Below are positions 1 to 64,000 of a stretch of 64,000 bases of DNA, in pieces. This DNA is from an uncultured Pseudomonadales bacterium (lineage in GTDB: Bacteria > Pseudomonadota > Gammaproteobacteria > Pseudomonadales > Azotimanducaceae): positions 310,001 through 374,000 of the forward strand of contig CALSMJ010000004.1 in NCBI GenBank assembly GCA_943787425.1, given 5' to 3'. The position numbers and the translations under genes are program-made. The notes beneath the pieces were generated by a model. That model saw only the letters and a list, made by a program, of their open reading frames with translations, was not told where the DNA came from and ran no database searches. Each line of letters begins with the position of its first letter. The stretch's first letter is position 1.

Positions 1-5
1 ATTCG

Positions 6-12
6 CCTCCTT
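6..12 (-). promoter_or_regulatory. Shine-Dalgarno of a divergent gene off the left edge
   Basis: Read on the minus strand, these bases are AAGGAGG, a full-strength ribosome binding site. Five window bases remain after it, so the start codon lies just outside the window. In most gammaproteobacteria the gene divergent from rpsB is map (methionine aminopeptidase). That identity is inferred from gene order only; no coding sequence of it is visible. Confidence 0.6.
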
Positions 13-62
13 TGCCGAGCGAGAGTATAGCAGGCGACTCGCCCCATAGTAGGCTAAATCAT

Positions 63-97
63 TGGTTTAATGCGCTAAACATGGTATAAAGCGCGCC
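63..97 (+). promoter_or_regulatory. Probable sigma70 promoter of rpsB-tsf with GC-rich discriminator
   Basis: A TTGGTT hexamer (63-68) is followed after 16 bases by TATAAA (85-90) and then by GCGCGCC (91-97). A GC-rich discriminator directly after the -10 is the hallmark of ppGpp-repressed ribosomal promoters, and the E. coli rpsB promoter has the same character. Transcription would start near 100, giving a leader of about 130 nt. Promoter activity and stringent control are inferences from the sequence. Confidence 0.55.
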
Positions 98-178
98 GCG
101 GAAACGTAAATCAGGGTGGCAACTTACGGTCGTCACCTTAAATCAGCACACACATCGACACAGGTTGCGGGTGCCTTC

Positions 179-212
179 GGGTTGCAATTTGGGATGTGTG
201 GAAGCCCAACCC
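179..212 (+). promoter_or_regulatory. rpsB leader hairpin, candidate S2 autoregulatory element
   Basis: GGGTTG (179-184) can pair with CAACCC (207-212) in the rpsB leader, closing about 10 nt before the ribosome binding site GGAGA (222-226). In gammaproteobacteria S2 represses its own mRNA through a structured leader. The pairing is visible; S2 binding is inferred from the family. Confidence 0.35.
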
Positions 213-230
213 ATACAAATTGGAGACATC

Positions 231-1142
231 ATGGCTCAAGTCAACATGCGTGACCTGCTGGAAGCAGGCGTCCACTTTGGACATCAAAAGCGATACTGGA
301 ACCCTAAAATGGGTGAATTTATCTTCGGTGCTCGCAACGATATTCATATCATCAACCTTGAAAAAACGGTCCCGGCCTTCGAAGAGGCCTTGGCGTTCGT
401 CAGCGCCCTCGCAGCTAAAAAAAATAAAGTGCTATTTGTCGGCACCAAGCGCAGCGCCAGTAAAATTATCAAAGAGGAAGCCTCTCGATGCGGCATGCCC
501 TATGTCGATAAGCGCTGGTTAGGCGGCATGCTGACGAACTACAAAACCATTCGGCAATCCATTCGCCGATTACGGGACCTCGAAGAACAAAGCACCGATG
601 GGACCTTCGCGAAACTCACCAAGCATGAGGCCCTAACGCGGCAACGATTACTCGAGAAACTCGAAAGCAGCCTCGGCGGAATCAAAAACATGGGCGGTTT
701 ACCGGATGTCATCATTATCGTTGACGTGGATCATGAGAAGATCGCTGTGACGGAAGCCAAAACCTTGGGTATCCCGGTTGTCGCCATCGTCGACACCAAT
801 AGCAATCCAGACAATGTGGATTACCTAATACCGGGCAATGACGATGCAATTCGGTCGGTTCGATTGTTCATGAGCACGTTTGCGGATGCGATCTTGGAAG
901 CAAAGGGCCAATCTGAGGTTGTTCAGAGCGATTTTGTTGAAGTTGCAGAATCGGATGCTGCAACGCCAGAAACGGCTGCTGTCGAGGCGCCAACCTCCGC
1001 GGACGCGTCAGTTGCAGTAGACGCGTCAGTTGCAGTAGAAGCAGCGGCGCCAGAAGCTGCATCAGAAGCAGAGCCCGCAGCAGTCACTGCAGAAGCAGTG
1101 GCGCCACAGGCCGAAGCGTCAGCAGAGGAAAAGCCAGCTTAA
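231..1142 (+). CDS. rpsB: 30S ribosomal protein S2, with long C-terminal tail
   Basis: S2 of the small ribosomal subunit, 303 aa. The start is ATG 231, preceded by GGAGA; an upstream in-frame ATG at 165 lies in the leader and would add a non-S2 segment. The body is canonical ([14 protein letters not shown] near the start, [33 protein letters not shown]). E. coli S2 has 241 residues; here about 60 more follow, rich in Ala, Glu and Pro and including a doubled DASVAV unit coded by an 18-bp tandem repeat. First gene of the rpsB-tsf operon, with an attenuator before tsf. The function of the tail is unknown. Confidence 0.98.
1003..1038 (+). repeat. 18-bp perfect tandem repeat in the rpsB 3' end (2 copies)
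   Basis: The unit ACGCGTCAGTTGCAGTAG occurs at 1003-1020 and 1021-1038. It is a multiple of three, so it duplicates six residues (DASVAV) in the S2 tail without shifting the frame. The surrounding Ala/Glu codons look like older, decayed duplications. Confidence 0.9.
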
Positions 1143-1179
1143 ACAACCTAGGGTTTAATGGGTGGGCACAAAATAAAAG

Positions 1180-1215
1180 AAGCGATCAAAAGCGGTCATT
1201 GAGATCGCTTTTTTT
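1180..1215 (+). terminator. Intrinsic terminator/attenuator between rpsB and tsf
   Basis: AAGCGATC (1180-1187) pairs with GATCGCTT (1203-1210) in an 8-bp stem with a 15-nt loop, and the run of seven T (1209-1215) follows directly. Placed between rpsB and tsf, it resembles the partial terminator at the same place in E. coli, which lowers EF-Ts relative to S2. It was the only clear intrinsic terminator I found in the window. Confidence 0.75.
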
Positions 1216-1238
1216 GAGAAAAGAATTAAGGAAAAGAT

Positions 1239-2087
1239 ATGGCGGCAGTGACAGCAGCGATGGTCAAGGAGCTGAGAGAGCGCACCGGACTTGGCATGAT
1301 GGATTGTAAAAAAGCCTTGGTTGAATCGGATGGCGATATGGATCTCGCGATTGATAATTTAAGGAAATCCAGTGGTATGAAGGCTGCGAAGAAAGCCTCT
1401 CGAACGGCGGCTGATGGCTTGATTCGCATCCAGATGGATGGCGGGCAGGGCCTGATGGTTGAAGTAAATTGCGAAACAGATTTTGCGGCCAAGGATGAAA
1501 ATTTTATCAACTTCGCTGAGCAGGTGACCGCGGCGATGTTTGAGGCCCAGTCGACTGACGTCGAGCGTTTGATGGCATCAGGATTCGAGGCAACGCGAGA
1601 AGCCTTAGTGCAAAAAATCGGTGAAAACTGTAGCGTGCGCCGGGGTCAGATTTATCAAGGTCAGGTCGCCTCTTATTTGCATACGAATGGCAAAATCGGC
1701 GTGTTGGTTCACCTTCAGGGTGGCGACGATGCTTTGGGCCGAGATTTGGCGATGCACATTGCTGCTGCAAATCCACAGGTTGTTTCGCCAGCTGATGCGG
1801 GCCAAGAGGTCCTAGATAAAGAGCGCGAAATCTACACGGCTCAAGCGGCGGAAAGCGGCAAGCCGGCTGATATTGTTGCTAAAATGGTCGAAGGGCGCAT
1901 CAAGAAGTTCTTAGCTGAGATCAGTTTGACGGAACAAGCCTTTGTCAAAGACGGTGACATGAAGATCAGTGCGCTGCTGAAACAACACGATGCAGAAGTG
2001 CTTGCCTTTGCGCGCTACGAAGTCGGCGAAGGGATTGATAAAGAAGAAGTGGATTTCGCGGCAGAGGTCGCCCAACAATTGTCGTGA
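1239..2087 (+). CDS. tsf: Translation elongation factor Ts
   Basis: EF-Ts, 282 aa, the guanine-nucleotide exchange factor that regenerates EF-Tu-GTP in the cytoplasm. The start ATG 1239 has GGAAAAG just upstream. The UBA-like N-terminal domain shows the signature LRERTGLGMMDCKKAL, and the core shows VEVNCETDFAAKDENF, which contacts EF-Tu. Length matches the family (E. coli 283). It lies 96 bp after rpsB, behind the attenuator, and 9 bp before pyrH. Confidence 0.98.
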   Translation: MAAVTAAMVKELRERTGLGMMDCKKALVESDGDMDLAIDNLRKSSGMKAAKKASRTAADGLIRIQMDGGQGLMVEVNCETDFAAKDENFINFAEQVTAAMFEAQSTDVERLMASGFEATREALVQKIGENCSVRRGQIYQGQVASYLHTNGKIGVLVHLQGGDDALGRDLAMHIAAANPQVVSPADAGQEVLDKEREIYTAQAAESGKPADIVAKMVEGRIKKFLAEISLTEQAFVKDGDMKISALLKQHDAEVLAFARYEVGEGIDKEEVDFAAEVAQQLS

Positions 2088-2096
2088 GATCGGATT

Positions 2097-2846
2097 ATGC
2101 CCTCAAAAAAACCGACGCCAAAATATGAGCGAATCCTACTCAAGCTGAGCGGAGAAGCGTTGGGGAAGAACGGTGTTGGAATTGATCCAAAAGTCTTGGA
2201 TCGAACGGCTTTAGAGATCGGACAACTTGTTGGTATCGGCATTCAAGTCGGTATTGTGATCGGCGGCGGCAACCTCTTTCGTGGCGCTGAGCTCAGTGCC
2301 GCAGGGCTCGACCGGGTAACCGGCGACCATATGGGGATGCTGGCAACCGTGATGAATGCCCTTGCTATGCGAGATGCCTTGGAGCGCGCCAATATCCAAA
2401 CGGTTGTGATGTCCGCCATTCCGATGAGCGGCGTTGTCGAACACTACGATCGAAGGCTTGCGATACGGCACTTGGATGACGGTGATGTGGTGATCTTCTC
2501 ATCGGGTACAGGCAACCCTTTTTTTACGACAGATTCTGCGGCGTGCCTGCGGGGCATCGAAGTCGATGCCGATATTGTTCTCAAAGCCACCAAAGTCGAC
2601 GGCATTTATTCTGCCGATCCCGTGACGGATCCAAACGCCACCCGGTTTACAACCATTACCTATGATGAGATCTTAGAGCTGCAGTTGGGCGTTATGGATC
2701 TGACTGCGATTTGCCTAGCTCGAGATAACGGTATGCCTTTGAGAGTATTCCAGCTCGACAAGCAAGACGCCTTGCTAAACGCGGTGGTAGGCGAAGGCGA
2801 AGGGACACTGGTTGTGCCCAATAAAGCAGAGGAGATGGCCCAATGA
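2097..2846 (+). CDS. pyrH: Uridylate kinase
   Basis: UMP kinase of the amino acid kinase fold, 249 aa; it phosphorylates UMP to UDP for RNA, DNA and sugar nucleotide synthesis. Visible motifs are LKLSGEAL at the N-terminus, [10 protein letters not shown] (UMP and phosphate binding), [14 protein letters not shown], and [13 protein letters not shown] near the ATP site. Start ATG 2097 lies 9 bp after tsf, and the stop overlaps frr by 4 bp (ATGA), so the two are probably translationally coupled. Confidence 0.98.
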
Positions 2847-3400
2847 TCGAGGAAATCAGGCAGGATGCGGAAGCGCGCATGAAGAAGAGCCTGGCTGCCC
2901 TTGAGGTTGCTTTCGCACGGATTCGAACAGGACGGGCACACCCGAGTTTTTTAGATTCAGTAAATGTTGATTATTACGGAAATACAACCGCGCTCAGACA
3001 AATGGCCAACGTCAATGTTGAGGAAGGCCGATCCCTTGTGATCGTGCCTTGGGAACGCTCAATGATCCCGGTAATCGAAAAAGCGATTTTAAAATCAGAT
3101 TTGGGGGTTAATCCTTCCAGCAGCGGCGAAAGCATTAGAATATCGATGCCGCCCTTAACAGAAGAAAACCGTCGTGACCTTGCAAAAATCGCGCGCTCAG
3201 AAGCTGAAAATGCACGAATCTCGATTCGAAATATTCGCCGAGATGCCAATGGCGATGTCAAAGACTTCCTCAAGGAAAAGGCAATCAGCGAAGACGAAGC
3301 TCGACGCGGTGAAGATCAGATCCAAAAGTTGACCGATGACATGATCAAACAGGCTGACCAGCTGCTGGCCAGCAAAGAGAACGACTTGATGGCGCTTTAG
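2843..3400 (+). CDS. frr: Ribosome recycling factor
   Basis: RRF, 185 aa, exactly the usual length. With EF-G it splits post-termination ribosomes. Visible landmarks are [15 protein letters not shown] and VNVDYYG in the N-terminal half, [10 protein letters not shown], and the C-terminal helical [16 protein letters not shown]. Start ATG 2843 overlaps the pyrH stop. The next gene, 18 bp downstream, is cdsA; the usual intervening uppS is missing. Confidence 0.98.
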
Positions 3401-3418
3401 AGCCCATCGACAGCACTC

Positions 3419-4228
3419 ATGCTCAAAACCAGAATCTTGACCGCCCTCGTGATCGCACCGATTGCGCTCTTGGCTTTGTTTTATCTTTCCGCTTCAAATT
3501 TTAAATGGTTTTTAGTACTGGTCCTTTTCGTTTCAGGTTGGGAGTGGGCAAATTTTGCGCGCCTGCAGCCGCTGGGTCGGGTGATCTACGCCAGTGGTTT
3601 AGGCGCGATGTTTTTTGCCTCAAGCGATTTTCTAATGCCTTGGATCGTCGCCGCTATTGTTTGGTGGGGGGCCGCTTTGTGGCTTATTGTGCAATATCCA
3701 TCGCAATCAGCGCTCTGGCGCCGGCCGGAGGTGATTGGCCTGATTGGCGTTGTGACGCTGATACCCTGTGGGGCAAGCTTGGTCTGGTTAAAAGCGCAAA
3801 GTGATGCGGCAACGGTGCTGCTGCTGCTGTTGGTTTTGATTTGGGCGGCGGACATCGGCGCTTATTTTGTTGGCCGGCGTTTTGGTCAACGGAAACTGTT
3901 ACCCAAGGTCAGTCCTGGAAAGTCCGTTGAGGGCCTGGTCGGCGGCTTGGTGATTGCCGTGATCGCAGGCTTTGCCACGCTTGAGTTGATGCCGAAGGTT
4001 GATGGCCGGGCCCTGGGACAAGCTGGATGGATGTTGCTGTTTTTAGGGATTGGATTCATTTCTGTTTTGGGCGATTTGACCCTGTCGATGTTTAAGCGAA
4101 GTCGAGGGATAAAAGATTCGAGTCAATTGCTACCCGGGCATGGGGGGTTCTTAGATCGTCTGGATAGTTTGTTTTCGGCCGCGCCGATCTATTGCGGTGT
4201 GCTGTATTGGACGGCGGGTCTCACATGA
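3419..4228 (+). CDS. cdsA: Phosphatidate cytidylyltransferase (CDP-DAG synthase)
   Basis: Integral inner-membrane enzyme, 269 aa, making CDP-diacylglycerol from phosphatidate and CTP for all phospholipids. The family signature is complete near the C-terminus: KRSRGIKDSSQLLPGHGG followed by FLDRLD, where the Lys-Asp and the final Asp residues bind metal and CTP. Several hydrophobic segments fill the N-terminal two thirds. Start ATG 3419 follows frr by 18 bp, and its stop overlaps dxr (ATGA). Confidence 0.96.
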   Translation: MLKTRILTALVIAPIALLALFYLSASNFKWFLVLVLFVSGWEWANFARLQPLGRVIYASGLGAMFFASSDFLMPWIVAAIVWWGAALWLIVQYPSQSALWRRPEVIGLIGVVTLIPCGASLVWLKAQSDAATVLLLLLVLIWAADIGAYFVGRRFGQRKLLPKVSPGKSVEGLVGGLVIAVIAGFATLELMPKVDGRALGQAGWMLLFLGIGFISVLGDLTLSMFKRSRGIKDSSQLLPGHGGFLDRLDSLFSAAPIYCGVLYWTAGLT

Positions 4229-5391
4229 TCAAGCGCATCACGATTCTAGGTTCGACCGGATCAATCGGTCAGAGCACGCTGAAGGTGTTGGCTACGCAAC
4301 CGGATTATGAAGTCTTTGCGCTCACAGCAAACGAGAATGTCGATCTGTTGTTCGCGCAATGCCAACAGTTTAGGCCTGAGTTCGCAGTGATCGGCGTGCC
4401 CGCCTTGGCCCAAGATCTTGCGGCAAAGCTGCAAGCGCTCGGGCTTGCAACAAAAGTGCTAAGCGGGCCGGCGGCGCTGGTGCAAGTTGCGGCTGATCCT
4501 GCAGCCACCCATGTGATGGCGGCCATTGTGGGGGGCGCAGGCCTTGCGCCCAGCTTTGCAGCTGCAGAATCCGGCAAGGTCATTTTACTGGCCAACAAAG
4601 AAGCTTTGGTGATGGCAGGCGCCATTTTCATGGATGCTGTCGCGCGATCGAACGCGACGCTTTTACCTGTTGATAGCGAGCATAACGCAATTTTTCAGTG
4701 CTTAGGACAATCATCCCATGTTGACACGGGGGTTCAGAGAATTTTGCTGACGGGGTCTGGCGGGCCTTTTTTGGACACGCCGCTTGCAGACTTAGAGCAT
4801 GTAACACCTGATGATGCGTGTCAGCACCCAAATTGGGATATGGGTCGAAAAATTTCCGTAGATTCGGCCACGATGATGAACAAGGCATTGGAATTAATCG
4901 AAGCCTGTTGGTTGTTCGATGTGCCGCCCGAGAAAATTGAGTTTGTGATACATCCCCAGAGCATTGTGCATTCTATGGTCGAGTTTGTTGATGGGTCGGT
5001 GGTTGCGCAATTGGGTCAGCCTGACATGCGGACACCCATCGCGCATGTATTAGCGTTTCCTGAACGCGCCGACGCAGGGGTTGCCGCCTTGGATTTTAGC
5101 CAGCTTCGGGCGCTGGAATTCAGAGCGCCGGAGCTGAGTCGATTCCCCGTTTTAAGCTTGGCACGCGTCGTCGCAAGCGGGCCAAAGAGTCTTGCGGTGA
5201 CCTTCAATGCTGCCAATGAGGTGGCGGTTGAGGCATTTTTAGCGGACCGTTTGTCATTTTTAAATATCAGCGCTGTGATCAAGGCGGCATTGGATGCGGC
5301 GGAGACGCAGGAACTCCATAGCCTCGATGATGTCCTAGCCTGTGACGCAACGGCAAGGGCGCTGACCCGGCGCATTCTGAAGAGCCTATGA
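4225..5391 (+). CDS. dxr: 1-deoxy-D-xylulose 5-phosphate reductoisomerase
   Basis: DXR (IspC), 388 aa, the NADPH-dependent second step of the MEP isoprenoid pathway. The start is ATG 4225, inside the cdsA stop, giving the family N-terminus IKRITILGSTGSIGQSTL with its Rossmann glycines; an in-frame ATG at 4192 would lie inside cdsA. Metal and substrate residues are in PVDSEHNAIFQ and in SVDSATMMNKALELIEA. ispD and ispF, later steps of the same pathway, lie near the right end of the window. Confidence 0.98.
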   Translation: MIKRITILGSTGSIGQSTLKVLATQPDYEVFALTANENVDLLFAQCQQFRPEFAVIGVPALAQDLAAKLQALGLATKVLSGPAALVQVAADPAATHVMAAIVGGAGLAPSFAAAESGKVILLANKEALVMAGAIFMDAVARSNATLLPVDSEHNAIFQCLGQSSHVDTGVQRILLTGSGGPFLDTPLADLEHVTPDDACQHPNWDMGRKISVDSATMMNKALELIEACWLFDVPPEKIEFVIHPQSIVHSMVEFVDGSVVAQLGQPDMRTPIAHVLAFPERADAGVAALDFSQLRALEFRAPELSRFPVLSLARVVASGPKSLAVTFNAANEVAVEAFLADRLSFLNISAVIKAALDAAETQELHSLDDVLACDATARALTRRILKSL

Positions 5392-6809
5392 TTGAATTTT
5401 TTCAAAGTGTGCTCGCACTCATCGTCACAATTTCAATTTTGGTGACCGTGCACGAATTCGGGCATTTTTATGTCGCTAAAAAATGTGGCGTGCATGTCGA
5501 GCGATTCAGTGTTGGCTTTGGTAAGGTTTTATTCCGCCTACAAGGCAAAGCGCCAAATCCGGATAACCGTTACTCGACGGCGGAGGTGCGATCGGTCAGC
5601 AATGAACCGCTCGTTGGCACCGAGTACTGTATTGCGATGATCCCCTTGGGCGGCTATGTCAAAATGCTGGATGAACGCGACACCTTTGTGGCGGATGATC
5701 TGCTGGAATTTGCTTTCAACCGAAAACCGTTGTGGCAAAGGGCGTTAATTGTTGCAGCAGGGCCTTTAGCAAACTTTATATTGGCATTTTTTGTCTACTG
5801 GGCTTTGTTTGTTGCGGGGGTCGGAGGCATTGCGCCAATCTTGGGCGAGCCGCCGCCAGGCAGCGTGGCTGAGCAGGCTGGCCTGAAGGCGGGCGTCGAA
5901 ATCCTAAGCGTTGACGATAGAAAGACGGCGACTTGGTCTGAAGTTAACCTTGCGCTGTTCGATCGTTTGGGGGATACCGGCGCAATCAAGATGACGGTTC
6001 GGCCAGAGGCTGACCTTGGCAAGGTGGAAACGCTGTCGCTGCCCATTGCGCTGTTTTTAGCGGGCGAAGACGAGCCGCGGCCGGCAACGGCTCTAGGCCT
6101 GGGACTGATGCAACCCGTCATTGCGCCTATTTTGGGTGAGGTCTCATCGGGAAGCCCAGCTGATCTTGGGGGCTTGAAAGCCGGTGATCAGGTCATTATG
6201 GTGGACGGGGTTGCCGTAGACGCGTGGTCGGATTTTGTGGCTGCGGTTCAGGCGCGCGCGGGTCAGCGCCTTTCATTACGCGTTAAACGCGGTCAGAGCG
6301 ACCTGTATCTCGAGGTCACGCCCGAGGCGATTGCGACCCCCGAGGGCACGATCGGTCGGATCGGGGTCGCCATTGGGCCGCAGCAATGGCCTGCATCGAT
6401 GCAGCGGGTGACTCGAGCGCCGGTATACACAGCTTGGTTGCCGGCCCTCGACAAAACCTTTGAGATGATTCGGTTTACCTTTGAGAGTATCGGTAAAATG
6501 GTGCAGGGCTTGGTTTCAACGAGTAACCTTTCCGGCCCGATTACGATAGCGAAATTCGCGAATCAAACGGCTGGCAATGGGCTCGAGAGTTTTCTGGGAT
6601 TTATTGCGTTAGTGAGCATTAGTCTGGGGGTGCTGAATTTATTACCCATTCCGATGCTCGATGGCGGGCATCTTTTGTACTTTCTCATCGAAGGTCTAAC
6701 CGGCAAGCCGGTTTCTGAGCAGATACAAGTTTGGGGATTGCAGATTGGCATGGTCTTTCTTGTAGGAATCATGATGCTAGCCTTCTATAATGATCTGCTC
6801 AGATTATGA
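5388..6809 (+). CDS. rseP: Site-2 protease RseP (regulator of sigmaE protease)
   Basis: Membrane zinc metalloprotease, 473 aa, which cuts anti-sigma factor RseA inside the membrane after DegS. The HExxH motif is VHEFGH at residues 21-26, and the second active-site motif is NLLPIPMLDGGHLLYF near the C-terminus. Two PDZ domains lie between (PPPGSVAEQAGLKAG and SSGSPADLGGLKAGDQV). Relative to E. coli RseP there are about 22 extra residues (roughly 55-76) before GTEY, rich in Asn, Pro and Ser. Start ATG 5388 overlaps the dxr stop. Confidence 0.97.
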   Translation: MIEFFQSVLALIVTISILVTVHEFGHFYVAKKCGVHVERFSVGFGKVLFRLQGKAPNPDNRYSTAEVRSVSNEPLVGTEYCIAMIPLGGYVKMLDERDTFVADDLLEFAFNRKPLWQRALIVAAGPLANFILAFFVYWALFVAGVGGIAPILGEPPPGSVAEQAGLKAGVEILSVDDRKTATWSEVNLALFDRLGDTGAIKMTVRPEADLGKVETLSLPIALFLAGEDEPRPATALGLGLMQPVIAPILGEVSSGSPADLGGLKAGDQVIMVDGVAVDAWSDFVAAVQARAGQRLSLRVKRGQSDLYLEVTPEAIATPEGTIGRIGVAIGPQQWPASMQRVTRAPVYTAWLPALDKTFEMIRFTFESIGKMVQGLVSTSNLSGPITIAKFANQTAGNGLESFLGFIALVSISLGVLNLLPIPMLDGGHLLYFLIEGLTGKPVSEQIQVWGLQIGMVFLVGIMMLAFYNDLLRL

Positions 6810-6819
6810 TTGGATTATT

Positions 6820-9162
6820 GTGAAGATCGCTGCGTTTAAGTCTCTCGTTCGTTTGGGCACATTTGCCTTACTGCTGTGTGGTGTGATCCAAGCCCAGGCC
6901 TTTGTGATCTCTGATGTCCGTGTGGAAGGGCTGCAGCGCATCGGCGCTGGCGCGGTGTTTGGTGCAATTCCTTTTAATGTCGGCGATGAGGTGGATGACG
7001 AGGGCCTCCGGCAGATTATTCGCGCGTTGTTCCGGACCGAAAATTTTGATGATGTCAAGGTCGGACGTGATGGCAATGTGTTGCTGATCATCGTGAGCGA
7101 GCGGCCCACGATCGAAACGATTGAAATCGACGGCAATAAGGCGATTAAAAGTGAGGCTTTGCTGGAGGGGCTGAGTGGCGCTGGGTTGTCTGAGGGCGAG
7201 ATTTTCAAAAAAGTCACCCTGGATCAGATGGGCGCTGAACTCGAAAGACAGTATGTGATCCAGGGTCGGTATGACGCAAAAATTTCAACCGAAGTCGAAA
7301 ACTTACCGCGTAATCGGGTGGGGATCAAAATCGAAGTTGATGAGGGCAGTGTGTCCGGCATTCGACACATAAACATAGTGGGTAATCGGGTTTTCGACGA
7401 TGCAACGTTAAGGGAGCTGTTTGAATTGCAGCTCCCAAGTTTTTTGTCGTTCTATACAAAGGATGCTCAGTATTCCCGTGAAAAACTTAAAGGCGACTTA
7501 GAAAACCTTGAGTCATACTATCTGGACCGAGGCTATTTGAATTTTACAATCGAGTCGACCCAAGTGGCCATTGCGCCCAACATGGAAGATGTCTACATCA
7601 CGATTAATGTCAAAGAAGGTCAACAATTTAGGGTGGGGCGCGTCGAAATTTCCGGCGAACTCCGCGATATCCCAGAAGCGTCAATTCGACAACTAATTTT
7701 GTCGCGAGAAGGGCAGATTTACTCAAGAGAGTTGATGACCGCCTCGGAAGAGCGGATTGAGACGATATTGGGGAACGCCGGCTACACCTTCTCCAGTGCA
7801 ACGGGGAATCCAGCGTTATCTGAAGACGGTGAAACGGTGGTGGTTCGGTTCTTCGTCGACGCCGGCAATCGGGCCTATGTCCGCCGAATTTCGTTCCGTG
7901 GCAATACCTTGACGCAGGACGAGGTATTGCGGCGAGAACTCCGTCAAATGGAAGGGGGCTGGGCCTCCAACGCTTATATAGAAGCCTCGAAAGTCCGTCT
8001 AGAGCGACTCGGTTTCTTTAAAGAGGTCAACGTTGAAACACCGGCGGTCGCTGGCGTCGAAGACCAGATTGATGTTGAGTACACCGTAGAAGAACAGCCC
8101 TCCGGCGCAATTTCAGCAACCTTCGGTTATGCGCAGGATTTTGGCGCCATACTGGGTTTATCCTACCAAGAGTCTAACGTGTTTGGCTCTGGCAACTCGT
8201 TTAATTTGTCTGTAAACCGCAGTTCCTACCAGACGGCCTATAACCTATCGTTCTTTGACCCGTATTTCACGGTGGATGGTGTGAGTCGCGGCTACTCGAT
8301 TTTTTATCGCAGCACCTCTTATGACGAACGAAATATCGCTCGGTTCTCGACAGACTCCCTAGGCGCAACGGTTAATTTCGGTTATCCGATTAATGAGATT
8401 TCGAGAGTCAACTTTTCGGTGGGCGCAGAAAATACCAACATCAAGGAAGGGATATTTCCCTCTCAAGAAATCTCTCGATTCTTATCGAAGGAAGGAAATG
8501 ACTTTTCGCTGGTAACCGTCTCAGCAGCCTACACGATGTCAGCTTTGAATCGAGGGCTGTTGCCAACCGCTGGGCGGGCCCAAACCCTGTCGTTCGAAGC
8601 AACCGTGCCGGGTAGTCAGCTCGAATTCTATCGGATTAATTATTCTGGCCAGATTTTCTTCCCGCTGACAAAATTGTTTACGCTTCGGCTTAGAACGGAT
8701 CTGGGTTATGGCGGCACCTATGGCGGCACCGAAACCTATCCGTTTTATAAACACTTCTACGCCGGCGGGATGGGGTCAGTTCGAGGTTATGAGAGTAATA
8801 CGCTTGGCCCCCGAACGACGCGATCACCTAATGATCAATTTGGCGAACCCGACCCGTTGGGGGGTAATGTCTTGATTGAGACCAGTGCCGAGATACTGTT
8901 CCCCTTGCCGTTTGTTGAGGATCAGCGCCAGTTAAAGTCGGCGTTATTCGTCGATGCGGGCAATGTTTTCAACACCGATTGTCCAGATATTTCGGTCTAC
9001 TGTCTTGGTCCGTCAGATGGCGAATTACGGTATTCCGCTGGCTTTTCAGTAACTTGGATAACCGGATTTGCGCCCATCAGTTTTGCAATCTCTTATCCGT
9101 TTAATCGGCGCGACGGGGATGAGAGCGAGTCGTTTCAGTTTGAATTAGGACGAACTTTTTAA
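6820..9162 (+). CDS. bamA: Outer membrane protein assembly factor BamA
   Basis: Central subunit of the BAM complex, which folds beta-barrels into the outer membrane, 780 aa. I chose GTG 6820 because it gives a normal signal peptide (positive Lys residues, LGTFALLLCG, cleavage after AQA). ATG 6790 would add ten residues that overlap rseP. Five POTRA repeats occupy about residues 25-420, then the 16-strand barrel with the loop 6 signature SVRGYESNTLGPR. The last residues are ELGRTF, the C-terminal Phe signal of outer-membrane proteins. A sigmaE-like promoter begins at its 3' end. Confidence 0.97.
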   Translation: MKIAAFKSLVRLGTFALLLCGVIQAQAFVISDVRVEGLQRIGAGAVFGAIPFNVGDEVDDEGLRQIIRALFRTENFDDVKVGRDGNVLLIIVSERPTIETIEIDGNKAIKSEALLEGLSGAGLSEGEIFKKVTLDQMGAELERQYVIQGRYDAKISTEVENLPRNRVGIKIEVDEGSVSGIRHINIVGNRVFDDATLRELFELQLPSFLSFYTKDAQYSREKLKGDLENLESYYLDRGYLNFTIESTQVAIAPNMEDVYITINVKEGQQFRVGRVEISGELRDIPEASIRQLILSREGQIYSRELMTASEERIETILGNAGYTFSSATGNPALSEDGETVVVRFFVDAGNRAYVRRISFRGNTLTQDEVLRRELRQMEGGWASNAYIEASKVRLERLGFFKEVNVETPAVAGVEDQIDVEYTVEEQPSGAISATFGYAQDFGAILGLSYQESNVFGSGNSFNLSVNRSSYQTAYNLSFFDPYFTVDGVSRGYSIFYRSTSYDERNIARFSTDSLGATVNFGYPINEISRVNFSVGAENTNIKEGIFPSQEISRFLSKEGNDFSLVTVSAAYTMSALNRGLLPTAGRAQTLSFEATVPGSQLEFYRINYSGQIFFPLTKLFTLRLRTDLGYGGTYGGTETYPFYKHFYAGGMGSVRGYESNTLGPRTTRSPNDQFGEPDPLGGNVLIETSAEILFPLPFVEDQRQLKSALFVDAGNVFNTDCPDISVYCLGPSDGELRYSAGFSVTWITGFAPISFAISYPFNRRDGDESESFQFELGRTF

Positions 9163-9178
9163 ACACCCAGCAGTCTAA
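9152..9178 (+). promoter_or_regulatory. sigmaE-type promoter for skp
   Basis: GAACTT (9152-9157, followed by TTT) and TCTAA (9174-9178) are separated by 16 bases, the spacing and hexamers of RpoE promoters such as rpoHP3 in E. coli. It overlaps the bamA stop and lies about 150 bp before skp, where sigmaE control of the periplasmic chaperone would be expected. The match is visible; usage is an inference. Confidence 0.6.
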
Positions 9179-9329
9179 TAATTTGAATCCAGCCTCAGGT
9201 TATGACACTATCTGCGGCCCGAGGGGTATCCTTAAATATCGGGAAGGGTTGCAGTCAACTTGGCCTGGCGTTTTGGGTCAGATTTTGAATAAAGCGCTGA
9301 TGAAATCAGTTTTGCGAAGGAGATACGTT

Positions 9330-9854
9330 GTGCGATTGAACAAATTAATGAGCCTGGTTTTGGTTTTAACGGCGACCGCATTCGGTTCGTTTTCCAGTCT
9401 GGCAGAAATGAAGATAGCGGTGGTAGACGTTGACCGAGCGGTTGCCGGATCTGAAGCCGCCCAAAAGTTGCTGCGGCAGCTTCAGGAAGAGTTCAAAACG
9501 GACGAAGACACCATTAAAAAGATCCAAACGGAAGCGGCTGAGCTTTTGCAAAAAATGCAAAAAGACGCAGATGTGATGAGTGATGATGAAAAGCGGCGCG
9601 TCCAGCAGGAGATCGAGTCACTCAATAATGACTTTGTCTATCAGCGTCAAAAACTCCAAAAAGAAGTTGCTGCCCGCCAGGGTGAGCTGTTTGTTGGTAC
9701 TGAAGAAAAGGTCCGCAAGGCCATTGAGGACCTTGTTTTAGAGAACGACTACGACATGATCTTGCCGCGTGCGGCGGCTTTATATGTTGGTGACCTGTAT
9801 GACGTCACTCGGAAAGTGACCGAAAAGTTGAATCAAGCTGCAGCGGCTCAGTAA
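9330..9854 (+). CDS. skp: Periplasmic chaperone Skp/OmpH
   Basis: Chaperone carrying unfolded outer-membrane proteins across the periplasm to BamA, 174 aa. GTG 9330 is chosen because AAGGAG sits 7 bases upstream (9317-9322) and it gives a clean signal peptide ending SSLA before EMKIAVVDVDRA. In-frame ATGs at 9183 and 9301 lack this support. The mature part is a short beta strand followed by a long charged coiled coil (about residues 45-125), as in the trimeric tentacle structure. It lies between bamA and lpxD as usual. Confidence 0.93.
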   Translation: MRLNKLMSLVLVLTATAFGSFSSLAEMKIAVVDVDRAVAGSEAAQKLLRQLQEEFKTDEDTIKKIQTEAAELLQKMQKDADVMSDDEKRRVQQEIESLNNDFVYQRQKLQKEVAARQGELFVGTEEKVRKAIEDLVLENDYDMILPRAAALYVGDLYDVTRKVTEKLNQAAAAQ

Positions 9855-9859
9855 GAGGC

Positions 9860-10888
9860 TTGACAATAAAACGCCCATTGCTGGAAACCACCCTAGCGGG
9901 AATCGGTGAGCAATTTGGACTGACAGTAGTCGGCGATGGGCGGGTTAGAATTACCGGAATTGCGGCGCTCGATGAAGCAGGGCCGGAAGATATTACCTTT
10001 TTATTCAGTGCGAAATATCAAAATCGGCTGCCTGCCTGTAAAGCCGGAGCGGTGGTCGTGTCCCCAAAAGTGGCGACAACGCTATCTCGGCCGTGCCTGA
10101 TTTCAGATCAACCGCGCTTAGCTTGGGCTAGAATCGCAACACTGTTTGACGTGAGCGAAGCTTGGTTGGAGATTCATCCAACAGCACAGATTGATGAAAC
10201 TGCGGAGCTTGGGCCCGGCGTCTCGATCGGTCCCAATGCGATTGTGCGCGCCGGCGCCGTACTTGGGTCAGGCGTGGCACTAGGGTCAGGTGTGGTTGTG
10301 GGCGAGAACGTGCACATTGGCGACGGCTCTCACATTCATGCGAATGTGGTGCTGTATCACCAAGTCCAAATCGGCAACCATTGTATTGTCCATGCAAATG
10401 CCGTCATCGGGGCAGATGGATTCGGCTTTGAGTTTGATCCCGCCGCCAAAGCGTTGGTGAAGATTCCACAGGTTTATGGGGTAAGGATTGGCGACCAGGT
10501 CGAGCTTGGCGCAGGCACAACGATTGACCGAGGCGCGTTGTCTGATACCGAAGTTGGCGATGGTGTGAAGATTGATAATCAAGTGCAGATCGGCCACGGC
10601 ACTAAAATCGGAGCGCATACCGTAATATCTGGTGCAACTGCGATTGCCGGAAGCACGAGGATTGGTCGATATTGTATGATTGGCGGGGCAGTGGGTATCA
10701 TCGACAACCTCACCATTAGTGATCGAGTTGAAATTACCGCGATGAGTCTTGTGACACAATCCATCAATGAGCCTGGACGGTACAGTTCGGGTACGGGATT
10801 AATGGCAAGCAGGCACTGGAAGCGCAATGTAGTGGTTTTTAAGAAACTCGATGATCTTTACAAACGACTGCGCAAACTAGAGTCTTAG
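9860..10888 (+). CDS. lpxD: UDP-3-O-acyl-glucosamine N-acyltransferase
   Basis: LpxD, 342 aa, adds the second hydroxyacyl chain to UDP-GlcN in lipid A synthesis. The N-terminal uridine-binding domain has GIAALDEAGPEDITFLFSAKY, and the remainder is left-handed beta-helix hexapeptide repeats with the signature GADGFGFEFD. The assigned TTG 9860 sits almost on top of AAGAGG (9853-9858), so the true start may be a few codons later. The Skp stop is 5 bp upstream. Confidence 0.95.
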   Translation: MTIKRPLLETTLAGIGEQFGLTVVGDGRVRITGIAALDEAGPEDITFLFSAKYQNRLPACKAGAVVVSPKVATTLSRPCLISDQPRLAWARIATLFDVSEAWLEIHPTAQIDETAELGPGVSIGPNAIVRAGAVLGSGVALGSGVVVGENVHIGDGSHIHANVVLYHQVQIGNHCIVHANAVIGADGFGFEFDPAAKALVKIPQVYGVRIGDQVELGAGTTIDRGALSDTEVGDGVKIDNQVQIGHGTKIGAHTVISGATAIAGSTRIGRYCMIGGAVGIIDNLTISDRVEITAMSLVTQSINEPGRYSSGTGLMASRHWKRNVVVFKKLDDLYKRLRKLES

Positions 10889-10959
10889 CAACCCTCGATT
10901 GATCGGTTCCTTTAACTATTTAAACGATGGATTGCATCGTGTACGGCAATGGAGCAGTT

Positions 10960-11397
10960 ATGGAAACAACGGATATTTGGAAATTATTGCCGCATCGATA
11001 CCCTTTTTTACTGGTGGATCGAGTGATCGAAATCGTTGATCACAAACGCATTGTCTGCATTAAAAACGTCACCATTAACGAGCAGGTCTTTACTGGTCAT
11101 TTTCCCGCGACACCGGTTTTTCCAGGGGTGATGATCGTCGAAGCGCTGGCTCAGGCTGCCGGCATTCTCGCATTCGCGTCCCGCGGTAGAACCCTTGATG
11201 ATGGGTACATCTATTATTTGGCGGGCACGGATAAGACGAAGTTTAAAAGTTCTGTGGTCCCGGGTGACCAGATGCGGTTAGAGGTTGAGATTGTCAATCT
11301 TAGGAGCCATTGGATGAAAGCCCAAGGCAAAGCCTTTGTCGGTGATCGATTGGCATGCTCGACTTTGCTGACGTGCGCTGAACAGAAAGTGAGTTGA
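10960..11397 (+). CDS. fabZ: 3-hydroxyacyl-ACP dehydratase FabZ
   Basis: Dehydratase of fatty-acid elongation, 145 aa, hot-dog fold. Start ATG 10960 has GGAG (10951-10954) at good spacing; the ATG at 10927 is upstream of this site. LLPHRYPFLLVDRV carries the catalytic His, and GHFPATPVFPGVMIVEALAQ carries the catalytic Glu. The stop is overlapped by lpxB. The lpxA gene normally found between fabZ and lpxB is absent. Confidence 0.97.
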   Translation: METTDIWKLLPHRYPFLLVDRVIEIVDHKRIVCIKNVTINEQVFTGHFPATPVFPGVMIVEALAQAAGILAFASRGRTLDDGYIYYLAGTDKTKFKSSVVPGDQMRLEVEIVNLRSHWMKAQGKAFVGDRLACSTLLTCAEQKVS

Positions 11398-12572
11398 TCT
11401 ATAAGGTGGCGCTCGAGTCGGTGGGCCAATATGTCCTGGTCGCGGGCGAACCGTCCGGTGATGCGCTTGGTGCAGATCTGATGATGGCAATCAGAGCAGA
11501 GCAGCCGAATGCGCAGTTCTCAGGGGTCGGTGGTCCGTTGATGCAAGCGGCTGGGCTCGATGCTTGGTTTGATATTGAAGCTTTGTCCGTCAACGGCTTT
11601 GTTGCGCCGCTTCTGAAATTACCGATGCTGATCAGTCTCATCTGGCAACTGCGTCGTCGCTGTTTAGCGCTTAGGCCGGCGGCCTTTATTGGCATTGATT
11701 TCAACTTTTTCAACCTTTTGTTAGCGGGTTTGCTTAAGCGCGCTCAAATTCCGACAGTCCACTACGTCTCACCATCCGTCTGGGCGTGGCGCAAGGGCAG
11801 AATTCATTCGATCAAGCGCCGGGTTGATCTTATGCTCACCCTCTATCCGTTTGAGACCGAGATCTATCAGCAGTTTGGGATCCCGGTGCGATTTGTGGGC
11901 CATCCGAAAGCCCATTTAATTCAGAGTGACAACCCGGAGGGGCGAAATGCCGAGGCGCGCGTCGCGCTCGGCATCGCGCCGCAAGAGCGGGTCATTGCCC
12001 TATTGCCAGGCAGTCGACGCAGTGAAGTTGCGTCTATGATGCCGGCTTATTTGGCGGCGGCGAATGAATTGTCACTGACGCGCCCCATCCGATTTCTGGT
12101 GGCCGCCGCGAATCCTGTACGGGCGCAGGAGATCCGAGATTTAATTCAGGCCTCTGGCGCTATCGGGCTGCTTCAGGTTGAGGTGGGTAACGCGTTAACG
12201 GTCATGGCGGCAAGCGATGCGGTGATGGTCAATTCCGGCACCGCCACCCTTGAAGCGATGCTCCTTCGAAAACCCATGGTTATGGCCTACCGGTTGGGCC
12301 CGATGACGTATTGGTTGGTATCCAGGATGGTTGAGGCGGAACATTTCGCTTTACCGAATATTCTCTCGGGTGAGGCCCTCGTCGAGGAGTTTATTCAAGA
12401 TCAGGTAACGGGCCCGAATTTAGCAGCAGCCTTAGGGCGGCTTTTAGATCAAGCCGATCCAGCGCGGTTGCAAGCTGCCTTTGATGCGATACACCTGACC
12501 CTCAAAGGCGATCTTAGGCAGCAAGCGGCGCGACCGATCATTGCGCTTGCGGCCAGTCGTCAAAACGTATGA
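11394..12572 (+). CDS. lpxB: Lipid-A-disaccharide synthase
   Basis: LpxB, a GT19-family glycosyltransferase joining UDP-diacylglucosamine and lipid X at the inner membrane, 392 aa from the TTG that overlaps the fabZ stop. GTG at 11406 or 11421 are alternative starts, none with a clear ribosome site. Motifs are [15 protein letters not shown] at the N-terminus, [23 protein letters not shown], and [22 protein letters not shown] in the nucleotide-sugar site. The stop overlaps rnhB (ATGA). Confidence 0.96.
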
Positions 12573-13228
12573 TGGGCTTAAGAATTGCCGGCCTAGACGA
12601 AGTTGGCCGTGGTCCCATTGCTGGCCCTGTGGTGGCTGCTGCGGTCATCCTAGATCGAGCCAGGCCTGTTATTGGGTTAAAAGACTCTAAAGCCTTGTCG
12701 GAAGCCAATCGCCGCCGTTTGGATGAGCGGATAAAACACAGCGCCACAGCATGGGCCATCGGTCGAGCGGAAGTTGACGAAATCGATACGCTCAATATTT
12801 TACAAGCCAGTTTGTTGGCGATGACGCGGGCGATGGATGCCCTAAAAGTGCCGCCAGAATTGGCTTTGGTCGATGGTAATCGGTTGCCCAAGATATCGTG
12901 CGTCGGTCGTTGGATTGTAAAAGGAGACCAAGTTGTGGGCGCGATTCAGGCGGCCTCCATTATCGCAAAGGTTGCTCGAGATGCGGAAATGGTAGCCTTA
13001 GATGGACAATTTCCGGGTTATGGGTTTGCGGCCCACAAGGGATATCCTACTTTGAAACATCGCGCAGCCCTTAGCGCGCTCGGATTAACCGCCGCATCAT
13101 CGCCGAACCTTTGCGCCTTGCCGATCGATGCTTGCGTCGACAGAGCTCTGAGGGCCCCGCAACGTGCTAGCATGCGACAAGACATTAGAGGTAAAACAAG
13201 GACAATACAATGGAAATTAAACGGCTAA
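12569..13228 (+). CDS. rnhB: Ribonuclease HII
   Basis: RNase HII, 219 aa, cuts RNA in RNA-DNA hybrids and at single ribonucleotides. The acidic active site is visible as [15 protein letters not shown] (Asp-Glu), ALVDGN, and later AKVARDAEM. Two ATG codons (12569, 12572) are possible starts. The C-terminal 20 residues are a basic extension beyond the usual 198 aa, and its last 19 bases overlap the next gene. In many relatives dnaE follows here; in this genome it lies about 36 kb away. Confidence 0.95.
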
Positions 13229-13563
13229 AAACCAGCCCGAGAATGAGCCAAGCTGTCGTCTATGGGGGGCTTTTGACGACGGCGGGCCAGGTTGCAAAGC
13301 TTACAGCGGGTGAATCCGTCGCGGAGCAGGCGCAGGAGATCTTGTCAGAAATCGAGGCCTTGCTGGCCGCCGCGGGCACCAATAAATCCAAGTTGTTAAC
13401 CGCTCAAATTTGGTTATCGGATATTAACGATTTTTCAGAATTCAACGCAGTTTGGGACGCATGGGTGAGCCCGGGGGCGTCCCCCACACGGGCATGTGTT
13501 GAGTCTAAGTTGGTCGTGCCCGCATTAAAGGTAGAAATTGCGGTCACTGCGGCCGTGGAATAG
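13210..13563 (+). CDS. RidA/YjgF family protein
   Basis: 117 aa, one RidA domain. RidA proteins hydrolyse reactive enamine/imine intermediates such as 2-aminoacrylate released by PLP enzymes. The family core is present: [14 protein letters not shown] near the start and [19 protein letters not shown] near the end, with the Arg that binds the substrate carboxylate. Start ATG 13210 is preceded by AAGGAC and lies inside the rnhB 3' end. It is followed closely by a metallo-hydrolase. Subfamily assignment is not possible here. Confidence 0.88.
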
Positions 13564-13573
13564 GGAGACTAGT

Positions 13574-14257
13574 ATGCAAGTGGCTGAACAGTTAATCGTA
13601 GAACAAATCCAAATCGGGCCCATGCAAAATTTTGCGTATTTGCTTGGGGATCGCACGACGCGAGAGGTGGTCGTCGTGGATCCTGCTTGGGACATTCTTG
13701 GATTGTTGGGCATGATTGAGGAGCGTGACTATAAACTTACTGGCGCGTTATTGACGCATTACCACCCCGATCACTGTGGCGGTAGTTTTGGGCACAATAC
13801 GGTCGAGGGGGTTAGTCGCCTGCTCGAGCATCAGAGTATCCCCATTTATGCCCACGAACTCGAAGCGGCGGGCGTGAAGAAAGTCACCGGTATTTCTGAT
13901 ACGGATATTAAAAAAGTGACATCAGGCCAAAAACTAAAGATCGGTGATGTCGAAATCGAGTTTCTGCACACGCCAGGCCATACGCCAGGGTCGCAATGCT
14001 TTCGAGTTAAAAACACCTTGGTCTCTGGTGATACGCTTTTTATTGACGGTTGCGGGCGAGTGGATCTGCCAGGGTCTAACACCGAGGATATGTTTCGGAG
14101 CTTGCAGCAGTTGGCGAGCCTGCCAGATGACACCTTGTTGCTACCTGGACACAATTACAGTGCTGTGCCTCACGCCACGATGGGGGAAACCAAGCGCAGC
14201 AATACCTATCTCAAGATCAAGGACCCCGAAACCTGGAAAATGATGATGGGTGGATGA
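13574..14257 (+). CDS. Metallo-beta-lactamase-fold hydrolase (glyoxalase II-like)
   Basis: 227 aa. The two-metal site is visible: LTHYHPDHCGG (HxHxDH), HTPGHTPGSQCF, GDTLFIDGCGR with the bridging Asp, and LLPGHNY with the last His. This pattern belongs to the hydroxyacylglutathione hydrolase/persulfide dioxygenase branch, but the substrate cannot be read from it. Start ATG 13574 has GGGAG upstream; the upstream ATG at 13538 is inside the RidA gene. It converges on asnS with a 3-bp gap. Confidence 0.88.
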   Translation: MQVAEQLIVEQIQIGPMQNFAYLLGDRTTREVVVVDPAWDILGLLGMIEERDYKLTGALLTHYHPDHCGGSFGHNTVEGVSRLLEHQSIPIYAHELEAAGVKKVTGISDTDIKKVTSGQKLKIGDVEIEFLHTPGHTPGSQCFRVKNTLVSGDTLFIDGCGRVDLPGSNTEDMFRSLQQLASLPDDTLLLPGHNYSAVPHATMGETKRSNTYLKIKDPETWKMMMGG

Positions 14258-14260
14258 GAT

Positions 14261-15643
14261 CTAAAAGTCCGCGTGACCAGGTGTTCTTGGAAACGGAATG
14301 GCGTCTCGGATATTGTCCATGCCGGTGACATAGTTCAGCAATCGCTCAAAGCCTAAGCCAAAGCCGGCGTGTGGAACGGTGCCGTAACGCCTGAGATCCC
14401 GATACCACCATAAGCTCTTTCGCATCGCGTCATCGGGTATTCTTGCGTCCAAGACGTCTAAGCGTTCCTCACGTTGACTGCCGCCGATGATTTCGCCGAT
14501 ACCGGGCGCAAGAACATCCATCGCTGCTACCGTTTTACCATCATCATTCAAACGCATATAAAAGGCTTTGATATCCTTTGGGTAATCGAACAACACGACG
14601 GGTCGGCCAACATGGGTTTCAGCGAGAAAGCGCTCATGCTCGCTCTGTAGATCTCGGCCCCAGGCGACTGGAAAATCAAACGGTTGACCTGAAGCTTCAA
14701 GGATTGTGATGGCCTGCGAGTAGGTCATCCGCTCAAACGGCGCATCGACAACTGTTTCAAGGCGACTTCGAACGGTGTTATCGATTCGTTCGTTGAAGAA
14801 ATCAATATCCTGTTGACAGTGCTCAAGGACTGCTTTTAAACAGTGTTTGAGTAGGGCCTCAGCCAGGTCAGCATTGTCTGCAAGATCCGAAAACGCAATC
14901 TCAGGTTCAACCATCCAAAACTCCGCTAAGTGACGCGAAGTGTTGGAGTTTTCAGCTCGAAAGGTCGGGCCAAAGGTGTAAACCTTGCTCATGGCGAGGC
15001 AATAGGCCTCGACATTTAACTGTCCAGAAACGGTTAGAAAGGCTTCTTTGCCAAAAAAATCATCTTTAAAGCTAGTCTCTTTTTGATTCACTAGGTCCAA
15101 GGTGCTCACGCGAAACAGTTCCCCCGCACCTTCACAGTCGCTTGCGGTGATTAACGGCGTGTTGATCCAATGAAACCCGGATTGAAAAAAATAATTGTGG
15201 ATGGCGTTTGCTAGGACGGTGCGAACGCGAGTGATTGCGCCAAAGGTGTTGGTCCTCGGGCGAAGATGGGCAACGCTCCGCAGGTACTCAAAAGTGTGCC
15301 GTTTCTTAGCGATCGGATAGGTTTCTGGGTCATCAACCCAACCGTGGACTTCAATAGATGTTGCCTGTATTTCAACCGCTTGACCTCGACCTTCAGAGGC
15401 TGTGAGGTCGCCAATGATGGTGACGGAACAGCCGGTCGAGAGCGCCAGAACGTCGCTTGTATAGTTGCTGAGCGTGGCAGGAATCACGGCTTGAATCGAA
15501 TCGAAACTGGATCCGTCGTGGACGGCAACAAACGAGAATCCTGCTTTGGAGTCTCGTTTGGTCCTGACCCAACCTTGAACTTGAACGCGTTGACCCAGGG
15601 GTGGATTCGGCCGAAACAGGTGGGAAATTTGATGGGTTTGCAT
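14261..15643 (-). CDS. asnS: Asparaginyl-tRNA synthetase
   Basis: Class IIb synthetase charging tRNA-Asn, 460 aa. An N-terminal OB-fold anticodon-binding domain ([16 protein letters not shown]) is followed by the catalytic core with [20 protein letters not shown] (motif 2) and [16 protein letters not shown] (motif 3). The order of these motifs and the C-terminal [12 protein letters not shown] favour AsnRS over AspRS. Its presence suggests direct charging of Asn rather than dependence on the GatCAB route. Confidence 0.97.
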
Positions 15644-15699
15644 AGGACAACGACTCTCAATTTAAGGCTGCTATATTAACAGGCTTGGACTGGTAAAAT

Positions 15700-17391
15700 T
15701 CAAACGTCGGTGGCGAGACCCAGTCGGCTGACAGCAATTGATCGTAAGGTGCGCTTATCGATCTTGCCCGAGGCGATTCGAGGTAGCGGCTCTGTCTGTG
15801 TATGAATGTATCTGGGAACCTTAAATTTCGCGATGTGAAACGCCAGTTGGGTTTGGATCTCGGCAATATCTAAACTGTCTTGAGAATACAAGGTTGCACC
15901 AACTTCCTCGCCTAAACGCGCGTCGGGTACCGCATACACGCTGGCCTCAATCACCGGATCAAGGGCGAGCAAAGCGGCTTCGACTTCCGCACAACCGATA
16001 TTCTCGCCGCCTCGAATGACCAAATCTTTGATTCGATCAACGATGAAGAGATAACCCTCGTCGTCTAAGTAGGCGACATCGCCAGTTTTGAGCCAGCCAT
16101 CTTCGAAGGCTTCGGCGTTGGCTTCAGGGCGATCCCAGTAGCGGTCGATCACCGATGCGCCTCGAACCCGCAACTCGCCGCGTTCGCCAGCAGGGAGTGG
16201 GTTGCCGGCATCATCGACAATCAAAAGGTCGAGAACCGCGGAGCATCGCCCGGAACTGGCAGGCCGCAAAAGATAATCTTCGCCACCGATACCGGTGCCG
16301 ATGGCATTAGTCTCGGTCATACCCCAACCGGTGCTGGGCAACGCGTTGGTAAACGCCTCGGGTATAGTTTGAACCTGAGCGGGCGCTCGAGGCGCGCCAC
16401 CACCACCCACCGATAGCAAGCTGCTGAGGTCGGCGTTCGATCGTTTGCCCGCCTCAATGAGATCACCTGTCATCGCAGCCGGCGCGACAAAAGAGGTAAT
16501 GCGCTCTGATTCAATCAGTTCGACCGCCTGCATGGGGTCCCAGCGATACATCGAAACCATTTTGCGTTGGGCTCGATAGGACTGCAGAAAGACGGCGTGG
16601 GAACCGGTTGCATGGAATAACGGCACTGCCAGCAAGGTTGCGGCTTGCTCGGTGGCAGGCGGTGGTGCCACGCCTAATTCTAATTGCCGTGCTGCAAGAT
16701 CAAGCTCCCAGGAGAACAGCGCGCTGATGATGTTTCGGTGGCAGGATACGGCGCCTTTGGGATGGCCGGTTGATCCTGAGGTGTAAAAAATCGTGGCATA
16801 GTCATCGGGACTGACTGCGGCCCAGCTAAGGTCTGTTGGCGGATTCTGCGCGAGCAGTTCCGAAAAGGCGTGACACGTCAGGTTGCTGTGAAGGTTTTCA
16901 ATTCGAGCTCCAATAAATTGCAGGCCCAACCTGTCAGCAATCGGCGCAACGCGTTGCAGACGTTCGTCATCGGCGATGAAGACTTTGCTGCCACTATGGG
17001 TTAAGCCGTATTCAATCTCATCGGTTTGCCAGAGCGCGTTCATACAAACCGCAACACCGCCCATGGCGGTGACCGCCATAAACGAGATGACCCACTCAGG
17101 GTAGTTGCGCATGGAGATCGCGACGCGATCGCCGTGCTGGACTCCGAAATCACTGGCGAGGATATTAGCCAGTTGCATCGCTTGATCATAAACTTCTGAA
17201 AAAGAAAGTCGCTCATCGTCGTAAACCAAAAAAGTTTTATCCGAGACGTTGTCCGCAAACAGCTGCCCAAGGGTTTGGGGTGCATGGGTAAAAAACCGAC
17301 AGGGCCTGCCGTTAATCAAGCCCTGTTCAAGCGCGTAGGGCATGCCGGTGGCGGTGAGCGTGGCGATGGCCTCAGCGCGAGTTGGGTTCAT
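15700..17391 (-). CDS. AMP-dependent acyl-CoA synthetase
   Basis: Adenylate-forming enzyme, 563 aa, predicted to activate a carboxylic acid, probably a fatty acid, as acyl-CoA. P-loop-like motif IFYTSGSTGHPKGAV, the ACS core GWGMTETN, the hinge GDVAYLDDEGYLFIVDR and the C-terminal catalytic Lys in RIASGKIDKRTLR are all visible. Start ATG 17391 has AAAGGAG 8 bases upstream. It stands alone between asnS and an aminopeptidase; nearby crotonase and transporter genes fit carbon scavenging. Chain-length preference is not readable. Confidence 0.93.
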   Translation of the reverse strand: MNPTRAEAIATLTATGMPYALEQGLINGRPCRFFTHAPQTLGQLFADNVSDKTFLVYDDERLSFSEVYDQAMQLANILASDFGVQHGDRVAISMRNYPEWVISFMAVTAMGGVAVCMNALWQTDEIEYGLTHSGSKVFIADDERLQRVAPIADRLGLQFIGARIENLHSNLTCHAFSELLAQNPPTDLSWAAVSPDDYATIFYTSGSTGHPKGAVSCHRNIISALFSWELDLAARQLELGVAPPPATEQAATLLAVPLFHATGSHAVFLQSYRAQRKMVSMYRWDPMQAVELIESERITSFVAPAAMTGDLIEAGKRSNADLSSLLSVGGGGAPRAPAQVQTIPEAFTNALPSTGWGMTETNAIGTGIGGEDYLLRPASSGRCSAVLDLLIVDDAGNPLPAGERGELRVRGASVIDRYWDRPEANAEAFEDGWLKTGDVAYLDDEGYLFIVDRIKDLVIRGGENIGCAEVEAALLALDPVIEASVYAVPDARLGEEVGATLYSQDSLDIAEIQTQLAFHIAKFKVPRYIHTQTEPLPRIASGKIDKRTLRSIAVSRLGLATDV

Positions 17392-17673
17392 CCGGTTAGC
17401 TCCTTTGTTTGATGCTCGAAAGTGTTATGGATTGGATTATGGTGGCACCGAGTTTTTAAAATCAAGCCGCTGCATTTCAAGATGTCGCGATATTTTGAGG
17501 CTGGATCGGCCCGCTTTTTCGTCTCAAAACCTGCCTTGAGCTTGGGCCGCCGAAGCAGGATTGGCAAGCGGCAAATTGAGCTTGCAAAAAACGGCATCAA
17601 ACCTGCTCTCGTCCAGCGCCGAGCGGACGAAACACCAGACGAAATGAGCCAAAGGACGTTAAATCATAAAGCC

Positions 17674-19449
17674 TTAAAGTGCTGCTGTGGCCTGCAAAAG
17701 CCAGGGTTTTACTGCTGGGTCGATACGCTCACCGAGTTTTTCAAAAACGGTTTGATGGTAATCATTCAACCATCGCCGCTCTGCCTCGGTGAGCAGGTCC
17801 TGATCGATGAGGCGGTGATCAAACGGCGCAAAGGTGAGGGTTTCAAATCCCAGCATGCCAGATGCCAGGCGTACCACCACCATAAGGTTTTCACAGCGGA
17901 TGCCATAATCGTTTGGCTCGTAATAGCCTGGCTCGTTGGATACCACCATCCCGGGCAGCAACGGCGCGGTGGCATGAGGTGATTTACCGATGCGCTGAGG
18001 CCCTTCGTGCACGCTCAGATAACAACCCACACCATGGCCGGTGCCATGGTCAAAGTCTTTACCAATCTCCCAAAGGAATTGACGCGCGAGGACGTCCAAC
18101 TGATGGCCCTGAACGCCTTCCGGAAAGCGGGCGGTCGCAAGCGCAATGTGGCCTTTGAGGACCCGTGTAAATAGATTCTTGTGCTCATGTCTGGGTGTAC
18201 CGATGGCGATTGTTCGAGTAACGTCGGTGGTGCCATCATAATATTGACCGCCCGAGTCGACGAGATACAGTGAGTTTGGCGTGAGCGCCGCAGGGACACC
18301 ATTGGTGTGTGAATAATGCGCCATTGCAGCGTTACTGCCTGCTGCGGAAATGGTTGAAAACGAAAGGTCTTTTAGTTCCGGCAAGGCGCGGCGAAATTGC
18401 TCGAGCCGATCTGACAAAGCGCCTTCGTCATGGTAGTGGCCCTGACTAACTTCCTCATCAATCCAACAAAGGTATTCGCTAAGCGCCGCGCCATCACGGA
18501 TGTGGGCGGCGCGAATACCGCTGACCTCAACGGCATTCTTTTGGGCCTTTGGTAACTCAACGGGATCCTTTTGTTCGATTAGCTGACAATCGCATGCCAG
18601 ACAAGTCAGCGCTGTCAGCGCGTTGGTGCCATCTGGATCTAATAAAATTTTAGGCTGCTGGGCACCATAGCGTTCTAAGAACCCGGAAAAATCGGTGGCT
18701 TCATGCACAAAAACTGCTTTGCCAACATGCTCGGCAAAGTCCTCTGGAATCTTCGCGGGGTCAATAAATAAATGCTGCGTTCCGTCGCTGAGTAAAACGG
18801 ATTGACTGAGCAAGACGGGCAAGTGTGGGACATCATTGCCCCGAATGTTCAGCAGCCATGCGATGGAGTCCAGTTGGCTAATGATGGCCGCATCAGCGCC
18901 TGCTGATTTGAGGCTTTCGGCAACCCGCGATCGTTTTGACGTGCTGGACTCGCCCGAATACGCCTCGCTCAAGAGGATTGCCGGCGACACTAAAGCTGCT
19001 GGACGATCTTCCCAAATATCATCGATTGGATTATGCGTTAGGGCCTGCAAGGTAATGTTCAGTTCGCGCAGTTCAGTTTCCGCGGTTTTGAAAAATCGGT
19101 AGCTGACGACCCGGCCATCGAGCGCAACGGATTGACCCGGTATTAACGTAACTTTTAGCCACGACAGCACAGGCTCATTGATGAGATGGTGATGCTCAAA
19201 AAGCGGCGTTGGACATTGATTTAAGGCTTGCAAGGTGTAACGACCGTCCACAAAAAGTGCGGCCTGCTCCTGGGTGACAACGAGTGTGCCGGCGGATCCG
19301 GTGAAACCGGAGAGGTAGGCCAAGCGTTTATTCTGCTCGGGAACATATTCCCCGAGGTATTCGTCCGTCGTTGGCACGATGTAGGCTGCAATGTTGGCCT
19401 CGCGCATCTTGGTTCTAAGCAGTGCTAATCGCTGGGTGATGGTCGTCAT
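17674..19449 (-). CDS. Xaa-Pro aminopeptidase, M24B family (three-domain type)
   Basis: Metallopeptidase removing N-terminal residues before proline, 591 aa, the long three-domain form rather than the 440-aa PepP form. Two creatinase-like N-terminal domains precede a pita-bread catalytic domain with the metal ligands Asp and Asp (VDSGGQYYDGTTDVTRT), His (GTGHGVGCYLSVHEGPQ), Glu (NEPGYYEPNDYGIR) and Glu (CENLMVV). No signal peptide, so cytoplasmic. A POT peptide importer lies about 1 kb away on the other strand, which would supply peptides. Confidence 0.94.
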   Translation of the reverse strand: MTTITQRLALLRTKMREANIAAYIVPTTDEYLGEYVPEQNKRLAYLSGFTGSAGTLVVTQEQAALFVDGRYTLQALNQCPTPLFEHHHLINEPVLSWLKVTLIPGQSVALDGRVVSYRFFKTAETELRELNITLQALTHNPIDDIWEDRPAALVSPAILLSEAYSGESSTSKRSRVAESLKSAGADAAIISQLDSIAWLLNIRGNDVPHLPVLLSQSVLLSDGTQHLFIDPAKIPEDFAEHVGKAVFVHEATDFSGFLERYGAQQPKILLDPDGTNALTALTCLACDCQLIEQKDPVELPKAQKNAVEVSGIRAAHIRDGAALSEYLCWIDEEVSQGHYHDEGALSDRLEQFRRALPELKDLSFSTISAAGSNAAMAHYSHTNGVPAALTPNSLYLVDSGGQYYDGTTDVTRTIAIGTPRHEHKNLFTRVLKGHIALATARFPEGVQGHQLDVLARQFLWEIGKDFDHGTGHGVGCYLSVHEGPQRIGKSPHATAPLLPGMVVSNEPGYYEPNDYGIRCENLMVVVRLASGMLGFETLTFAPFDHRLIDQDLLTEAERRWLNDYHQTVFEKLGERIDPAVKPWLLQATAAL

Positions 19450-19732
19450 GCTGTAAATCCCTGAGTGATCGTGAAGCCCGGGTGCCAGACGTCTTAGGGT
19501 TCAACTGGTAAAAAGCGCCTGAGCGGGGATCATCTCAGATCTCACGCATGGGTAAAAGGCCGCAGCGATCGCGTCCTGCGAATAATTTGACCCGAGCATT
19601 GGGTGAGGCGACGCGATGATCGAAATTAAGCGCTGTTGTAGTCAAAGGCCTTATTCAAGGCGATCAGTGGCTGGTAAAGCTTCAGGGTTTAATGCATCCT
19701 AAAAAATAATCATAATCGTGAGAAGAATCGCC

Positions 19733-20461
19733 ATGATGAATCTTGTTCAAATTGAGCAGCATCAAGGCTGGGCGGAAATTATTTTAGACCGGCCAGCGCG
19801 TCGTAATGCGCTGACGCCAGGACTTGCGGCACAACTTACAACCGCGATAGAAGGTCTATCACGCTCTGCCGAGGTCGCGTCGATCGTGCTGCGCGGTGCA
19901 GATCATTGCTTCTGCTCAGGGATCGATTTAAAAGCCCTGCAAAGTAATGAAGATCCAGGTAGTGAAGATGGTATTTGGCATCCGGCGGCGATCAGAGCCC
20001 TGCATATCGCGCTTTACCGCTGTCCCAAGCCGCTGATTTGCGCTTTAGAAAAATACGCGATTAATGCGGGTGCCGCGCTTGTTTTCGCCTGTGATTTAGT
20101 CGCCGCCGGGGACTCGGCCTTTCTTCAGATCGGCGAGATTCAACAAGGCTCGGACATCCCAATCAATGCAGCCTGGTTGCGTCTGAAAACGTCAGAGCAA
20201 AATCTTGCGCGGCTGGCTTTATTGGGTGACCGAGTCGGTGCGACGGAACTTGCACAAATGGGATTAATCCAATCGGTCGTACCCGATAACGAGGTGTTAA
20301 CCCAGGCCAGAGATTGGGCCACGCGATTAGCGGGTTTTCCACTCGGTGCCAGCGCGGTCATTATTGATCGTATTCGAAGTTTTAGACCAATGGACCCCGA
20401 AACCGTGTTTCCGGTATCAACCAACAATGCCTTGCTGACCGCAGCCCAGGTCAAAAACTGA
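19733..20461 (+). CDS. Enoyl-CoA hydratase/isomerase (crotonase) family protein
   Basis: 242 aa crotonase fold. ATG 19733 is chosen over GTG 19718, since AGAAG lies upstream at workable spacing. The oxyanion-hole segment CFCSGIDLKAL is present. Of the two catalytic glutamates of enoyl-CoA hydratase, the second is retained (E135, in IGEIQQG) but the first is replaced by Ala (A115, in NAGAALVF). A plain hydratase role is therefore doubtful; isomerase, thioesterase or hydrolase activity is possible. The next gene is a transporter 54 bp downstream. Confidence 0.85.
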   Translation: MMNLVQIEQHQGWAEIILDRPARRNALTPGLAAQLTTAIEGLSRSAEVASIVLRGADHCFCSGIDLKALQSNEDPGSEDGIWHPAAIRALHIALYRCPKPLICALEKYAINAGAALVFACDLVAAGDSAFLQIGEIQQGSDIPINAAWLRLKTSEQNLARLALLGDRVGATELAQMGLIQSVVPDNEVLTQARDWATRLAGFPLGASAVIIDRIRSFRPMDPETVFPVSTNNALLTAAQVKN

Positions 20462-20515
20462 TTCCGGCGCTGGACACGAACAGCAAAACCTTGATCAAGA
20501 AAATGGAATGAAACC

Positions 20516-22027
20516 ATGATGCAAACCTCAACGGCGTCGACTTGGCTTGGTCATCCGCCTGGCTTATTCGTTTTGTTCGCGACCGAAATGTGGGAGCGCT
20601 TTAGTTATTACGGAATGCGAGCCCTGTTAATTTTGTATCTCACCAAGCACTGGTTATATGCCGATGGTGAGGCCGCAATGATTTATGGTAGCTACGCCGC
20701 GATGGTGTACGCCGTACCAGTGTTAGGTGGCATGATTGCCGATCGCTATTTGGGCCTGCGCAAGGCCATTATTTTTGGCGCCGTCTTGCTGGTTGTTGGG
20801 CATCTTGGGATGGCCTATGAGGGCCCGCCCGCGGTTGTCATGGCAGGCACGGTCGAGCGGTCTGTGCAGCATGAGCAAGCCTTCTATCTTGCCCTGTCGT
20901 TCATTATCGTCGGAGTTGGTTTTTTAAAAGCGAATATTTCAACCATTGTGGGTGGGCTTTATGGTGAGGGTGATCCCCGACGCGACGGCGGCTTTACCAT
21001 CTTTTATATGGGAATCAATCTCGGCGCCTTTGTGGCGACCCTGCTATGTGCTTATCTGGGTGAAACCTATGGCTGGCGTTATGGCTTTGGTTTAGCTGGG
21101 ATTGGTATGGTGATCGGGTTGTTAACGTTTTTACTCGGCTCGAAGTATCTCGTAGGACTGGGTTTGCCGCCTGTGCCGATGGCTTTGGCCGCTCGGCGTT
21201 TCGGCGTCTCTTTGGAACATCGAATTTATGCTTGCGCAGTCCTGTTTGTTGGTCTGATTTGGTTTGCGATTCAAAATACTCAGGAGATGGGCGTTGTCCT
21301 GACCCTGTTTACTGGGGTTATCACGGCCTATGTGATTTGGTTTTCAATAACTGAGTGTTCAGCCCAGGAGCGAGATCGAATGCTTGCGATGTTGCTGCTG
21401 ATGTTTTTGTCAGTGGTGTTTTGGGCTTTGTTCGAGCAGGCCGGATCATCGTTGACGTTATTTACAGACCGCAACGTAGATCGTGGAGACTTTTTAACAG
21501 CCGGTATGTTTGGCAGTCTCAACGCATTATTTATCATACTGTTTGCGCCCGTTTTTGCGTTGCTTTGGGTTATGCTGGCCCGGGCGCAACGAGAACCGTC
21601 CACGCCGATGAAGTTTGGCGTGGCGATTTTTCTGGTGGGATTGGGTTTTTACGCGTTGGTACTGGGCGCGGCTTATGCCGGTCCTAACGGCCAGGTTGCA
21701 GTCGTCTGGTTGGTACTGATGTATTGGTTACATACGATGGGCGAGTTGTGCCTGTCGCCGGTTGGTTTGTCCATGGTCACTAAATTATCGGTGCAACGGG
21801 TTGCTGCGATGATGATGGGGGTCTGGTTTTTATCCAGCGCCTTCGCAGCCTATGTCGGCGGTTGGATTGCGAGTTTGATGGCCATAGATACCACTGGCGG
21901 CGATGTTTCGGGCACGGCATCTCTTGCGGTTTATGTCACGGTTTTTGAAAAGCTCGGACTGTTGGCGGTGCTCATCGGAATCGGTTTGATGCTGATCTCC
22001 TCGAGCATCGCAAAACGAATGCGCTAG
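20516..22027 (+). CDS. POT/PTR family proton-dependent oligopeptide transporter
   Basis: Inner-membrane di-/tripeptide:proton symporter, 503 aa with about 14 hydrophobic segments. The POT signatures are present: EMWERFSYYGMRALL near the N-terminus (ExxERFxYY, proton coupling) and FTIFYMGINLGAF (the PTR2 motif). A second start codon follows the first at 20519. It lies close after the crotonase gene and near the M24 aminopeptidase, consistent with peptide use. Its 3' end converges on msrB. Confidence 0.94.
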   Translation: MMQTSTASTWLGHPPGLFVLFATEMWERFSYYGMRALLILYLTKHWLYADGEAAMIYGSYAAMVYAVPVLGGMIADRYLGLRKAIIFGAVLLVVGHLGMAYEGPPAVVMAGTVERSVQHEQAFYLALSFIIVGVGFLKANISTIVGGLYGEGDPRRDGGFTIFYMGINLGAFVATLLCAYLGETYGWRYGFGLAGIGMVIGLLTFLLGSKYLVGLGLPPVPMALAARRFGVSLEHRIYACAVLFVGLIWFAIQNTQEMGVVLTLFTGVITAYVIWFSITECSAQERDRMLAMLLLMFLSVVFWALFEQAGSSLTLFTDRNVDRGDFLTAGMFGSLNALFIILFAPVFALLWVMLARAQREPSTPMKFGVAIFLVGLGFYALVLGAAYAGPNGQVAVVWLVLMYWLHTMGELCLSPVGLSMVTKLSVQRVAAMMMGVWFLSSAFAAYVGGWIASLMAIDTTGGDVSGTASLAVYVTVFEKLGLLAVLIGIGLMLISSSIAKRMR

Positions 22028-22111
22028 GGAATCGGTCGCGCCGGGTCCGTCTTATTACGCTGGTCGCAGGTCAATAGCCGAAGAGGTGTGCAGCGTCTTT
22101 TTTGAAGACCT

Positions 22112-22477
22112 TTAAACCGATTGAAAGCGCATTGAGATCGAATTGACACAATGTCGGGTGTTTTTTTCGGTGATGCGCTCTCCTTCGAAGACGTGCCCCA
22201 AGTGGCCATCACATCGACTGCAGAGAATCTCAACTCGATAGCCATCGGCATCGACCTCCCGTCGAACCGCGCCGGGTATTTCATCATCAAAGGCAGGCCA
22301 GCCGCAGTGGGCCTGAAATTTGTCCTCAGAACGATACAGGGGCTGATCACATTGGCGACAAACGTAAACGCCCGCTTCAAAATGATCGTCATATTCACCG
22401 GTAAAGGGCCGTTCCGTACCTTTTTGTAAAATGACCCAAGACTCTTCCGGTGTCAGGGGGTTGCGGTGGTCTGTCAT
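22112..22477 (-). CDS. msrB: Methionine-R-sulfoxide reductase
   Basis: MsrB, 121 aa, reduces methionine R-sulfoxide in proteins. Four zinc cysteines are visible in CRQC and [12 protein letters not shown], and the catalytic Cys in [11 protein letters not shown]. Start ATG 22477 has AAGGA upstream. It has no signal peptide and is shorter than the E. coli protein at the N-terminus. Convergent with the peptide transporter; the upstream region is a 440-bp gap. Confidence 0.95.
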
Positions 22478-22917
22478 CAGAGGTCCTTATTGAGTGGGGG
22501 TGTTGTGTTTGCCAGCAGGTTACCAAAGATTGAGCAACGAATGAAAGCATCTGAAACCGGGTAACTTGTTGCCGGCTTCTAGGCCAAAGAGACGGGCTAC
22601 TCACCAGCGGGTGCCTGCGCCTGGAATCGGCGTTTTGACTGCGATATCGGTCAACTTTGGGGCGGGCGGATTCAATCGCTGAGAAGGGACGCCGATTGCG
22701 AAAACCGTTGTTGCGCGATGGGTGCAAATCGAATGCGGCACGGTATTGGGGGTGAGTAATTTGGCTTGGCCGCAAATACAGCTTACAGTGTGGCAATTGG
22801 GACGCACTTGATGCGGATCATTGATTTAATCGGAATCAAGGCTCGGCGCGCGGCTTTTCGCTCGATAGCCTAAAGAGAGAAACAAATCGTTTCTTAATGC
22901 ACAGTCAGGAGCGCAGT
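22478..22917. other. 440-bp stretch without a supportable gene
   Basis: Between msrB (leftward) and the GFA gene (rightward), so it must hold both promoters. I see no clear sigma70 pair, no terminator and no strong inverted repeat. A 68-codon minus-strand frame (22601-22807, GTG start) has no ribosome site and no family resemblance beyond a Cys-x-Cys near its start, so it was not called. Confidence 0.5.
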
Positions 22918-23328
22918 ATGACGTCTTATACAGGTCAGTGTCTTTGTGGTGATATCGCCTATGAAATCTCAGGAGAGCCGGTAATGGCGGGGGTTTGCCA
23001 TTGTAAAAACTGCCAGCGCCAAGCTGGTTCAGCATTCTCAACATTGTGGGGGGTTCCAAAGACGAGTATCACGTTTTCGGGTGCTGAGCCTAAGCTTTAT
23101 CTAGACGCTGAGACGAGCAGTGGCAATCAGGTAGAGCGCTATTTTTGTGGTCGCTGTGGGTCGCCCTTGTACTCCTTGATCCCGGCTCAGGCTGAGATGC
23201 TATTTTTGAAGACCGGCACCCTGGATGAAACAGATGGCTTTGCTCCGCAGTTCCATGTTTGGTGTGATAGCAAACAAAACTGGGTGGAATTGGCCGAAGG
23301 GGTGCCGCAGATGGCAACCCAAGGCTAA
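22918..23328 (+). CDS. GFA family protein (CENP-V/GFA domain)
   Basis: 136 aa, one zinc-binding glutathione-dependent formaldehyde-activating type domain. Zinc cysteines are visible as CLCG, CHCKNCQR and CGRCGSPLY. Only a few members have proven enzymatic roles, so formaldehyde chemistry should not be assumed. ATG 22918 is preferred over 22897 because AGGAG sits just upstream and the family begins at the TGQCLCGDI segment. It is followed, 101 bp on, by an EthD-like gene. Confidence 0.9.
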   Translation: MTSYTGQCLCGDIAYEISGEPVMAGVCHCKNCQRQAGSAFSTLWGVPKTSITFSGAEPKLYLDAETSSGNQVERYFCGRCGSPLYSLIPAQAEMLFLKTGTLDETDGFAPQFHVWCDSKQNWVELAEGVPQMATQG

Positions 23329-23429
23329 ATCACAGGCAGGTTGGGCTGAGTTGGGCACGCTTTGATTCAGGCTTTGAGCCTTGCTGTCGCAACGCACCCT
23401 GAGACGTCGCTTAATTAAGGGGGCACGGC

Positions 23430-24191
23430 GTGATTCGATTTGAATATTATCTGCGTCGGCAGTCCGATGTCAGCCCAGCCGCGTTTCAAACCGCCTGGCA
23501 AGACAATCTCCAGGTCGCCTGGGTAGATGTGCTCAAGCCTCTAGGGTGTCAACGCGCGTTGGCGGTGTCAGGGCAGGACAACGAGTTGTTCGATCAAATG
23601 AATCGTGCTCGAGGTGGCTCGATGCAAGCGCCTTATGATTTGGTTGTCGAACTTTGGTGGACAAACGAAGCCGAGGCTGTCCGAGTTTTGACCGGTGGGG
23701 GGCTGGCGCGCTTGGCGGGCTTGGTTGCGGCACAAGCCGCGTGGCTAAATGCACGGCAGTCTCCTGCCTGGCTTGCAATGGAATACCCTCAAGTGAATCC
23801 GACCCCGGAAGACTTGGTCGCAAGCGCCGGCAGCCTTTTAAAAAAACTGCAGTTTCCGCTCCAACATCGTCGCGATCTATCAGAAGCCGCGGCACGACAG
23901 TATTGGTTGCAATCCCATGGCCCCTTGATTCGACACCATGCACCGGACTCAGGCATCGCGCGGTATGTTCAGGTGCATAGACTGGATCATCCCGTGAATG
24001 CAACGATCGCAACGGTTCTGGGTTTTGAGTGTCCAGTTTATCTGGGGCATGCTGAAGTTTGGGTGGGACCGGGGGGCGGCACGCAGCAAGCGCGTCGGCA
24101 GGCCAGTCGCGCAGCGGTGGAAGACGAAGCAAAGTTCATCGACTTTGCCGCGTCAACGCTGTTCGCAGGGACTGAAACCCTTCTGATCTAA
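23430..24191 (+). CDS. EthD-domain-like protein, two tandem alpha-beta barrel halves
   Basis: 253 aa starting at GTG 23430 with AAGGGGG upstream. Each half begins like an EthD ferredoxin-like domain (FEYYLRRQSDVSPAAFQTAW at the start; LQFPLQHRRDLSEAAARQYW with SHGPLI in the second half, where the W-x-x-x-H-G-P pattern is typical). EthD proteins accompany oxidative degradation systems, but no oxygenase is adjacent. The function is unknown. It converges with the Fe-S protein gene 20 bp on. Confidence 0.7.
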   Translation: MIRFEYYLRRQSDVSPAAFQTAWQDNLQVAWVDVLKPLGCQRALAVSGQDNELFDQMNRARGGSMQAPYDLVVELWWTNEAEAVRVLTGGGLARLAGLVAAQAAWLNARQSPAWLAMEYPQVNPTPEDLVASAGSLLKKLQFPLQHRRDLSEAAARQYWLQSHGPLIRHHAPDSGIARYVQVHRLDHPVNATIATVLGFECPVYLGHAEVWVGPGGGTQQARRQASRAAVEDEAKFIDFAASTLFAGTETLLI

Positions 24192-24211
24192 ATAAGATGT
24201 TGCCCGGCGCG

Positions 24212-25540
24212 TTACAGGCCGTAAGCTTTTCTCAGCAGCGTCATAGGATGGGCCGCCAAATCGACTGATTCAGAAAGGTTTTCGATATGCACTGCCGCCA
24301 TTGGGCAATCACTGGCAAAGTGTTTGGCCTGTTTAGAGTCCACAAATTTAACGACAGGTTTGGCAATTTTGACCGATTTTGCTCGCGTTTCCTGTTTAAC
24401 CGCATAGGTACCATCATGTCCGGAGCATCGCTCAATGGTGTGCACCACCGTATCATTGACTAAATTCAGAATATCCCGGGTTTTATTGCCAATATTTTGG
24501 ACTCTGAGGTGGCACGCAACCTGGTAGCTGACCTCCCCGAGCGCTTCTTTAAAGTCTAATTTCAGTCCACCTTCCTTGTGCCTGAGGAAGAGATATTCAA
24601 AGGGGTCAAAAAAAGCATTCTTGACCTTTAAGACATCCGGATCATCTGGGAACATCAAAGGCAACTCTTGCTTGTACATTAAAACGCAAGACGGGATGGG
24701 GGCGATTAAATCAAAACCTTGATCGACCAGTTTCGCGAGCACGGGAATGTTTTTTTCCTTCAGTGCGTTCACACTGTCTAAATCACCCAGTTCTAACTTA
24801 GGCATCCCGCAACAAGCCTCTTTGGGTACCAGTTCAATATGAAGGTCGTTATGCGCGAAGACTTGGGCGAAGTCTTGACCAAGGTCCGGCGTGTTGTAAT
24901 TTCCATAACACGTTGCATAGAGCGCGACCTTGCCCGTTGTACGTCCGAGGGGCGTGGGTGATTTGGCCGGCGCCGAGAATTGCTTGCGGAGGGTCCTACG
25001 GTGATACGCTGGTAATGGTGCGTCAGCGTGTACGCCAAGGGTCATCTCCAGGGCATTCCGAAAAAGCTTATTTTTATTTAACGCATTGGCCGTAACATCG
25101 ACCAGCGGAATGGTCGTGAGGGCCTTGCCCATTGCATCGGTGCTGGTCAATAAATTGTCGCGGAAGCGACCACCGCCTGCTTTAAACTTCTGAGCCTTGG
25201 CGCGAAGCATCAAATGGGGAAAGTCGATGTTCCACTCATGCGGCGGTACGTAGGGGCACTTGGTTAGATAGCACAGATCGCAAAGATAGCACTGGTCAAC
25301 CACATCGAAATAGTCACTTTTTTCAACGCCATCGACTTCCATTGTTTCGGAGTCATCGACCAAGTCAAACAATGTAGGAAAGGCGTCGCATAAGCTGACG
25401 CAGCGGCGGCAACCATGGCAGACATCATAGACGCGCTCCAACTCCTCGTTGAGTGAATCTCGCTCCCAGAAACGATCTTCCCGCCATCCGATCGGGTGGC
25501 GGGTCGGGGCTTGCAAGCTGCCTTCACCTTGTTGGGTCAT
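24212..25540 (-). CDS. Fe-S oxidoreductase with two 4Fe-4S motifs and CCG domain (GlpC/HdrD-like)
   Basis: 442 aa. N-terminal ferredoxin-like clusters CHGCRRCVSLCDAFP and CYLCDLCYLTKCPY are followed by a cysteine-rich region with ACCGMP and, later, an IERCSGHDG segment, as in heterodisulfide reductase subunit D and GlpC. Such proteins pass electrons between a dehydrogenase and quinones or thiols. No partner dehydrogenase is adjacent; the gene upstream on the same strand is a histidine kinase 208 bp away. Cytoplasmic or membrane-peripheral; partner and substrate unknown. Confidence 0.85.
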   Translation of the reverse strand: MTQQGEGSLQAPTRHPIGWREDRFWERDSLNEELERVYDVCHGCRRCVSLCDAFPTLFDLVDDSETMEVDGVEKSDYFDVVDQCYLCDLCYLTKCPYVPPHEWNIDFPHLMLRAKAQKFKAGGGRFRDNLLTSTDAMGKALTTIPLVDVTANALNKNKLFRNALEMTLGVHADAPLPAYHRRTLRKQFSAPAKSPTPLGRTTGKVALYATCYGNYNTPDLGQDFAQVFAHNDLHIELVPKEACCGMPKLELGDLDSVNALKEKNIPVLAKLVDQGFDLIAPIPSCVLMYKQELPLMFPDDPDVLKVKNAFFDPFEYLFLRHKEGGLKLDFKEALGEVSYQVACHLRVQNIGNKTRDILNLVNDTVVHTIERCSGHDGTYAVKQETRAKSVKIAKPVVKFVDSKQAKHFASDCPMAAVHIENLSESVDLAAHPMTLLRKAYGL

Positions 25541-25748
25541 AATCAGTCAATCCACGTTGTTGAGAAAAGATCAGTTTAGGGCGTCGCTTGCCGACGCGCT
25601 AATGAATCTTTTGATTCGTCTCGATTCAGAAAATCAATTGCCGAGTTGGTAGTGCAGCAGGCAGGCCCTGCTCGTCGGAGCAGGTCGGCGCCCTGGTCGT
25701 AAGCTAGATATCGCCGCAAGCGACCCAATTCATGATTAGGCGCCGCGC

Positions 25749-26669
25749 TCAGGCTGAGCCTAAGTCTTCTTGTTCTATCGGAAGTCGGATCTCAAAGGTT
25801 GCGCCTCGGCCACGACCATCCTTAACAAGGCTGATCTGCCCAGCATGAAGCTCAGTGATGATGCTGCGACTGATTGATAGTCCAAGACCCGTGCCTTCAC
25901 CGACTTTTTTCGTAGTGTAAAAGGGCTGAAAAATCTCGGGTGCGATGGCATCGTCAATACCCGGGCCATCATCGGATATTTGAATCACAATTTGGTCAGC
26001 AGCCTGAAAAGTATCGATGTAGAGGTTCCCCGACGTGCCCATAGCGTGAAGACTGTTAAGAATAAGATTTGTAAAAACCTGATTCAATTTGCCCTGATTA
26101 CAGTTGATTAACGGCAGGTCACCAAGATTCAAATGGATTTGATACTGATCGTTGATTTTGTTTCGGAGTACATTGAGAGTCGATTTAAGACCTTGGTTCA
26201 AGTCGGCGCCGGAGAAAGCGTCTTGATTGCTGTTCCGGGAGTAGTACCTGAGGTCTCGAACGATCGTTTGGATGCTGATCAGGCCATCAATCGTTTCTCG
26301 TATTAAGACCGGTAGGTCCTCTCGCAGGTAATCTGCGTCAGCCCGTGTGTCTTCGTCCCAGTCGGGGGAACCGGCAGCACAAGCTTCAAGCAAGAGCGGC
26401 AACTGATCATGAAGCGAATTGAGATTAGTGAGACAAAAGCCCACCGGATTGTTGATCTCGTGCGCAATACCGGAAGCCAACTCGCCCACCGATGCCAGTT
26501 TTTCATGCTGGACCATAATGGATTGGTTGCGTTTAAGGTCTTCGTAGAGCCGATTAATTTCCTCATTTTTTTCATAGAGCTTGCGAGACAAGTCTTCTAG
26601 CAAATGCTCCGCCTCATTACGGGCAGATTTTTCCCGATGATAGGCTTTTTCAAAAGCATTATCTGTCAT
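25749..26669 (-). CDS. Histidine kinase coupled to the H-NOX sensor (HnoK/HahK-like)
   Basis: Soluble histidine kinase, 306 aa, no membrane segment and no sensor domain of its own. Residues 5-50 form a charged coiled coil; HisKA has the phosphoacceptor His70 in GIAHEINNPVGF; then N box NLILNSLHAMG, G1 DDGPGIDD and G2 GTGLGLSIS. It starts 3 bp after the H-NOX stop on the same strand without its own ribosome site, so it is probably translationally coupled and regulated by direct contact with H-NOX. No response regulator is adjacent; the receiver domains of the hybrid kinase at 30054 are candidates only. Confidence 0.93.
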   Translation of the reverse strand: MTDNAFEKAYHREKSARNEAEHLLEDLSRKLYEKNEEINRLYEDLKRNQSIMVQHEKLASVGELASGIAHEINNPVGFCLTNLNSLHDQLPLLLEACAAGSPDWDEDTRADADYLREDLPVLIRETIDGLISIQTIVRDLRYYSRNSNQDAFSGADLNQGLKSTLNVLRNKINDQYQIHLNLGDLPLINCNQGKLNQVFTNLILNSLHAMGTSGNLYIDTFQAADQIVIQISDDGPGIDDAIAPEIFQPFYTTKKVGEGTGLGLSISRSIITELHAGQISLVKDGRGRGATFEIRLPIEQEDLGSA

Positions 26670-26672
26670 CGG

Positions 26673-27209
26673 TTAGGTTAAGCTCACCAGCAGCCCACAG
26701 TGGTCCGCGCCATGATGCGCGCAGGGCTCGTGAGTGATGGTGTAATCATGACCGAAGTGTGATGCCGCGCCATCGATTAAGCCTTCTGCTAGCCGACAAA
26801 GATTCCGGTCAGATTCATACTTCAAAAACAATTGTTCGTCGCTCCGCCGGTCTGGCTCGAATCCCGGTGTAATGGCACCGGGATACAGTTTAACGACCTC
26901 AACGTGAATCACGCTGTCTAACGATTCCAAGAAATCAAGCATATTGGCGTGACCATCGATAAGCTGAGGATAACGCTGATAAAAGGCGGGAAACATAAAT
27001 TGGCCGAAAGCAAAGACCAGATCACTCGCAGGGATACTATTGCGTTGGCTAATAATGCCGACGAGGTTGAGCAGTCGCGCATCTTCGTAAATCGCGGTTG
27101 CGGTATAAATGCCGCTCTCATCAGCTTCTTCCAGCACTTCATTCCATTCATTTAGGCCGAGCTGTGTTTCCACCATCTCGGCTAAAATATTCATAACGAT
27201 GCCCTTCAT
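26673..27209 (-). CDS. H-NOX heme nitric oxide sensor protein
   Basis: 178 aa heme protein of the H-NOX family. ATG 27209 is chosen: AAGGAG precedes it and the product begins MKGIVMNILAEMV, the family start. Numbered from there, the proximal heme ligand is H102, with P115 and the propionate-binding Y131, S133, R135, the same numbers as in the Thermoanaerobacter H-NOX. The distal Tyr140 that stabilises oxygen is Leu here, so NO-selective binding is predicted. C138, H160, C163 and C171 match the zinc site of proteobacterial H-NOX. It is immediately followed by its kinase. Confidence 0.95.
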   Translation of the reverse strand: MKGIVMNILAEMVETQLGLNEWNEVLEEADESGIYTATAIYEDARLLNLVGIISQRNSIPASDLVFAFGQFMFPAFYQRYPQLIDGHANMLDFLESLDSVIHVEVVKLYPGAITPGFEPDRRSDEQLFLKYESDRNLCRLAEGLIDGAASHFGHDYTITHEPCAHHGADHCGLLVSLT

Positions 27210-27407
27210 GCCTTGCTCCTTGTGCCTGGTCAATCGCCACGTGTGGTCGTGGCGAACAGATAAAACGACGTAGCGCGTGATACAAAAGAGGTTGCGCAAC
27301 GCGTCAAACTGAAAGTCGATTGGATTCGACAATAAGGTTCGCCAGTGATGGACGAAGTAGCCGAATCCCGCGATCAGCTAATAACTTTGTAGCAAACATC
27401 GCGTCAA

Positions 27408-28115
27408 TTACCAAGGAATCTTTTGCCCTTGCCAGTCCCAAAAGGTGCCTGTGTCAGTCGGCGTGAGCCGCTCGAGCACTCGGAGGCAGTGCTGGGCCGC
27501 CTCTTCCGGGCTGAGCGTGATTCGAGCCGTATCATCGCTTAGAAAGGGTTTTGAGAGCGCGGTTCTCACGGTGCCGGGGTGATACGCAATGAGCGTCGCC
27601 TTAGGGAGACTTCTTTGCCACTCGATGGCAAGGGTCTTAACCGCCATATTAAGGGCGGCTTTCGCACATCGATAGCTATACCAACCACCTAAATCATTGT
27701 CGGCGATCGAGCCCACGCGCGCTGAAAGTGCGACGACGATGGGCTGGTGACCGGCTTTGAGGCTCGCTTGGGCATGCTTGCCAAGGTTCAAGATGGGGAC
27801 AGTATTGATTTCAAACGATGCCATCATGTGCTCGGCATTAAACTGCCGAATACTTTTCTCGGGACCTTGATGCGAGCTGGATAAGATGCCTGTGGTATTG
27901 ATTAAGAGATCAATTTTGGGGGCTTGGGTCATCAAAGCTGCGATGGCGTTTTCCGCGCGGACATCGAGCGAGTGCCAAGTCATTAAGGGATGGTTCCAAA
28001 GGGGCCCCGACTGATGATACGTGCCAAGAACGCGCCAACCCCCTTGTTGGAGGAGCTGTTGTGCAAGCGCGCCGCCGAGACCGCCACTGGCGCCAATGAT
28101 CACGGCTTGCTTCAT
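27408..28115 (-). CDS. Short-chain dehydrogenase/reductase (CsgA/C-factor-like)
   Basis: Cytoplasmic NAD(P)-dependent oxidoreductase, 235 aa. The cofactor loop is GASGGLGGAL at the N-terminus, NTTG follows in the middle, and the catalytic Tyr-Lys pair is in YSYRCAKAAL. ATG 28115 gives the normal SDR N-terminus MKQAVIIGAS; a longer frame to 28250 runs into the DUF393 gene. The gap to DUF393 is 10 bp, so they are probably co-transcribed. Substrate unknown. Confidence 0.9.
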   Translation of the reverse strand: MKQAVIIGASGGLGGALAQQLLQQGGWRVLGTYHQSGPLWNHPLMTWHSLDVRAENAIAALMTQAPKIDLLINTTGILSSSHQGPEKSIRQFNAEHMMASFEINTVPILNLGKHAQASLKAGHQPIVVALSARVGSIADNDLGGWYSYRCAKAALNMAVKTLAIEWQRSLPKATLIAYHPGTVRTALSKPFLSDDTARITLSPEEAAQHCLRVLERLTPTDTGTFWDWQGQKIPW

Positions 28116-28125
28116 GTTGCGCGCC

Positions 28126-28473
28126 TTATGAGTAGAGTCGATCAAATCGCCGTTGTGCCCACTTTCCATAGACAAAATCGGCAAGCGGTTTAACGACAGG
28201 CCAGCGCAGCCAAGACCAGAGAAAGCCAAATCGCGTTTGCTGCCATGCATAAACGCTGGCGTCGAGCCCGCTCAATATCTCGCCATCAGGTTTGCGAAGA
28301 TGCAATCGATTGAGGAAATCGCGCTTGGTTTCTGGGTCTAAATCAACGGCTAGATGGATATCGGTAAGGGTTAAAGAATCCCGTTTGAGTTTCTGAAGAT
28401 GACGCATTTCAATCGAGCACAGAGGGCACTGACCGTCATAATAAAGTTCTGCAGTGGGTAGGGTGTCTGCCAT
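28126..28473 (-). CDS. DUF393 (DCC family) thiol-disulfide oxidoreductase
   Basis: 115 aa thioredoxin-like protein. The family motif D-x-x-C-P-L-C is visible at the N-terminus as YYDGQCPLCSIEM, and the SWLRWPVVKPLADFVYG stretch near the C-terminus is typical. Redox function is inferred from the CxxC-type motif. It lies 10 bp before the SDR gene and 72 bp after the GPH transporter, all on the minus strand. Confidence 0.88.
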   Translation of the reverse strand: MADTLPTAELYYDGQCPLCSIEMRHLQKLKRDSLTLTDIHLAVDLDPETKRDFLNRLHLRKPDGEILSGLDASVYAWQQTRFGFLWSWLRWPVVKPLADFVYGKWAQRRFDRLYS

Positions 28474-28545
28474 GGTCTGTCATCTCGGTATTTTCAAGTG
28501 CTACGAGTGGTCGCCTGAATTAGATTGAAGATGCGCGGCCCGAAT

Positions 28546-29874
28546 TCAGGCGCGCCTGTCAAGTTGCTCTCGAATGCTTTGATGTTGCGCGCGATTGAGG
28601 GGGTAGTTGATCACGGGCAGCGCAGCAAGCAACAGGCCAGCGGCGGTGCCGATGGCATAGGTCCATAACAAGCCCTGTAGAGCCGCCTCAGAGTTTTCAG
28701 CGCCTGGTTGAAACGCGAAAACCGCTTCAAGAATGGTAAAGGACAACCCTACGGCAACCGCAGCACCGAGCTTGTTGGTCGTTGTGAGCATCGCGAAGAA
28801 GAGTCCGGCCCGTTTCTCGCCGGAGTCGAGCTCATCAAGATCCGTAAGGTCAGCCATCATGGTCCTAAGTAAGGTTGGTGCTGCGCCAAAGGCGACGCCA
28901 AAGGACAACGTAAAAGCCCAGAGTACAACCGCATTACCGGGTTCTGCGAGGGGAATCAGGATTAGGTTGATTAAGGCGCCGTATCCAAGGGCAATCGTGA
29001 GCGCTTGGGCTTTACCGAGTTTGATTGCGAGCTTCATCCAGAATGGCATGGCAAGAAAGCTTGCGACGAAATACAGAAGGAGCGCAAGACTTGCATGTCC
29101 GGGCAGTTCAAAATACTTGCTGGCAACAAAGATATAAAGTGCGCCGCTCACAGCGGTGCCAAAGCCCGCTAAAAAATCAGCCGCAAGCAATCGCCACATC
29201 AGTTGATTCGACATCAGCAGCGAGATTTGTGCCTTAATCGACAAAGCACTTCGGCCGCTAGAACGTTTGTCGGGAACGAAAGTAAGGGTTGGTAGGGCGA
29301 GCAGTGGGAACAGGATAATACAGAACCATCCCATACTAGCGACTTTGGAGCGCTGATCGTCGACGCCAGTGGATTCCAGTAGCGCGGGCAGCGCGAGCAC
29401 GATCGTCATGCCGCCAATTACGAATATTTCACGCCAGCCAAAGAGTCGCGTCCGATCGTCATAGCTGTCAGCTAATTCAGCGCCCCAAGATTGATGCGAT
29501 ATGGCCATCATTGTGTAGCCGACGTAAAGCATAATCAGCCAAAAAAGAAGATACCCGCCACTGACGTTTTCCGGTGATGGGATGAAAACTTGGTATACCG
29601 AGACTACGAGGATGGGTACGGCCAGGGCAATCCAATGCTTTCTTCGCCCCCAGCGCGTTTCGAAGCGGTCAATCAGATAGCCCATAGCGGGGTCGGTGAC
29701 AACATCCCAGATTCTGGCGAGGGTGAAGATCAGCCCCACTGTGATTAAGGAAAGTCCTAAGCCCTCGCTGTAAAATCTCGGTAGATAGACGGCGATGGGC
29801 ATGCCCATTGCGGCCATGGGGAGTGCAACACCTGAGTACGCTGCAAGCGTAAAGGGTTTTAGGGGCTGTTGCAT
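28546..29874 (-). CDS. GPH-family MFS transporter (MelB-like cation symporter)
   Basis: 442 aa with about 12 hydrophobic segments. WDVVTDPAMGYLIDR followed by TRWGRRKHWI is the GPH family hallmark (Asp residues for Na+/H+ coupling in MelB). The start ATG 29874 has AGGA 8 bases upstream; frames to 29949 have weaker support. Such carriers move sugars, glucuronides or other organic solutes; the substrate cannot be read here. It is divergent from the hybrid kinase gene. Confidence 0.88.
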   Translation of the reverse strand: MQQPLKPFTLAAYSGVALPMAAMGMPIAVYLPRFYSEGLGLSLITVGLIFTLARIWDVVTDPAMGYLIDRFETRWGRRKHWIALAVPILVVSVYQVFIPSPENVSGGYLLFWLIMLYVGYTMMAISHQSWGAELADSYDDRTRLFGWREIFVIGGMTIVLALPALLESTGVDDQRSKVASMGWFCIILFPLLALPTLTFVPDKRSSGRSALSIKAQISLLMSNQLMWRLLAADFLAGFGTAVSGALYIFVASKYFELPGHASLALLLYFVASFLAMPFWMKLAIKLGKAQALTIALGYGALINLILIPLAEPGNAVVLWAFTLSFGVAFGAAPTLLRTMMADLTDLDELDSGEKRAGLFFAMLTTTNKLGAAVAVGLSFTILEAVFAFQPGAENSEAALQGLLWTYAIGTAAGLLLAALPVINYPLNRAQHQSIREQLDRRA

Positions 29875-29988
29875 GTAGAGCATCCTGACTGAATCATGAC
29901 TCGATCCTACACCAGATAGGTTGGGCTGCGCGTAAAAAAAGCCCACCAAGTTGCAAGGGTAGTTCTTTTTAAGCCCTGAGTTAATCAG

Positions 29989-29994
29989 TACAAT
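29989..29994 (+). promoter_or_regulatory. Candidate -10 element upstream of the hybrid kinase
   Basis: TACAAT, 60 bp before the kinase start codon. No good -35 hexamer is present at the proper distance, which is compatible with activator dependence. Two near-identical 15-bp direct repeats follow immediately. Confidence 0.3.
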
Positions 29995-29995
29995 T

Positions 29996-30027
29996 ATGAG
30001 AGCCGAGAAACCATGAGAGCGGAGAAA
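29996..30027 (+). repeat. Two 15-bp direct repeats before the hybrid kinase gene
   Basis: ATGAGAGCCGAGAAA (29996-30010) and ATGAGAGCGGAGAAA (30013-30027) differ at one base and are offset by 17 bp. They lie between the candidate -10 and the start codon at 30054. Tandem same-orientation sites suggest a regulator binding site or simple duplication; neither is proven. Confidence 0.7.
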
Positions 30028-30053
30028 TTTTTTGCGAATTCAGGATCAAGTTC

Positions 30054-32282
30054 ATGATGACGCCTGTTGAAGAAAGCCCACCGGTAATTTTGCTGGTCGA
30101 TGATGAGCCGCGGATCTTGAGTGCGCTGCAGCGACTGTTAAGACGAGAAGGGTACCGTATCTTGACGGCAGACTCGGGTGAGGCGGCACTTTCAATTTTG
30201 GATCAAGAAGACGTGAACATAATTCTGTCTGATTTGAGAATGCCGGAAATGGATGGTTTTGCGTTTTTTGGGGCGGTGCAGGACCGTGGCTTTGCGGCAG
30301 CACGGGTTTTGATGTCGGGCAATGCAGACCTGAAACTGGTTATTGACGGCGTCAACCAAGGTCGTTTTTCGCAGTTCATCGAAAAGCCTTGGGTTGATGA
30401 TTCGCTCAAAATCAGTCTTCGAAAATTGATTGAGGCACAGCAACTTACCCGGGAAAACCAAGAGTTGATGAAAGCGCTTCGAAGCCAAAATCAAATGTTG
30501 AGTGAGGCCTCTGAAAAAGCGGCGAGCGAGATCCAGCAAAAAGAACGTTTATTTGCAACCATTAGCCATGAAATTAGAAACCCTCTGCATGGTATCCAGG
30601 GCATTTTAGAGCTTTTGAGTCGGGACAGCGTTGGCGGTGATCAAAAGTTGCTGAGCACAGCGATTACCAGCGCCGGGTTTATGCGTCAAATCATCGACGA
30701 TGTGCTGGATTACAGCAAGGTCGAAGCCGGAAAGATGGTGCTGCAGAAAGTTGCTTTTTCGCCCGTAGCCTTGGCAAAGGAGGTTGTATCCCTGATGCAA
30801 CCCATGGCCTCAGGTCAGCAACTCACGCTCAACCTGCACTACGAGGAGGACATAGCGCAGCGATTTTTCAAGGGTGATGACTTCCGGATTCGACAGATTC
30901 TGAATAACCTGTTGTCGAATGCCATTAAGTACACCAAGAAGGGCGGTGTCTGGATTGAGATCACGATCGATCCGGTTTTAAAATTTTCGGTTATGGATAC
31001 GGGTATTGGCATACCGGAAGAAAGGATGGCGTCGTTGTTTGAGGCTTTTGTGATGAGCGATGATCAACACGACCGAACCTTTGGCGGCACCGGGCTTGGA
31101 TTGACCATTGTCAAAAATCTGACTGAGTTGATGGGTGGTGAGATTGATGTCGCAGCCCGTCAAGGTGGTGGCACGGTGTTCTCGATAGCCTTGCCGCTCG
31201 AAGCCACTGCGGCCGAAAATCCGGTCGCAATGGCTCAAGAGGTTGATCAGGTGCTGATTGGAATGCAGGTGGTTGTTGCAGACGATATGGCGGCAAACCG
31301 TATAATTGTCGAGAATCTATTGCCCCGCTATGGGGCAACCGTCCATGGGTTCGCCGATGGCGAAGGCGTGCTCAACTTTTTATCGGAGTTTGATGGCGTT
31401 CCTGATTTATTTCTCTTGGATATTAATATGCCCGGCATGAATGGGGATGAGGTTTTACAAGCCATCAGAGCATCTTCTGCGGAGTTAGCTCGAGTACCGG
31501 CCTATGCCATGAGCGCGTCCTTAAATTTTGCGGGCAGTGACCAGGTGATCAAACTGTTTACCGGACTATTCAGCAAGCCTTTTTCAGTAGGACAATTGCT
31601 AACCCTAGCTCGACAATATGCGCCGTCGCCCTCATTGATCAAGACGGCATCCTTGGCAGATTCAGGCGCTGTGATGAGCAGCGTCAATCGATTGGCGTTT
31701 GAAACGGGGATGCCAGAAGGGCTCGATGCGCCTACGTCGCTCGAAGCTGTCGATGTGGCCCCGGGCGCCACAGGCGCTTCCCATGGCACTGAGGGCGCTC
31801 AAAGCCCAACGGCTGAGGGCTCTCAAAGCCCAACGGCTGAGGGCTCTCAAAACCCAACGGCTGAGGGCTCTCAAAGCCCAACAGCTGAGGGCTCTCAAAA
31901 CCCTGCGACCGGTTCTAAATCCCTCTTTGAAGGTGCGCAGCCAGAGATCGATCTATTGATTGAGGAAATGGGCGTTGAGCTCGTGATGGACCTCAGCGAG
32001 GCCTTCAAGTCAAGTTTGAGTCGCGCGCTGATATCGGCGCAGCCGGGCGGCACGTCGGCGCAACAAGTCGTTGATTTGGCGCATGCTTTAAAGCCAACGG
32101 CTGCAATGCTGGGTTTTTCACAGTTAAGCCAATGTTGCCAGCAAATCGACGGTTTGCGGTCCTCTGGCAATATTAGCTCGGCGATTGATCGTCGGATTGA
32201 ACTGCTGAGCAAAATTGAAATGACGCTGGTGCTGGTCGAGCGTCTCCTCGATTACCTCAAGACAACGAACAAGATGGGTTGA
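30054..32282 (+). CDS. Hybrid histidine kinase REC-HisKA-HATPase-REC-HPt
   Basis: 742 aa soluble phosphorelay protein. An N-terminal receiver (D60 in ILSDLRMPEMDG) is followed by a coiled coil (about 128-165), HisKA with H172 in FATISHEIRNPLHG, HATPase_c (NNLLSNAIKYT, DTGIGIPEE, GGTGLGLTIV), a second receiver (D456 in LLDINMPGMNG), a repeat-rich linker (580-619) and an HPt domain (H677 in LAHALKPTA). No sensor or membrane segment; the input would be phosphorylation of the first receiver. The H-NOX kinase about 3 kb away is a possible donor. AGGA precedes the start. Confidence 0.95.
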   Translation: MMTPVEESPPVILLVDDEPRILSALQRLLRREGYRILTADSGEAALSILDQEDVNIILSDLRMPEMDGFAFFGAVQDRGFAAARVLMSGNADLKLVIDGVNQGRFSQFIEKPWVDDSLKISLRKLIEAQQLTRENQELMKALRSQNQMLSEASEKAASEIQQKERLFATISHEIRNPLHGIQGILELLSRDSVGGDQKLLSTAITSAGFMRQIIDDVLDYSKVEAGKMVLQKVAFSPVALAKEVVSLMQPMASGQQLTLNLHYEEDIAQRFFKGDDFRIRQILNNLLSNAIKYTKKGGVWIEITIDPVLKFSVMDTGIGIPEERMASLFEAFVMSDDQHDRTFGGTGLGLTIVKNLTELMGGEIDVAARQGGGTVFSIALPLEATAAENPVAMAQEVDQVLIGMQVVVADDMAANRIIVENLLPRYGATVHGFADGEGVLNFLSEFDGVPDLFLLDINMPGMNGDEVLQAIRASSAELARVPAYAMSASLNFAGSDQVIKLFTGLFSKPFSVGQLLTLARQYAPSPSLIKTASLADSGAVMSSVNRLAFETGMPEGLDAPTSLEAVDVAPGATGASHGTEGAQSPTAEGSQSPTAEGSQNPTAEGSQSPTAEGSQNPATGSKSLFEGAQPEIDLLIEEMGVELVMDLSEAFKSSLSRALISAQPGGTSAQQVVDLAHALKPTAAMLGFSQLSQCCQQIDGLRSSGNISSAIDRRIELLSKIEMTLVLVERLLDYLKTTNKMG
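31791..31910 (+). repeat. 24-bp minisatellite in the hybrid kinase linker (5 copies)
   Basis: Five units at 31791, 31815, 31839, 31863 and 31887 start GAGGGC(G/T)CTCAAA and differ by one or a few bases; the last is the most diverged. Each encodes eight residues (EGSQSPTA and variants). Because the unit is a multiple of three, copy-number change alters linker length between the second receiver and the HPt domain without frameshift. Confidence 0.95.
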
Positions 32283-32349
32283 ACGCGCGAGACAGGCTCA
32301 ATTTGGCCGCAATCGGGGTTCGGGTATTGGTGTCGGGGTTGCGTAAGCG

Positions 32350-32493
32350 TTGGTGCGCAGAAGCCGAGCGCCAGTCGCTGGCGCGCCAAAACCCTATATT
32401 CCCGATGTGTTGCCGCTTGAGAAAACCCAAGCGAAGTATCAACCGACCATCGATCGTGAGGGTGTTGGTCAGGTCACAATTTACCTAAGCTAA
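32350..32493 (+). CDS. Possible 47-aa small ORF or gene remnant
   Basis: A TTG- or GTG-started frame whose C-terminal half (PYIPDVLPLEKTQAKY, then REGVGQVTIYLS) reads like real protein rather than noise. A stop lies just upstream in frame. No ribosome site is seen, and a 7-bp hairpin (32368-32384) lies inside. It may be the 3' remnant of a lost gene. No family is recognised. Confidence 0.2.
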   Translation: MVRRSRAPVAGAPKPYIPDVLPLEKTQAKYQPTIDREGVGQVTIYLS

Positions 32494-32498
32494 GAAGA

Positions 32499-33128
32499 TC
32501 ATTTATCCGGATAGGCGGCCTGACAGGCTTCTCGAAGCAGGCGCGTACCGGATTCCGTCGTGACTTTAGTGAGCGACTTTAAAATGCACTCAGCGGCTTT
32601 TTCGGAGAGCTGCGTGGGTTCAGGTGGCGCTTTTTCACGCCAACGAAGGCCTGGATTCGGTCGCATTCGGGGGTCCATACCCGGCTCGGAAGGGTTGAAA
32701 TCGCGTAGGACAACATGATGACCACCCGAATCATTAACGATGACATCAACGTTCATGTCGCTTAGCGCGCTGTCTTCATTGAGCGCTTCATTCAATGCGG
32801 CCATGACCTCCGGCGGTAGGTTTTTATCGCGGAGTTCATCTTGTAAGAGGCGACGGATCGCGTTTGAATCCAAAGCATTGGCCGATCCGGCTCGAATCAC
32901 TTTGATTTTCCGCTCTGATGGCGCGCGCGTATCCTCATCGCTCATAATCTGGATCATGATCGTTTCTTCAGAGCCCTCAGCCTCATGCGTCGCGTGAACA
33001 TCCTGGGTGATGGCAGCCTGGCCATTGAGCCCGAGTGTTTCGTCGGCGAGGCTCTGGGGCATTTGGATCAAAAAGCCAACAAAGACCGCTGTGAAGCTGA
33101 TGATAAAACGCAAGGTTATCGAAAGCAT
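32499..33128 (-). CDS. Secreted protein of unknown function
   Basis: 209 aa from ATG 33128, which has GGGAGAG upstream; a TTG five codons earlier overlaps that site and is less likely. A signal peptide (LRFIISFTAVFVGFLIQM, cleavage probably after SLA) indicates export to the periplasm. The mature part is charged, with an Asp/Asn-rich centre (NEALNEDSALSDMNVDVIV), a proline-rich segment and a C-terminal pair of cysteines (AAECILKSL ... LREACQAAYP) that could form a disulfide. I do not recognise a family. Confidence 0.7.
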   Translation of the reverse strand: MLSITLRFIISFTAVFVGFLIQMPQSLADETLGLNGQAAITQDVHATHEAEGSEETIMIQIMSDEDTRAPSERKIKVIRAGSANALDSNAIRRLLQDELRDKNLPPEVMAALNEALNEDSALSDMNVDVIVNDSGGHHVVLRDFNPSEPGMDPRMRPNPGLRWREKAPPEPTQLSEKAAECILKSLTKVTTESGTRLLREACQAAYPDK

Positions 33129-33422
33129 TGGATTCTCTCCCAAAAAGTAAAATCATAGGGGATGGTGACGGGGGCTGTCACGCGATAGTTGGGTCGGCCG
33201 GTGCCGAGCCTGTTTCAAGCTTTTGGCGCTTGATTCGATTGAAGTGCTTTCACTGGCTACAAAGGGTCGATCAAAACGCACGGCTGAAGACCATCCCAAC
33301 GAGAAAACCACGCTCGCATAATGACGATATTATGGATTGATTTGATTTTGATTTTTGTTGCCCGGGCCTGGCGACAGGGTTTGTTCGGCTAGGGCTGCCG
33401 AGCGCACTATTTGAGCGGCGCT

Positions 33423-33989
33423 TTAAGACGCCGTTTGGTCCGTTAGCGAGCTCGGCAGCCCCCGTGCTTTAACGGGCTTGAGGGCATCTCGGAGGCGGTT
33501 AGGATCAGAAATAAGGTGATCCGGTAGCTGAACCAAAGCCTCAAGATCCAGCCGTTGGTTTTGTGAAGGCTCAAGGCAACTGTCCTGCCAATGAATCGAA
33601 AAGGCTTGATCGAAGCAGTTTTCAATGCGGTGTCGACGCGGGTTGGAATCGGCGCCCGGGCAAAGCAGCAGCACGTGATGCCAAGCACAGGGCAACAGGA
33701 GCTGTTGCTGGGCGTAATGGATCCGGCCCAAGAGATCAGCAGATCGTTCTTCCGTGAAAAGATTACTGCTGGGTACACCCCGCTCGATCAGAAGATCGCG
33801 CAGGCACTGGGCTTCGGTTCTACCCGGGAATAAATCAAGGGTATGATGGCAACAGCCGGTGGTGATGAGACTGCTGGTTAAGCCTGTGTGAAATGTCTCA
33901 GCAGCCTGATCAGCGAGTTGGGTAAGACTCGGCGCGGTGCGGTCAGCATCGCCAGCAAGCATTAAAACGGCGTCAAAGGCGCCCATCAT
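33423..33989 (-). CDS. DUF218 (YdcF/SanA/ElyC-like) protein
   Basis: 188 aa from ATG 33989 (a TTG at 34004 is an alternative). The DUF218 pattern is visible: FDAVLMLAGDADR near the start, GRTEAQCLRDLLIERGVPSSNL, then EERSADLLGRIHYAQ. Family members are linked to envelope carbohydrate and undecaprenyl-phosphate metabolism in enterobacteria, but most lack a known reaction. No N-terminal membrane anchor is seen, unlike ElyC and SanA. It lies 54 bp after the monooxygenase gene on the same strand. Confidence 0.75.
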   Translation of the reverse strand: MMGAFDAVLMLAGDADRTAPSLTQLADQAAETFHTGLTSSLITTGCCHHTLDLFPGRTEAQCLRDLLIERGVPSSNLFTEERSADLLGRIHYAQQQLLLPCAWHHVLLLCPGADSNPRRHRIENCFDQAFSIHWQDSCLEPSQNQRLDLEALVQLPDHLISDPNRLRDALKPVKARGLPSSLTDQTAS

Positions 33990-34043
33990 AGGGCGTTCCG
34001 CCAAAAGTCGGCTGTAAGGTGTTGAGCTTGTAGGTCGAAGAAT

Positions 34044-35672
34044 CTAGTTGGAAAAGACAAAGCCTTGATACCCCTTACGTTTAACGTTTTCGCAAATCTC
34101 AACATAACTCGGAAAGCCGCCGACATAGGGCATAAAGATTCTGGGTTTGCCTGGGACATTCGCGCCAAGGTACCAAGAGTTGCAGGTCGGAAATAGCGTA
34201 CCTGCAGCGATCGCATTGCCGGTTTCGACCCAGTCTGCCGCGGCTGCATTGGTCGCTTCAATTGTTCTGGCTTGGCGCTGTTGCATCGCGTCCAGACACG
34301 CCATGATCCAATCAACGTGTTGTTCAATTGTGACGATCATGTTTGACAGCACGGACGGGCTGCCTGGCCCTGAAACGGTAAAAAAGTTTGGGAATCCATC
34401 GATCGCCAATCCTAAGTAGGTTATCGGTCCGGCGGACCATTTCTCGGCCAGGGTAACCCCGGCCCGACCTTGGATATCGATTTTGAGAAGCGTCCCGGTC
34501 ATCGCATCGAATCCGGTGGCGAAAATCAACAGATCAAAGTCATACGACCGGCCGTTGGTCACCAAGCCCGTTGGCGTGATGCGCTCAATCGGGTGATCTT
34601 TGACGCTTACAAGGTCAACATTTGCACGGTTGTACGTCTCGTAATAGTTGGTATCAACGCAAACCCGCTTGCAACCGAGCACTTGATCTGGGCAAAGCTG
34701 CTCGGCAGTCTCGGGATCCTTTACGGTGCTTCGAATCTTGTTACGGACAAACTCTGCCGCAATTTGATTGGCTTCGAGGTTGCTGCCAGTGTCACTAAAA
34801 CTGCTGCTGAAACCAAGCCCGCCTTCTTGCCACCGTGCTTCAAAACGCTGCGATTGAGCCGCCTCATCGAGGTCGAAAACAGATTCCTCCCAGCGGGATT
34901 GATGGGCGCCAAACCCAGCAAACATTTGTTTATTCAGTGCTCTGAAGTCGCCGTAATGCTGTTTAATTTCTTGGACGTAGCCTTCGTCTATCGGCCCGTT
35001 GTGGGCGGGAATGGAGTAATTTGGCGTTCTTTGAAAGACGGTTAAATGCGCGCACGACTCGGCAATAATTGGAATAGATTGAATTGACGAGGAGCCGGTT
35101 CCGATGATGCCGACGCGTTTGTCCGTAAAATCTACGGGGTCGTGGGGCCAGTTACCGGTATGGTACGCCTCGCCTTGAAAATCATCTCGGCCCTCAAAGT
35201 CTGGCAGGTTGGTTGAGGAAAGGCATCCGGTTGCCATGATACAAAACCGACTAAACAAAACGTCGCCTGCGGCTGTTTCGGAACGCCAGAGATCCAGGGA
35301 TTCTAAGAAGGTCATGCTCACGACCAGGGTATCAAACCGGATGTGGGGTCGCAGGGCGAACCGATCTGCTACATGGTTGGCATAATGTAAAATTTCCGGC
35401 TGGGCGGCGTAGCGCTCACTCCAGGACCAGTCTTGTTGCAGGGCGTCGTCAAAGGAATACGAGTACTCCATACTCTGGACATCACAGCGCGCACCGGGAT
35501 AGCGGTTCCAGTACCAAGTTCCACCAACATCACCGCCGCGTTCTAACACCACGGCAGACCGGTTACTGTTCAGCGCACGATGCAGGGCGTAGAGCCCTGC
35601 GAATCCAGCGCCAACAATGATCAGGTCGACCGGGTTGGTTTCCGATGACCCTGAGTCATTCAAAAGTGACAT
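34044..35672 (-). CDS. Flavin-containing Baeyer-Villiger monooxygenase
   Basis: 542 aa FAD/NADPH enzyme. The FAD Rossmann motif is VGAGFAGLYAL at the N-terminus, the NADPH motif GIIGTGSSSIQSIP is in the middle, and between them lies the type I BVMO fingerprint FQGEAYHTGNWP (FxGxxxHTxxWP). Related enzymes turn cyclic or linear ketones into lactones or esters. Start ATG 35672 has AGGAG upstream. It is divergent from an MFS transporter, with a 9-bp inverted repeat between the two, suggesting shared control. Confidence 0.94.
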   Translation of the reverse strand: MSLLNDSGSSETNPVDLIIVGAGFAGLYALHRALNSNRSAVVLERGGDVGGTWYWNRYPGARCDVQSMEYSYSFDDALQQDWSWSERYAAQPEILHYANHVADRFALRPHIRFDTLVVSMTFLESLDLWRSETAAGDVLFSRFCIMATGCLSSTNLPDFEGRDDFQGEAYHTGNWPHDPVDFTDKRVGIIGTGSSSIQSIPIIAESCAHLTVFQRTPNYSIPAHNGPIDEGYVQEIKQHYGDFRALNKQMFAGFGAHQSRWEESVFDLDEAAQSQRFEARWQEGGLGFSSSFSDTGSNLEANQIAAEFVRNKIRSTVKDPETAEQLCPDQVLGCKRVCVDTNYYETYNRANVDLVSVKDHPIERITPTGLVTNGRSYDFDLLIFATGFDAMTGTLLKIDIQGRAGVTLAEKWSAGPITYLGLAIDGFPNFFTVSGPGSPSVLSNMIVTIEQHVDWIMACLDAMQQRQARTIEATNAAAADWVETGNAIAAGTLFPTCNSWYLGANVPGKPRIFMPYVGGFPSYVEICENVKRKGYQGFVFSN

Positions 35673-35747
35673 ATCGATCTCCTATTGCGGTCGAAATTGA
35701 ACCACGTCGGACACATTTACTCAAACCAGCAATCCGGACATACTCAA

Positions 35748-35774
35748 GCAAAGCTCGAGCGCTGTGAGCTTTGC
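35748..35774. promoter_or_regulatory. Perfect 9-bp inverted repeat, putative operator
   Basis: GCAAAGCTC (35748-35756) and its reverse complement GAGCTTTGC (35766-35774) are separated by 9 bases. The 18-bp centre spacing and position between divergent monooxygenase and MFS genes fit a dimeric repressor site. No regulator gene is adjacent, so the binding protein is unknown. Confidence 0.5.
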
Positions 35775-35819
35775 ACTGAGTGCTGCCTAGGTTGTTGAGA
35801 CCAACTAAAAGGAAACGCA

Positions 35820-36980
35820 ATGAACCGGACTTTGGTGGTGTTAACCCTAGCCGCCTGTATGGCGCAGACCGGTGCACCAATTGTTGTGTTGCTTGGTGGC
35901 ATTATTGGCGCCGAGCTTGCGCCTTCGCCGGGTCTTGCCACCCTGCCGGTTGCGTTGATGATCCTTGGCACCGCCGCGTCGACCATTCCGGCCTCCTTCG
36001 TTATGCGCCGGTTTGGTCGGCGCAAAGGATTCTTATTCGCGGCCAGCTATGCAGTGATTGCCGGTTTGCTTGCGGCCTTCGCCGTTCAGCTCGGTGCTTT
36101 TTGGCTGTTTTGCACCGCGACCTTCCTGATTGGAAGTCATAATGCCTTCGTTCAGCAGTACCGGTTTGCCGTGGCCGAATCGGTTCCGGCAGCGCGCCTC
36201 GGTAGATCGCTATCGATTTTGATGTTGGCCGGTGTGGTGGCGGCGTATCTTGGGCCGAAAACCGCGACGCTGCTGCAGGACCTTGTACCCAGCGCGGTGT
36301 ATGCAGGATCCTTTTTAGGGTTATCAGTCTTAATGGCCGGCGCTGGAATGGTCCTATGCGGGTATGTCCCAGACCGGTCTGAGTCAGAAGTCGAAGGTCA
36401 AGGCGGTCGATCCTTGTGGCAAATTGCGCAACAACTGGATTTTAAAATTGCGATTGTGGCCTCCGTGTCGGCATGGAGCATTATGAGCCTGCTCATGACG
36501 GCGACACCGGTTGCGATGCATCACTTGGATCAATTCAGTCTGCTTGATACGGCTTGGGTCATTCAGAGCCATATTATGGCGATGTTTTTACCGTCGTTGG
36601 TGAGCGGCATTTTATTGGACCGCTACGGACCTTTGCGCATGATTACCGCGGGCGCGGCGGTTTTAATTTTGTGTTTGGCGGTTGCGTTTGCGGGGCGGCA
36701 CCTGATGCATTACTGGTGGGCGCTGGTGCTGCTGGGGATTGGTTGGAACTTTATGTATTTAGGCGGAACGGCCCTGCTAACGCGAACCTATGAAGCCAAC
36801 GAGCGGTTTAAGGTTCAGGCCTGCAATGACTTTATCGTCTTTGCAATGCAGGCGGTTGCGGCCTTGTCCTCCGGTTTTTTCTTGTTCAGTTTTGGATGGC
36901 TTTGGTTGGTCTACCTGAGCGCCTGTGTGCTCATTGCGCCCCTAGCCTTAGTGGGTTACAGACGTTGGGCACTGGTTTAA
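35820..36980 (+). CDS. MFS transporter
   Basis: 386 aa with about 12 hydrophobic segments. The loop 2-3 motif is visible as MRRFGRRKGFLF, typical of the major facilitator superfamily. ATG 35820 has AAAAGGAAA upstream. Divergent from the Baeyer-Villiger monooxygenase, it may import that enzyme's substrate or export its product; this is context only. The substrate is not readable from the sequence. Confidence 0.9.
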   Translation: MNRTLVVLTLAACMAQTGAPIVVLLGGIIGAELAPSPGLATLPVALMILGTAASTIPASFVMRRFGRRKGFLFAASYAVIAGLLAAFAVQLGAFWLFCTATFLIGSHNAFVQQYRFAVAESVPAARLGRSLSILMLAGVVAAYLGPKTATLLQDLVPSAVYAGSFLGLSVLMAGAGMVLCGYVPDRSESEVEGQGGRSLWQIAQQLDFKIAIVASVSAWSIMSLLMTATPVAMHHLDQFSLLDTAWVIQSHIMAMFLPSLVSGILLDRYGPLRMITAGAAVLILCLAVAFAGRHLMHYWWALVLLGIGWNFMYLGGTALLTRTYEANERFKVQACNDFIVFAMQAVAALSSGFFLFSFGWLWLVYLSACVLIAPLALVGYRRWALV

Positions 36981-37018
36981 CGGTTACAGGGCAAAAGGGG
37001 ATGCACCATGGTTCATGC

Positions 37019-37909
37019 CTACTTGAAAACGGAAATTAACTTCGGATACAGTTGGGCCAGCTCCTGGCTGAGCAGTGCAAATTGCGCATCGAGTTCCGCA
37101 AGGGCTGCAATTTCTGGCTCAAGGCCGTCTGAATCATCGGCCTGCTCGACAAGGGCCTCATATTTGATCTGGCTCAGGACCAAATCTTTATCCAAAGTGA
37201 AGGCCAGGCTCTGATCCCAGGTCAGCCGGAGCTTGTTGCAGAGTTTGCCAGCATCGATGTGGGCTAGAATCTCTTTACTTTGAAGGGTGACTTTTCGACA
37301 AGTAATGCTCGATCCGTCTTCAGGGTCGAAGAGGTCGCAAGCATTGCCAAGCTCGAAACCGGGCGGCGGCTGATTTCTTTTCAGCCATTGCGTGAACAAC
37401 TGACCCGCCGATTGTTTGGACTCGATGCGAGTCACTGCAAGCGTGCCAAGGGTCATCCGAAGGTAATTTAAAAATGTGTCGACGTCGGTGGCAGACGCGC
37501 TATTGATCACCAGGAGTCCAGCCGCTGGATCAATGTAACCGAGAATCCGTCGGTGTTTGCTTAGGGCTTTGGGTAAAAGCTCACCCAGGGCGGCCTCTTT
37601 AAATTGGAGCCGTTGTTTTGAGGAAGGTTTTTGACCCTCAAGGTTGGTCCAGTGATGCGATTTTTCAGAGATCAGTTCTTGCAGTGCGCTGGTCGGAATC
37701 ACTTTTTCTTCGCGTTTGCCACAAAATAAAACCCGGTTGCCAAATCGACGAGTAAGATCCGTGAATCCGTCGGGCAGGGGGGAAACCCAGCCAAAAGTGC
37801 TTTGACTGAAGGCGCTGCAGGGCTCGAAGGCCTCATTGGCGAGCAGGTCGTCAAAGTGTTCCGGTAGGGTGTCTGAAAAACTTAAGATGGTGGCGCTGGA
37901 AAACAACAT
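37019..37909 (-). CDS. rdgC: Recombination-associated protein RdgC
   Basis: Ring-forming DNA-binding protein, 296 aa, that coats duplex DNA and limits RecA. Family landmarks are the N-terminal DDLLANEAFEPCSAFSQSTFGW region and the C-terminal FELGNACDLFDPEDGSSITCR followed by LTWDQSLAFTLDKDLVL. Length matches the E. coli protein (303 aa). Start ATG 37909. It is divergent from the ccm operon, and the two -10 elements are mirror images. Confidence 0.94.
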   Translation of the reverse strand: MLFSSATILSFSDTLPEHFDDLLANEAFEPCSAFSQSTFGWVSPLPDGFTDLTRRFGNRVLFCGKREEKVIPTSALQELISEKSHHWTNLEGQKPSSKQRLQFKEAALGELLPKALSKHRRILGYIDPAAGLLVINSASATDVDTFLNYLRMTLGTLAVTRIESKQSAGQLFTQWLKRNQPPPGFELGNACDLFDPEDGSSITCRKVTLQSKEILAHIDAGKLCNKLRLTWDQSLAFTLDKDLVLSQIKYEALVEQADDSDGLEPEIAALAELDAQFALLSQELAQLYPKLISVFK

Positions 37910-37933
37910 GGAGATTACTCATAAAATGAAGCG

Positions 37934-37996
37934 GCAGTATACGCGAAACTTCCATCGGATCATGGATCACATTGAGTGCATCGCATCGTATACTGC
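37934..37996. promoter_or_regulatory. Divergent rdgC/ccm promoters with mirrored -10 elements
   Basis: GCAGTATACG (37934-37943) and CGTATACTGC (37987-37996) are exact reverse complements, 43 bp apart. Each contains TATACT in the direction of its own gene, toward rdgC on the minus strand and toward ccmA on the plus strand. Neither has a good -35 hexamer, so regulation by an activator or overlapping polymerases is possible. Confidence 0.45.
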
Positions 37997-38020
37997 ACTC
38001 ATGAGCCAAGAGAAAGCCCA

Positions 38021-38611
38021 ATGCTGCAGATCGAATCCTTAAGCTGCTTTCGGCAAGATCGGTTTCTTTTCAAAGACTTAAATGCCAAGGTCCTGCCTGG
38101 GCAAGCCTTGCAAATCGTGGGCGAAAACGGTTCCGGTAAGACGACCTTGTTTAAAATTTTGGCTGGGTTGTTTGATGAATATGAAGGCCGGGTGATCTTA
38201 GCGGACGCAGGGCGCCCGCTCTATCTGGGGCACCGGTATGCCGTGAATGATCAATTAACGCCAATTGAAAATTTAAATTTTTTGCTCAAACTCAACGATA
38301 TTCAGCAGGCGGAAGGGCTGCTAACGGCGGCTTTAGCCCGATTTCAGCTGTGCTCTGGGCTGGATCAGCCCTGCGCAGCCCTCTCCGAAGGTCAAAAGAA
38401 GCGAGTCGCATTGGCGCGGTTGATGTTAACCTCAGCTCGGATTTGGCTATTGGATGAGGCCTTTAGTGCCCTGGACGCGCCTGGACGGGCTGTTTTGTCC
38501 GAGGTCTGTCAGGCGCATCTTGCATCTGGTGGCACTTTGATTTTTAGCAGTCATCAAGGCATTCCAGAGTTTGCTTCCGCGGCACAATTGCATCTGAAGG
38601 CCGAGTTATGA
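38021..38611 (+). CDS. ccmA: Heme exporter ATP-binding protein CcmA
   Basis: ABC ATPase of the System I heme-release complex CcmABCD, 196 aa. Walker A is GENGSGKTTL, the signature is LSEGQKKRVALARLML, and Walker B is IWLLDEAFSALD. ATG 38021 is used; an in-frame ATG at 37976 lies in the promoter region. First gene of ccmABCDEFGHI; its stop overlaps ccmB (ATGA). Confidence 0.96.
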   Translation: MLQIESLSCFRQDRFLFKDLNAKVLPGQALQIVGENGSGKTTLFKILAGLFDEYEGRVILADAGRPLYLGHRYAVNDQLTPIENLNFLLKLNDIQQAEGLLTAALARFQLCSGLDQPCAALSEGQKKRVALARLMLTSARIWLLDEAFSALDAPGRAVLSEVCQAHLASGGTLIFSSHQGIPEFASAAQLHLKAEL

Positions 38612-39252
38612 CGCTGTTATTGCGAGAGCTAAAAATCCTGCTTCGGTCTCCCGCTGGGGCCATTCAGTCATTGATGTTTGCCGTATTGGTTATCGCGCTG
38701 TTTCCGTTGGCGATTACCCCAGACCCTGACCAGCTGGCACCCCTGGGCATTGGTTTAATCTGGGTGGTGACCTTGCTGGCGTGCCTGCTGGCTGCGGACA
38801 AAAGCCTGGCAAGCGATTATGCAGATGGCAGTCTGGAACAGATGGTCCTGAGCGACTACCCCCTGTGGTGGATGTGCTTGGTCAAAAGTATGGCGCATTG
38901 GGTCAGTTGTGCCCTGCCGCTGCTGCTGATGGCCCCCATCCTAGGCGCGATGCTGGCGATGCCTTTAGATCGGATTGTTTGGCTGATGGCTTCGCTGGTC
39001 CTTGGATCGCCGATTTTGAGTTTGTTTTGTATGTTGGGCGCCATGCTGACGGTCGGGTTGAATCAAAGCAGTGCCTTGCTGCCGATTTTGATCGCCCCAT
39101 TTTTGGTGCCAACCTTAATTCTTGGTACGCAGTGGGCGACGACGGGGGGCGAGGCGTTTTATGGCTACATGCTGGCTGCCTTGCTGTGTCTATCAGTTGT
39201 AACGCTGCCCTTTGCAACGGCGGTCGTCGCAAAAATAGCGGTGAGCCGGTGA
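38608..39252 (+). CDS. ccmB: Heme exporter membrane protein CcmB
   Basis: Inner-membrane subunit of CcmABCD, 214 aa with six hydrophobic segments. The N-terminal LLRELKILLRSPAGAIQSLMF, and the ADKSLASDYADGSLEQM segment before the second half, are family features. CcmAB hydrolyses ATP to release holo-CcmE from CcmCD. It overlaps ccmA by 4 bp. Confidence 0.96.
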   Translation: MTLLLRELKILLRSPAGAIQSLMFAVLVIALFPLAITPDPDQLAPLGIGLIWVVTLLACLLAADKSLASDYADGSLEQMVLSDYPLWWMCLVKSMAHWVSCALPLLLMAPILGAMLAMPLDRIVWLMASLVLGSPILSLFCMLGAMLTVGLNQSSALLPILIAPFLVPTLILGTQWATTGGEAFYGYMLAALLCLSVVTLPFATAVVAKIAVSR

Positions 39253-39308
39253 GTCTACGGCGGCAGACCTGTTACAATTATAGCCGAAGTTTTTAAGGTA
39301 GATTGATC

Positions 39309-40043
39309 GTGTGGCGTTGGTTTCATCAATGGGGTAGCCCCAAATTTTTTTACCATCGCAGCGGCGCGCTGTTACCCGTTCTGGCATTGGCGAGCGTTTT
39401 GATTTTGGGGTGTGGCGTGGTCTGGGGCTTGTTGATTGCGCCTGCTGACTACCAGCAAGGCGAAAGCGTTCGAATTATGTATGTCCACGTGCCAGCTGCG
39501 ATTTTGGCGCAATCAAGCTATGCCATGATGGCGATTATGGCGCTCATTTCGCTCATCTGGCGGCTCAAGATCGCCGATGCTGCCGTTCAAACCGTGGCGC
39601 CGATTGGTGCTTGCGTGACCCTTTTAGCGTTGGCAACTGGATCGCTTTGGGGAAAACCGATGTGGGGAACCTATTGGGTGTGGGATGCGCGCTTAACGTC
39701 GACGCTAATTTTATTTTTTTTGTTCGCTGGGGTGCTCGCGCTCAGAAACGCCGCGGGTCAAAGCCAGAGCGCAGGTCGGGCGGCCTCGGTTTTAGCCGTG
39801 ATTGGGCTGCTGAACCTTCCGATTATAAAATATAGTGTTGATTGGTGGTTCACGCTGCATCAGCCGGCAAGTTTCACCTTGACTGAGCGGCCCGCAATGC
39901 CCTTTTCGATGTGGGGCCCCCTTTTGATGATGGTCGTCGGTTTTTATGCCTGGTTTTTCTTGGCTTGGCTGATTCGTTTGCGTCATGAGCTCGTAAAACG
40001 AGAAGTTCGCACCGATTGGGTCCAGCAGATGATCAAACAATGA
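39309..40043 (+). CDS. ccmC: Heme-handling protein CcmC
   Basis: Six-segment membrane protein, 244 aa, loading heme onto CcmE in the periplasm. The WWD motif is visible as WGTYWVWDARLTS, flanked by the two conserved heme-ligand His (YVHVPAA and WFTLHQPAS). GTG 39309 is favoured over TTG 39303 because AAGG (39295-39298) is then 10 bases upstream. The stop overlaps ccmD. Confidence 0.96.
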   Translation: MWRWFHQWGSPKFFYHRSGALLPVLALASVLILGCGVVWGLLIAPADYQQGESVRIMYVHVPAAILAQSSYAMMAIMALISLIWRLKIADAAVQTVAPIGACVTLLALATGSLWGKPMWGTYWVWDARLTSTLILFFLFAGVLALRNAAGQSQSAGRAASVLAVIGLLNLPIIKYSVDWWFTLHQPASFTLTERPAMPFSMWGPLLMMVVGFYAWFFLAWLIRLRHELVKREVRTDWVQQMIKQ

Positions 40044-40213
40044 ATTTTGAAACGATAACCGCCTTCTTAGAAATGGGTGGTTACGCAATTTACGTCTTCG
40101 CTTCCTATGGCCTCACGGCGCTGACGCTCGGTGGTTTGCTTTTGGCTGAGTCCCGTCGACACCGAGCCTGGTTACGCCGGCAGGGTTCGGTGCAGCGCTC
40201 AGAGGAGACTTAA
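40040..40213 (+). CDS. ccmD: Heme exporter small protein CcmD
   Basis: 57 aa with one transmembrane segment (YAIYVFASYGLTALTLGG) and a basic, Arg-rich cytoplasmic tail, as in CcmD, which stabilises CcmC-CcmE. Start ATG 40040 overlaps the ccmC stop (ATGA); an in-frame upstream start at 40016 is inside ccmC. Position between ccmC and ccmE supports the call. Confidence 0.93.
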   Translation: MNFETITAFLEMGGYAIYVFASYGLTALTLGGLLLAESRRHRAWLRRQGSVQRSEET

Positions 40214-40216
40214 GCT

Positions 40217-40678
40217 GTGAAATTCGGGGCAATGAAACCGCAACGCCGAAATCGGTTATTGTTAGTGTTAGGCCTGTTAGCGGGCGTCGGTCTGGCACTG
40301 ACGTTCGTTCTAAAGGCATTGAACAGCAATATTAATTTGTTCTACACGCCGGTGCAGGTTATTGACGGCGAGGTGCCAATTGGTGCCCGCGTCAGGGCTG
40401 GCGGCATGGTAGAAGCCGGCTCGATTCGGCGCTCCGAAGGGTCGCTCGAGGTTGCTTTCACCGTTTCAGATTTGGCAGGCGCCGCTTTTGAGATTCGCTA
40501 TATTGGGATCCTCCCGGATTTGTTCCGGGAAGGCCAAGGGGTTGTCGCAACTGGCGCTCTGAGCCAGGACGGGGTGTTCTTCGCCGAAGAAATTCTCGCC
40601 AAGCATGATGAAAAGTATATGCCGCCGGAAGTCGCGATGGCGTTGGACGCGACCAAACTGGAAGCCTTGCAGCCATGA
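40217..40678 (+). CDS. ccmE: Cytochrome c-type biogenesis heme chaperone CcmE
   Basis: Membrane-anchored periplasmic heme chaperone, 153 aa from GTG 40217 (ATG 40232 is a possible later start). One N-terminal transmembrane segment precedes an OB fold. The heme-attaching His is in [13 protein letters not shown] near the C-terminus, with the conserved Tyr after it. It overlaps ccmF by 4 bp. Confidence 0.96.
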
Positions 40679-42663
40679 TTGTTGAGCTGGGTCATTTTTG
40701 CGTTGTGATTGCCTGCCTTTTGGCGTGTTTACAGGTTGTACTGCCAAGCATTGGCTTAAAGCAGAATAACGCCCAGCTTATGGCCTCGGCGTCGAGTCTT
40801 GCCTACGGCGTATTTGTGTTTACGCTGCTCGGGTTTCTTGCATTGATTCACGCCTTTGTCACCGACGATTTTTCAGTTGAGTACGTGGCGAATCACTCCA
40901 ATACGCGATTGCCCCTGCAATTTAAGGTGTCAGCGCTGTGGAGCGCGCACGAAGGGTCATTCCTGTTGTGGACCCTTGTCATGTCGATTTGGACCATGAT
41001 GGTCGCTCGATTTTCTGCGCCGTTAACCACCGATATGCGCGCGCGAGTTTTAATTTGCCTTGCGGCCTTAGGCGTTGGCTTTTACCTGTTTTTGCTGTTG
41101 ACCTCGAATCCTTTTGAGCGCGCGTTACCATTTTATCCTGCAGAAGGCGCCGATTTGAATCCGCTGCTTCAGGACTTCGGACTCATCGTGCACCCGCCGC
41201 TGCTTTACATGGGGTATGTTGGGCTGTCGGTACCCTTTGCGTTCGCCATCGCCAGCCTCTGGGGTAATACCCTGGATGTCAGCTGGGCGCGCTGGTCGCG
41301 GCCCTGGACAAATTTGGCGTGGGCATTTTTGACGATGGGCATAACCCTTGGGAGCTGGTGGGCCTATTACGAATTGGGTTGGGGCGGCTGGTGGTTTTGG
41401 GATGCGGTCGAGAATGCCTCCTTTGTGCCCTGGTTGATCGCAACCGCCTTGATCCATTCGCTGGCGGCAACCGAGAAACGCGGCGTGTTCAAGTCCTGGA
41501 CGGTGTTGCTGGCCATTTTTGGCTTCTCGTTTAGTTTGCTCGGCGCGTTTTTGGTGCGCTCCGGCGTTTTGACATCGGTGCACGCTTTTGCAGTGGACCC
41601 GGAACGCGGCGCGGCGATTTTGATGTTTTTGGTGCCAGTGATAGGTGGATCCTTGTTGCTCTATAGTGCGCGGGCCTGGGATTTGCGCAGTCGAGTGACC
41701 TTCAAACGCTCAGGACGAGAGAGTTTTATCCTCGGCAACAATGTTTTGCTTACTGTAAGCGCGGCGGTGGTTTTGCTTGGCACGCTTTACCCTTTGGGTT
41801 TTGAAGCCCTGACCGGTGGCGACAAAATCTCGATCGGGCCACCGTATTTTAATGCGGTGTTTGTCCCCTTAATGTTGGCACTCATGGCGCTGATGATTTT
41901 GAGCCATCGCAGCCGTTGGTGGGCGACAGCGCGATCCCTACTGACTGCGAGCCAAGGCGTTTTCTCAGCAATTGCCCTTGTTGCGGCGGTTGGGCTTTCC
42001 CTGGTCATGGGGCCCATTAAGTTTTGGATCCTAGGGGTTGCCTGGCTTGCGGCGATGATCCTGCTGAATCTAGGGTATGAGCTTTATCGACGGGTGCGGC
42101 GCAAATCGAACCGCATCAGTCGATTGTTGACCCAACCTCTGGCGGTCTATGCCATGGTTTTGGGACACGCGGGTATCGCGGTGACAGCCCTGGGTATTGT
42201 GACAACGGTGATGTTGAGCGAAGAGGCGGATCTATACATGGCGCCGGGTGATCGGGCTCAGGTAGGGGCTTATGAGGTGCGGTTTTATGGAACAAACAGT
42301 GTTCAAGGCCCGAATTATGTCGCGGATCAAGGACGGGTTGAGGTGTCCCGCGCCGGCGAGCTGATCACCACCTTATTCCCAGAAAAGCGGCGGTATCTTG
42401 CCAGTCAGTCGATTATGACCGAAGCAGATATCCATGTGCGCTCGTTGGGGGATATCTATGTTGCGCTGGGTGAGCCGTTAGAAAATGGTGCCTGGGCGGT
42501 GCGGGTGCACATTAAGCCCTTGGTACGATTTATCTGGTTTGGCGGCGTGTTGATCGCGCTCGGCGGCGTGATTTCGATTTTTGATCGCCGTTACCGAGTG
42601 CCGCGAGCACGTGCATCGCGAAAAACGTCGCTTGCCCCCCGCTTGGAGCCAGCCAATGGCTAA
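40675..42663 (+). CDS. ccmF: Heme lyase subunit CcmF
   Basis: 662 aa, many membrane segments, transfers heme from CcmE to apocytochrome c with CcmH and CcmI. The WWD heme-binding domain is visible as [20 protein letters not shown]. Conserved periplasmic histidines lie nearby ([35 protein letters not shown]). The end overlaps ccmG by 8 bp. Confidence 0.97.
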
Positions 42664-43195
42664 GCAAAGCGTGCTGATCCCGGTTTTCGTGTTCGCAGGC
42701 ATCGTGGTGCTGCTGGGGTTTGGTTTCCAATTGTCAGATCCACATCTATTGCCCTCGCAAAAACTCAATGACCGGATGCCCGATTTCGAGTTGCCAAGCC
42801 TGATGCAAGCTGACCAAACGCTCACCGCGGCGGATGTAACCGGTGAGGTCTCGTTGCTGAATGTCTGGGCGACTTGGTGCCCGAGTTGTGTCGCAGAACA
42901 TGGGGAACTCACCCGAATTTTTGAAACAACGGGTCTGCGCATCATCGGGGTAAATTACAATGACGACTCGGCTGCAGCGCGCACCTGGTTAAAGCGTTGG
43001 GGCGACCCCTACGCATTTCATATTGTGGATGAGACCGGGACGCTTGCGATCGATCTGGGCGTATACGGGGCGCCAGAAACCTTTGTCGTCGATGCCGACG
43101 GCATTATCCGGTATCGGCACGTTGGAGTTGTCACCCAAAAGGTGTTTGAAGAAACCCTCGCGCCGTTGATTCAAGACCTAAAGGATGCCTCATGA
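42656..43195 (+). CDS. ccmG: Thiol:disulfide interchange protein CcmG/DsbE
   Basis: Periplasmic thioredoxin-like protein, 179 aa, with an N-terminal membrane anchor. It reduces CcmH or apocytochrome disulfides. The active site is WATWCPSCVAEH, with the cis-Pro loop YGAPETFVVD later. Start ATG 42656 overlaps the ccmF end; an in-frame ATG at 42581 is inside ccmF. Its stop overlaps ccmH. Confidence 0.96.
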   Translation: MAKQSVLIPVFVFAGIVVLLGFGFQLSDPHLLPSQKLNDRMPDFELPSLMQADQTLTAADVTGEVSLLNVWATWCPSCVAEHGELTRIFETTGLRIIGVNYNDDSAAARTWLKRWGDPYAFHIVDETGTLAIDLGVYGAPETFVVDADGIIRYRHVGVVTQKVFEETLAPLIQDLKDAS

Positions 43196-43644
43196 GCAGT
43201 CGCTGGGTTTTGGCAGGGTGCTTTCTCTGGATTTTAAGTGCCCCGAGTTTAGCCGCGATCGAAGCCCAAGCGTTTCCCGATGAAACGATCAAGGCACGCT
43301 ACTACGACTTGATCGCGACGCTGCGGTGCCCGCAATGCTTGAACACCAATCTGGCCGGATCGGATGCGATGATCGCCCAAAATTTACGCGCAACGGTGCT
43401 GCGCCTACTCATTGAAGGCAAATCCGACGCCGAAGTGGAACAGTTTATGTTCGAGCGTTATGGCGACTTCATCTTGTATGAGCCGCGATGGACTGCAAGA
43501 ACCTGGCTGCTGTGGCTGGGACCCCTTGGTTTGGCGCTGATTGGCCTAAGTGTTTGGTGGTCGATGGGCGCCTCGTCCCGTAAGGCAAGACAAGGATTGA
43601 CCGAGGCAGACCGTGCAAGCCTCAAACGGTTGATGGATCGATGA
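43192..43644 (+). CDS. ccmH: Cytochrome c-type biogenesis protein CcmH
   Basis: 150 aa periplasmic redox subunit that keeps the CXXCH motif of apocytochromes reduced. A signal peptide is followed by LRCPQCLNTNLAGSDA, the conserved CxxC, then a three-helix bundle and a C-terminal membrane anchor (WLLWLGPLGLALIGLSVWW). It is the short form, with the TPR part encoded separately by the next gene, which it overlaps by 4 bp. Confidence 0.95.
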   Translation: MSSRWVLAGCFLWILSAPSLAAIEAQAFPDETIKARYYDLIATLRCPQCLNTNLAGSDAMIAQNLRATVLRLLIEGKSDAEVEQFMFERYGDFILYEPRWTARTWLLWLGPLGLALIGLSVWWSMGASSRKARQGLTEADRASLKRLMDR

Positions 43645-44906
43645 TATCGCTTTTTTGGTTGTTAGCCTCTGGGCTCCTGCTGATCGCATCCGTCTTTGTG
43701 GTCTTGCCGCTGTGGTGGTCGCTCAAACGTGAGGACGAAGGGGCCCTCGCGCAAGCCGCAGCCAACTTGCAGTTGCATGAAGAACGGTTGCAAGAGTTAG
43801 CACAGGCGTTATCCGCCGGGGAAATCACCGAAGCGGAATACTCAGGTCAGGTCGAAGATCAATCTTTGGTGCTCTTGGAAGATGCTGGGCCGCTCCTAGC
43901 AGTGGGGAATTCAGTGCAACGAGCCCAAGGCGCAGCGCGCGGATCAAAGCTCGTGTTTGCTATGAGTGTGCTCTTTTTAGGAGCGGTGAGCACGCTCTGG
44001 TACAGCGACGTTGGTTGGTCTCAAGGTGCGCTCACCGAGCTCACCTTTACCGATAGCCTGCAACAAAATCGAGACACGCCTCGGTCGAAAGCGGATTTGC
44101 AAGCAATGGTGCGCGAACTCGACTTGATTCGAGCTTTGTCGCCCGACAACGAACAGGTTGGATTTTACTTGGGGCAATTACAACTCACCCTTGGGGATTT
44201 TGATCGTGCGGTTGAAATCTTTACACCGCTTGCCGAGCGGTACCCGGAAGATGGCGATTTGGCGGTTGCGCTGGCAGAGTCGCGTTATCTTCAGCAAGGA
44301 CGGCAACTAACGCAAGACCTTAGCGTCTTGTTTGAGCGCGCCGTCGAGCTCAAGCCGAATAGCGTGTCTTTGCTCGAAATATTAGGCATGGAAGCTTTTA
44401 AGCGCGGAGATACCGCGCGCGCCAAACGGTTTTTTGAACGGGCGCTGACCTTCGCGGATGGGGAGCGGGCAAAGCTGATTGCGACGGTTTTAGAAGGATT
44501 GCCGGCGGCCGCTGAGGTGGTTGAAACAGATCAGGCACCGGTTGTGAGGCAGGACGAGCCACCGATCTTGAACCCTCGACGCGTCCGAGTCACGGTGACG
44601 AAGGATCCCGCGCTGGATGTGGATTCGGCGTTAACCGTCTATGTTTTTGCCAGAGCCGCAACAGGTCCACCCATGCCCCTTGCGGTGGTCAAGCGTACAG
44701 TATCCGACCTGCCGTTGCAGGTCGTATTAGATGAGTCGATGGCAATGATGGCGGGATTATCCATTGCGGATTTTGATCAAATCATCGTGACCGCAAAGAT
44801 CTCAGAGACGGGACTGGCAACACCTAGTTTGACGGATCGTGCCGTCGAATCGGGCGTGATTGAATTCGATGAAAGCGAGGCTGAGGTTGCATTGGTGCTG
44901 CGTTAG
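43641..44906 (+). CDS. ccmI: Cytochrome c-type biogenesis protein CcmI (TPR)
   Basis: 421 aa apocytochrome chaperone. Two N-terminal hydrophobic segments (about residues 1-22 and 93-113) flank a cytoplasmic loop with a coiled coil (HEERLQELAQALSAGEITEAEY). The periplasmic part holds TPR repeats (DFDRAVEIFTPLAERYPEDG; AVELKPNSVSLLEILGM; DTARAKRFFERALTF) and a C-terminal beta domain. Last gene of the operon. Confidence 0.93.
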   Translation: MISLFWLLASGLLLIASVFVVLPLWWSLKREDEGALAQAAANLQLHEERLQELAQALSAGEITEAEYSGQVEDQSLVLLEDAGPLLAVGNSVQRAQGAARGSKLVFAMSVLFLGAVSTLWYSDVGWSQGALTELTFTDSLQQNRDTPRSKADLQAMVRELDLIRALSPDNEQVGFYLGQLQLTLGDFDRAVEIFTPLAERYPEDGDLAVALAESRYLQQGRQLTQDLSVLFERAVELKPNSVSLLEILGMEAFKRGDTARAKRFFERALTFADGERAKLIATVLEGLPAAAEVVETDQAPVVRQDEPPILNPRRVRVTVTKDPALDVDSALTVYVFARAATGPPMPLAVVKRTVSDLPLQVVLDESMAMMAGLSIADFDQIIVTAKISETGLATPSLTDRAVESGVIEFDESEAEVALVLR

Positions 44907-44928
44907 GCGCGCCGCCCTGAATGCGCGC

Positions 44929-45105
44929 TTAAAGCTCTGGGTCGGTCGGGGGTTTTTTATTTTCGAGGGACTGCGTGGGCTCGGAATCAGCAGCTTTTGA
45001 GGCTTGCCGCTCACGGCGCAGGGGCCGGATGACCAAAAAGAACAAGCCGGTACCCATGATTAAGCCAAATCCTACCCCAAACACAATCAGTCCCACGTTA
45101 ATCAT
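44929..45105 (-). CDS. Possible small single-pass membrane protein
   Basis: 58 aa from ATG 45105; the frame stays open to 45219. One hydrophobic segment (VGLIVFGVGFGLIMGTGLFF) is followed by a basic stop-transfer patch (RPLRRERQ) and a polar Pro/Glu/Lys tail, the pattern of a real N-out/C-in protein. No clear ribosome site is seen. Convergent with ccmI and divergent from the serine hydrolase. No family recognised. Confidence 0.4.
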   Translation of the reverse strand: MINVGLIVFGVGFGLIMGTGLFFLVIRPLRRERQASKAADSEPTQSLENKKPPTDPEL

Positions 45106-45166
45106 CCTTGCAAGGCTTTTGTCCTTCGAGTCGATAGTAGCGGTAAACCGTAGCCGATCGCCAGCT

Positions 45167-46471
45167 TTGACCAAGCAATACGCTAAAAGGCGTCCGCAAG
45201 GCGCGCGCGGTGCGCGCAATCAAGGCCGGTTTCAGTGGCCAAAGCTGGGTCTGCAGTTGGTTTTGGCGCTAAGTGCTTTTACGGCGCCTGCCGACGCTCA
45301 AAGTGATCGCGCTCAAGGCATTCGAGCAAAGCCGACGCATCCGTTCGAGCCATCCCTTGAAATCTCGATTCAGAGATTTGAAGCCAGGATCCGGGCGCAG
45401 GCTCAGGATCTCCCGGGTGCGGCGGCCGTGTTGGTTGTGAAAGGTAACGTCAGGCCGCTGATGCTGTTTGGCTTTCAATCGATGACGGACATTCGTCCAA
45501 TAACCGCCGAAACCGTTTTCCAATTGGCCAGTTTATCGAAGTCTTTCGCTGCGGCTGCTACTGCACTCGCGGTGCATGATGGGCGTTTGCAATGGGGCAC
45601 CCCGGTGATGACGCTTTTGCCCGAGCTCAATTGGAGTGATGCGCAGCGCGCCCAAAAGCTCAAGCTATTTCATCTCGCCAATCAGTCTTCGGGGTTGATG
45701 CCCCATGCTTACACGAATCTAGTTGAGGATGTCGTGAGTTATAACAACATTCTGAATCGGTTGCAGCGAGTACCGTTTGTGTGTGATCCGGGTGCCTGTT
45801 ATAGCTACCAGAATGTGGTGTTCAGTCTGCTTGGGGATGTCTTGATGCAAGCAACGGGGATGCCGTACGCCCAGTTTGTCGAGGAAAGGCTCTTTGCGCC
45901 GCTGAACATGCAGGCTGCCTCGGTTGGACGGGCCACCTCTCGGCGGGATCAATTGGCCAGTGCACACGTCATGCGTGCGGACCGATGGGTCGTCGTCCCT
46001 CGAAACCAACGCTATTATAAGGTTGCGCCGGCGGCGGGCGTGAATGCCAGTATTGTCGATATGCAGCAGTGGCTCTTGGCCCATTTGGGCTTGATTGAGG
46101 GGGTTCCTCGCGCGCCTATTATGCAGTTGCAAGGTCGCTACATTGCCAATGATCCGCCTGACAATCACTATCCCAATGACCCGAGAATCAGCAAAGCGGG
46201 GTATGGTTTGGGTTGGCGCGTCTTTGCCTTTTCAGGCATCGATGGGTTCACGCATCACGGCGGCTATCTCCGCGGTATGCGCAGCGAGATGATCTTTCAC
46301 CGAGGCGCAAAGTCGGGGCTTGTGTTTTTAACCAACTCTGAGCCGGCGGCCCTGAACCGATTGAGCCTCGCGTTTGCTGAATGGCTGGTTGCACTTCAGA
46401 ACGCGGAAACCTTGGCATGGGGCGACGGTATAAAACAGGCGCCCTCGAGCTCGCCGTTAGGGGACCGTTGA
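45167..46471 (+). CDS. Serine hydrolase, class C beta-lactamase family
   Basis: About 434 aa. The nucleophile Ser-x-x-Lys is in QLASLSKSFAAAA, the Tyr-x-Asn in CYSYQNVVFS, and the KTG-equivalent is HHGGYLRG; these fit esterase, peptidase or DD-peptidase members of the clan as well as beta-lactamases. A signal peptide (GLQLVLALSAFTAPADA) indicates export. The start is uncertain: no ATG lies at a normal distance, and TTG 45167 gives a 26-residue basic n-region; the frame is open to ATG 44975 but that part looks non-coding. Its 3' end overlaps the opposed gamma-glutamyltransferase gene by 76 bp. Confidence 0.85.
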   Translation: MTKQYAKRRPQGARGARNQGRFQWPKLGLQLVLALSAFTAPADAQSDRAQGIRAKPTHPFEPSLEISIQRFEARIRAQAQDLPGAAAVLVVKGNVRPLMLFGFQSMTDIRPITAETVFQLASLSKSFAAAATALAVHDGRLQWGTPVMTLLPELNWSDAQRAQKLKLFHLANQSSGLMPHAYTNLVEDVVSYNNILNRLQRVPFVCDPGACYSYQNVVFSLLGDVLMQATGMPYAQFVEERLFAPLNMQAASVGRATSRRDQLASAHVMRADRWVVVPRNQRYYKVAPAAGVNASIVDMQQWLLAHLGLIEGVPRAPIMQLQGRYIANDPPDNHYPNDPRISKAGYGLGWRVFAFSGIDGFTHHGGYLRGMRSEMIFHRGAKSGLVFLTNSEPAALNRLSLAFAEWLVALQNAETLAWGDGIKQAPSSSPLGDR

Positions 46472-47964
46472 ATCACTTGTGGTAAGGCAAAGTGATTCGG
46501 TGAGACGCCGTTTGGGCGGATCCGAGTCTGGCTTAAATTCTGCTGCAAATGGGTTCGAATTGGCTCGGGTAGTTCTGCCATTAAGGTTACGAGTTCCGTG
46601 CCAGAGACATCGATCCGGCCTTGGTGGGCTGCGTCCTGCACTGTCAGGCCATAGTCGGATAAGAAAATGGCCAGCTGAAACACGCTGGGAAAAATTTTTC
46701 GTCCGCCGCAGGCGCCAACCGCAAACCAGTGCCCATCTTGGCTGCGCCCAAGGGTTGGGCACATATTACAAAGCGGCCTGCGGCCGCCTTCAACGCTGTT
46801 GCTGCCACCGGGTCTTGGATCAAACCACATCATGCCGTTATTCATCAGGATGCCGGAGTTGGGCAATAAGATTCGGGCGCCAAAAGCCGACATAATGGTC
46901 TGGGTCAAACTCACCAGGTTGCCCGCGGAATCTGCCGTACAAATGTGCGTGGTGCTCCCACTTAAATTGCCTTCGCCCAGGTTTTCGAGCCGGTCGGCAT
47001 AGGTTGCTTGCAGCGCTTGCGCCATCGCAAGGTAGGCGGCCGGATCTGGCGATTCCGCAAGGGCGGGATGCATCTTCTCAAAGGTCTTCAGGGCTTGGAT
47101 TAAACTGGGGCCGGCCGTGAGCGGTCCCGCACTATAAATGTCATGGCCTCGGTATTGGCTGTGCAAAGGTGCGCTCAGCGCGGCGTCGTATTGCGCAAGG
47201 TCTTTCGCGCTGATCTTACTGCCGGCTTCACTGAGGTCCTGGAGAAGTTGCCGCGTCAGAGCGCCTTGGTAGAAGGCGTTGCTGCCCTCGTCTTGAACGG
47301 CCTTAAGCGTCTCCGCAAGGTGGGGTAGGGGCAGGTGGGTTATTTGGCCTTCCAGGTCCGCCGCTGGCGGTAAGCCATCCTTGAGATAAACCGATCGGGT
47401 GCCCTCGTAAGTTCGCAATCCCCGGGCAAATTGGTTGATTTTCTGACTGGCGAACCAGTCAATGGGTAAGCCGAGAAGGGCTTGCTGGCGCGCCGGCTCG
47501 ATGAGTGCCTTGAGTGGCAAGGTGCCAAGTTGCCGGGCTGCGAGTTCAATGCCTTTTAGGTAGCCGGGCGTCGCGACGGCCAGTGGGCCATGAATGTTCC
47601 GGTCATCAATGACTTTTGGCCAATTGAAGGCATCACTGTTGTTGCTGCCATCCTGAGCGAGCGGGTAATCACGGGCATGACTGGCAAAGGGGGCCCGCAT
47701 GCCAAACTCAACCTGCACGACTCGGTCTTCGGCCTTGAGATAGGCCAGTAAGTAACCGCCGCCGCCATAGCCGCTCATCCAGGGCTCCACGACGCCAAGC
47801 ATTAAGCCAGTGGCAATCGCTGCATCAACGGCGTTGCCGCCTTCTTTTAGCGTTGCGAGCCCCACCTCGGTCGCTAAGTAGTGTTGGCTTGCAACCATAC
47901 CTTTGGCGCCGCGCACCGCGGGTTTTGAGACAGACCAGCTTTCTTGTGTTGTTCGCGCTTGCAT
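46396..47964 (-). CDS. Gamma-glutamyltransferase family protein
   Basis: Ntn hydrolase, 522 aa, processed autocatalytically at the Thr in SGSTTHICTADSAGN into two subunits. NAVDAAIATGLMLGVVEPWMSG at the N-terminus and the oxyanion/substrate loop GGRRPLCNMCPT are family features. There is no signal peptide, unlike E. coli Ggt, so it may be cytoplasmic and act on other gamma-glutamyl amides. ATG 47964 has AGGAGA upstream. Confidence 0.92.
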   Translation of the reverse strand: MQARTTQESWSVSKPAVRGAKGMVASQHYLATEVGLATLKEGGNAVDAAIATGLMLGVVEPWMSGYGGGGYLLAYLKAEDRVVQVEFGMRAPFASHARDYPLAQDGSNNSDAFNWPKVIDDRNIHGPLAVATPGYLKGIELAARQLGTLPLKALIEPARQQALLGLPIDWFASQKINQFARGLRTYEGTRSVYLKDGLPPAADLEGQITHLPLPHLAETLKAVQDEGSNAFYQGALTRQLLQDLSEAGSKISAKDLAQYDAALSAPLHSQYRGHDIYSAGPLTAGPSLIQALKTFEKMHPALAESPDPAAYLAMAQALQATYADRLENLGEGNLSGSTTHICTADSAGNLVSLTQTIMSAFGARILLPNSGILMNNGMMWFDPRPGGSNSVEGGRRPLCNMCPTLGRSQDGHWFAVGACGGRKIFPSVFQLAIFLSDYGLTVQDAAHQGRIDVSGTELVTLMAELPEPIRTHLQQNLSQTRIRPNGVSPNHFALPQVIQRSPNGELEGACFIPSPHAKVSAF

Positions 47965-48183
47965 GAAGCGTCTCCTAGATTAAACGAGGCTTGTCCCGGT
48001 ACTGTAGAGGGTTTTCAGGGTCAGCGAAATGGTGGCTGGGATTATCTCGAAGGCGCCGGCATTGTTGGTCTTGACCTTCGCCAATTGGCGCCGTTTTGGG
48101 TGCTTTGTGGATCTGCCTCAGGCGCGCTCCTTGGTCGGCAAAGAATCCTGACCCGAGGCGCGCCGGAGACGGTTGATAAGGCG

Positions 48184-48189
48184 TATACT
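48184..48189 (+). promoter_or_regulatory. Candidate -10 of the saccharopine-dehydrogenase-like gene
   Basis: TATACT in the context GCGTATACTGC, the same ten-base core seen at both divergent rdgC/ccm promoters. It lies 42 bp before the start codon at 48231. No consensus -35 is visible. Confidence 0.35.
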
Positions 48190-48230
48190 GCAGTTTGGAA
48201 TACAAGACCTAATCACCGCTGGAGGCAAGT

Positions 48231-49484
48231 ATGGACGAGGAGAACGCAAGCCCAACCGAATTCGATGTCATTGTATGGGGCGCGACCGGGTTCACTGGAA
48301 AGATCGTTGTTGAGTATTTATATCAAACCTATGGCAATCAGACGGATCAGTTGACCTGGGCCATTGCGGGTCGCGATGCGGATAAACTCCAGGCGGTTAT
48401 CGATGAGGTTGGTTGTGACAAGATTCCGTATTTGTTAGCGGATGGCTCGGATCGAGGGTCCCTTGACGCCTTGGTTGCCTCGACGCGGGTCGTGCTGAGC
48501 ACGGTGGGGCCTTATGCGCTGTACGGCAGTTTGCTGGTCGGTGCCTGCGCGGCATCCGGTACGCACTACTGCGATCTGACCGGAGAGGTCCAGTGGATGC
48601 GGTTAATGATTGATGCGCACCATGATGAGGCGGTTCAAAGTGGCGCAAAAATTGTTCATACCTGCGGTTTTGATAGTATCCCGTCGGATTTAGGGGTTCA
48701 CTTCTTGCAGGAAGCGCTGCAAACGCGCGGAGGGCCGCCGGCAGAGCAGGTTAAATATCGCTTGGTTAAGGCAGCGGGCGGGGTCAGCGGCGGCACCATT
48801 GCGAGCATGCTGAACATGATGGATGAGGTCGCCGAGAATCCGAAATTATTAACGGTTATCGCAGATCCCTATGCCTTGAACCCGCTGAATACGGTAACCG
48901 GACAGGATGTCAATGAGGCGGCCACGCCGATCTACGATGATGTCTTGAATCAGTGGGTGGGTCCCTTTGTGATGGCCGGGATCAATACCCGTGTGGTGCG
49001 TCGAAGTCATGCTCTGCTCGGGATGCCCTATGGTCCTGGATTCAGCTATGAAGAGGGTACCTTGATCGGCGCGGGTCCAACCGGCTATCTGAAAGCCTTA
49101 ATGGCCTCGGTCGGTACGCGATTTGGCATGCTGTTGTCAGCAATTGGCCCAACGCGACGTTTGCTCGCACGATTTTTGCCTAAGCCGGGTGAGGGCCCAG
49201 AGCGCGCCAAACGCGAAGCAGGCTTTTTTGAGGTGATCCTTCACGGCACGACGGGCACGACGGGTGCAGGGCAGAGTCCGGGGCAAATTCAGGTTCGGGT
49301 AACGGGTGATCGAGATCCTGGCTACGGCGGGACAGCTAAAATGATTGCTGAGGCAGCGGTTTGTCTAGCCTTGGATCCGCTGAAAGGATCCGGTGGGGTC
49401 TTGACGCCAGCGGTTGCCATGGGACCAGAATTGATTGCCCGGTTAACCCAAAATGCCGGGCTTTCCTTTGAGGTGATCGATTAA
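48231..49484 (+). CDS. Saccharopine dehydrogenase-like oxidoreductase
   Basis: 417 aa. An N-terminal Rossmann domain (VIVWGATGFTGKIVVEYL, AIAGRDADKL, LSTVGPYALYGSLLVGAC, YCDLTGE) is typical of the group that includes mycobacterial trans-acting enoyl reductase and human SCCPDH, rather than true lysine-pathway saccharopine dehydrogenase. A lipid-related role is possible but unproven. GGAGG lies 6 bases before ATG 48231. Confidence 0.85.
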   Translation: MDEENASPTEFDVIVWGATGFTGKIVVEYLYQTYGNQTDQLTWAIAGRDADKLQAVIDEVGCDKIPYLLADGSDRGSLDALVASTRVVLSTVGPYALYGSLLVGACAASGTHYCDLTGEVQWMRLMIDAHHDEAVQSGAKIVHTCGFDSIPSDLGVHFLQEALQTRGGPPAEQVKYRLVKAAGGVSGGTIASMLNMMDEVAENPKLLTVIADPYALNPLNTVTGQDVNEAATPIYDDVLNQWVGPFVMAGINTRVVRRSHALLGMPYGPGFSYEEGTLIGAGPTGYLKALMASVGTRFGMLLSAIGPTRRLLARFLPKPGEGPERAKREAGFFEVILHGTTGTTGAGQSPGQIQVRVTGDRDPGYGGTAKMIAEAAVCLALDPLKGSGGVLTPAVAMGPELIARLTQNAGLSFEVID

Positions 49485-49520
49485 TTCAACGCAAAACAGC
49501 GGCGCTAAGGGGCAAGCATT

Positions 49521-49547
49521 TTGGTCTGTTGATTTCTCGTATATGAT
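49521..49547 (+). promoter_or_regulatory. Possible dnaE promoter
   Basis: TTGGTC (49521-49526) and TATGAT (49542-49547) with a short 15-base spacer, about 34 bp before the dnaE start. The -10 is good; the -35 and spacing are weak. Confidence 0.35.
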
Positions 49548-49580
49548 GAAGCTTCCCCGCGCTCACGTTGATTTGATGTC

Positions 49581-52500
49581 ATGACCCAAGCCTTTGTTCA
49601 TCTACGCGTTCATACAGAATATGCGCTGGTGGATGGAACGGTCCGCATAAAACCTTTAATTGATGCGACGCGGGCCGGCGGCATGCCGGCCGTTGCAACC
49701 AGCGATCTCAACAACCTTTTTGGGTTGATCAAGTTCTACAAAGCCGCGACGGCCAGAGGCATCAAGCCGATCATCGCGTGCGATGTTTGGGTCGAAGATC
49801 TCGATCCGAACAGCGAGCCCTCGCTGTTAGTCCTTATCGCCCAACGGCAAGCCGGTTACAAAGCGCTCAGCCGCTTGTTGTCGCGCGGTTATTCCGAAAA
49901 TTACCATAACGGTCGAATGAGTTTAAAGCGTTCTTGGATCCAAGCTGATGCAGAGGGTTTGCTTGCGTTGTCTGCGGCAGCCGACGGCGATGTGGGCAAA
50001 GCAATTGTCTCAGGTCAGCTTGATGAGGCGAGGCGGCGCGCTGGGTTCTGGCAAGAACTGTTTCCAGAAGGCTATTACTTGGAAATTCAGCGGCTTGACC
50101 GTGCGAATGATGAGCACCATATCGCCGGTGCCGTCCAGTTGTCGGCAGAACTGGGGTTGCCATTGGTTGCCACAAATGACGTTCGTTTTTTAACGGCGGA
50201 TGAGTTTGAGGCCCATGAGGTTCGCGTTTGTATCCATCAGGGGCGAACGCTTGATGACCCAAGGCGAGAGCAACACTATAGCCAAGCACAGTATTTTAAA
50301 AGCGCTGATGAGATGGCGCGGTTGTTTTCGGACCTGCCTGAAGCCGTCGAGAACACGCATCGAATTGCAATGCGCTGCTCTGTGACCCTGCGATTGGGGG
50401 AGTCTTTTTTACCGGAGTACCCGGTGCCCGAGGGGCAGACCATGGCCGGATTCTTGGAAACGGTGACACGGGCCGGGCTGATGGATCGGTTTGAAAAATT
50501 TAATGAAGCGAAAATGCCTGCCGAGGAACCTTGGCAGCAGCGCTATTTTGATCGCTTGGCATTCGAGTTGAATGTCATCAACAGCATGGGCTTCCCGGGC
50601 TATTTTTTAATCGTGATGGAGTTTATCCAGTGGGCGAAAGCCCAAGGTATTCCGGTTGGGCCAGGGCGCGGCTCGGGCGCGGGCTCGTTGGTGGCCTATG
50701 CGTTAAAAATTACCGACGTGGACCCCTTGGAATACGACCTGTTGTTCGAACGGTTTTTGAACCCAGAGCGGGTCTCCTTGCCGGATTTTGATATTGATTT
50801 CTGTATGGATGGCCGGGATCGCGTGATTCAGCATGTGACAGAACGGTATGGTTATGAGGCGGTGTCACAAATTATTACCTTCGGCACGATGGCGGCAAAA
50901 GCGGTAGTGCGAGATGTCGCTCGGGTGCAAGGCAAGTCTTACGGACTTGCGGACAAGCTTTCTAAGTTGATTCCGTTTGAGCCGGGGATGACCTTGACCC
51001 GGGCTATGGAAGAAGAGCCTTTGTTGGCCGAATTTGTTCGTACCAGCGACGAAGCCGAAGAAATTATGGAAATGGCGTTCAAACTAGAAGGCCTTGCTCG
51101 AAATGTTGGGCGCCACGCCGGTGGCGTGGTGATCGCGCCGACGCGTCTGACGGATTTTTCACCAACCTATAGTGACGAATCGGGTGGCGGGTTGATGACC
51201 CAGTTTGACATGAATGATGTCGAGCAGGCCGGGTTGGTTAAGTTTGATTTTCTGGGTCTGCGAACCCTGACCATCATCGATAATGCGGTCAAAAGTATCA
51301 ACCAGAGACTCGCGCTGGCCGGTGAACCCTTAGTTGATATCGACACGTTGTTTTTGGAGGATCCGGCGATTTATCAGGACCTGCAGGCGGCCAAGACCAC
51401 GGCGGTGTTTCAACTCGAGTCCCGCGGTATGAAGGATCTTATGAAACGGGTAAAGCCCAACCGGTTTGCCGATATTGTGGCGTTGGTTGCGCTGTTTCGA
51501 CCGGGTCCGCTGCAGCTCGCCGACGATTTTATTCGTCGCAAGCATGGTCTTGATGAGGTTGATTACTTGCATCCTAGTTTAAAAGAGGTGCTGCAAGATA
51601 CCTACGGCGTCATGTTGTACCAGGAGCAAGTAATGCAGATCGCGCAAATACTAGCGGGCTACTCGCTAGCCGATGCGGACCTGTTGCGACGTGCGATGGG
51701 CAAGAAGAAACCGGAAGAAATGGCCAAACAAAGGCAGGCTTTTGTAGATGGGGCCATGAATAACGATGTCTCAGAGCAACAGGCAGGCTATATTTTTGAT
51801 TTGATGGAGAAATTCGCAGGCTATGGCTTTAATAAACCACACTCGGTTTGCTATGCGCTGGTAGCGTATCAAACCGCTTGGCTAAAGCATTATTATCCTG
51901 CCGATTTTATGGCGGCGGTGATGTCCGCTGATATGCAAAACACGGACAAAATTGTGATTAACGTTGAAGAGTGCCGAGAAATGGGGTTGGTTTTAGATCC
52001 GCCCAGCGTAAATAGCGGCGCCTTTCGATTTGTCGCGCAGTCTAAGACACATTTAGTGTATGGTTTAGGGGCAATTAAAGGACTGGGTGAGGGGCCGATT
52101 GAGGCTCTGACACAAGCGCGACGCGCGGAAGCGTTTAAAGATCTGTATGACTTTTGTCATCGGGTCGATGTCAAACGATTGAATCGCCGCGCGCTTGAAG
52201 CGCTCATCTATGCTGGCGCTTTAGATGACCTCGCGCCGGATGCGGCCAGTGTGAAAGATGGGATTGATGGCAGTCGCGGCTGGTTGCTGCAACATCAAGA
52301 AGAAGCGCTTCAGATCGCAGAGCAAACCGCCCGCAATCAGGAAGCAGGGCATACCGATTTGTTCGGTGAACTCGAGCCGGTTTCAGTTGATCCTGTCTGT
52401 ATTGATCACATCGATGCCGGAAACGTTTTGACCATGGCGACCCGGTTGGCCCGAGAAAAAGAAGCGCTGGGCTTGTATTTAACCGGTCACCCGATTGATA

Positions 52501-53096
52501 TCTATCGCGATGAACTGAAGTATTTCGCCAGCACCCGAATCAGTGACCTACGTGCCAGCCAAAGCGAACAGCTTTTTGCGGGTTGGGTGATTGGTTTGCG
52601 CAGCATGAAAACCCAACGAGGGACAATTGTTTTTGTGACGTTGGACGATCGGACGGCTCGGATCGAAGTTGGGGTTTTTTCCGACCTCTTAGAGTTGACG
52701 CGAGATAAAATCAGTAAGGATAATCTACTGGTGATTCGCGGATCGGTCGCGCAAGACGAATTTTCGGGTGGGCTGCGCGTGCGGGCAACGGAGATTTTCT
52801 CATTGGTCGAGGCGCGACAGCGGGCGCTACGAGGGCTTACGGTGCGGGTGCACCACGCTGGTTTAGATGATCAGTTTTCAAAGAAGCTGGCCAGCTTGTT
52901 AAGTCTTTATCAGGAGCCAAAACAAACCGGCTGTCCTGTGATCATTGATTATTGTACGGACGGCGCGACCGCCGAGTTGCAGTTGGGGGATCAGTGGCGA
53001 GTGAAACCGAGCGATGAGTTACTCGACGGGCTTCGGTCGCAGTTCGGGTCGGATCGCGTTGGGCTCGATTATCATCAGCATCGCAGCGGCGGTTAA
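49581..53096 (+). CDS. dnaE: DNA polymerase III subunit alpha
   Basis: Replicative polymerase, 1171 aa (E. coli 1160). An N-terminal PHP domain (VHLRVHTEYALVDGTVRIK; ATSDLNNLFG) is followed by the C-family polymerase core with GPGRGSGAGSLVAYAL, the catalytic PDFDIDFCMDGRDRV and FDFLGLRTLTIID, fingers, then helix-hairpin-helix and OB domains (LFAGWVIGLRSMKTQRG). Start ATG 49581. tilS follows after 5 bp; accA, commonly in between, is absent. Confidence 0.98.
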   Translation: MTQAFVHLRVHTEYALVDGTVRIKPLIDATRAGGMPAVATSDLNNLFGLIKFYKAATARGIKPIIACDVWVEDLDPNSEPSLLVLIAQRQAGYKALSRLLSRGYSENYHNGRMSLKRSWIQADAEGLLALSAAADGDVGKAIVSGQLDEARRRAGFWQELFPEGYYLEIQRLDRANDEHHIAGAVQLSAELGLPLVATNDVRFLTADEFEAHEVRVCIHQGRTLDDPRREQHYSQAQYFKSADEMARLFSDLPEAVENTHRIAMRCSVTLRLGESFLPEYPVPEGQTMAGFLETVTRAGLMDRFEKFNEAKMPAEEPWQQRYFDRLAFELNVINSMGFPGYFLIVMEFIQWAKAQGIPVGPGRGSGAGSLVAYALKITDVDPLEYDLLFERFLNPERVSLPDFDIDFCMDGRDRVIQHVTERYGYEAVSQIITFGTMAAKAVVRDVARVQGKSYGLADKLSKLIPFEPGMTLTRAMEEEPLLAEFVRTSDEAEEIMEMAFKLEGLARNVGRHAGGVVIAPTRLTDFSPTYSDESGGGLMTQFDMNDVEQAGLVKFDFLGLRTLTIIDNAVKSINQRLALAGEPLVDIDTLFLEDPAIYQDLQAAKTTAVFQLESRGMKDLMKRVKPNRFADIVALVALFRPGPLQLADDFIRRKHGLDEVDYLHPSLKEVLQDTYGVMLYQEQVMQIAQILAGYSLADADLLRRAMGKKKPEEMAKQRQAFVDGAMNNDVSEQQAGYIFDLMEKFAGYGFNKPHSVCYALVAYQTAWLKHYYPADFMAAVMSADMQNTDKIVINVEECREMGLVLDPPSVNSGAFRFVAQSKTHLVYGLGAIKGLGEGPIEALTQARRAEAFKDLYDFCHRVDVKRLNRRALEALIYAGALDDLAPDAASVKDGIDGSRGWLLQHQEEALQIAEQTARNQEAGHTDLFGELEPVSVDPVCIDHIDAGNVLTMATRLAREKEALGLYLTGHPIDIYRDELKYFASTRISDLRASQSEQLFAGWVIGLRSMKTQRGTIVFVTLDDRTARIEVGVFSDLLELTRDKISKDNLLVIRGSVAQDEFSGGLRVRATEIFSLVEARQRALRGLTVRVHHAGLDDQFSKKLASLLSLYQEPKQTGCPVIIDYCTDGATAELQLGDQWRVKPSDELLDGLRSQFGSDRVGLDYHQHRSGG

Positions 53097-53101
53097 GCGC
53101 A

Positions 53102-54403
53102 ATGTCGCTGCTGCCGGAAACAGCGATTCAGGCCATCACGGCGCCGGATATCGATTGTTTGATTGTCGGCTTGAGTGGTGGATTAGATTCCACAACGTTG
53201 TTGCATAGTCTCGCCAAGCTGGTCGATCGACCGCGCCTTAAAGCAATCCACATCAATCATGGTCTACAAGCCGAAGCTGGCGCCTGGCAAGCCCACTGCG
53301 AAGTCATCTGCGCGGCGCTTGGGGTTACCTTGATGTGTCAGCAGGTCGAAGTTGCGGCGAACGGGAGTCGCGAAACCAATGCGCGGGTGGCGCGCTATCA
53401 AGCTTTTGCCGAGTGCCTTGGGCCACGTGATCGGTTATTGCTCGCGCATCATCAGCAAGATCAAGCTGAAACAGGCCTCTTTCAGGCATTGCGTGGGCAT
53501 GGCGCAATGGGCCTATTCGGTATGCCCCAAGCAAGACCCCTTGGCTTGGGGCAGCTTTATCGACCGCTGTTGGACGTGCCGCGGGCTGTCCTTGAAGCCT
53601 ATGCTCAGACGCACGGTCTAAAGTATGTGTCAGATCCCAGTAACGCTGATCAAACCCATGATCGCAATTTCATTCGGCATGGCATCACGCCTTTGCTCAA
53701 TGAGCGCTTTCAAGGTTGGTCAGCGCGTCTTGCGCGACAGATCAGCTTTGATGAGACCGCGCGTGCCTTACTCGCGGTTTTAGGTCGGGAGGATTTACTA
53801 AAACTGCAGACCCCAGGCGGCTATTCTGTTGCAGGCTTGCAGCAACTTGATCAAGACCGGGCATTGAATATGCTCAAGACCCAATTGATGGATACGGTGG
53901 ATGCGGCGCCCTCAGCTGGACAACTGCGGGCGTGTCTTACCATGTTGGCATCATCCGGGCAGCAAGAGCCGACCAGCCAAGCTATTTTGGGGTATGAATA
54001 CCACCGGCATCGCAATGAATTTGTTTTGGTGCCTGCAATTCCTGTGTCAAGGCAAGACTCAAAGGGCTGGTCGTTTGAACCTAACCCAGTCGATTTAGGG
54101 GGGGTCATGCTCGCGGCTGACGCGGCGTTAGGTGGTATTGACGCGGCCGTATCGGGACTCGTCTGGACATTGGACAAGCAGGGGCAGAAATATTTAAAGG
54201 GTCAAAATACTAGGATTCTTGACCGACTTCGAGCAGCAAAGGTGCCGCCTTGGGTCAGACAAAGGTTGCCGCTGCTGATGTTCAATGGCGAAGTGATTGC
54301 GATCCCCGCTCTGCCGGAGTGGGGTTTAAAGCAAGCGGTGGCGGAAGGCTTTGCAGCGGCTAAAAATAGTGCAGGATGGCGGGCGTCTTTGACCCGAGTC
54401 TAA
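53102..54403 (+). CDS. tilS: tRNA(Ile)-lysidine synthetase
   Basis: 433 aa ATP-dependent enzyme that converts C34 of the CAU anticodon of tRNA-Ile2 to lysidine so that it reads AUA. The PP-loop is VGLSGGLDSTTLLHSL, with HINHGLQ and HHQQDQAETGLFQALRGHG as further N-type core motifs, then a linker and C-terminal domain as in E. coli TilS. The start ATG 53102 is 5 bp after dnaE. Confidence 0.96.
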   Translation: MSLLPETAIQAITAPDIDCLIVGLSGGLDSTTLLHSLAKLVDRPRLKAIHINHGLQAEAGAWQAHCEVICAALGVTLMCQQVEVAANGSRETNARVARYQAFAECLGPRDRLLLAHHQQDQAETGLFQALRGHGAMGLFGMPQARPLGLGQLYRPLLDVPRAVLEAYAQTHGLKYVSDPSNADQTHDRNFIRHGITPLLNERFQGWSARLARQISFDETARALLAVLGREDLLKLQTPGGYSVAGLQQLDQDRALNMLKTQLMDTVDAAPSAGQLRACLTMLASSGQQEPTSQAILGYEYHRHRNEFVLVPAIPVSRQDSKGWSFEPNPVDLGGVMLAADAALGGIDAAVSGLVWTLDKQGQKYLKGQNTRILDRLRAAKVPPWVRQRLPLLMFNGEVIAIPALPEWGLKQAVAEGFAAAKNSAGWRASLTRV

Positions 54404-54427
54404 ATCGGCACGCCGAATTTATATTGA

Positions 54428-56137
<1,710 letters not shown>

Positions 56138-56219
56138 TGGGCTGAAACATAAATTTAGGGCCGATAACGGCAATCGCGATCCAAAAATGGGGTCGTACGG
56201 GTTAAGAGCGAGATACGGC

Positions 56220-57035
56220 ATGGACCTATGCGGATATAAAGTCAGTGAACAGTCGCGGTTTTTTCTGATTGCCGGCACCTGTGTTGTTGAGTCCGAGCAA
56301 ATGGCGCTCGATACGGCCGGCACCCTCAAGGAGATTTGCGATCAGCTGGACATTTTTTTGATTTACAAGTCCTCTTTTGACAAAGCCAACCGCTCGTCAA
56401 AGGACAGTTATCGCGGGCCGGGTTTGGCACAGGGTTTAAAAGTGCTGCAGGCGGTTCGAGATACCTTAGGACTGCCGGTTTTAACCGACGTTCATGAAGA
56501 TACCCCCCTTGATGAGGTCGCAGACGTGGTCTCGATACTGCAAACGCCCGCGTTTTTATGCCGGCAAACAAACTATATCCAAAGGGTGGCGTCCCTTGGG
56601 TTACCGGTGAATATTAAAAAAGGGCAATTCCTCGCGCCTTGGGATATGACCCACGTGGTCGATAAAGCCAAAGCAACCGGTAACGACAAAATTATGGTTT
56701 GTGAGCGGGGCGCAAGCTTTGGCTATAATAATTTGGTGTCTGATATGCGGTCGCTGCCGGTGCTGGCAGCGACGGGCTGTCCGGTTGTCTTTGATGCAAC
56801 GCACAGTGTTCAGTTGCCAGGCGGTCAGGGCGCGACATCGGGCGGCCAGCGAGAAATGGTGCCGGTTTTAGCACGGGCGGCAACAGCGGTTGGCGTGCAG
56901 GGACTCTTTATGGAAACCCATCCAAACCCCGATCAGGCGCTGAGCGATGGCCCAAATTCTTGGCCGCTTGGGGATATGAAGTCATTATTAGCGCGGTTAG
57001 TGGCCATTGACTCAGTGGTTAAGACGGGCCATTAA
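56220..57035 (+). CDS. kdsA: 2-dehydro-3-deoxyphosphooctonate aldolase (KDO-8-P synthase)
   Basis: Condenses arabinose 5-phosphate with PEP for the lipopolysaccharide inner core, 271 aa. ATG 56220 gives a family-like N-terminus ([17 protein letters not shown]); frames back to 56124 overlap pyrG. Signatures are [34 protein letters not shown] and [12 protein letters not shown]. With LpxD and LpxB it shows LPS is made. The gene follows pyrG, as in other gammaproteobacteria. Confidence 0.96.
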
Positions 57036-57041
57036 ATTTAG

Positions 57042-58397
<1,356 letters not shown>

Positions 58398-58399
58398 CG

Positions 58400-58684
58400 A
58401 TTCTAAATTTAGTAAAAATTTTAGTTGCGGTACTGCTCTTACTGGGCTTCTTCCTCCAAGTACGACTTTGGACAGGCGAGGGCAGCTACGCGCATGTTGT
58501 GGCGTTGCAGACACAGCTTGAGTCAAAAACCTTCGACAATGAAACGAAGGCGTCTAGAAATCGGTTGCTACGCGCTGAAATTATTGATCTTCGTCAGGGA
58601 CTCGATGCGATAGAAGAAAGAGCTCGAACCGAGTTTGGATTGATCAAAAAAGATGAGACGTTTATTTTGCTCATCGATGACTGA
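58400..58684 (+). CDS. ftsB: Cell division protein FtsB, ATT start
   Basis: Divisome protein, 94 aa, linking FtsL and FtsQ. The only start consistent with a full protein is ATT 58400, with GAGGG (58388-58392) 7 bases upstream inside the eno end; no ATG, GTG or TTG occurs until GTG 58499, which would remove the transmembrane segment. The product has a membrane segment (KILVAVLLLLGFFLQVRLW), a coiled coil and the family end GLDAIEERARTEFGLIKKDE. It lies between eno and ispD, the standard place. Confidence 0.88.
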   Translation: MLNLVKILVAVLLLLGFFLQVRLWTGEGSYAHVVALQTQLESKTFDNETKASRNRLLRAEIIDLRQGLDAIEERARTEFGLIKKDETFILLIDD

Positions 58685-58693
58685 GTAGGCTTT

Positions 58694-59371
58694 ATGCAGA
58701 ACCCGCTTTCGAGATTGTATGTCGTGGTTCCAGCGGCAGGAACGGGTCAGCGCATGGGTTCAGCCGTTCCCAAGCAATATCTTGAATTGAGTTCGGGCCA
58801 AACGGTTTTGGGCCTAACCGTGTCTAAGCTCCAAAAGCTTCGTCCGAACCGATTGGTGGTCGCGCTGCATGCTGCTGATACATGGTTTGACGAATTGCAT
58901 CTTAGCGGCGTGGATCGAGTCGTCGGAGGCGACCATCGTGCGGCATCTGTATTGTCCGCGCTGGCCGCGATCGATGCGCGCGATGAGGATCTAATTTTAG
59001 TGCATGATGCGGTGCGACCTTGTGTTCGAGTGTCAGACATCAATCGCTTGATTGATCTAGCCCGCAACCACGCAGAAGGCGCGCTTTTGGCAACGCCCGT
59101 GATCGACACCTTGAAGCGGGTGATGAATCAACAGGTAACCGAAACGGTCGATCGAAGCCAGCTTTGGCAGGCGCAGACGCCTCAGGTTTTTCAGTTCGCG
59201 TTACTTAAGCGGGCGCTGCAGGCAACCCCCGCAGCGACCGATGAGGCCTCGGCAGTTGAAGCGCTCGGTATTTCGCCCAGAATCTGCCAGGGCCGAGCCG
59301 ATAATCTTAAGATTACGACCAACGAGGATTTGGCCATGGCGCGATTTATAGTAGGTGGTGAAGCGCAATGA
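58694..59371 (+). CDS. ispD: 2-C-methyl-D-erythritol 4-phosphate cytidylyltransferase
   Basis: Third step of the MEP isoprenoid pathway, 225 aa. The CTP-binding N-terminus is VVPAAGTGQRMGSAVPKQYL, with LVHDAVRPCV and DEASAVEALG later. ATG 58694 follows ftsB by 9 bp; the stop overlaps ispF (ATGA). Together with dxr on the left it shows the DXP route is used. Confidence 0.97.
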   Translation: MQNPLSRLYVVVPAAGTGQRMGSAVPKQYLELSSGQTVLGLTVSKLQKLRPNRLVVALHAADTWFDELHLSGVDRVVGGDHRAASVLSALAAIDARDEDLILVHDAVRPCVRVSDINRLIDLARNHAEGALLATPVIDTLKRVMNQQVTETVDRSQLWQAQTPQVFQFALLKRALQATPAATDEASAVEALGISPRICQGRADNLKITTNEDLAMARFIVGGEAQ

Positions 59372-59859
59372 TGCGGATTGGCCAAGGTTTTGATGTGCAT
59401 GCCTTTGCGCCGGTTGGATCCGCCACAGAGTTTGCTTTAGGCGGGATATCGATTCCCGATGACCGGGGGGTGATTGCCCATTCGGATGGCGATGTGCTGC
59501 TCCACGCTTTGATGGATGCCATTCTGGGTGCCCTCGGTTTAGAAGATATTGGCCATCAGTTCCCCGACACGGATCTCGCGTATCAAAACGCAGATTCTCG
59601 TGAATTGCTCAAAGTCGTCGTCGAGCGGATGCACCATGCCGGGTTTTCAGTGGTCAACGTCGATGCCACCGTTTTGCTCGAGGCGCCTAAGGTCAAGTCG
59701 TATCGGCCTTTAATGATAGCGGCCATTGCCGAAGGGTTAGGCTGCGATGTAAGTTGCGTCAGCGTCAAGGCGACCACCACGGAAAAACTGGGGTTTGTCG
59801 GGCGAGGTGAAGGGCTTGCGGCGCAGGTGGTTGTTTTGCTCTCGGCAGATCGTGTGTGA
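59368..59859 (+). CDS. ispF: 2-C-methyl-D-erythritol 2,4-cyclodiphosphate synthase
   Basis: 163 aa MEP-pathway cyclase, trimeric with zinc. GQGFDVHAF carries metal-binding Asp and His; [19 protein letters not shown] carries the third ligand. Two ATG codons stand together at the start (59368 and 59371); the first overlaps the ispD stop, so coupling is likely. The stop overlaps truD (GTGA). Confidence 0.97.
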
Positions 59860-60764
59860 GCTTTTCTTTGGATTTCCCACGGCTATATGGCAAGCCGGAA
59901 GTGTGTGGCGTGATTCGCGCCCGCAGCGAAGACTTTCAGGTCGAAGAGCTTTCCCTGCCAGCCACGCAAGCAGGCGAACATAGCTACCTGAGGATTAAAA
60001 AGCAGGATACCAATACCCATTGGGTGGCCTATCAAATCGCCGCCTTAGCAGGGGTTGGCGACCAGGAAGTCGGCTATGCGGGTCGCAAAGACCGCTATTC
60101 GATTTCATCGCAGGCGTTTACGTGTTACTTGCCCGGTCGCGAAGCGCCAGATTGGATGATCTTGAATGATGATTTGATTCAGGTCCTGCAAGTTAGCCGA
60201 ACTCAGCGCAAGTTAAGAAAAGGGGACCTTTTAGGAAACCGGTTCAAGCTCCGGTTGCGGGAGGTCGATGGGTGTTTGGCGTCTCGACTTGATCAGCTGG
60301 CCGATCGGCCGGTGCCGAATTATTTTGGGGAACAGCGATTCGGTTTTCAGGGCGCGAACTTGGCGCTGGCCGAGCGTCTAGTGGACAACCCAAAGGCGCG
60401 TCTGAAACAGCGGGATATGGTTTTGTCCGCGATGCGGGCCTACTTATTCAACCGCTATCTGGCGCGGCACATCGAGCAAAATGACGCCGTGGATTTGGCA
60501 GCCGATGGACCGCTCTACGGTCGCGCTCGCGACCCTCAAGGGGGTGAGGAATTTTTGAGCGAGGCTCTGACACCGTGGCTATCGGTTTTTCACATGAACC
60601 GGATGAAAGCTGCAAGGCGCAAGCTCTGGCTGATGCCACTTGAGTTCGAATGGTATCGCGAAGACAATGACTTCGTTATGGCTTTTACGCTGCCTCCGGG
60701 TTGCTACGCCACCAGTGTGTTAAGAGAAGTACTAATCTACAAGGATGGGTCAAGTGGTCGTTAA
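59856..60764 (+). CDS. truD: tRNA pseudouridine synthase TruD
   Basis: Makes pseudouridine 13 in tRNA-Glu, 302 aa, shorter than E. coli TruD (349) mainly in the TRUD insertion. The catalytic Asp is in [14 protein letters not shown], and NYFGEQRFG and [13 protein letters not shown] are family motifs. Start GTG 59856 overlaps the ispF stop. The next gene is pcm; surE, normally between them, is absent. Confidence 0.94.
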
Positions 60765-61419
60765 ACTGGATGTGAGCGGCGTCGGCATGACGTCTCAACG
60801 TACCCGAAATCGTTTGACCGACCGGCTGCGCGAGCAAGGCATTGTCAATGAGACGGTCTTGCAGGTGATGGCATCAACACCACGGCATTTATTCGTAGAT
60901 GAAGCGCTCGCGCATCGCGCCTATGAAGATACAGCACTGCCGATTGGCAATAGTCAAACCATTTCTCAGCCATATATTGTGGCTCGAATGACCGAATTGT
61001 TATTGCAGGATGCGTCACCAACTTCGGTTTTAGAAGTTGGCACGGGTTCGGGTTATCAGACGGCCATCTTGGCACAGTTGGTGGATCAAGTTTTTACGGT
61101 TGAGCGAATATCGGCATTGTTGGATCGTGCTGTTGGCCGCTTCAGGCGCTTGGGATTACATCAAATCAAGAGTAAATATGATGACGGTCATCTCGGATGG
61201 CCGGAAAAAGGACCGTTTGATACGATTATTGTGACCGCGTCACCGCGAGCGGTGCCGGCGGCTTTGCTTGCGCAATTGCGAGTCGGGGGTCGCTTGATTA
61301 TCCCGGTGGGCGACGCCGAGGCGCAAGACCTCACCCTGGTTAAGCGCGGTGATGAAGGCTTCGAAACAACCTTGGTTGAATCCGTTCGGTTTGTCCCCTT
61401 GGTGGTTGGCAAGTTGTGA
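60754..61419 (+). CDS. pcm: Protein-L-isoaspartate O-methyltransferase
   Basis: Repairs isoaspartyl damage in aged proteins with S-adenosylmethionine, 221 aa. GTG 60754 is favoured: AAGGA lies 8 bases upstream and the N-terminus [15 protein letters not shown] resembles relatives; ATG 60745 and ATG 60787 are alternatives. Motifs are [17 protein letters not shown] and the SAM site [15 protein letters not shown]. It overlaps truD by 11 bp and the next gene by 4. Confidence 0.94.
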
Positions 61420-62360
61420 ACGAATCGACGGGCTTTTTAAAGGTCTTGGTGACGGGCTTATTAATGGGGATGGCCGAGGTGGTGCCGGGTATCTCTGGTG
61501 GCACCGTGGCTTTTATATCAGGCTACTACGAACGATTGCTAACCGCCCTCAGTAGAATTCGATTTGATCTGATCCGCAGACTCAGGCAGCAAGGGCCTTT
61601 AAACGTTTGGCAGCATTTAGATGGTACGTTTTTAGTGGTGTTATTTGGCGGTATGGTGGTCTCAGTGGTTGCGTTCGCCGGCTTGATTAAAACGGGATTG
61701 GCCGAGCAGCCCGTTATGATGTGGTCGTTCTTTTTTGGCCTCGTTCTGGCCTCATCTTTTCTCATGCTTCGGCAGGTAGAGCGTAAACAAGCCGCCCAGC
61801 TCATTGTGCTGGCGATGGGGTTGGCCGTGGGGTTGGTGTTGCAGCGTCTCGTGCCGGTCACCGTGGTGCCAACGCCTGCTATGCTGTTTCTGGGTGGCGC
61901 GATCGCAGTGTGTGCCTGGATCCTACCCGGTATATCCGGTAGTTTTTTACTCCTGTTGCTCGGGCTCTATAGCGGCGTGATCGATGCCATTGCGAACTTG
62001 AGATTGCTAGAGCTTGCACCGCTCGGTTTGGGTGCGGCCCTAGGCTTGATCGGTTTCGCGAACGTCTTAAAGCTTTTATTCCATCGGGCCAGAGATTGGA
62101 TACTGATGTTTTTGACCGGGTTGATGCTGGGCACGTTGGTTCGACTTTGGCCTTGGCAGCAAGTTCTGCAGTATCAGCTTCAGGCGGACGCGACACAAAA
62201 ACGGCCACTGATCTCAGAACCGGTCTGGCCGACTGCATATGAAAGCCTCACCGGTCAGCCAGCAGAGGTTGTCTTGGCGTTATTGGCCCTCTGCGTAGGC
62301 GGTGGCGCTGTGGTGCTTTTTGAACGATTTGCTCAAAGGACACAGGCCGGTGCAGTTTAA
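61416..62360 (+). CDS. DUF368 membrane protein, predicted undecaprenyl-phosphate translocase (PopT-like)
   Basis: 314 aa with about eight hydrophobic segments. The two hallmark stretches are [20 protein letters not shown] near the start and [18 protein letters not shown] in the second half, a duplicated P-G-I-S-G motif. DUF368 proteins have been shown to flip undecaprenyl phosphate back across the membrane for cell-wall and LPS synthesis. Start GTG 61416 overlaps the pcm stop. It is inserted between pcm and nlpD. Confidence 0.88.
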
Positions 62361-63117
62361 ACTCGACGACCATCGCCTCTGCTCGGTTGCGCTGATGATG
62401 TGCGTTTTGCTGTTGGTGAATGGTTGTCAATCCACTGGTGCGCCGGCCCCGGTCGCCAATATTGGTGAACGAGGCAAAACGCACATTGTTCAAAAAGGCG
62501 ATACGCTGTACTCGATTGCTTGGCGCTATGGTTTAGATTACGTTCGGTTAGCGCAAATCAATCGAATTCGAAAACCTTACACAATTTACGCCGGGCAGCG
62601 GTTGAAATTGGCGGGTGTGCCGGCTCGATTGTCGTCGCAATCGAAGGCCTCATCGGATAAGCCAGCGCCTAACATATCAGCCAAGCCCAAAACGGTGTAT
62701 GCCTCAAAGCCGGTTTCAAAACCGAAACCAGCTTTTACGGCGAGTCGATTGAATTGGTCATGGCCTGTTAATGGCAGGGTCATTTCGAAGTTTTCGCTCA
62801 GCGGCAGCGTTAATAAAGGCATTGATATCGAGGCAAAGGCGGGTACACAGGTTAAGGCGGCAGAAGCTGGGAGCGTTGTGTATGCAGGCGGTAATTTAAG
62901 AGGCTACGGTAAGCTCGTCATTATCAAACATGATGATGCATTTTTGAGTGCTTATGGTAACAACGAGTCGTTATTGGTGAAGGAAGGTGAAACCGTAGCC
63001 AAAGGCCAGGCGATTGCAAAAGTGGGGGCAAACGATGCAAAAGTCGAGATGCTGCATTTCGAAATTCGGCGGCAGGGTCGGCCAGAGGATCCCATCCGCC
63101 ATTTGCCAAAACGCTAA
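62350..63117 (+). CDS. nlpD: Lipoprotein NlpD, LysM-LytM amidase activator
   Basis: 255 aa lipoprotein. GTG 62350 has AAAGGA 9 bases upstream and gives a signal peptide with lipobox LLLVNGC. A LysM domain (HIVQKGDTLYSIAWRYGLDY) and a Lys/Pro-rich linker precede a LytM/M23 domain lacking metal ligands (KGIDIEA where peptidases have His; AYGNNESL). Degenerate domains of this kind activate AmiC at the division site. The rpoS gene that usually follows nlpD is absent. Confidence 0.94.
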   Translation: MQFKLDDHRLCSVALMMCVLLLVNGCQSTGAPAPVANIGERGKTHIVQKGDTLYSIAWRYGLDYVRLAQINRIRKPYTIYAGQRLKLAGVPARLSSQSKASSDKPAPNISAKPKTVYASKPVSKPKPAFTASRLNWSWPVNGRVISKFSLSGSVNKGIDIEAKAGTQVKAAEAGSVVYAGGNLRGYGKLVIIKHDDAFLSAYGNNESLLVKEGETVAKGQAIAKVGANDAKVEMLHFEIRRQGRPEDPIRHLPKR

Positions 63118-63144
63118 CGGCGGCGGGACATAATGTCGCTAAAA

Positions 63145-63468
63145 TTATCGTTCTAAGTGATCGATTTTCCCTTTGACCTCGGCCCATTCTTCGGCGTCGT
63201 CTAAGGGGTCTTTTTTCTCGGTAATGTTCGGCCAGATCTCGCAAAGCTCTGCATTGAGCTCTAAGAAGGCCTGCTCGGCTTCGGGCAGTTCATCTTCTGA
63301 AAAAATGGCATCGATTGGACATTCGGGTTCGCACAGAGCGCAATCGATACATTCGTCGGGGTTAATAACGAGAAAGTTAGGGCCTTCATAAAAGCAGTCT
63401 ACAGGGCAGACTTCCACACAATCTGTATGTTTACACTTAATGCATGCGTCACTGACTACGAATGTCAT
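63145..63468 (-). CDS. fdxA: 7Fe ferredoxin FdxA
   Basis: 107 aa electron carrier with one [3Fe-4S] and one [4Fe-4S] cluster. Cysteine motifs are [21 protein letters not shown] and [17 protein letters not shown]; the first has the spacing of the Azotobacter-type FdI. An acidic C-terminal tail follows. Convergent with nlpD, 27 bp apart, where rpoS would normally stand between them. Confidence 0.96.
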
Positions 63469-63634
63469 AAAACCGTTCCTTATCGTTATCTAAAAATTCT
63501 TTAAGCATAAAACGACGCCGACCGTATTGGGTGTTCAGCGTAGAGCCCTATCCAGCGTTTGCGGCACAAACTTCGATGAGGGCGTAAATCCAGAGGGCAT
63601 TCTATCAGCTTTTGTCGGGCTGACAACTCGCGCT

Positions 63635-64000
63635 TCAATGCGATTCTTGTAATTGGTCTTTAAGTTCGTAGAGCAAAGATAAGGCTTCCCGAGGACTTAA
63701 CTGGTCGAGTTCAATATTAAGAATTTGATCTTGTAGCGTTAATAACTTTGCATCAGCCTGAAACAGTTCTGACTGTTGCGGCGGGTTTGCAAGCGCGGGC
63801 AAGTGTGGCTGATCAAACTGTAACAATTCTTGACGCTCGAGCCAGGCCAGTTTCTCTTGAGCGCTCGCAATAACGCTGGCGGGTAGTCCGGCCAGTTTGC
63901 CCACCTGAATCCCATAGCTCTGATTGGCAGGGCCTGGTTGCACCGCATACAGAAAAATAATTCGATCTTCGACTTCGGTCGCAGTTAAATGCAGATTCTT
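63635..64000 (-). CDS. mutS: DNA mismatch repair protein MutS, C-terminal fragment
   Basis: The frame is open from the right edge without a start, so this is the last 121 codons of a gene that continues outside. The sequence YAVQPGPANQSYGIQVGKLAG followed by LPASVIASAQEKLAWLE is the MutS C-terminal (dimer interface, helix-turn-helix) region; the final ~60 residues are helical. fdxA-mutS adjacency is standard in pseudomonad-like genomes. Confidence 0.9.
   Translation of the reverse strand, partial: KNLHLTATEVEDRIIFLYAVQPGPANQSYGIQVGKLAGLPASVIASAQEKLAWLERQELLQFDQPHLPALANPPQQSELFQADAKLLTLQDQILNIELDQLSPREALSLLYELKDQLQESH

Follow-up and report, generated by a model that had tools for sequence, protein, structure and literature searches.

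In an uncultured bacterium of the order Pseudomonadales (family Azotimanducaceae), an H-NOX sensor and the soluble histidine kinase encoded beside it probably act through a second kinase, a receiver-first hybrid encoded nearby, which would replace the c-di-GMP regulators that adjoin such pairs in other genera. The window that we analyzed, the whole stretch of 64,000 nucleotides between positions 310,001 and 374,000 of contig CALSMJ010000004.1, contains both signaling units, with SDR, DCC1-like, and MFS genes between them (Table 1). In the proposed circuit, NO-bound or cysteine-oxidized H-NOX would inhibit autophosphorylation of the soluble kinase, and the phosphorylated kinase would hand its phosphate to D60 of the NosR-family receiver at the N terminus of the hybrid (RR1). 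Through the helix behind it, RR1 would then control the hybrid's own kinase, from which phosphate would be relayed within the protein from H172 to D456 and to H677 of the HPt domain, and onward to a response regulator encoded elsewhere.

The hybrid is the likely replacement target because its first receiver is of the NosR family, because it has an ortholog in an H-NOX cluster of another genus, and because the hybrid and the H-NOX/kinase pair appear to have been lost together. Counting against this partnership are the position of the hybrid gene outside the H-NOX operon and the occurrence of receiver-first hybrids without H-NOX as well. We infer every phosphotransfer step, along with the role of RR1 as the input, and take the sign of the H-NOX control from characterized homologs, in which activated H-NOX inhibits HnoK autophosphorylation (PMC12329717, PMC8846402).

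Table 1. Coordinates of the two signaling units and of the genes between them, in positions of the window
Feature	Positions	Strand	Basis
Gene of a soluble HnoK-type histidine kinase (306 aa) with a HEINN motif around the phospho-acceptor His and a conserved helix at the N terminus	25749..26669	(-)	Pfam, alignment
H-NOX sensor gene with CHCC motif, 178 aa	26673..27209	(-)	Pfam, solved-structure matches, alignment
Shine-Dalgarno-like AAGGAG, 5' of the H-NOX ATG	27216..27221	(-)	Read in sequence
SDR, DCC1-like, and MFS genes between the signaling units, retained on a contig without both units	27408..29949	(-)	Pfam, comparison
Gene of the hybrid kinase (742 aa), the proposed direct target, with domains in the order RR1, HisKA, HATPase_c, RR2, HPt	30054..32282	(+)	Pfam, NCBIfam
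Receiver 1 (RR1), NosR-family, D60; proposed phosphate acceptor	30087..30410	(+)	Pfam, NCBIfam, tree
Receiver 2 (RR2), D456	31269..31607	(+)	Alignment, search
HPt domain of the hybrid, H677	32001..32153	(+)	Pfam, alignment

The sensor and its kinase form an ordinary H-NOX module

The H-NOX/kinase feature is real and far above chance. Translated from the ATG at 27209, the sensor matches Pfam HNOB over the complete profile (138.7 bits, E = 2.1e-40, positions 1 to 163 of 163), and its best solved-structure matches over query residues 1 to 177, namely 2kii, 4u9b, and 4u99 (E = 4.3e-38 to 6.7e-38), are entries that we take to be Shewanella H-NOX proteins. No second H-NOX gene was detected in the genome (93.66% complete). 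The sequence-only reading had placed H102, P115, Y131, S133, and R135 at these numbers, predicted a CHCC zinc site, and noted the absence of the distal tyrosine, and the alignment bears it out on all of these points: the five residues are in place, position 140 is Leu, and the candidate zinc-site motif C138/H160/C163/C171 is complete. Across 37 aligned rows (36 reading frames, with that of the window entered twice), H102, P115, Y131, and S133 never vary, and R135 is Arg in 36; Tyr at position 140, the mark of O2-binding H-NOX proteins, occurs in no row. The frames come from 38 loci, of which L058 and L071, where no H-NOX frame was called, were dropped. With its full-length HNOB match, the proximal His, the Pro, and the YxSxR motif, and without Tyr140, the protein is a member of the H-NOX family, and its ligand positions (C, H/Q, C, C) place it among the H-NOX proteins with a zinc site of three Cys and one His or Gln. 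A weak V4R match in the same gene (26676-27209; 21.1 bits versus a cut-off of 31) covers residues 132 to 174 and spans the CHCC motif.

Selectivity for NO had been predicted from the missing tyrosine. A preference for NO is indeed the usual reading for such a sequence, H-NOX proteins of the NO type being without the distal Tyr (PMC12329717), but cysteine oxidation is a candidate signal as well. H-NOX proteins with a zinc site of three Cys and His or Gln can be activated by Cys oxidation, as is described for that of Vibrio cholerae, and a zinc-site H-NOX of Caulobacter responds to Cys oxidation, its NO-bound form being inactive on its kinase (PMC12329717). The physiological signal may therefore be either NO or oxidation. 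With the motif intact in the window protein, it is conceivable, if rather doubtful, that the sensor responds to oxidants through the Cys/His zinc site and not to NO; against this, its closest solved structures include some deposited as "NO-binding heme-dependent sensor protein," and the Caulobacter kinase, which belongs to the kinase-receiver type, differs from that of the window (PMC12329717). Sensing of oxidants would leave the downstream wiring unchanged and is compatible with the proposed circuit.

The kinase matches HATPase_c at 84.9 bits and HisKA at 22.1 bits, under the Pfam cut-off of 26.9, and Pfam finds no receiver domain in its 306 residues. As a soluble, receiver-free HisKA/HATPase protein adjoining H-NOX, with HisKA alone falling under the cut-off, it is of the HnoK type; lacking a receiver of its own, it is not an H-NOX hybrid kinase of the HqsK/HahK type. 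Its ATG follows the H-NOX stop codon after three bases (CCG), with no Shine-Dalgarno sequence visible ahead of it, just as the sequence-only reading had described. The HEINN motif fits a bifunctional kinase/phosphatase, an activity that has been argued for NosK from the same motif (PMC12570481). Pairwise dN/dS is 0.03-0.06 for the H-NOX gene and 0.05-0.07 for the kinase gene.

The CHCC motif is present in 20 of the 36 H-NOX frames, and these adjoin a kinase of the same type except at two loci: L066, which has no adjoining kinase, and L042, whose contig stops after H-NOX, with a kinase fragment on a separate contig (L205). At L076, H-NOX lacks the motif, yet a kinase of the same type lies alongside. 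Because the conserved residues, the motif, and the kinase pairing recur among the aligned frames, the pair is, as far as its sequences go, an ordinary example of the H-NOX/HnoK-type module, which is already known. The N-terminal helix of the kinase, RAxxRERxARxxAExLLExxSRELY (within window 25749-26669), is likewise found at the start of two proteins with an HD domain, encoded near H-NOX in G093 and G136 (L050 5846-6736; L051 5314-6240). The pattern, built post hoc from these proteins, occurs in 9 of 743 reading frames, every one of them in an H-NOX locus, and the helix could be a docking helix for H-NOX.

The hybrid kinase opens with a receiver of the NosR family

A hybrid kinase with two receivers and an HPt domain had also been noted nearby, and Pfam recovers its domains at 30054-32282, with the HPt domain at 25.8 bits versus a cut-off of 24.6. 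The gene is divergent from the H-NOX gene, 2.8 kb off the H-NOX start, and D60, H172, D456, and H677 of its product are invariant across six orthologs. With a score of 182.2 bits, residues 12 to 163 match positions 1 to 152, the receiver part, of NCBIfam NF053512 ("response regulator c-di-GMP phosphodiesterase, NosR family"). The receiver is thus of the NosR family, whereas the protein as a whole is not, scoring 182.2 versus 400 bits and having a kinase as its output. The same model scores 202.2 bits on the hybrid of G051 and 431.1 bits, above the cut-off, on the HD-GYP regulator of G085. NosK is reported to phosphorylate NosR in vitro within 15 s (PMC12570481).

Over the whole hybrid, dN/dS is 0.12-0.13; RR1 is the most constrained part (0.035-0.041), followed by RR2 and the kinase (0.06-0.09), HPt (0.14-0.22), and the linker, the least constrained (0.29-0.36), although these ratios are rough because dS spans 0.6 to 2.1, with the pairs involving G014 and G003 saturated. 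This linker, which joins RR2 to HPt, contains a tandem repeat (31789-31903; 24-base unit, 4.8 copies). Four residues past its active His (window 32082-32096), the HPt domain has a Pro that recurs in four relatives of the genus, the G051 hybrid having Gly at this place. The hybrid gene of G012 (L043 3972-6108) loses its frame after RR2 and before HPt, a break that may be real or an assembly error. Directly after the hybrid, G002, G004, and G012 have a quinone oxidoreductase-like gene, present in part in G003 as well, that is absent from the window (32283-32499).

The search with RR1 covered 146 relatives (E <= 1e-16, with at most 31 candidates per genome scored) and yielded at least 66 matches beyond the genus. 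An H-NOX gene lies within 6.5 kb of 12 of the 66 matches listed and of 10 of the best 20, and a kinase relative lies within 5 kb of 42 of the 66, a count that stands without a background rate for other receivers. RR2, meant as the control, gave one match beyond the genus, so that the adjacency count has no control receiver. The neighborhoods counted comprise 98 of the 126 kinase matches beyond the genus (the 28 weakest were omitted) and 30 of the 31 H-NOX rows, the omitted one being the second piece of one gene.

A tree built from 65 receivers pairs the genus RR1 with that of the G051 hybrid (support 88) and the genus RR2 with the G051 RR2 (99), deep supports being weak (44-66); the 16 other receivers included from the window's own genome all lie apart from the H-NOX-linked ones. 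A weak LytTR-type match and the best RR1 match beyond the genus (G036:C181), whose frame was not called, are outside this tree. The single match to RR2 beyond the genus in the same 146 genomes (E <= 1e-14) is again the G051 hybrid, which adjoins the H-NOX of that genome. Together, the receiver tree and this single match identify the G051 protein, encoded in the H-NOX cluster of a different genus, as the ortholog of the hybrid. A class-wide search for the hybrid used an overly strict threshold and scored three candidates per genome, and a plasmid search gave just partial matches of <60% identity. A receiver-first hybrid in G433 is clustered with a CheB-like gene and has no H-NOX nearby; therefore, the architecture alone proves nothing.

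The kinase might instead feed the hybrid at RR2, or the HPt domain through RR2, bypassing the hybrid kinase and leaving RR1 to be served by another kinase. Vibrio fischeri HahK, which signals through SypF and LuxU, could be taken as a precedent, but HahK works via D506 of its own receiver (PMC12369376), whereas the window kinase is receiver-free, and the family linked to such kinases is that of RR1, not that of RR2. We regard entry at RR2 as very improbable and retain RR1 as the putative point of entry.

No HnoB- or HnoD-like regulators were found in the window's genome

In other genera, the H-NOX/kinase pair adjoins response regulators whose output domain is EAL or HD-GYP, the HD-GYP domains presumably being degenerate, as read from their motifs. 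Both an RR-EAL and an RR-HD-GYP protein are encoded beside the pair in G019 and G085 (by Pfam) and in G042 (by similarity), and reading combined with similarity points to an RR-EAL protein in G044, G093, and G136 and to an RR-HD-GYP protein in G116. The G051 pair is accompanied by two regulators, one of the HD-GYP type and one LuxO-like with sigma-54 (564 bits versus a cut-off of 800), and the G059 pair by a short receiver protein instead; within four reading frames of the pair in G100 and G141, no regulator of the EAL or HD-GYP type was found. Plasmids carry such combinations too: H-NOX and the kinase lie near an HD-GYP regulator in Pseudoalteromonas xiamenensis and ~5 kb from one, along with an HPt protein, in Vibrio coralliilyticus. 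The LuxO-like gene of G051 (L047 6025-7401) is located between the hybrid and the HD-GYP regulator, opposite H-NOX, and its product is a possible end point of the G051 hybrid HPt.

The window's genome has 19 receiver matches, 17 of them above the cut-off, and three EAL proteins. Among the matches listed at 93.66% completeness, it contains no HnoB/HnoD-like receiver besides RR1, which is also the only receiver of the H-NOX-linked type (E <= 1e-16); the G051 HD-GYP regulator, compared with this genome, matches receivers only, with RR1 the best (E = 3.5e-12). A Shewanella-type hno circuit, with HnoB (RR-EAL) and HnoD (degenerate HD-GYP), is accordingly missing from the matches listed, and relocation of such regulators elsewhere in the genome was rejected within the same scope.

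Two regulators of this genome could nevertheless be the true partner of the kinase, with the hybrid separate and linked to it by chance. One is an orphan response regulator of 254 aa (G000:C1, near 1406304; L112 3963-4724), whose C-terminal part has no recognized domain; the other is a PvrR-like RR-EAL protein (G000:C1 780451-781563). The best NCBIfam model for the former is NosR, weakly, at 84.7 bits, which is the top NosR score among the matches listed for eight other response regulators of the genome (for six of the eight, these are the best 25 matches, below which a NosR score of up to 108 bits could still lie in the NtrC protein, for example). The latter has the output type of HnoB, its best model being PvrR (283 bits versus a cut-off of 580), and by similarity to the two window kinases, no kinase gene was recognized beside either. 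However, neither receiver groups with the H-NOX-linked receivers in the tree or is matched by RR1 at E <= 1e-16, and a separate regulator leaves unexplained why the hybrid and the H-NOX/kinase pair would be lost together. We therefore consider a separate partner unlikely and continue with the hybrid as the probable target.

Both units are present, and were apparently lost, together

Across 15 genomes of the genus, H-NOX is found in nine and the hybrid in seven (E <= 1e-60), with both in six and neither in five. H-NOX occurs without the hybrid in G005, G006, and G008, and the hybrid without H-NOX in G003; in all four, the contig stops short of the place of the other unit. The weakest point of the joint presence is G006, which is 96% complete and has H-NOX, with no hybrid detected and its contig ending before the place. 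The order of hybrid, MFS, DCC1, SDR, H-NOX, kinase, and GlpC-like genes is found on single contigs of G000, G004, G012, and G014 and in pieces elsewhere. In G001, G009, G011, and G013, the MFS gene adjoins the GlpC-like gene, and both units, DCC1, and SDR are absent; because the search for deletion scars there returned just matches to the edge of the MFS gene, this clade may never have carried the genes. G007 has neither the GlpC-like gene nor a close MFS ortholog.

Contig C12 of G008 (L204) retains the MFS, DCC1, SDR, and GlpC-like genes at 80-94% identity and lacks both the H-NOX/kinase pair and the hybrid. In a tree of two flanking proteins, C12 is nested in the H-NOX-bearing clade, separated from G012 with a support of 0.993. 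Its gap between SDR and the GlpC-like gene holds 105 bases that align at 82% identity (E = 9.7e-26) with the kinase gene (positions 736-840 of 921), with no match in any of 100 base-shuffles, and makes a strong candidate for a kinase/H-NOX deletion scar. In the gap between MFS and a gene whose sequence we read as quinone oxidoreductase-like, 65-70 columns correspond to the 3' end of the hybrid, with E-values, unaccompanied by a shuffle comparison, of 7.7e-7 and 4e-4 against the G012 and G004 copies. The window's own hybrid gives no match to it at E 0.01, and a longer match from another comparison reaches into the start of the neighboring gene; the case for a hybrid deletion scar is modest. The best reading of the scars is that two deletions took both units and spared the three genes between them. 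The G008 bin looks mixed because the region occurs again, this time with H-NOX, on contig C175, and copies of the units elsewhere in the source genome of C12 are possible.

That the hybrid is an unrelated neighbor was rejected on its receiver family, its orthology with the H-NOX-cluster hybrid, and the joint loss. The kinase, which the sequence-only reading had called orphan-like, is so by strict adjacency, but the same three lines point to the hybrid as its partner.

Discussion

Two deletions in one lineage, with the genes between them spared, would be unusually direct comparative evidence that the units act together. A more general view, to which we give even chances, is that two kinases work in series, the direct substrate of the H-NOX-regulated kinase being the receiver that serves a second, soluble kinase as its input, such that the gas signal would have moved from c-di-GMP turnover to an HPt phosphorelay and the units would be gained and lost as one functional set despite lying outside a shared operon. 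The comparison suggests that the receiver family was kept while the output that it drives switched from c-di-GMP turnover to a kinase, and what the sensor controls is narrowed to a few phosphotransfer assays.

The described H-NOX pathways, in the parts of the literature cited here, lead to c-di-GMP enzymes, to a transcription factor, or to quorum-sensing/HPt proteins. No description of an H-NOX link via a receiver-first hybrid was found in the portions of the literature searched, the primary Shewanella papers and HnoS lying outside this comparison. The HnoX/HnoK system of Shewanella oneidensis, with HnoB, HnoC, HnoD, and HnoS (PMC6335343, PMC8738867, PMC8846402, PMC12329717), has the same H-NOX/kinase pairing and zinc motif type, and from this likeness, the window kinase is expected to be inhibited by activated H-NOX (PMC12329717, PMC8846402). 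The targets differ: Shewanella HnoK phosphorylates a phosphodiesterase of the EAL type, a protein with a degenerate HD-GYP domain, and a transcription factor, whereas the candidate in the window is the receiver-first hybrid. The NosP/NosK/NosR system (PMC12570481) appears to share with the window a soluble, sensor-free kinase with the HEINN motif and a NosR-family receiver as the substrate, but its sensor is NosP (FIST) and its output a degenerate HD-GYP domain, whereas in the window, H-NOX takes the place of NosP and the receiver stands at the front of a kinase. The HqsK-LuxU and HahK-SypF/LuxU pathways of Vibrio likewise lead from an H-NOX kinase into an HPt phosphorelay (PMC8738867, PMC12369376), in the case of V. 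fischeri HahK with entry partly via another hybrid kinase (PMC12369376). HqsK and HahK have their own receiver, from which phosphate goes to HPt, whereas the window kinase is receiver-free and its proposed substrate is an input receiver. The proposed circuit would thus resemble HnoX/HnoK and NosK/NosR at its top and HqsK-LuxU or HahK-SypF at its bottom.
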